Below are positions 1-23,893 of a DNA stretch of 23,893 bases, piece after piece. The stretch's first letter is position 1, and each line of letters begins with the position of its first letter. The translations under genes and the position numbers were made by a program. Below the pieces are notes generated by a model. The model was given only the letters and a program-made list of their open reading frames with translations. It was not told where the DNA came from and did no database searches. The stretch is from a virus. The stretch is taken from positions 1-23,893 of IMG/VR virus record IMGVR_UViG_3300027810_000721, one strand, 5' to 3'.

Positions 1-3000
1 ATAAGAGGTTTATCTGTTTCAACAAAATCTTTGTAGATATACTCGCCCTTGCTAGTTAATTCACCTGAGTTTAAATCAATACCATTATAATTTGTTACTT
101 CATTTTTACCAAAAGAAACTGTAATTGGTGACTTAGGAAATGTCTCTTGATGTACATGATTCCTGATGTATTTTCCTAGATTTGATTCATTTGTTAAATC
201 AAATGTTTTTATTATTTCAGCATTCTTTAACAAATCTTGAACTCTAGTAAAATTACCAGCGTCGTCTATATCAGCGTCAACTCCAGTTGGATTATCAACC
301 TTAAATATTACAAAATTCTTTGGCATGTTGTTATCAGACCATATCGGAGCAAATATCTTTAATTTTTCATCATAATTTTTAGAATAACTATAAGAAGTAC
401 CATATTGATATTCTTCTTCTATTTGTTTATCATAAGAATCAAGAACCGTTAAATCAGATTCTTGCCTTTTAGTTAAGTAAATTAAATCAGATGGAGTTCC
501 ATTGGCTTTAAAAAACTCAGAAACATCATTTGCATAATTTCCATTAGGGCTAATAGGGTATTTCTTGTATTGTGTTGAGGCTAAAGTTTTTGTCGCACTA
601 ATGCTCTCTAAAAATATTGACCCATCAGAACTAGTAACTATCTTAACGTTACCAGATAATTTAGGATTTGTTCTCAATAATGGTTTAGCGACATTGTCTA
701 ACTCATAATTAACTTGTGTATTAAAATTAGGACCAGCTTTTCTAGAATCATATCCACTAACAACAGGAAACGTATATGTTTTACTGATTTTAATTTTATC
801 ATCAATGATACATGACTTGTAATCAGCTTTAGGATAAACCTCTATTATAGATTCGCTGCTTATTCCTATGTCTAATCCATCAGAAACTACAGGTGTTTGT
901 TTTTCTATTAATCTATCTTTTACTAGTAAAACAGCAGTGTCAATATTTTCACTTTCTATCACAAATGCATATTCTAAACAACTATCAAAATTACTTGAAT
1001 TAATAGTATCTCCAAAGGACAGTGTATCTGTAAAGTCCTTTATATAACTTCCTTGATCACCAGATTTGTTTGTATGTAAACCATCTATAATATACAATGG
1101 CCAAGCTAATACCTCGAGGCCGCCATTATTGTGTCCTGGCCCAATAATCTCAGGCTCACATGAGTAAAAACCATAGAATACATTGATATCATTTGCGGTT
1201 GGTGTATTTTCCCTAACTATACCCGGTGATATATTTGGCCTGTCATAGTTATCACATGTACCATAATTAGATATCGCAAGTCCAGTTGTTAATCTTCCAT
1301 CGATATCATAACCATACCAATTGTTATTTATATTATCCCCTTTATTATCCCACACTAAGTAACCGTTTCCGTCTGAAAATATATTTGATTCAAATAAATC
1401 GTCTTGATCTTCAGTTTGTGCACCTATCTCGGATTTGTATATGGGCACATTGTATCTCGCTATATCCTTTAATGATGAGTGCGCAACATCGATTGGTCTA
1501 TTATACCATATATCCAGTATGTTTAAATGATCAGCTTCTGTTGCACAGAACTGATTTAAATTAGGATCATCTATACTAGATTTATTAATATTTAACAAAC
1601 TAAACGTATAATTGACATCTTCACCATCACATTCCCATGTGTATTGAGTAACACCTCCGTTTGTTCCCCATGTATTACTAGATGATCTTTTATAATAAGT
1701 TACATTTTGATTAATATCACTATAAATACCACTATCAATAAAACCTGATGAACTAGTTCTATTCGTGATTATATAAAGATTAGAATCTAACTCACTGCTA
1801 AAAAGCGGGGTTTCTGCCTCCACCAAGTCTTCTAGGGACTTTATGCCATCATTTGGTGAATCCCCGTCATACTCGTAATATACTTTGATGCTTTGAAAAT
1901 CACCATCACAATATGATATGGTATTAGTAGCATATTTAACTTCAGTATATCTAGAAACTGCTGTATTACCACATGTTACTGTTTGTAATATCTCTCCGGT
2001 TAAACCTATTTTTACTACTTTAGATGCATTGTCATCCGAAATAGGTATCCATTGAGAATTAGAACTATTAGAAGTAACCTTTTGATTTAAAGATTCATCA
2101 TAATAAATAATATCTCCTTCTTCTAATTCGCCGACATTGTTTGCTTGTATTGTATTACCATACGCTGTTCCATTTCTGCTTGCAATACACAACGATACTG
2201 CGTCAGCACCAAAAGATCCAATCTTCATTTCAAACCGTGGTACTGGTGTAACAGTAATAGAAACATCCAGTATTTGAGATTCAGCTCCTTTGATATCTTT
2301 TGCCTGTAATTTTAAAGTATCAGGTCCAAAATAACCAAGCGTTGGGGTATATTTCAAGCTAAGTGTATGAACATTAAGCGGATTAAGCGGAGTTCCTAAT
2401 GAAACAGTCGCGGACGTGTTGGTTATTGCACCATATTCCGGGTTTGTTGTTATAAACCATTCAATTTGATCATTATCTGCATCAGAACCTGTTACATTAA
2501 AAGTAACAGATGAGTTCTGATCTACCAATATAGTGCCGGTATCAGGATGTGGATCACTGAGGACTGGTGCATCATTTAAAGGATTCAGTGTTATTGTACC
2601 AATAAGAGATTCGTTCAATTCCGTATCCGTTGCTTTAAACGTGAAAAAATCTGATCCAATAGTACTCTCTGTGTGTTCATAAATAACAGCATTGTTATCC
2701 ACAAAAATAAGATTACCTCTAGTTGGCTGAGTTATTATAGTATACGTTAAAGCTATAGGAGTGTCTACATTGTCATTAGCCACTAAAGTTATTGCCAATG
2801 TTTGATTCCATACTACATCATATGCAGCATCTACAGGAATTGGCGCGGAAGAATCATTTACATTTACAGTTCTAGTCACTTCAACTGCAGGGAGTGGAAC
2901 AGCGTCACTGACGTTATATTTAATCGTATATGTTCCTACAGTAGCAGTATTTACTGTTCCTGTGACAAGAACATTTGAAGTAATATCCCCATCGTGAATA

Positions 3001-4256
3001 TCTATAGCAGTATAGCCTGGATCGGCATATGTACTATTCACATTTATATTTAATGTTGCGTCACCGTTTAGTGTTATAATTGGTGGACTTGTATCTACAA
3101 CTGTAACAGTTCTAGTAGCAGTTCCTGTATTGTTATTGGCATCTGTTGCCGTATATGTAATATCGTAAGTTCCTACGGTAGTAGTATCAACCGTTCCTGT
3201 AGAAGTAACTGTTTCTCCACCATCAGCGGTAGCTCCAGCGTCTGTATAACTGGTACCAGCCTCTATTGTAGGTGCATTATTACCATTAATGGTAATTATA
3301 GGTCCAGTAGTATCAACCACATTCACTGTTCTAGTAGCAGTTCCTGTATTGTTATTGGCATCTGTTGCCGTATATGTAATCGTATATGTTCCTACAATAG
3401 AAGTAGTTACTGTTCCCGTAGAAGTAACTGTTTCTCCACCATCAGCGGTAGCTCCAGCGTCATCATATGTTGTTCCTAATTCAACAGTAGCAGGATTATC
3501 TCCAGTTATAGTAATTATAGGTGCAGTATTATCAACAACATTCACTATTCTTGTTGCTGTTCCTATATTCCCTGCAGCATCAGTAGCTGAGTAAGTAATG
3601 GTATACGCTCCACCGGTTGAGGTATCAACAGTTCCAGTAGAAGTAACGGTTTCACCACCATCTGAAGTTGCACCAATATCTGTATAAGTACCTCCCATTT
3701 CAACCGTAGCTGGATTATCTCCATTTACAGTAAGTAAAGGTAACGTTGTATCAACAACATTAACCGTTCTGGTGGCTGTTCCTATATTTCCTACAGCATC
3801 TGTTGCCGTATATGTAATTGTATACTCTCTAACTATTGAGGTATCAACAGTTCCGGTTGGTGTAACTGCTGCCGTAACTGTTTCTCCACCATCAGCAGTG
3901 GCTCCAGCGTCTGTATAAGTCGTTCCTAATTCAACAGTAACAGGATTGTTTCCAGTTACAGTAATAACAGGAGCAGTAATATCTGGAATCGCACATGATG
4001 CTACTTCAGAAACTGCACCGTCGACGCCCACTTTAAAAGTTTCTGTACCGTTAGCGCCAGTTTCCTTAAAGAATTGATCACCACCATTAAATACTATTAG
4101 GTTTCCGTAATCAGTGTAAAGAATATCTAGATTAGCCGGTTTAAGTGAGTTGCTATTAAATTGTACTCCCGTTGAGCCTGCTCCCGAAAAGGAACAAGCA
4201 GATACAGCGTCTGTTTGACCTGTATCTATAATTAGTATACTTTGAATTGCACTCAT
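1..4256 (-). CDS. Giant Ig-repeat tail/adhesin protein, C-terminus beyond the window
   Basis: The frame is open from an ATG at 4256-4254 to the left window edge (at least 1418 codons, no stop seen), so the C-terminus is missing. Visible order: residues 1-90 are an N-terminal segment rich in small residues. Residues about 91-467 hold five Ig-like repeats of about 73-80 residues with the hallmarks TVELGTTYTDAGATA, GTYTITYTATDA and TATRTVNVVD, which match the DUF5011/HYR-like surface Ig fold. Residues about 468-655 hold two cadherin-like (tandem-95 type) domains with GTITLNPLNDAPVLSDP between them. Residues from about 673 on are a long region I do not recognise. Such domains in phages usually decorate virions or bind surface glycans, so a distal tail or host-contact role is inferred. 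It is the last gene of the run, 58 bases after the 1252-aa gene. The leader reads TTTAAATAA before ATG, with no Shine-Dalgarno. Confidence 0.85.
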   Translation of the reverse strand, partial: MSAIQSILIIDTGQTDAVSACSFSGAGSTGVQFNSNSLKPANLDILYTDYGNLIVFNGGDQFFKETGANGTETFKVGVDGAVSEVASCAIPDITAPVITVTGNNPVTVELGTTYTDAGATADGGETVTAAVTPTGTVDTSIVREYTITYTATDAVGNIGTATRTVNVVDTTLPLLTVNGDNPATVEMGGTYTDIGATSDGGETVTSTGTVDTSTGGAYTITYSATDAAGNIGTATRIVNVVDNTAPIITITGDNPATVELGTTYDDAGATADGGETVTSTGTVTTSIVGTYTITYTATDANNNTGTATRTVNVVDTTGPIITINGNNAPTIEAGTSYTDAGATADGGETVTSTGTVDTTTVGTYDITYTATDANNNTGTATRTVTVVDTSPPIITLNGDATLNINVNSTYADPGYTAIDIHDGDITSNVLVTGTVNTATVGTYTIKYNVSDAVPLPAVEVTRTVNVNDSSAPIPVDAAYDVVWNQTLAITLVANDNVDTPIALTYTIITQPTRGNLIFVDNNAVIYEHTESTIGSDFFTFKATDTELNESLIGTITLNPLNDAPVLSDPHPDTGTILVDQNSSVTFNVTGSDADNDQIEWFITTNPEYGAITNTSATVSLGTPLNPLNVHTLSLKYTPTLGYFGPDTLKLQAKDIKGAESQILDVSITVTPVPRFEMKIGSFGADAVSLCIASRNGTAYGNTIQANNVGELEEGDIIYYDESLNQKVTSNSSNSQWIPISDDNASKVVKIGLTGEILQTVTCGNTAVSRYTEVKYATNTISYCDGDFQSIKVYYEYDGDSPNDGIKSLEDLVEAETPLFSSELDSNLYIITNRTSSSGFIDSGIYSDINQNVTYYKRSSSNTWGTNGGVTQYTWECDGEDVNYTFSLLNINKSSIDDPNLNQFCATEADHLNILDIWYNRPIDVAHSSLKDIARYNVPIYKSEIGAQTEDQDDLFESNIFSDGNGYLVWDNKGDNINNNWYGYDIDGRLTTGLAISNYGTCDNYDRPNISPGIVRENTPTANDINVFYGFYSCEPEIIGPGHNNGGLEVLAWPLYIIDGLHTNKSGDQGSYIKDFTDTLSFGDTINSSNFDSCLEYAFVIESENIDTAVLLVKDRLIEKQTPVVSDGLDIGISSESIIEVYPKADYKSCIIDDKIKISKTYTFPVVSGYDSRKAGPNFNTQVNYELDNVAKPLLRTNPKLSGNVKIVTSSDGSIFLESISATKTLASTQYKKYPISPNGNYANDVSEFFKANGTPSDLIYLTKRQESDLTVLDSYDKQIEEEYQYGTSYSYSKNYDEKLKIFAPIWSDNNMPKNFVIFKVDNPTGVDADIDDAGNFTRVQDLLKNAEIIKTFDLTNESNLGKYIRNHVHQETFPKSPITVSFGKNEVTNYNGIDLNSGELTSKGEYIYKDFVETDKPL
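2857..3986 (-). repeat. Tandem Ig-domain coding repeats, 219-bp period in the best-matched pair
   Basis: Five consecutive Ig-like domain repeats are encoded here. Units three and four are exactly 219 bp apart and share long identical DNA blocks: 3109-3161 with 3328-3380 (53 bases), and 3202-3242 with 3421-3461 (41 bases). The outer units are more diverged, and unit five (2857 to about 3096) is the least similar and slightly longer. Identity at DNA level, including synonymous positions, suggests recent duplication or gene conversion among the central units. Copy number may therefore vary between relatives, and short-read assembly may collapse it. Confidence 0.8.
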
Positions 4257-4314
4257 TTATTTAAATCTTTTTATAACACAGTTCATCTGTCTGTATTATA
4301 TATCCAGATTTAAT

Positions 4315-7300
4315 TTATGCACCGTATCTTGTAAGCTTTGCAGCTCGAATAGAGTTTAAGTTTTTACCCTTTGCTGTATATTTAGCAAACACTTCTAAGT
4401 CAAATGAAAATTGTTGATCATGTTTATCAAATATATCTAAACCTATCTTTTTAGTATATGTTAAATTAGGAAATCTTAATTTAGCTTGACCACCAACTCG
4501 TCCTGTGTCAGAATCTGGATCATTACCAAAGTAATCAGTCATTCTATATTGAAATATAATATCAACTGAAAGCGCATTAGAATTATCAAGCGTTGCTACT
4601 TTTCCTTTAATTTGTTTTCTACTTTGCTTAGTGTCACCCTCTACCTTTAGTGTGTTCAAATTAATAGGAGATAAAAATAAGAATGCTCCACATGAACGTC
4701 CACCTAAAAGATATTGATCATTTGCATCAAATGACATTTTAAAAGATCTGCCGCCCGGTGTTATTAAATCGCTAGTCTTTTGAAAAGCCAATTGTTTAGT
4801 TGCGTTGTTTCCAGTAACTACTGCCGGGCCAAAAATCCCTGAGCCTGTACCAGATCCAGATCCACTATATACAAACGATGTTCCTGTTGCATATGTTGAC
4901 GTGATAGGCATTGTGTATATTGCATTATCAACAATAGCTTGAACATGTGCTTTTTGTTCGGCATCTGTTACGCTTGCCTCATCAATAGATCCATTGTCCT
5001 TTAAATCACTGTACAGGTTTTCTAAATCAGGATGATCTTTGTGTATGTATAGGCCATTGTTGTAATTTGCAGCACCAATTAAACCTATACTACATACGTC
5101 TACTTGACTAGCGCTAAAATCTACACTTAAATCTACAGCTGTGCTACTTCCAGTAGTACTCTTACCAAATGTCCCGGTCCATATAAAATCAACTGAATTA
5201 CCATTTCCAGAAGGTGACTTTAAATCAACGACATCCGTACTACCAATACTAGTATAACCTAAAGAGTATTCATAATTATTCAAACTCGCAGTAGCGGTTG
5301 ATAATAAAGATTCAGTTATATACAATGGATTTTGATTAGCAATATCCATGAATCTAGAATAAACGAATTGTCCACGTCTCTGTGCAGACTGATATGGAGC
5401 ATCAGATAATAAGTCATATGCTGATATTGAGTCTTGATCTATGTTTTGATATTGAATAGGTACTAAATCATATTTACCTTCAGATGTATAATAGTTATCA
5501 GAACTAATCTTAACATCAGCGTCTGCTACATTATTATCGTTTTCTATTACACCAAACCCATTATCTGCTATAGCAGAACCTGCGGTGGTAGATCTATATG
5601 CTGGTAAATTTCTATCACCAACTAATCTAGAAACTAGTTCTAATTTAGTAGCTTTGGTGTTTTCTAATAACATTTTAAATGTCTTAGTAACAATATGTCC
5701 TTTTTTAACAGTTAAACTAGCAACTTCGTCTGTGTAATAACCTGCGAATATTTGGTTTTTGGTCCCATTATTAATAACAGTAACTGTACCATCTTCATCC
5801 ATTATCTTAACTACCAATTCGCCGATTTCAACTTCAACTGCACCTTTAAGCGAAGCTATCTGAGCTTCGAGTTCTGCAATTTTATCATATACAGAAATTG
5901 GTTTTTGTTCTGCAGATAAGAATCCTGATGCAATATTAACAGCAGCGTGTGCGTAATATTTCTCGTTTGCACTGAATGAATCATCTATATGCGAATATAC
6001 ACCTTTAGAAGAAAGCTCCTCCGATATTTTAACTGACGCTGTTTCAGCAGCGTTCGACATTAATAAAGCATCTACGTTAGTTGTGTCTATTTCCGCAATT
6101 GGAAAATCCATCGTGATTGATTCTGACCATTCAGAATATATTGGATTAGCAGGATAACCAGCTTCAGACACTGATTTAACTCTAAATTCAACTAACTCAC
6201 CTTCATTAATAGAAATGTCTAATTGATTAAAATTAACTTCTTGTGCATCTTCTACTAGACTATTTTGCCATGCAAACTTTCTAGTTTTAGAATCTCTAAA
6301 TCTATCTCTAGTTTTAGTTTTCATTTCATTCCAATTAGAAAATACTGCTGTTTTCTGTCTAGTACCTTCTGTGAATGGAAGTTGTGTAACTTCACTTGCT
6401 TTACCACTAGTTGACAAATATCTATACTGTACAACAAATTGTACAATATTTTGATCAACTGTATCAGCAACCTTCTTTGCGGTTGGCACTCCCCAAAAAC
6501 CTCTAACTCTGTACTTAGGTGCAACCTTAGTTGCATTAGTCCCAGATGCTAACGATTGTATTTGGTTCACAATACTATTATATAAACTCGTTTCACTAGT
6601 TCTTTCAGTAATAAGAGACTCTAGTTCATTCTTGTCTTTATCCTTTTGGATAGCAGATTCATACTTCTTAGTAGAAATCTCAGATCTTTTCTTAACAATA
6701 GTCTCATCTAATCTTTTGATCTTCTCTTCAACTGTAATCTTATCAGCAGATAATTTCTTAATCTTATCAGCAGTATCATTGGCAGTCAGGTGAGTATTAA
6801 CTTGTACTACCTTAAAGTTGTTAATGTCAAGCGATGGAGCATCAGGTGTAATACCTTGTGCTGCCGGAGGTATAGCATCCTCTTTTAATGCGTTAATATA
6901 TCTTCCAAAATCTGCAACTTCTTCCTTATAGTAATCATCCAGTCTTGTTTTTGAACCATCTGATTGTATAAGTGTTAATTCGTTACTATATAGTCCAATT
7001 CCCGGTGACCAGTTTTCAGCTAGAATTTTAGAGTCGGGATCAATTGCTTTAACAAACACCAACATTCTTTCATTAAAACCTACATTTATATCAATACTAA
7101 GATTAGCTGTGTCATTTTTGTAAATACTTAATTGATCAGCACCTAATTTAATAGACTCATATCCTTCGATTACTAATAATTCAACTTGATTCGTAGATCC
7201 ATCAATACGTGTAATTTTGTATCTAGTATTTCTAGCGCCACTTTGTATCATTAATTCAGATCCTACCTTTAAAGTTTCTGTATCATTTAGTGTTTTAGTA

Positions 7301-8073
7301 GAATCACTGTACGTTAACTTGTCTAATGTATACAGTTTAATATTACGTTTTACTGTGACACCTGCGCCTCCAGCAATTCCAGCACCAGCTCCACTAGAAA
7401 GTTGTTCCCTCTTAGAATTACTAATTTTTAATACATCAAACTTACCAGTAAACTGTGCGTTTCTATATGGCATGTCCCTAGTATCTTCATCTAAAGTATA
7501 TGCTATATTATTGTTCGTAATATCCTTAATTACATTATTGTAATTTAAACCATCTTTATTTTTAAAATTAGCATTAAAATAATCAACAGATATTGCATTA
7601 GAAGAATCGATTAAAATTCTTTTAACTAATACTCTTTCGGTCGTGTTCGGTATTTGACCACTTACATCAATCGAAGTTGTCAATAATGGGTTTAAGAAAT
7701 CTTCAAAAAAGTAATTAGCTTTAGTTGAAAAATTTACAGGTCTATTAAAACTTGTAATATCACTGGCAGGTGTTTTTAGTGTAGAAGTAATAATACTCTG
7801 ATATGTACCGTCTGGTAGTTTTATCCTTGTATTACCTTTACCTAAACCTGCTAAAGATTTTAGATTAGTATCTAACCTCTCTAGTTCTCGTTTCATGAAA
7901 CCAAACGATGGCACATAAACTGTTTTGGTTCCGCCATCTGTTAGTATCTCTAAAGACACGTCCTTTTGATCAGTTGTTATCGCTTCGTTAATTCTCTCAA
8001 ATGTCTTTAAAGAATTTGCGTTAATTTCAAGTAACTTCTTGAGCGAATTAGAAATAGAGTTGTTAGTATTCAT
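4315..8073 (-). CDS. Large tail/baseplate-associated fibre protein with coiled coil and Fn3-like region
   Basis: 1252 aa, no family recognised with confidence. Residues 1-75 are helical and Lys/Leu rich. Residues 225-240 are a Gly/Ala-rich linker (SGAGAGIAGGAGVT). Residues about 430-512 form a strong heptad-rich coiled coil (KIKKLSADKITVEEKIKRLD onward). Residues about 517-655 look fibronectin-type-III-like (VVQYRYLSTSGKASE, ELVEFRVKSVSEAGYPANP, YSEWSESI). A short second coiled coil follows near 725-745 (DKIAELEAQIASLKGAV). The C-terminal third is Ser/Gly/Asp rich with a GSGSGTGSG stretch, typical of extended virion proteins. Its ATG lies one base after the stop of the 645-aa gene, so the two are probably translationally coupled and act together. 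A fibre or fibre-attachment role is inferred from size, coiled coil and position downstream of the wedge genes. T4 gp10/gp12 positional analogues are possible but unproven. Confidence 0.85.
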   Translation of the reverse strand: MNTNNSISNSLKKLLEINANSLKTFERINEAITTDQKDVSLEILTDGGTKTVYVPSFGFMKRELERLDTNLKSLAGLGKGNTRIKLPDGTYQSIITSTLKTPASDITSFNRPVNFSTKANYFFEDFLNPLLTTSIDVSGQIPNTTERVLVKRILIDSSNAISVDYFNANFKNKDGLNYNNVIKDITNNNIAYTLDEDTRDMPYRNAQFTGKFDVLKISNSKREQLSSGAGAGIAGGAGVTVKRNIKLYTLDKLTYSDSTKTLNDTETLKVGSELMIQSGARNTRYKITRIDGSTNQVELLVIEGYESIKLGADQLSIYKNDTANLSIDINVGFNERMLVFVKAIDPDSKILAENWSPGIGLYSNELTLIQSDGSKTRLDDYYKEEVADFGRYINALKEDAIPPAAQGITPDAPSLDINNFKVVQVNTHLTANDTADKIKKLSADKITVEEKIKRLDETIVKKRSEISTKKYESAIQKDKDKNELESLITERTSETSLYNSIVNQIQSLASGTNATKVAPKYRVRGFWGVPTAKKVADTVDQNIVQFVVQYRYLSTSGKASEVTQLPFTEGTRQKTAVFSNWNEMKTKTRDRFRDSKTRKFAWQNSLVEDAQEVNFNQLDISINEGELVEFRVKSVSEAGYPANPIYSEWSESITMDFPIAEIDTTNVDALLMSNAAETASVKISEELSSKGVYSHIDDSFSANEKYYAHAAVNIASGFLSAEQKPISVYDKIAELEAQIASLKGAVEVEIGELVVKIMDEDGTVTVINNGTKNQIFAGYYTDEVASLTVKKGHIVTKTFKMLLENTKATKLELVSRLVGDRNLPAYRSTTAGSAIADNGFGVIENDNNVADADVKISSDNYYTSEGKYDLVPIQYQNIDQDSISAYDLLSDAPYQSAQRRGQFVYSRFMDIANQNPLYITESLLSTATASLNNYEYSLGYTSIGSTDVVDLKSPSGNGNSVDFIWTGTFGKSTTGSSTAVDLSVDFSASQVDVCSIGLIGAANYNNGLYIHKDHPDLENLYSDLKDNGSIDEASVTDAEQKAHVQAIVDNAIYTMPITSTYATGTSFVYSGSGSGTGSGIFGPAVVTGNNATKQLAFQKTSDLITPGGRSFKMSFDANDQYLLGGRSCGAFLFLSPINLNTLKVEGDTKQSRKQIKGKVATLDNSNALSVDIIFQYRMTDYFGNDPDSDTGRVGGQAKLRFPNLTYTKKIGLDIFDKHDQQFSFDLEVFAKYTAKGKNLNSIRAAKLTRYGA

Positions 8074-8074
8074 A

Positions 8075-10012
8075 TTATCTTAATATATCGGCTTCAAATT
8101 GATAGTTAGTGTAATCAGTACACACTAATTCAATATATGGTTTGTTTGTTATTAATTGTGTTCCATCAATATCAGCTATTAATTTATCAAATCCAGATGA
8201 TGTACCAGTCCAGATTTTTATGTTATTTCCTGTCATATTGATTGTATCAAATGTAATCTTAAATGCTTGTCCTGTTTTCCAAGAGACAACACTATCGTCA
8301 ATGTATATATTAAGATTACTTTCCGGATCAGAAGATATTAAACCTTTAAGACTTAATCTATTAGAAAATAAACTAAGCTTAGACCATATAGCAAACTTAG
8401 ATGATCCACTCCCCAATACGCCTGCATCAAACGGCAAGCTTGTTGATAATTGAGTGGCTATTACCTTTCCTGGAATATTCCATAAAAATACATCGTTTAA
8501 TGCATAACCGTCAACTGTGCTATTAATTTTAATTTTATTAGCAATTGTTTTATCTATTTCTGTACCCTTTCCAGCGAATATAACATCAGTGTTGTATTGT
8601 AATTCTACTGGAATAGTCCCATCTATTAATGAGTTGATTTTATTATGTGCTTTGCTGATCAATTGTAAAAGAGAATCTGAATCAGCTAATTGTATCGATG
8701 TATTTTGAAATTCATCTTCCAATGACTTTATCCTAGAAGTAAGAGCTGCTCCATCTTCTGTTGCAGTAACTAAATTCTCTATACTGTCCAGTCTAGTAAC
8801 TATTGAATTATATCTATTATTTGCCTGTATTAAAAGTTCTGTTGCATTTTCTAATGCGGTTGTTGTATCCATAAATAAATCCATGGAGAACGTTGTAAAA
8901 TCATTTACACTAGTTTCAACTCCAACATTATCTAATGAAGAATTAAACTTTAAATTTAATTTTAAAGAGAACGCGTTACCATTTAGTCCAGTAACTTCGT
9001 TTGGTTTATATTTAATTTGTTCATTGATCTTAGAACCAGGTCCATATGCATCTTGTATATCATCTAATATTAAAATACCATATAAGTTGGTTGCTCTATT
9101 TGCAGGTATAGATTCACTATATAGATCATAGTAAACAAGAATTGCATTAAATGTAAACTTTTGACCTTTTTTAGCAAAATCTAATAAAGATTCAACATCA
9201 GGATTGGTGTTAATCTCTTCATAAGCGTTTGCGTCGAATTGTATACCAACACTATTTGTACCATTTGTTCTAACATCATAATATGGTCCGCTATTAGTTG
9301 CGTATTCATCAACCACTGCATCAATATTTATATTAGGATCAGGGTGTGTTTGTCCCTCTCTGCCCTTTATATAATCAGCTGCATATAATTTAGTTGCGGT
9401 TGTGTTGTAGTTTGTTGGTTTAAATAAAACAGTTGGCGTATAACCTACCGAAGTAGGAACGTTTATATAAACCTCATGATATGTGTTACCTTGATATGCA
9501 ACATCATTTTCTACATCAATTGTACCTAAGTACTTTACAATTCTATCGTAATTTTCACTAGCAAATGTCCCATTTACCTTTTCAGTATAATTACCTAATT
9601 GAGTTTGATTAGAATCTGCTGCAATAAAATCAACAGCTCCTAGCGAACTTAACCATTTAAAGAATACCTTTTCAGCATCTGATTGTAATAATATTGGATC
9701 ATAATCGTCATCTTTCAATAACAATTCTTCCAAGTTTAATGCGTAGTTCTGAAATGTTTGTGCGAAATCTACATTAGGCATTCCAGCAACGTATGCTTGA
9801 CCCGAAGGCTGCTTAAGGTTTGTTTCGAAATCTATTGTGTTAGAACCGTTAACTGAATCAGTAAAATCCGGAAGATCTAATAAAGCATATTTACTAAACT
9901 CAAAATTTAAATCTGAACTGTTAAAAGCTCTAGTCATGTCTCTTGCTGAAGAAGCAAAAGCATACATTGTGCCACCCATGGGCTGCGGTATTCTAACTAG
10001 AGGAGTTGCCAT
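8075..10012 (-). CDS. Unrecognised structural protein, probable fibre/baseplate periphery
   Basis: 645 aa, starting MATPLVRIPQPMGGTMYAF. I do not recognise the family. The N-terminal part (about 1-110) reads like an attachment domain with DLNFEFSKYALLDLPDF. The middle (about 180-370) is beta-rich with many Asn/Tyr/Thr. A helical, coiled-coil-like stretch runs from about 385 to 465 (ATELLIQANNRYNSIVTRLD, then SLLQLISKAHNKINSLI). The last 170 residues are beta-rich and may be a small carbohydrate-binding-like domain (DPESNLNIYIDDSVVSWKTG), but that is a guess. It lies 22 bases after the 201-aa fibre-like gene and directly before the 1252-aa gene. A TATAAATA box lies 20 bases upstream of its ATG. 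Confidence 0.85.
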   Translation of the reverse strand: MATPLVRIPQPMGGTMYAFASSARDMTRAFNSSDLNFEFSKYALLDLPDFTDSVNGSNTIDFETNLKQPSGQAYVAGMPNVDFAQTFQNYALNLEELLLKDDDYDPILLQSDAEKVFFKWLSSLGAVDFIAADSNQTQLGNYTEKVNGTFASENYDRIVKYLGTIDVENDVAYQGNTYHEVYINVPTSVGYTPTVLFKPTNYNTTATKLYAADYIKGREGQTHPDPNINIDAVVDEYATNSGPYYDVRTNGTNSVGIQFDANAYEEINTNPDVESLLDFAKKGQKFTFNAILVYYDLYSESIPANRATNLYGILILDDIQDAYGPGSKINEQIKYKPNEVTGLNGNAFSLKLNLKFNSSLDNVGVETSVNDFTTFSMDLFMDTTTALENATELLIQANNRYNSIVTRLDSIENLVTATEDGAALTSRIKSLEDEFQNTSIQLADSDSLLQLISKAHNKINSLIDGTIPVELQYNTDVIFAGKGTEIDKTIANKIKINSTVDGYALNDVFLWNIPGKVIATQLSTSLPFDAGVLGSGSSKFAIWSKLSLFSNRLSLKGLISSDPESNLNIYIDDSVVSWKTGQAFKITFDTINMTGNNIKIWTGTSSGFDKLIADIDGTQLITNKPYIELVCTDYTNYQFEADILR

Positions 10013-10031
10013 CTATTCTTTAAATTTTATT

Positions 10032-10039
10032 TATTTATA
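10032..10039 (-). promoter_or_regulatory. TATAAATA, exact T4-type late promoter box (tentative)
   Basis: On the minus strand this reads TATAAATA, identical to the T4 late-promoter -10 element recognised by gp55-type sigma factors. It overlaps the stop region of the 201-aa gene and is 20 bases before the ATG of the 645-aa gene, which would leave a very short leader. In DNA this AT-rich an eight-base match can arise by chance, and T/A-rich variants occur before several other starts, so confidence is low. Confidence 0.25.
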
Positions 10040-10640
10040 TTGTTGCAACACCTGCTCCGTTACTGCTTCCAGTAGAAGACGACGCTGTATCGTACGATGA
10101 AATAACATACCATGTGTTATTAAAACATCTTAATGTTACTGTTGAATTTTTTCCAGCCAATGCGATTGATCCTGCACCTAAGAATACGCCATTTGATGTT
10201 AATAATGATATAGAATTTTCATTTGCATTAATGACTGTCAACTCTTGACCATCCACTGCTTCTGGTAATGTAAAATTACTACTAACAATATACGTTATTG
10301 CAGTAATTGAGGATGGTGTAACCTGTGTAGTAGGTACTGCGAAAGTCCCTAAAGCTCCACTTTTAATTAATGTGCCTCCTAATTTAGCACTACTCGCAAA
10401 AGTAACTGCAGTATCAAATGTAGCTCCTAAACTATTTACTAACAAAAGATTTACTCCACCTTGTGTAACGCTTAACGTTGAAGTACTAATACTTGCCAAA
10501 CCTGACAGTGATAGTGTAGTTGGATTTAATAGTGCGGTAACCGATGCTAATTCATCATTTAATAACTCAAAGTTACTATTAATGAGTGGTCTCGATGCAG
10601 AAACTGAGTCAGTTCCTAAAATTTCAGTAATGTTTGCCAT
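10035..10640 (-). CDS. Small fibre-like virion protein
   Basis: 201 aa. The N-terminus (about 1-40, with SASRPLINSNFELLNDELAS) looks like the short attachment/trimerisation segment common at the start of phage tail- and head-fibre proteins. Residues 40-110 are Ser/Thr/Leu/Gly rich with short strand-forming repeats (SLSGLASISTSTLSV, GGVNLLLVNSLGATFDTAV), like a fibre shaft. The C-terminal part (about 110-185) is compact and beta-rich (GQELTVINANENSISLL, STVTLRCFNNTWYVISSYD) and resembles the head domain of many phage fibres. It ends in a Ser/Gly tail. It lies 14 bases after the gp7-like wedge gene, so it may be a short fibre or a baseplate-fibre connector (T4 gp9/gp12 position). No receptor specificity can be read. 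Confidence 0.8.
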   Translation of the reverse strand: MANITEILGTDSVSASRPLINSNFELLNDELASVTALLNPTTLSLSGLASISTSTLSVTQGGVNLLLVNSLGATFDTAVTFASSAKLGGTLIKSGALGTFAVPTTQVTPSSITAITYIVSSNFTLPEAVDGQELTVINANENSISLLTSNGVFLGAGSIALAGKNSTVTLRCFNNTWYVISSYDTASSSTGSSNGAGVATI

Positions 10641-10654
10641 TTTTATTGTTTTTA

Positions 10655-13396
10655 TTATTTTACTTTTAACATGTTCCTTTTTACAAGGTTTTTATTGCCA
10701 TGTGTATCTTCCGCTTCTAACTGAATTGAATAGTCTCCAGGTTCTTTAAAGATGTACGTCAGCCACATATTATTATAGTATATATCAGTGATTTCTGGGT
10801 TAGTTATATTAGTGATGGTCCATTTTGCATTTTTACTACCAGGAAACTTAGAAATATCAGTAGATATAGTGACATGCGTAGATTTTTCAATTTCTGCATA
10901 ATCACTAAAAACACGAGTATCATCATGTGTTGGGTTATAATGTTTTACATGATTCTCTCCACTTATATTAGAATTAGAACCAATAAAAGCCTTAATACCA
11001 GCCTCTTCAAAATCATGAGTTCTAGAATACTCCCACCCAACCGCTAAAATAAACCTAAACACATCGCTTATGTCATTGTCATCTACATCTTCAAATACTG
11101 CATTGTAATTAAATTTGCTAATTATAGGATCTGTACTTGCATTTAACTCATCCATTATCTGTTTCCATCCATTAACGTCATTGACCGTAGTTGGTGTAGC
11201 ATTTTGTATAACATGTTCACCTATTTCAATAAGACCAGTTGTTGGATTTCTATATTTAATAAATAACTTTTCGCTATTTCTTATATCGTTTATTTTAAAA
11301 CTCGCAGCTAAATCAGGTCCAATCCTCATATAATCCCACGCTAAGTGTACTGTATCAGACCAATTGAATGAAGATTCGTCCCATGTATATGGTCCAGTGG
11401 TTTCACTAAATCCAACTTCCGCGTATGTGTCTACATATCTTCGTACAGTTGAAAACCTAATGCCTTGATCCTCTTCAAAATGAATATAGTTTGCCCTGTC
11501 AAGAGTTAAATATAAAGTTGCTATATCTTCATCTATTGTTGTTTTATTATCCTGAGGCGAGTCCCAGTAGCCACCAGACTTTGACCATGGTAATTTCTTG
11601 TTGTCCCATGTATCGTATTCTAGCCACTTGTATATTCCGTATAACTCTAATTGCTTTAATTTAATATCGATTAAATCATCCATTCTATAATGAGATCTGT
11701 GTCCAAATAGATCATAAGTTCTCATCTCTACTGTATATACATCAGCATATGGTAATATCAACGGAAGCACCAAGTAGTCATCTATCGCACCTCTATATGT
11801 CTCATTAAACCCTCGGTCTTTGCTAGTAACTATCCATTCTATCTCATACACCCATGATTTCCACCAATTATCCCAAGTTACTAATAAATTAGCATTAGGA
11901 TCATGTGCGTCTTCCCATGTGAAAATAGCTTCATCCCATATATCATCAAATGATTCAGTACCGTCTAATATTACTGGACATCCAATAGGAATATTTGGGT
12001 TATATGAATGTAATTCTCTATCATGATACGTTTCATAGAATTTCTTAAATATATCCTTTAGTTCTGTCCTACCAGATGTATCCAATGTATCCTCATTAGC
12101 AATTCCCAAATTTAGAAATAAATTATAATTAGATGCATCGTCGTTTTGATCTAGCGAAGGTTTTAATACCATAGACATATCTTCTATAAACAATTGTCTA
12201 TCATTAGGAAATGCACTAAATTTAATGTCATGTCCTTCACTGAAGTAATCTATACCATTCTGAATATTCCATACATTAATATTTCTTTGTGTAAAATAAT
12301 CACCTTCAGCTGTAATATCTATAATTTTAGCCTGAAGTGGTAGATATTCTTTATGTAATTTAGCCTTTAAACCATATAGTTTAATTAAAACTTCTTCTGG
12401 TGTATAATCAAATACCTCATCCACATTTGGAATATCCCAATGATCAAACGTACCATTAGGTTCGTTCAATCTATAAACAAGACTAAACTTACTAGTCTTT
12501 TTCATAGTATTAGAAGGTAATTTAAAAGGTAATTTCTTCCTAGTAGCTTCACCTCTAACTGATGAATGTGGTACTGGTACCGCAAATAACTTACCGAAAT
12601 TCTTAACTGAATTATTAATATTTAACCAATACTCTTTTAAAGTAATCTTATCATAACCAAAGAAATCAATTGCGTTTAGTACTGCTTTATATGTACCGAC
12701 AAATGGTTTAATGTTATGTAATTCTAAAAGTAATTCTTTTCTCTTTCTATTTAACAACTGAAAATCAGGAGACATCTCACTGATATCATGATCTTTAAAT
12801 AACATAAAATCTGACTCACTCAATGTAGCTCCAAAATTCTGTAAAAGTACTTTTAATCTTTCATCTTCAGCAACGACTTCTCCATAGATTTCTATCACAG
12901 CTATGAGAGTCTTAATGCCCACAGATTCGCTATACACATTTAGATTTCTAATATGTGGTCCGGCAGTAGATGAATTTAATGTAATATTAATTTGTATTGC
13001 GGTGTTGTCTTGTTCTAATAATTGCTTTACTCCAGTATCATACGCCGCTATTTTACTAGAATCAACTAAATTAGTTTTTTGTGATTTTAGTTCTTTAATA
13101 ACTGGAAGGTTACCAGTATTATCAATCTCATACATGATAATATCTTTACTACCAACTTGTCCCTCTTCATTCCACTCAAATAAAAACTTTTCGTCATTTG
13201 AAGTTTCAGCAACTGGAAAATTTATAATAGGATCACCTAGTAGTTGGCACTCTTCTAATATAAACAAATTAATAGTTTCATATAAGCCCTCAGAAACTTC
13301 TGGTAGGTAAACAGTACCCTTAAATACACCAGAAGAATTCTTAGTGAAATTTAAATCATAGTCTGTTCCTTTAAAAAATCTTAAGTTATTATACAT
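10655..13396 (-). CDS. Baseplate wedge protein, gp7 / tail protein I-like, with Ig/PKD-like segments
   Basis: 913 aa. Residues about 212-262 carry the pattern KRKELLLELHNIKPFVGTY followed by AVLNAIDFFGY and an LKEYW motif. This resembles the P2 gpI/T4 gp7 wedge family (GT...AL..FGY...EYW), the usual partner of gp6/J and gp25, which lie just upstream. Residues about 485-620 and the last 75 residues look Ig/PKD-like (GDYSIQLEAEDTHGNKNLV). The middle has an unusual density of Trp-Asp motifs (IWDEAIFTWEDA, TWDNWWKSWVYEIEW, YTWDESSFNWSD). Its ATG overlaps the stop of the 94-aa gene by one base (TAATG), which suggests translational coupling. The wedge role is inferred from the motif and gene order. 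The extra domains may help attach fibres. Confidence 0.65.
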   Translation of the reverse strand: MYNNLRFFKGTDYDLNFTKNSSGVFKGTVYLPEVSEGLYETINLFILEECQLLGDPIINFPVAETSNDEKFLFEWNEEGQVGSKDIIMYEIDNTGNLPVIKELKSQKTNLVDSSKIAAYDTGVKQLLEQDNTAIQINITLNSSTAGPHIRNLNVYSESVGIKTLIAVIEIYGEVVAEDERLKVLLQNFGATLSESDFMLFKDHDISEMSPDFQLLNRKRKELLLELHNIKPFVGTYKAVLNAIDFFGYDKITLKEYWLNINNSVKNFGKLFAVPVPHSSVRGEATRKKLPFKLPSNTMKKTSKFSLVYRLNEPNGTFDHWDIPNVDEVFDYTPEEVLIKLYGLKAKLHKEYLPLQAKIIDITAEGDYFTQRNINVWNIQNGIDYFSEGHDIKFSAFPNDRQLFIEDMSMVLKPSLDQNDDASNYNLFLNLGIANEDTLDTSGRTELKDIFKKFYETYHDRELHSYNPNIPIGCPVILDGTESFDDIWDEAIFTWEDAHDPNANLLVTWDNWWKSWVYEIEWIVTSKDRGFNETYRGAIDDYLVLPLILPYADVYTVEMRTYDLFGHRSHYRMDDLIDIKLKQLELYGIYKWLEYDTWDNKKLPWSKSGGYWDSPQDNKTTIDEDIATLYLTLDRANYIHFEEDQGIRFSTVRRYVDTYAEVGFSETTGPYTWDESSFNWSDTVHLAWDYMRIGPDLAASFKINDIRNSEKLFIKYRNPTTGLIEIGEHVIQNATPTTVNDVNGWKQIMDELNASTDPIISKFNYNAVFEDVDDNDISDVFRFILAVGWEYSRTHDFEEAGIKAFIGSNSNISGENHVKHYNPTHDDTRVFSDYAEIEKSTHVTISTDISKFPGSKNAKWTITNITNPEITDIYYNNMWLTYIFKEPGDYSIQLEAEDTHGNKNLVKRNMLKVK

Positions 13397-13680
13397 TATC
13401 TAGTTTTCTTTGTATTTTGATCGACCGTGTAATTTTTATAATTATGCAAATATCTTGCGCCTTTTAAAAGGTTTTTAATAGCATCATCTAAAAACACTAA
13501 AAAATGTCTCATTGTTTGATTTCTTTGAATGTGACCAGAAAGAGATCTTCCCATGAATTCACCAGGTGCTAACTCATTTTCATAGTCATAACCATCATTC
13601 AATCTACTATCTTTTCTAGTCTTCGCAGAATCATATCTTCGACCTTGCTTATATTTAAATAAATTTGTAAATAATCCCAT
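13396..13680 (-). CDS. Small unrecognised protein between gp6-like and gp7-like genes
   Basis: 94 aa, strongly basic at both ends (MGLFTNLFKYKQGRRYDSAK and YTVDQNTKKTR), with a helical stretch MRHFLVFLDDAIKNLLKGAR. I do not recognise a family. It overlaps the neighbours on both sides by one base (TAATG at each end), so it is tightly locked into the baseplate wedge unit and is very probably expressed. A small baseplate or wedge accessory protein is the natural guess from position, with no sequence support. There is no signal peptide or membrane segment. Confidence 0.75.
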   Translation of the reverse strand: MGLFTNLFKYKQGRRYDSAKTRKDSRLNDGYDYENELAPGEFMGRSLSGHIQRNQTMRHFLVFLDDAIKNLLKGARYLHNYKNYTVDQNTKKTR

Positions 13681-15509
13681 TATTTAAGTGCCTTTCTATT
13701 TCCAGCCTGTACTCTAGTGTAGATTGTTCTAGGAACAGGATTTGATTCAAAATTTATACTAATTGCTGCTTCAGCATTTATTAATACATCATCCTCTATT
13801 ACATCTCCATCTCTATCTTGCCATCCACCTCTGAATACTGCAACCTCTTCTTTATCCATAATAATATCTCCCCACTGGTCTAGACCTTTTACACTATATG
13901 GTATATCAATTGACTTATCAACAGGAACCACTTTTATATCTTCTATTTTCTTAAAGAAAACATATTTTTGTTTTCCATTACCAACAGTCTCCAACGTTAC
14001 TGGTTCTTGTGGAATAACACTAACGTTAATAGATTCAAAATATCCATTCTTTAAAGCTGTCTCCTCTGTCTCTGAAATAAACTTAACATTTACCGCATCG
14101 ATTCCAGCAACATCCTCCAATATATAAATGATATCGGATTTAGGCAATTTATCTCTTCGAGTGATGTTTAGTAAATAATCTGAAAGTTTAGTTCTAACAC
14201 TTGTATAAATTTCATCCCTAGTATAACCTTCGAAATACCTAATATTGATGTCAATGCTATAATACCTTACCTTTGGTTTAACAAATACAACTTCTGTAGT
14301 TACCATTTGTTGTCCGCTATCTTCAAGTACTTTTTGCATCGCATCATATTCACTTTGATCAAAGAACATTTCTTCCTGAGGCATGCTAAAATAATCTTGA
14401 TTTTTAGATAATTTCTTTTTAATATCAGGTACTGCGAAAATATAAATAACATTATCGTCATCCAGGTATTGATCATCCGTTGTGTTATATGCATCTATGT
14501 ACGAAAACATGTTGTATCTTGATAAGAAGTATTCATAATTATCTGGTGTTGCTAGTACGAATGATTTACTAGCCAATGGTGTCATTATTTTAGTGAATTT
14601 TGTATTTTCTCTATCACTACCCATTTTAGGTGAAGAAGTAATAGTCACATCTAAAAATTCATTCAAATCATGTTCTGTTCCGTTTGAATCTGTACCAGAT
14701 CCATCCCATTTGATTGCTAAATCTGGTGAATCATCTAAATTACCGGCAAGACCAACGTGTTTTACATATTCTACTTCAATACTAGCGCCTAACGGCGGAA
14801 TCATACCAAAAGAACCATTTCCAAAATAAAGATCTAATCCTCCGCTAATTCCGGTTTTAATTAAATATGCCTTTTCATTAGATAACAAATCATATAGAGA
14901 TTCATGCTTCATCCATTTTTCACCGTTAATACTGACACTGACTTTACTGTGATCAGTTATTCCACCGGTATTTATATTAAATGATTGTAATTTGTTACCA
15001 TTGGACGTTACAGTTTGTGATTCAAATTCACCCTGAATGATAGCAGTTTTAAATGAACTGTAATTTGTTTTTTGTAATTTATATCTATCTACTGAATTTA
15101 ATAATGTATAAGTTAAACCATTTGCTTCGAATTTAAGTTTTGATCTACCTTCTATATTTAATGTATTTCCAGCAATCTTTACCATATCTGCACCGGGCTT
15201 CCATCTAAATGTAATTTCACCAGTTGATGCAAAACCTCTTGTAGCATCATGACCAGTTAATCTAGACATACCATATATTGACTCGGGCTGTTGAGCAGTG
15301 TATATGTTTTGTTCTACAACAGAATCCTCTATATAGAACATAATAAGATCCATCATTTCTGATAAGACACTTACTATCTGAGCGAACGGCGATGCAACGG
15401 TAAACAGGGTTTCTGCCCTGTTGTAAACCCTAGAAATATACGTCCTAGCATCTGCCTTTATGGCATTTGCTCCGGTTCTAATTGTACTTAAAAATTTTAA
15501 TTCTGCCAT
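13680..15509 (-). CDS. Baseplate wedge protein gp6-like (baseplate J family)
   Basis: 609 aa, close to T4 gp6 (660). Residues about 228-258 show the J-family signature: FGNGSFGMIPPLGASIEVEY, then a short GLAGN. Residues about 412-478 show the second typical block: an alternating beta strand (RYYSIDINIRYFEG), an amphipathic helix (YTSVRTKLSDYLL), then KLPKSDIIYILEDVAGIDAV. The N-terminal 75 residues are helical (LSEMMDLIMFYIEDSVVEQN), as in J/gp6. In the virion gp6-type dimers form the ring joining the wedges around the hub. It lies 17 bases downstream of the gp25-like gene, which is the conserved order in contractile tails, and overlaps the next gene by one base. The leader is ATACATAAATA directly before ATG. 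Confidence 0.88.
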   Translation of the reverse strand: MAELKFLSTIRTGANAIKADARTYISRVYNRAETLFTVASPFAQIVSVLSEMMDLIMFYIEDSVVEQNIYTAQQPESIYGMSRLTGHDATRGFASTGEITFRWKPGADMVKIAGNTLNIEGRSKLKFEANGLTYTLLNSVDRYKLQKTNYSSFKTAIIQGEFESQTVTSNGNKLQSFNINTGGITDHSKVSVSINGEKWMKHESLYDLLSNEKAYLIKTGISGGLDLYFGNGSFGMIPPLGASIEVEYVKHVGLAGNLDDSPDLAIKWDGSGTDSNGTEHDLNEFLDVTITSSPKMGSDRENTKFTKIMTPLASKSFVLATPDNYEYFLSRYNMFSYIDAYNTTDDQYLDDDNVIYIFAVPDIKKKLSKNQDYFSMPQEEMFFDQSEYDAMQKVLEDSGQQMVTTEVVFVKPKVRYYSIDINIRYFEGYTRDEIYTSVRTKLSDYLLNITRRDKLPKSDIIYILEDVAGIDAVNVKFISETEETALKNGYFESINVSVIPQEPVTLETVGNGKQKYVFFKKIEDIKVVPVDKSIDIPYSVKGLDQWGDIIMDKEEVAVFRGGWQDRDGDVIEDDVLINAEAAISINFESNPVPRTIYTRVQAGNRKALK

Positions 15510-15520
15510 TATTTATGTAT
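15510..15520 (-). promoter_or_regulatory. ATACATAAATA start-proximal motif of the gp6-like gene
   Basis: The 11 bases directly before the ATG read ATACATAAATA on the minus strand. With the A of the ATG they give ATACATAAATAA, the same 12 bases found before the gp25-like start. There is no Shine-Dalgarno in the leader. Its position touching the start codon suggests a translation-initiation element rather than a promoter, although CATAAATA also differs by one base from the T4 late promoter box. Confidence 0.35.
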
Positions 15521-15526
15521 ACTTTT

Positions 15527-15883
15527 TTACTGCATGCTTATTTTTATAGCATATCTACTATCTATCGTAATATCTATGAAAGCCATATCCCTAACCTCAC
15601 CTTTTACAAAATCTATCTTAACTTCCAAGTTATATTTACTAGCAAGTGGACAATATTGATTCAATTGATCTGTAATTACAGCTTTTATATTGTGTGCGCT
15701 AGATCCAAAATCATATATAAGTTCTTCCAAGTTACAACCAAAATTATGACTTCCCATAACTTCACCTGTATTTGTAAATAAAACAGTTTGAATCTGTGTG
15801 ATTAACATTTCTATTTCATCATTAGTCTGAACTTGAGTTTCGTCATAGTTAGGATCACTGAGATATTTTATATATAATTCCAT
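15527..15883 (-). CDS. Baseplate wedge protein gp25-like
   Basis: 118 aa, matching the usual size of the gp25/GPW family (T4 gp25 is 132). The sequence follows the family pattern: an N-terminal strand and helix (NDEIEMLITQIQTVLFTNTG), the central block EVMGSHNFGCNLEELIYD around residues 41-58, then a helix (NIKAVITDQLNQY) and two final strands (LEVKIDFVKGE, AFIDITIDSRYAI). The E-x-R core of T4 gp25 is not obvious; GSHNFG sits where the family usually has an EPR-G block. gp25 nucleates the sheath-like handshake and binds the gp6-gp7 core bundle. It is 22 bases downstream of the 280-aa gene and 17 upstream of the gp6-like gene. Confidence 0.85.
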   Translation of the reverse strand: MELYIKYLSDPNYDETQVQTNDEIEMLITQIQTVLFTNTGEVMGSHNFGCNLEELIYDFGSSAHNIKAVITDQLNQYCPLASKYNLEVKIDFVKGEVRDMAFIDITIDSRYAIKISMQ

Positions 15884-15895
15884 TTATTTATGTAT
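15884..15895 (-). promoter_or_regulatory. ATACATAAATAA start-proximal motif of the gp25-like gene
   Basis: The 12 bases directly before the ATG read ATACATAAATAA, identical to the motif before the gp6-like start. Similar TAAATA cores sit within 6 bases of the starts at 4256, 13680, 21155 and 23325. It is probably an A/T-rich translation-initiation context. No GGAGG-like sequence lies upstream. Confidence 0.35.
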
Positions 15896-15905
15896 CTCTA
15901 TTTAT

Positions 15906-16748
15906 TTACGAATGCATCATCCAGTCAACGCCTTCATCGCCCTTGATCTCTTCATCAATTGCAGATAATTCATCGTCACCCATTGATTTAATAGCATCAT
16001 AATCAAAATCTACATTACCTGGTAACGTAAACTTGAAGATCGCTAATTTAGAACCAATAGATTGTTTTACTTTAGCACTAACATATCTGAAGAATATTTC
16101 ATCGGAATATAGCGCGCAATCAGGTATAGTTTCATATAACTCTAATATAACATCACCTTTTGGTGTATCACCCATGAACTTTAATTCTCCAGTTAAATTA
16201 GAGTAACTATAAGAAATAGGATTGTTTAATATTTGCCTAGTTAAATCTTGCATAGAAGCATTCAATACATAATATTGTAATTCTTCCGCAGCTTCAGACA
16301 TTCCTCCACCTTCATACATTCCTCTAAACAACATTCTGTCCATAGAAAAATCAGAACCAGAATCGAATCTTACATCCATTCCACCTCCACCGCCATTCCA
16401 TCCTGACTGAAGGTCATACAATCCATATACTGAATATACTCCACCTCCACCATCTAAACTAGGGCCAGGTAGATTAAGTGTTCTACGACTTTTAAAATAA
16501 TCAGTACTAAATATAGAATGTGGTATATGGTAATAGTTTTCTTTTACAGAATACTCGTACTTCTTATAGAACCATTTTTTAGCTCTTTTGATTATATTAA
16601 TAATTTCTTTTTGTGGTAAATTAATAGGTATCATACATGCTCCGGTAATGTCATCACCTAATTCTTCTAAAAATGCATTTAAACAATTAGGATCAAAATA
16701 CCTTCCAGTTGTAAGATCATTATTCGAACCGCTTCTAATTTCACTCAT
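15906..16748 (-). CDS. Neck/connector-type virion protein (gp14-like, tentative)
   Basis: 280 aa. The C-terminal 65 residues (FFRYVSAKVKQSIGSKLAIF, then FTLPGNVDFDYDAIKSMG and a DELSAIDEEIK helix) follow a pattern I associate with T4-like neck proteins: a helix, a K..G..L..F block, LPGG/LPGN, then an acidic helix. The N-terminal half has a basic helix (EIINIIKRAKKWFYKKYEYS, about 48-67) followed by Gly-rich loops: GGGG about 100-103, GGGGG about 119-123 and GGG 147-149. The ending DEGVDWMMHS is distinctive. Its position between the amidoligase-like gene and gp25 is unusual for a neck protein, so a baseplate or tail-terminator role remains possible. It starts one base after the stop of the amidoligase-like gene, which suggests coupled translation. 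Confidence 0.5.
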   Translation of the reverse strand: MSEIRSGSNNDLTTGRYFDPNCLNAFLEELGDDITGACMIPINLPQKEIINIIKRAKKWFYKKYEYSVKENYYHIPHSIFSTDYFKSRRTLNLPGPSLDGGGGVYSVYGLYDLQSGWNGGGGGMDVRFDSGSDFSMDRMLFRGMYEGGGMSEAAEELQYYVLNASMQDLTRQILNNPISYSYSNLTGELKFMGDTPKGDVILELYETIPDCALYSDEIFFRYVSAKVKQSIGSKLAIFKFTLPGNVDFDYDAIKSMGDDELSAIDEEIKGDEGVDWMMHS

Positions 16749-16749
16749 T

Positions 16750-18060
16750 TTATTCTTTTATTTTTTTACTTACTACTATTTCAGTGTCTTCAAATCTAGC
16801 ACTGTTTGTCATAAAACCTTCTCTGAATATACCGCCTATCATTTTACCTTTAAACATGGTATCACGACCCGCAACATAACAATTAGTTAACTCACAGCTA
16901 CCGTGTGTGTAACTAGATTCTACCTTGGATTCTTTTACTTTAGTACCTTGGTATAAACTACCCCACTTAATAGCTGATCCAGATATATCACAATTATAAA
17001 AACTTGAATTATCTACATTTCCTGCTATTTCGCAATCAATAAATTCAAAATTCTCTAAAAAGTATACAGTTGGAAATTTACCATCCTTGATCTGAACAGC
17101 ACCATAGTCGGAGTCATAATTAATAATACCATCAGTCATTGATCCATTTACTAATAAATCCATTACTCTCAATTTAAACCTCTCCCAGTGCACCTTTATG
17201 ATTGTGGGATTGTCTTGTAAATCGGTCAGTATTTGTATATTTGGCCAATTCTTTGTAACTGCTGAGTAATCTTTCAGCATATCAGAAACAGGTTTATTCC
17301 TATTTAAAATTCTTTGAAGTTCAATTTTATTTTCATTACTAAATCTAGCATCATTACATAATTTCCACATTTGCATTAAAAAACTCTCAGTTAGATATAG
17401 TATATCATCAACTTTCTTTTCATAATCAACTCCACCAATATATCTAAACTCTAAATAATTCTTCTCCTTCTTAGAAAAGTTTATTCCGTAATATTTAGTA
17501 TCGGCAAATTTAAAATTAGTAGAAGCTACTTGATTGGCATCAAAATGAAATGATTCCCATTTTGGCATCACCCATTTAACACTTTTTGCATACGCAGATT
17601 TTTCTCTTTCAGGAAATAACTTATAAACTTGTTGTTCATCAAACTCTAGAATGAATTTAAGAACATTCATTTTCAAGACAGTGTCTCGGTCTTCTAGATA
17701 TTTTTTATCAAATGATAGGTTGATGTGTATTGATGCTCTATCATTAGTATATCCATTCTTAGATATCCAATCAAGCACTTTGATAACCATTATTCTGGCG
17801 TTTCTATAAGGGATTGGCCCAGTCACTAGTTCTACTAGTCCTTTACCACCAGACATATCTGGTTCTATTTTAAACTCTTCAGCTGAAGGTTCAAAATCAC
17901 TATGTGCTTTATCTTCTAATCTAATCTTTCGATCTAGAAGTTTTGCCAGAGATTTTCTGGTTACTTCTAGATCGAGATCAGAATAGAATTCAAACTCAAC
18001 ACCCATGAGTGCCGCATTCAATATTGATTCTCTCGGAGAATCTATAGTTAATTTTTGCAT
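16750..18060 (-). CDS. Amidoligase-like (glutamine-synthetase-fold) protein with C-terminal beta-helix-like tail
   Basis: 436 aa. Residues 20-210 match the plan of the Amidoligase_2 family: GVEFEF at 20-25 (metal-binding glutamates E22, E24), FKIEPD with D68, VELVTGPI with E77, RASIHINLSFD with H112, and LEFRYIGG with E204 and R206. These families use ATP to join an amine to a carboxylate, making amide or isopeptide links. Residues about 335-428 form short repeats with a five- to six-residue rhythm (FEFIDCEIAG, SSFYNCDIS, CELTNCYVAG, ARFEDTEIVV), resembling a pentapeptide or right-handed beta-helix. The gene is 56 bases downstream of the S1-like gene and one base from the neck-like gene, inside a virion-structure run. 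All apparent catalytic positions are filled, so an active enzyme is plausible; the substrate is unknown. A purely structural beta-helix protein is the alternative. Confidence 0.65.
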   Translation of the reverse strand: MQKLTIDSPRESILNAALMGVEFEFYSDLDLEVTRKSLAKLLDRKIRLEDKAHSDFEPSAEEFKIEPDMSGGKGLVELVTGPIPYRNARIMVIKVLDWISKNGYTNDRASIHINLSFDKKYLEDRDTVLKMNVLKFILEFDEQQVYKLFPEREKSAYAKSVKWVMPKWESFHFDANQVASTNFKFADTKYYGINFSKKEKNYLEFRYIGGVDYEKKVDDILYLTESFLMQMWKLCNDARFSNENKIELQRILNRNKPVSDMLKDYSAVTKNWPNIQILTDLQDNPTIIKVHWERFKLRVMDLLVNGSMTDGIINYDSDYGAVQIKDGKFPTVYFLENFEFIDCEIAGNVDNSSFYNCDISGSAIKWGSLYQGTKVKESKVESSYTHGSCELTNCYVAGRDTMFKGKMIGGIFREGFMTNSARFEDTEIVVSKKIKE

Positions 18061-18116
18061 ATTAAGATTATGATATTACCGTTTCAATATATATCACGCT
18101 CTCGTTGCAATAGTTA

Positions 18117-19409
18117 TTAAGGCATTTTCAAGAAGACTTTCATAGAGTCAACATCGATCCTAGTAATCTGTACTGTAATAGGATCTCCTGATTTAAATAC
18201 ACTCATTACTTCTTCACTTAATTCACTGACATGTAGCAGCCCAGTGACACCCTCTTCTATTGTAATAAACAAACCGTAATCTTTCTTAGTCTTTACAGTT
18301 GCTTGTATTACAGAAGGAATCTGATATCTTGATTGAATGTCTAACCAAGGATTAACAGTTATATTGGCCTTTTGTGTTAGTGTAATTTTAGTATTACTAA
18401 TAATATCTTTAACCATAAATGAAATTTCATCACCTGGTTTAATATCCCTAGCTTTAAATTTAACTAATGTGTCTTCGTCTAAATCATTATTATGTATCAT
18501 TCCAGTTAAACACTTGTTAAATTCTACAAATACACCATATTTAGCAGTACCTGTCACATTTCCAGTGAGAGTTTCACCTTGTGTTTCTTTTAATGACTCT
18601 AATTCACTAGGTATCAATGCTTGTAAGTATTTTCTGTGTGAAACAACCAATGTACCTCGGTCTGGTGAGAAACTCACCGGAACCACATACATTTCTGTTC
18701 CAATAATAGAACCAAAATCATGCAATTTATTAATTCCTGCAAGTGATCCTGGCATAAAGCACTCAATTCCTTGTACTAATACCATGTAACCTCCGTTTTC
18801 AATCATATGTGTAACTGTACCAATCCATGCAGTTCCTCCTGATTCGACAGCTTCTCTAAGATCCATAAACACTTTGTGTTTAACACCTCCATTAATACTT
18901 CCTAGTACATGAGAGTTTTTACTTAGCTGAGTAATTAATACTGCAGTCTCGTCTCCTGGTTTTAATGACTGAACTTCTACAGGTTCTTTATCATATTTTA
19001 CATATATTAATTCTCTGTAACCTATATCTACACTAATAAACTCAGAACTAACTGCGTATATTTTACCCTCATGGATTTCTCCTGGGTTTAGAATAGTTAT
19101 AACATTTCCTAATGATTCGTCATGTGCTGAAAGAATGTCATACATTTCTTGAGCATATACTTCCCTAGAAAATACTTTATCTCCATTCTGTGTCTTTATA
19201 TGTGGATTGTGTTTTCGCGTTCTTGATGGGCAAGTAGCTTCAAATGCATCCCAATCAAATTCTCCGGCTTCATCAAAGAATTCTGCACCTTCAGGTCCAG
19301 AATCTTCCTCTTTTTTTAAGTTTTCAACAATAGTGTCTAGTTCTTCAACTGGTGTTTGATTAGTTTTGGTTTCGCCAATTCTAATTCTTTTGTTTTTTTC
19401 GTTGTTCAT
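18117..19409 (-). CDS. Ribosomal protein S1-like protein with four S1 RNA-binding domains
   Basis: 430 aa. After an acidic, disordered N-terminus (1-50) comes a GEFDWDAFEATCPSRTRKH block, then four OB-fold S1 domains at about 110-173, 193-262, 279-347 and 363-430. Domains three and four carry the classical signature (KYGVFVEF...LTGMIHNNDL; DYGLFITI...VTGLLHVSEL). The first is more diverged (EGKIYAVSSEFISVDIGY). Bacterial bS1 usually has six domains and about 550-600 aa, so this is a shorter form. The FDW-x-A-F-E block followed by a V-x-I-G-Y strand resembles, from memory, the start of Bacteroidota S1. S1 recruits structured or Shine-Dalgarno-less mRNA to the 30S subunit, so a role in redirecting host translation is inferred. 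A role in RNA processing or in virions is possible. The leader is A/T-rich without a Shine-Dalgarno. Confidence 0.88.
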   Translation of the reverse strand: MNNEKNKRIRIGETKTNQTPVEELDTIVENLKKEEDSGPEGAEFFDEAGEFDWDAFEATCPSRTRKHNPHIKTQNGDKVFSREVYAQEMYDILSAHDESLGNVITILNPGEIHEGKIYAVSSEFISVDIGYRELIYVKYDKEPVEVQSLKPGDETAVLITQLSKNSHVLGSINGGVKHKVFMDLREAVESGGTAWIGTVTHMIENGGYMVLVQGIECFMPGSLAGINKLHDFGSIIGTEMYVVPVSFSPDRGTLVVSHRKYLQALIPSELESLKETQGETLTGNVTGTAKYGVFVEFNKCLTGMIHNNDLDEDTLVKFKARDIKPGDEISFMVKDIISNTKITLTQKANITVNPWLDIQSRYQIPSVIQATVKTKKDYGLFITIEEGVTGLLHVSELSEEVMSVFKSGDPITVQITRIDVDSMKVFLKMP

Positions 19410-19454
19410 TTATTTTATATTAAAGGTGTAACATATTATATATCCTATTATTTT

Positions 19455-21155
19455 TTAGAACACAACAGGTACAAAACCAACCATAGGAACTGGGCCGACC
19501 GGTGTGGGAATACCTCCTAAGTATAATAGTTTAAATTCTAGTAAATGTAATGCGTAAGCTGCAGCAACTGCTGTTGCAACTGCAAATGCAGGTGGTTGTG
19601 GAGCAGGAATAACACTAAATGTTTTTCCAGTGTTCCAAGCCTTTCTAAGATTTTTAGCTAATCTTTTTTTACCACCATAGTATATTGGTATATAAATTCC
19701 AGTCAATGGCGCTGGTATTAATGCTGGCAAAGCTGATGGTGTAGGTGTAAACGGTTTCACAATACAAGCATACCAATATGCAATCGTTACTTCTGCCATT
19801 TCTTCATATGGATCACCGCCTGGCCAAGTATAGTCTATGTTGCTATCTTCTTCTACATCATCGCATTCTTCCGCAGCAGTCTTAGCGTCTATTACTTGTT
19901 GTCTTTGAAATTTAAATATAGTTCCGCCAGCTGTTGGGTTTATGTCAATCACATCTTCGGGAGTTCTAGCATTGCTCATTGCATTTGGAATTTTACGCCA
20001 ATGATTTTCCCATTCGTTTTCTTCATATACATTTTCAATCCAATTTGGAGTTTTTATCCACTTAGGTGCAGTAACTGCAGATCCATTAATATAAGCAAAA
20101 GAACCTTGCCTTAAACCAGGATACCAACTAAAAGTAGCTACCACATTGGACGTTAATATCTTAGGTCTTTTGCTTGGATTTTCAGGAGGATTATGGTCAA
20201 AATCATACGCTACTTGAATTTTCCATTCATTCAATGGACAATCTAATGTAGGACCATTACCTTCTATACCCGCTATAAATAAATCACTCACATTATCCGC
20301 TAAAGATTGCCAGTTATAACCGGCAGACGATATGTCAGCTCTGGTCGATGTACTAATATTAGGATATGGTTTATCACTTATTAATAAAGTACTATCTTTA
20401 TATTTTTTAGAGCCCAAACATTCTGCCCATAATTTAAATTCAGCTTTGTCATTAGATGTCTTATATTGTTCTATCAATCTAGCAGCAAACAGATTCTCTA
20501 ATTCGGCTTGCGTCTCATTACCACTCAAACATGGAAATTCAAAAAATCTAAACTTTTTTAAATCCATCAAGGAATCACTCTTATAGTCATCTACGAATTT
20601 ATTAAATTTCTTATCTAGTTTCTTTTGTTCTTCAACGGGATCTGGTGTTTCAACTGGATCTGGGCAAAAATCAGCATAATCAGGGTGAGATTCTTTACCC
20701 ATTTCTATTATGTTTCCATCTTCATCCTTTTGATCTTGTAAAGGAATATCACCTTCTTTTAGTAGTCTTTCAAAAACTAATCCGTATCCCTGCTTCAACA
20801 AAAATTCAGCCGCTGGATTATTTGTATGTGTTGCACCAAATGGTGTCATTGCCAAACCCTTCACAGCTTCGAGATATCTTTCAGCGACTCTTACACCAAA
20901 ATCATATCTTCCACTTAATGGCGCAAGATTAATTGCATTTATCATCGAAGTAGGATCAGTAGTTAATGCAGCGTTAAGTGGATTACCTGGTTTTATTGAT
21001 TTTATTAAATCGGTAGATGGTGGAAAAATAGGCACTTGATCAACTCCAACTTTAGGTAATTCATAAGATACCATTGCACCTCCAGGTTTAGTGAAAGATT
21101 GCCCTGCGATATCGCCGGCTAGATTTGGTATAAATGTTGGCCACATTGCTGGCAT
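19455..21155 (-). CDS. Unrecognised 566-aa virion protein with hydrophobic Pro/Ala-rich C-terminus
   Basis: No family recognised. The N-terminus (MPAMWPTFIPNLAGDIAGQS) and residues 60-130 are loosely helical (GVRVAERYLEAVKGLAMTPF; AAEFLLKQGYGLVFERLLKEG). A charged, proline-containing linker (about 150-190) leads to a central region with several Cys. The last 100 residues are proline- and hydrophobic-rich (TPTPSALPALIPAPLTGIYI; FAVATAVAAAYALHLLEFKL; GGIPTPVGPVPMVGFVPVVF) and could insert into or pack against a membrane or a tube lumen. The ending is reminiscent of hub-associated phage proteins. It starts two bases after the gp5-like gene. That spacing, and the leader AAAAAGGTAAATAATT (one of only two starts with an AAAGG core), support co-expression with the spike and hub. 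Confidence 0.8.
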   Translation of the reverse strand: MPAMWPTFIPNLAGDIAGQSFTKPGGAMVSYELPKVGVDQVPIFPPSTDLIKSIKPGNPLNAALTTDPTSMINAINLAPLSGRYDFGVRVAERYLEAVKGLAMTPFGATHTNNPAAEFLLKQGYGLVFERLLKEGDIPLQDQKDEDGNIIEMGKESHPDYADFCPDPVETPDPVEEQKKLDKKFNKFVDDYKSDSLMDLKKFRFFEFPCLSGNETQAELENLFAARLIEQYKTSNDKAEFKLWAECLGSKKYKDSTLLISDKPYPNISTSTRADISSAGYNWQSLADNVSDLFIAGIEGNGPTLDCPLNEWKIQVAYDFDHNPPENPSKRPKILTSNVVATFSWYPGLRQGSFAYINGSAVTAPKWIKTPNWIENVYEENEWENHWRKIPNAMSNARTPEDVIDINPTAGGTIFKFQRQQVIDAKTAAEECDDVEEDSNIDYTWPGGDPYEEMAEVTIAYWYACIVKPFTPTPSALPALIPAPLTGIYIPIYYGGKKRLAKNLRKAWNTGKTFSVIPAPQPPAFAVATAVAAAYALHLLEFKLLYLGGIPTPVGPVPMVGFVPVVF

Positions 21156-21157
21156 AA

Positions 21158-21871
21158 TTATTTACCTTTTTGTTGATAGTTAATATGTGTACTTGATAGT
21201 TTACCTACAGTTACAGGTGTAGGCGGCATCGGTGGTCCTGATGGTCCAACTCCCGTTGGATGAATATGTGCATTATAATCGTCTAACCACATTTGTAACC
21301 AATCTTGTAGAGATTGACCTCTAACTGCTGGTTCTGTCTCATCTGCTCCTGGTTCACCTTCATTTGAAACGAATATATCACCACAGTCTAAGAACATTTT
21401 CGCATCTGTGCTTATCTTAATGAATCCTTCTTCGTCTATTTGTATCATTGGTCTCTCCTTAGCTCCACTACCACGAGTGATAACCAAACCATCCTCGGGA
21501 GAATGATATATTCTTACATTTCGTTCAGCATCATATACTAAACTTATAACATCTTGTGGTGCATCAGATGCCTCCAATATATCTGTTTTTAAATCGTCAT
21601 TTTGATCTATTTGAAACCAATATTCTGGATGATATATGTTACCATTATCAAATCTAACCGCAACTATGTCACCAACTCTTGGTACATGATGAGAACCCAC
21701 TGCATCTCTATTCATGGGAGTTGCCCACGGAATTGAATCGTTCTCAAGTTTATCAAATTTACCATAAACTTTAACACGACATCTACCATTAAGTAAAGGA
21801 TCTTCGTTTACTACGACTTCTCCTAACCAATGTGAATCTCTTAAATTATCTTGAAAAAGTTCATCTGCCAT
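21158..21871 (-). CDS. Baseplate hub/spike protein, gp5-like OB fold, no lysozyme domain
   Basis: 237 aa. Residues about 15-90 match the gp5/gpV OB fold: WLGEVVVNEDPLLNGRCRVK, then SIPWATPMNRD and VPRVGDIVAVRFDNGN. Residues about 110-168 are short strands like the start of a spike beta-prism (NVRIYHSPEDGLVITRGSG, MIQIDEEGFIKISTDAKMFL). The C-terminal part has a helix (SLQDWLQMWLDDYNAHIHPT) with an H-x-H motif at 202-204 and a Pro/Gly tip (GPSGPPMPP). H-x-H near the tip is known to bind iron in P2 gpV and related spikes, so metal binding is possible. T4 gp5 carries a lysozyme domain and a long beta-helix, which are absent here, so peptidoglycan cleavage would have to come from another protein. 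The start overlaps the preceding stop (TAATG). Confidence 0.85.
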   Translation of the reverse strand: MADELFQDNLRDSHWLGEVVVNEDPLLNGRCRVKVYGKFDKLENDSIPWATPMNRDAVGSHHVPRVGDIVAVRFDNGNIYHPEYWFQIDQNDDLKTDILEASDAPQDVISLVYDAERNVRIYHSPEDGLVITRGSGAKERPMIQIDEEGFIKISTDAKMFLDCGDIFVSNEGEPGADETEPAVRGQSLQDWLQMWLDDYNAHIHPTGVGPSGPPMPPTPVTVGKLSSTHINYQQKGK

Positions 21872-23325
21872 TACTCGTGTACATTATCATTAATACTATT
21901 ATCTGGACTACTATCTACTCCCGGTTCATGAATTCTACCAGGTGATATTGTTTGACTATTTGATTGTTGTGCAATAGGATCATATACCTTTTCATTAATA
22001 AAACCATCAGGTGAACTGTCAATTGCTGGATCATATATTCCATGTGGAGACATATTACCATTAGCCGGTTTATTTGGCTTAGGTTTAAATAATTGACCAG
22101 CTAAATTCATAATACCATTGATACTACCAGCTTCTAAAGCAGAATTAATATCTCCTAAACTTCCTAATGCTCCAGAAGCTCCATGAACATTATCCATAAA
22201 TAAAGCTTTAACTTTATCCATTCCAGCTTCGGCCAATGTAGCCGCAGCCCCAGTTAAACCTTCTGGATATACTCTACCCATTGGATTATTGCCCTGGCCC
22301 GGTAAACTGTTCTTTAGATTATTAAATCTATTTACTAGACCATCTGCTATTCCATTAACTTTATCACTAATTGCGTTTTGAATATTCGCAAGTGGATTAA
22401 ATGGAGTATTGGGATATAACTCATCATCTTTCTTTGAAGTAGGCATTAGTGGTGAGGCTTCTGGACTCGAGATGTTAGGTCCAAATTTATTACTGGTAAT
22501 ACTAGATGTGTTCCAATAAAAGCTCAATTTAGGTTTTCTAAGTTCAGGTTGTTTATTTAAATCAGAAAACATTTCTTTTATAGAATCAGTTTCCCATTCA
22601 CAATGACCTAATTCTATCATAACATGCGGTTTCGCCTCAGCCGAATAATTTTTTACTAATGGCTCGTCAAATCCACCAGGTACCGACTTAATCTGTGTTT
22701 CACTACCTTTACCCAAAGCTGATTTGATTTGACTTAAACCTGAAGGCGTTGTCACAGACGCAGCCGTTGTTGAATTACCATATAAACCAAAATCTCTAGC
22801 GCCAATACTTTGTTGAAATGTTCTAACCTCTGACATAACGATCCAAACTCTAAAGTGTCTTAAATTTTTTGGTAAAACCTCTACGAATCTGTTATAATCA
22901 TATACCGCAGTTCTGTAAAGCTGCATTAAACCTAATGCTGTTAATTCAACATTCTCTTCTAGGCATTCAATTTCTATTTTTGGTTTTTCTGCCCCATTAA
23001 ATGGCTCAGACATGTCTTTATATTCTTGTGTAGCTTCTAAGCCATTTAGTTTCTGCCAAAACCATGGAAGTTCTTTATTGATCTTAAGTAACACTTTTTT
23101 GAAAGCTCGTAAGTTTGCAACATGTTTTCCAGGTTTGTCAGACGTTGATCCAGGAGGATCAACAAATTGTCTAAGATATTCCTCCGCTGGTCCTGATAAT
23201 AATGGTGAATGTTCTCTGTCTATTGCATCAAACATCATAAAGAAACTCAAATAAGTTGGATCTTCACTGATCTTACTTAAAATTGAACCTTTTCTAAACT
23301 CGTTAATATGTTTAAAGTCTGACAT
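21871..23325 (-). CDS. Probable baseplate tail-tube initiator (gp48/gp54-like)
   Basis: 484 aa. Residues about 130-170 (ALGLMQLYRTAVYDYNRF, LPKNLRHFRVWIVMSEVRTF) and 233-271 (PHVMIELGHCEWETDSIKEM, then PKLSFYW) follow the pattern of T4 gp48/gp54 and tail-tube-fold proteins: a helix, strands around a mid-domain Cys, then an F-x-W/Y strand. The segment at 85-97 (ELPWFWQKLNGLE) is characteristic-looking but I cannot name it. Residues 300-420 are Gly/Asn/Pro-rich with short helices. The C-terminus holds two copies of a motif: SPHGIYDPAIDSSPDGFINE and SPGRIHEPGVDSSPDNSIND (about 426-450 and 461-484). Its place just before the hub/spike gene fits a tube-initiator role. The assignment rests on pattern only. 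The leader GATAAATAATAC has no Shine-Dalgarno. Confidence 0.5.
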   Translation of the reverse strand: MSDFKHINEFRKGSILSKISEDPTYLSFFMMFDAIDREHSPLLSGPAEEYLRQFVDPPGSTSDKPGKHVANLRAFKKVLLKINKELPWFWQKLNGLEATQEYKDMSEPFNGAEKPKIEIECLEENVELTALGLMQLYRTAVYDYNRFVEVLPKNLRHFRVWIVMSEVRTFQQSIGARDFGLYGNSTTAASVTTPSGLSQIKSALGKGSETQIKSVPGGFDEPLVKNYSAEAKPHVMIELGHCEWETDSIKEMFSDLNKQPELRKPKLSFYWNTSSITSNKFGPNISSPEASPLMPTSKKDDELYPNTPFNPLANIQNAISDKVNGIADGLVNRFNNLKNSLPGQGNNPMGRVYPEGLTGAAATLAEAGMDKVKALFMDNVHGASGALGSLGDINSALEAGSINGIMNLAGQLFKPKPNKPANGNMSPHGIYDPAIDSSPDGFINEKVYDPIAQQSNSQTISPGRIHEPGVDSSPDNSINDNVHE

Positions 23326-23351
23326 GTATTATTTATCTTTATTTTTTTGTC

Positions 23352-23893
23352 TTAAGAAGGTATATCAAGACTATCAATAACCGTAACTTGGGCCTTCTTA
23401 CTAAATGTTTTACCTTCTGCTTTTATTATCATTTCAAATTCATAATTGAAAGTAACAGTTCCATCATCATTCGAATCGCTCTCATCATCAAGATCGTCCT
23501 TGAACATGTTCAAATCTAATTTCCAAGTTCCGTCTTTTCTCACTGTAAACCCGAATTTAGCAGAGAATGATAAAGACCAATAATCATTTTCTAAGTATGC
23601 TTCCCAAGTATCAAACAAAATATCTTTGTTTGCAGTCCACGTACCTTCAAATATTGCATACTCGTCATTTCTGATGGCATCTTGATAAACAGTAGTATAA
23701 TCAAAGTTTATGTCTATTTCTAATTCCTCTTCTGGAGTTGGCTCCGGAGTCGGTTCAGGTGTTGGTTCAGGTGTTGGTTCAGGTGTTGGTTCAGGTGTTG
23801 GTTCAGGTTCATCTGCAGGTGGACTATTTTCAGCCACATTGTCAGCTTTTTCCTCGTCGGTTGCATCCTCAAAACCTGGAGGATTAATTAAAT
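23352..23893 (-). CDS. Acidic protein with Pro-Glu-Pro-Thr linker, N-terminus beyond the window
   Basis: The frame runs open off the right edge, so the true start is outside the window. A GTG at 23837 is possible but unlikely to be the start, because the frame continues upstream with a coherent sequence (LINPPGFEDATDEEKADN). The visible part has a PEPT linker followed by about 120 residues of mixed beta/acidic sequence (FDYTTVYQDAIRNDEYAIFE, FTVRKDGTWKLDLNMF, FEMIIKAEGKTFSKKAQVTV). The Asp-rich DDLDDESDSNDDG stretch suggests disorder or cation binding. I do not recognise a family. It ends 26 bases before the tube-initiator-like gene, so it is the first visible gene of this baseplate run and a structural or assembly role is inferred from position only. 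Confidence 0.75.
   Translation of the reverse strand, partial: LINPPGFEDATDEEKADNVAENSPPADEPEPTPEPTPEPTPEPTPEPTPEPTPEEELEIDINFDYTTVYQDAIRNDEYAIFEGTWTANKDILFDTWEAYLENDYWSLSFSAKFGFTVRKDGTWKLDLNMFKDDLDDESDSNDDGTVTFNYEFEMIIKAEGKTFSKKAQVTVIDSLDIPS
23752..23808 (-). repeat. 12-bp tandem repeat encoding PEPT units
   Basis: The plus strand shows ggttcaggtgtt repeated four times, plus a partial copy (ggttcaggt). On the minus strand this encodes Pro-Glu-Pro-Thr. The identical DNA units suggest slippage, so linker length may vary between relatives. The encoded PEPT linker is a rigid, extended spacer of a kind common in surface or multidomain proteins. Confidence 0.85.

Follow-up and report, generated by a model that had tools for sequence, protein, structure and literature searches.

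An amidoligase-like enzyme with a predicted β-solenoid tail is encoded among the neck and baseplate genes of very large phages

In many very large ocean phages, a gene for an amidoligase-like enzyme lies between the genes that build the tail and those that build the neck. Excerpts of two papers (PMC10580990, PMC5498523) discuss phage amidoligases as auxiliary genes whose products change the surface of the host. In the lineage studied here, the amidoligase gene instead occupies a neck/baseplate block, and the glutamine amidotransferase of the known cassettes is absent from related genomes (0/7). What might such an enzyme act on? We addressed this question with a stretch of 23,893 nucleotides (hereafter the window), IMG/VR record IMGVR_UViG_3300027810_000721, a 23.9-kb fragment that leaves the distant genes of its own phage beyond reach. 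If the enzyme acts on virion proteins, some of the largest known phages would have an enzymatic step of particle maturation.

The features of the locus are collected in Table 1. An earlier note, made from the sequence alone, had read the gene as an amidoligase fused to a repeat tail within a coordinated late module. All five motifs quoted there are present in the 436-residue ORF, at residues 20-25 (GVEFEF), 65-68 (IEPD), 76-82 (VELVTGP), 110-117 (SIHINLSF) and 203-206 (LEFR). The description of the neighbours was also accurate: a single base separates the gene from the neck-like gene (16748 against 16750), whose product matches the head-tail adaptor family phrog_211, and the S1-like gene adjoins on the upstream side. 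The S1-domain protein scores 159 bits against ribosomal protein S1, far below the equivalog cut-off of 524, and homologues of it occur in Lak and other huge phages. Two further ORFs run into the window ends. The ORF at positions 3-4256 (1418 residues, cut by the window end) carries five bacterial surface Ig-like stretches (PF16403) and probably encodes a fibre or adhesion protein. The ORF at 23352-23891, open at the window end, contains a run of acidic PTPE-type repeats, which might serve as a linker or as a site of modification.

Table 1. Coordinates of the amidoligase-like gene, its parts and its neighbours in the window
Feature	Position	Strand	Evidence
Amidoligase-like gene, 436 aa	16750..18060	(-)	ATG start; PF12224 22.1 bits
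GS-like catalytic domain and following helices, aa 1-305	17146..18060	(-)	AlphaFold2 model; VIA-align Z 11.9 to 4bax, residues 8-239
β-solenoid, pentapeptide-like tail, aa 306-436	16753..17145	(-)	Separate model pLDDT 94.4; best Z 11.1 to β-solenoids
E22 and E24 (GVEFEF)	17989..17997	(-)	Invariant 59/59
D68 (EPDMSGG)	17857..17859	(-)	Invariant 59/59
E77 (VELVTGP)	17830..17832	(-)	Invariant 59/59, also with Atu_ph07 and SCTP-2
H112-x-N114-x-S116 (HINLS)	17713..17727	(-)	Invariant 59/59; E. coli GlnA has HCHMS
E204-x-R206 (LEFR)	17443..17451	(-)	Invariant 59/59; E. coli GlnA has IEVR
S1-domain protein, 3 S1 stretches	18117..19409	(-)	56 nt upstream of amidoligase; Pfam-A
Neck / head-tail adaptor protein	15906..16748	(-)	1 nt downstream of amidoligase; phrog_211 E 6.2e-9
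gp25-like baseplate wedge / sheath initiator	15527..15883	(-)	Weak: PF04965 18.4 bits, cut-off 27.2
gp6 / baseplate-J-like wedge protein	13680..15509	(-)	PF04865; phrog_219 E 2.4e-27
Baseplate hub OB-domain protein	21158..21871	(-)	PF04717 E 7.5e-8

The sole Pfam-A match of the window protein was PF12224 (Amidoligase_2), a family that Pfam itself labels putative. The match (E 1.6e-4, residues 19-122) covers profile positions 5-124 of 245, the first half only, and its 22.1 bits lie just above the gathering cut-off of 22. Given this marginal score, the match was tested by further routes. In an alignment of 59 sequences (A3), 17, the window protein included, matched PF12224 at E <= 0.01. The family assignment made in the earlier note was supported. 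Comparison of the A3 family with the amidoligase of phage Atu_ph07 by hhalign gave E 8e-12 over 215 columns, and the Atu_ph07 homologue itself matches two PHROGs families that bear the name 'amidoligase enzyme'. No PHROGs family was found for the window protein; 20 of the 59 sequences touched phrog_33777, the family to which the two proteins of Salicola phage SCTP-2 belong. A phmmer search of PDB sequences with the window protein found nothing, and hhalign of the family against the single sequence of E. coli GlnA gave no meaningful match. The kinship to glutamine synthetase (GS) therefore rests on fold and motif order. Across nine huge or jumbo records, PF12224 was over its cut-off in one; a gene at the detection limit of Pfam in this way would explain its being overlooked.

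An AlphaFold2 model built from A3 had a mean pLDDT of 90.7 and a pTM of 0.82. VIA-align placed model residues 8-239 on glutamine synthetases, with a best Z of 11.9 and an rmsd of 3.4 Å over 183 aligned residues. The GS-like fold, on whose presence or absence the earlier note had staked its claim, was thus found in the predicted structure. Foldseek against the PDB agreed with this fold (E 3.7e-4), its global TM scores being low (0.2-0.3) because only part of the protein is common. In the viral library BFVD, the best fold match was an uncharacterised phage protein with a full-length TM of 0.83 and 24% identity; among the 50 viral fold matches listed, 22 were named amidoligase and many others were nameless. 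PafA and Dop were not among the 50 VIA-align entries listed.

Five of the six residues named in the earlier note lie in predicted strands of this model (17-27, 75-79, 110-117 and 203-209), and D68 directly follows strand 62-67. In all 59 aligned sequences, which are 28-87% identical to the window protein, G20, E22, E24, P67, D68, E77, H112, N114, S116, E204 and R206 were invariant, as were K135, R152, K159, K162, K189 and N194; the six named positions (E22, E24, D68, E77, H112 and R206) are all in this set. When the very distant Atu_ph07 and SCTP-2 proteins were added, E77, H112, K135, R152, K189, N194, E204 and R206 remained invariant. Both added proteins have an E-x-E motif near the N terminus (GFEFEV and GIEYEF, respectively), left unplaced by the aligner because it precedes a long insertion. 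The motifs come in the same order in E. coli GlnA (GPEPEFF at 128, GMHCHMS at 268 and RIEVRF at 356), and these GlnA residues serve metal and nucleotide binding. A catalytically dead GS-fold protein serving as a structural or assembly factor would suit the location of the gene among structural genes and its large, conserved tail. Nevertheless, the invariance of the acidic, His and Arg positions at such divergence argues against a dead enzyme, and we consider that reading highly improbable.

Modelled alone, the tail formed a β-solenoid (pLDDT 94.4) that is pentapeptide-like but irregular. This supports the β-helix tail proposed in the earlier note; Pentapeptide_4 (PF13599) matched at E <= 0.01 in 18 of the 59 A3 sequences, the window protein not among them. 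The tail model aligned with many listed β-solenoids at Z 7 to 11, pentapeptide-repeat proteins among them. The match to AlbG (Z 9.1, 2.8 Å, 112 aligned) was equalled or exceeded by other β-solenoids, up to Z 11.1. Unrelated solenoids of several types score equally well, and the fold of the tail therefore says nothing about its function. All 59 sequences have an acidic tail (computed pI 4.4-5.5), and the tail is kept across the aligned huge-phage clades. Taken together, these results give good support to a GS-fold amidoligase that retains its full set of catalytic-type residues and ends in a solenoid, and we hold this assignment with high confidence.

Relatives were gathered from IMG/VR with window-protein patterns (247 found, best 80 examined) and with family patterns (at least 548, best 80 examined), the two sets overlapping. 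In the best 80 of the 247 loci, the order S1 - amidoligase - neck - gp25-like - gp6-like was never violated. The neck gene was present in 80, S1 in 79, the gp25-like gene in 79 and the gp6-like gene in 78, and the hub protein lay upstream of S1 in all 64 loci that have it. S1 was missing only from L035, whose contig stops 318 nt upstream. Because these loci had been chosen by their amidoligase, the linkage was retested from the neck gene, using the best 80 of 160 relatives. The amidoligase was directly upstream of the neck gene in 80/80, with a gap of 1 nt (39 loci), 3-7 nt (40) or 15 nt (1) as computed with mechanically chosen start codons. Clustered at 99, 95 and 90% identity, these 80 neck proteins fall into 32, 21 and 15 groups, respectively. 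Of the 80 amidoligases, 77 have all five motifs; the remaining three (L236, L254 and L285) are cut by a contig end. The two samples overlap in many contigs and come from a single lineage, so that the linkage applies within that lineage only. There, in the 12 loci compared, the amidoligase diverged roughly as fast as S1 and several of the structural genes.

In the neck-selected sample, the S1 gene lay 44-57 nt upstream of the amidoligase in 76/76 measurable loci of the 80. This constancy would suit an enzyme that works with the adjacent S1-domain protein to modify the translation machinery or a host protein, and an excerpt of PMC7162821 proposes that huge-phage S1-domain proteins redirect translation. 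However, the pair is broken in the phages of 634-735 kb, which keep both genes apart: by record coordinates, the S1 homologue lies ~48 to 440 kb from the amidoligase. We regard a partnership with S1 as quite unlikely. The coordinated module suggested in the earlier note was supported as a conserved S1-amidoligase-neck-baseplate block, whereas its S1 link proved to be clade-specific.

Searching with tblastn, we found the window protein in six uncultured huge-phage records at 30-40% identity, and weakly in Atu_ph07 and SCTP-2. Two of the records, each of 735411 bases, gave identical match coordinates, and five distinct genomes of 462-735 kb were therefore counted. A profile search detected one strong copy in each of five huge genomes (LR756500, LR756501, LR756502, LR756504 and G001), with three additional weak stretches spread over two of these genomes, and a single copy in Atu_ph07. 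It detected no copy in SCTP-2, Lak-A1, pT24, PAU, MaF61 or MA9V-1. The last five have no detectable amidoligase although each encodes relatives of one or both of two window virion proteins (baseplate or large structural proteins), which indicates that such virions can be built without the gene. Weak amidoligase-like stretches also lie in LR756502 at 208699-208950 and 628361-628549. One contains two in-frame TAA codons and matches A3 at E 1.4e-4, the other scores 13.8 bits with PF12224, and they are possible decayed or diverged paralogues. In SCTP-2 (L087:13960-17717), two tandem phrog_33777 proteins akin to the amidoligase are encoded ~0.5 kb from the head maturation protease.

Identity to the 462-kb phage is 40.0% for the amidoligase, 41.4% for gp6 and 38.2% for the large structural protein; for the 735-kb phage, the values are 34.6%, 31.2% and 30.8% (the last at 60% coverage). 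This divergence fits vertical inheritance with the virion module and not a recent auxiliary acquisition. Neck genes, or a protein cluster containing the hub, lie within 8 kb of the amidoligase in five of six other huge-phage clades. Neck genes are within this distance in four huge-phage clades. The hub-containing cluster is so placed in 27/28 loci of one clade and is represented in four further clades as well, the hub label being weaker than the neck label given that neighbour proteins were grouped by single-linkage clustering, which may merge families. In the 634-735 kb genomes, the gp6 homologue is ~170 to 450 kb from the amidoligase by record coordinates. In the 735-kb phage, none of the genes beside the amidoligase is a recognised virion gene: one is homing-endonuclease-like, another is methyltransferase-like and a third is of unknown function.

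In Atu_ph07, the homologue lies one gene away from the portal gene, at a distance of 2.7 kb. It is on the strand opposite to its neighbours, a tail-lysin-like gene that adjoins the portal gene and a nucleotidyltransferase-like gene. It is likewise opposite to the portal gene, which precludes co-transcription with it. Counting from the portal gene taken as gp198, the homologue would be gp196. This number falls inside CDS 170-215, a cluster called rich in virion proteins by the authors in excerpts of PMC6102473.

We also considered whether a fixed small partner protein is encoded after the amidoligase. This idea was rejected, since the downstream ORF is the neck gene in the clade of the window and differs in other huge phages. 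In many mahaphage-type loci, the ORF immediately after the amidoligase varies in sequence, yet has a similar start, ~MKYLKxFE (L082:9350, L084:9350, L167:9403, L170:9395, L171:9395, L179:9386, L180:9392, L183:9392, L187:9377, L188:5245, L192:9356, L193:9395 and L201:9376). By eye, the L192 ORF resembles a NUDIX protein. A strict DNA pattern for this start had 10 occurrences in G001, 10 in LR756502 and 11 in LR756504. The search also covered six further phage genomes, including LR756500 and LR756501, and found 0 in each; a backward control pattern gave 0 in all nine genomes. Internal proteins of T4 bear a prohead-protease signal, and by analogy the MKYLKxFE start may be a targeting or prohead-protease signal.

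The GS fold would also be compatible with an auxiliary metabolic ligase that acts on small molecules in glutamine- or γ-glutamyl-type metabolism. An excerpt of PMC12619734 reports a 'glutamine synthetase' AMG in nine of 25 moraphages, which may or may not be of this family. Against this stand the inheritance of the amidoligase at the pace of virion genes and the retention of its solenoid tail in the huge-phage clades. Moreover, one strict-pattern scan of genome contigs for cellular relatives matched three stretches, none encoding a relative, with patterns strict enough for distant cellular amidoligases to escape. Small-molecule metabolism is in our view an improbable role.

The main rival is that the enzyme modifies the host envelope or peptidoglycan peptides, for example in superinfection exclusion, as already suggested for phage amidoligases in parts of PMC10580990 and PMC5498523. 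The genomes were therefore compared for partners of the known cassettes, in a set of seven huge or jumbo genomes that includes G001, which is possibly incomplete. A gamma-glutamylcyclotransferase (GGACT, PF06094) was over cut-off in 2/7, ~50 kb from the amidoligase, with one more weak match, which would be in line with an envelope role. The glutamine amidotransferase PF13522, by contrast, was found in 0/7, with positive controls in 14/14. The COOH-NH2 ligase PF14395 was over cut-off in 0/7 (one weak match of 12.5 bits), a result to be read against controls that were also 0/14. LUZ24 and Cellulophaga phage phi14:2, on the other hand, keep their partners within ~6 kb, beside replication genes. 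An envelope role for the enzyme studied here is possible, although we think it rather unlikely.

A phage structural or assembly protein is the target that we consider most likely, as a tentative choice somewhat short of an even chance. It is favoured because the gene shares a block with neck and baseplate genes, evolves at a similar pace and, in the seven related genomes, has no amidotransferase partner. On this reading, the gene product would be catalytically competent and would work alone, as an ATP-dependent carboxylate-amine ligase of the PF12224 superfamily with a C-terminal β-solenoid. Glutamine synthetase forms an acyl phosphate on metal ions. By analogy, residues of the E22/E24/E77/H112/E204 type may hold metal ions on which a carboxylate (such as that of a Glu side chain or of the C terminus of a protein) would be activated as an acyl phosphate. 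This would then be passed to an amine, and the outcome on a structural or assembly protein would be a cross-link, a tag or a cap, the solenoid tail presumably being the docking part. Activity, chemistry, substrate, timing and the role of the tail are all inferred here. A bolder form of this proposal is a virion-dedicated, lineage-wide protein ligase that, steered by its solenoid, makes isopeptide links or adds peptides or amino acids on the neck, tail or capsid proteins of its own phage. It would work during assembly, with chemistry like that of the Pup ligase, and serve particle maturation; in so specific a form, we judge it unlikely. According to part of PMC9723777, no megaphage had been cultured as of 2021. 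The question can be tested in Atu_ph07, which is in culture and whose homologue lies a single gene away from the portal gene.

How does this gene compare with known systems? In the portions of the open-licence PMC literature that were covered, no description of a virion-cluster amidoligase was found. The proteins of LUZ24-like phages and phi14:2 are annotated as amidoligase enzymes. The phi14:2 protein (S0A2A0) is among the BFVD fold matches of the window protein, whereas no meaningful similarity was detectable when hhalign compared the family with its single sequence. Their context also differs: the LUZ24 and phi14:2 amidoligases sit with a COOH-NH2 ligase, a glutamine-amidotransferase-type protein, a RimK-like protein and a gamma-glutamylcyclotransferase, whereas the window gene sits in a virion cluster. 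Excerpts of PMC10580990 and PMC5498523 suggest that such amidoligase sets modify the host wall and exclude superinfection. The closest full-length likeness, known from the model alone, is A0A6J5PQ40 of an uncultured Caudovirales phage, the BFVD match mentioned above. It matches in both catalytic domain and tail and is named only 'Uncharacterized protein'. The Atu_ph07 protein AUZ94978 (BFVD A0A2L0UZM1, 'Amidoligase enzyme'; 'hypothetical protein' in GenBank) is alike in its catalytic domain (hhalign E 8e-12), but has a long insert after GFEFEV and no solenoid tail in the alignment. GlnA resembles the window protein in fold (Z 11.9) and in the order E-x-E, H-x-[HN]-x-S, E-x-R, but the second His of its HxH is Asn in the window protein. 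PafA, the Pup ligase, is a GS-fold enzyme that forms isopeptide bonds on proteins; no Pup-like gene was identified here. We read the stand-alone amidoligase of the virion cluster as a member of a known superfamily with a new domain architecture and a new genomic context.
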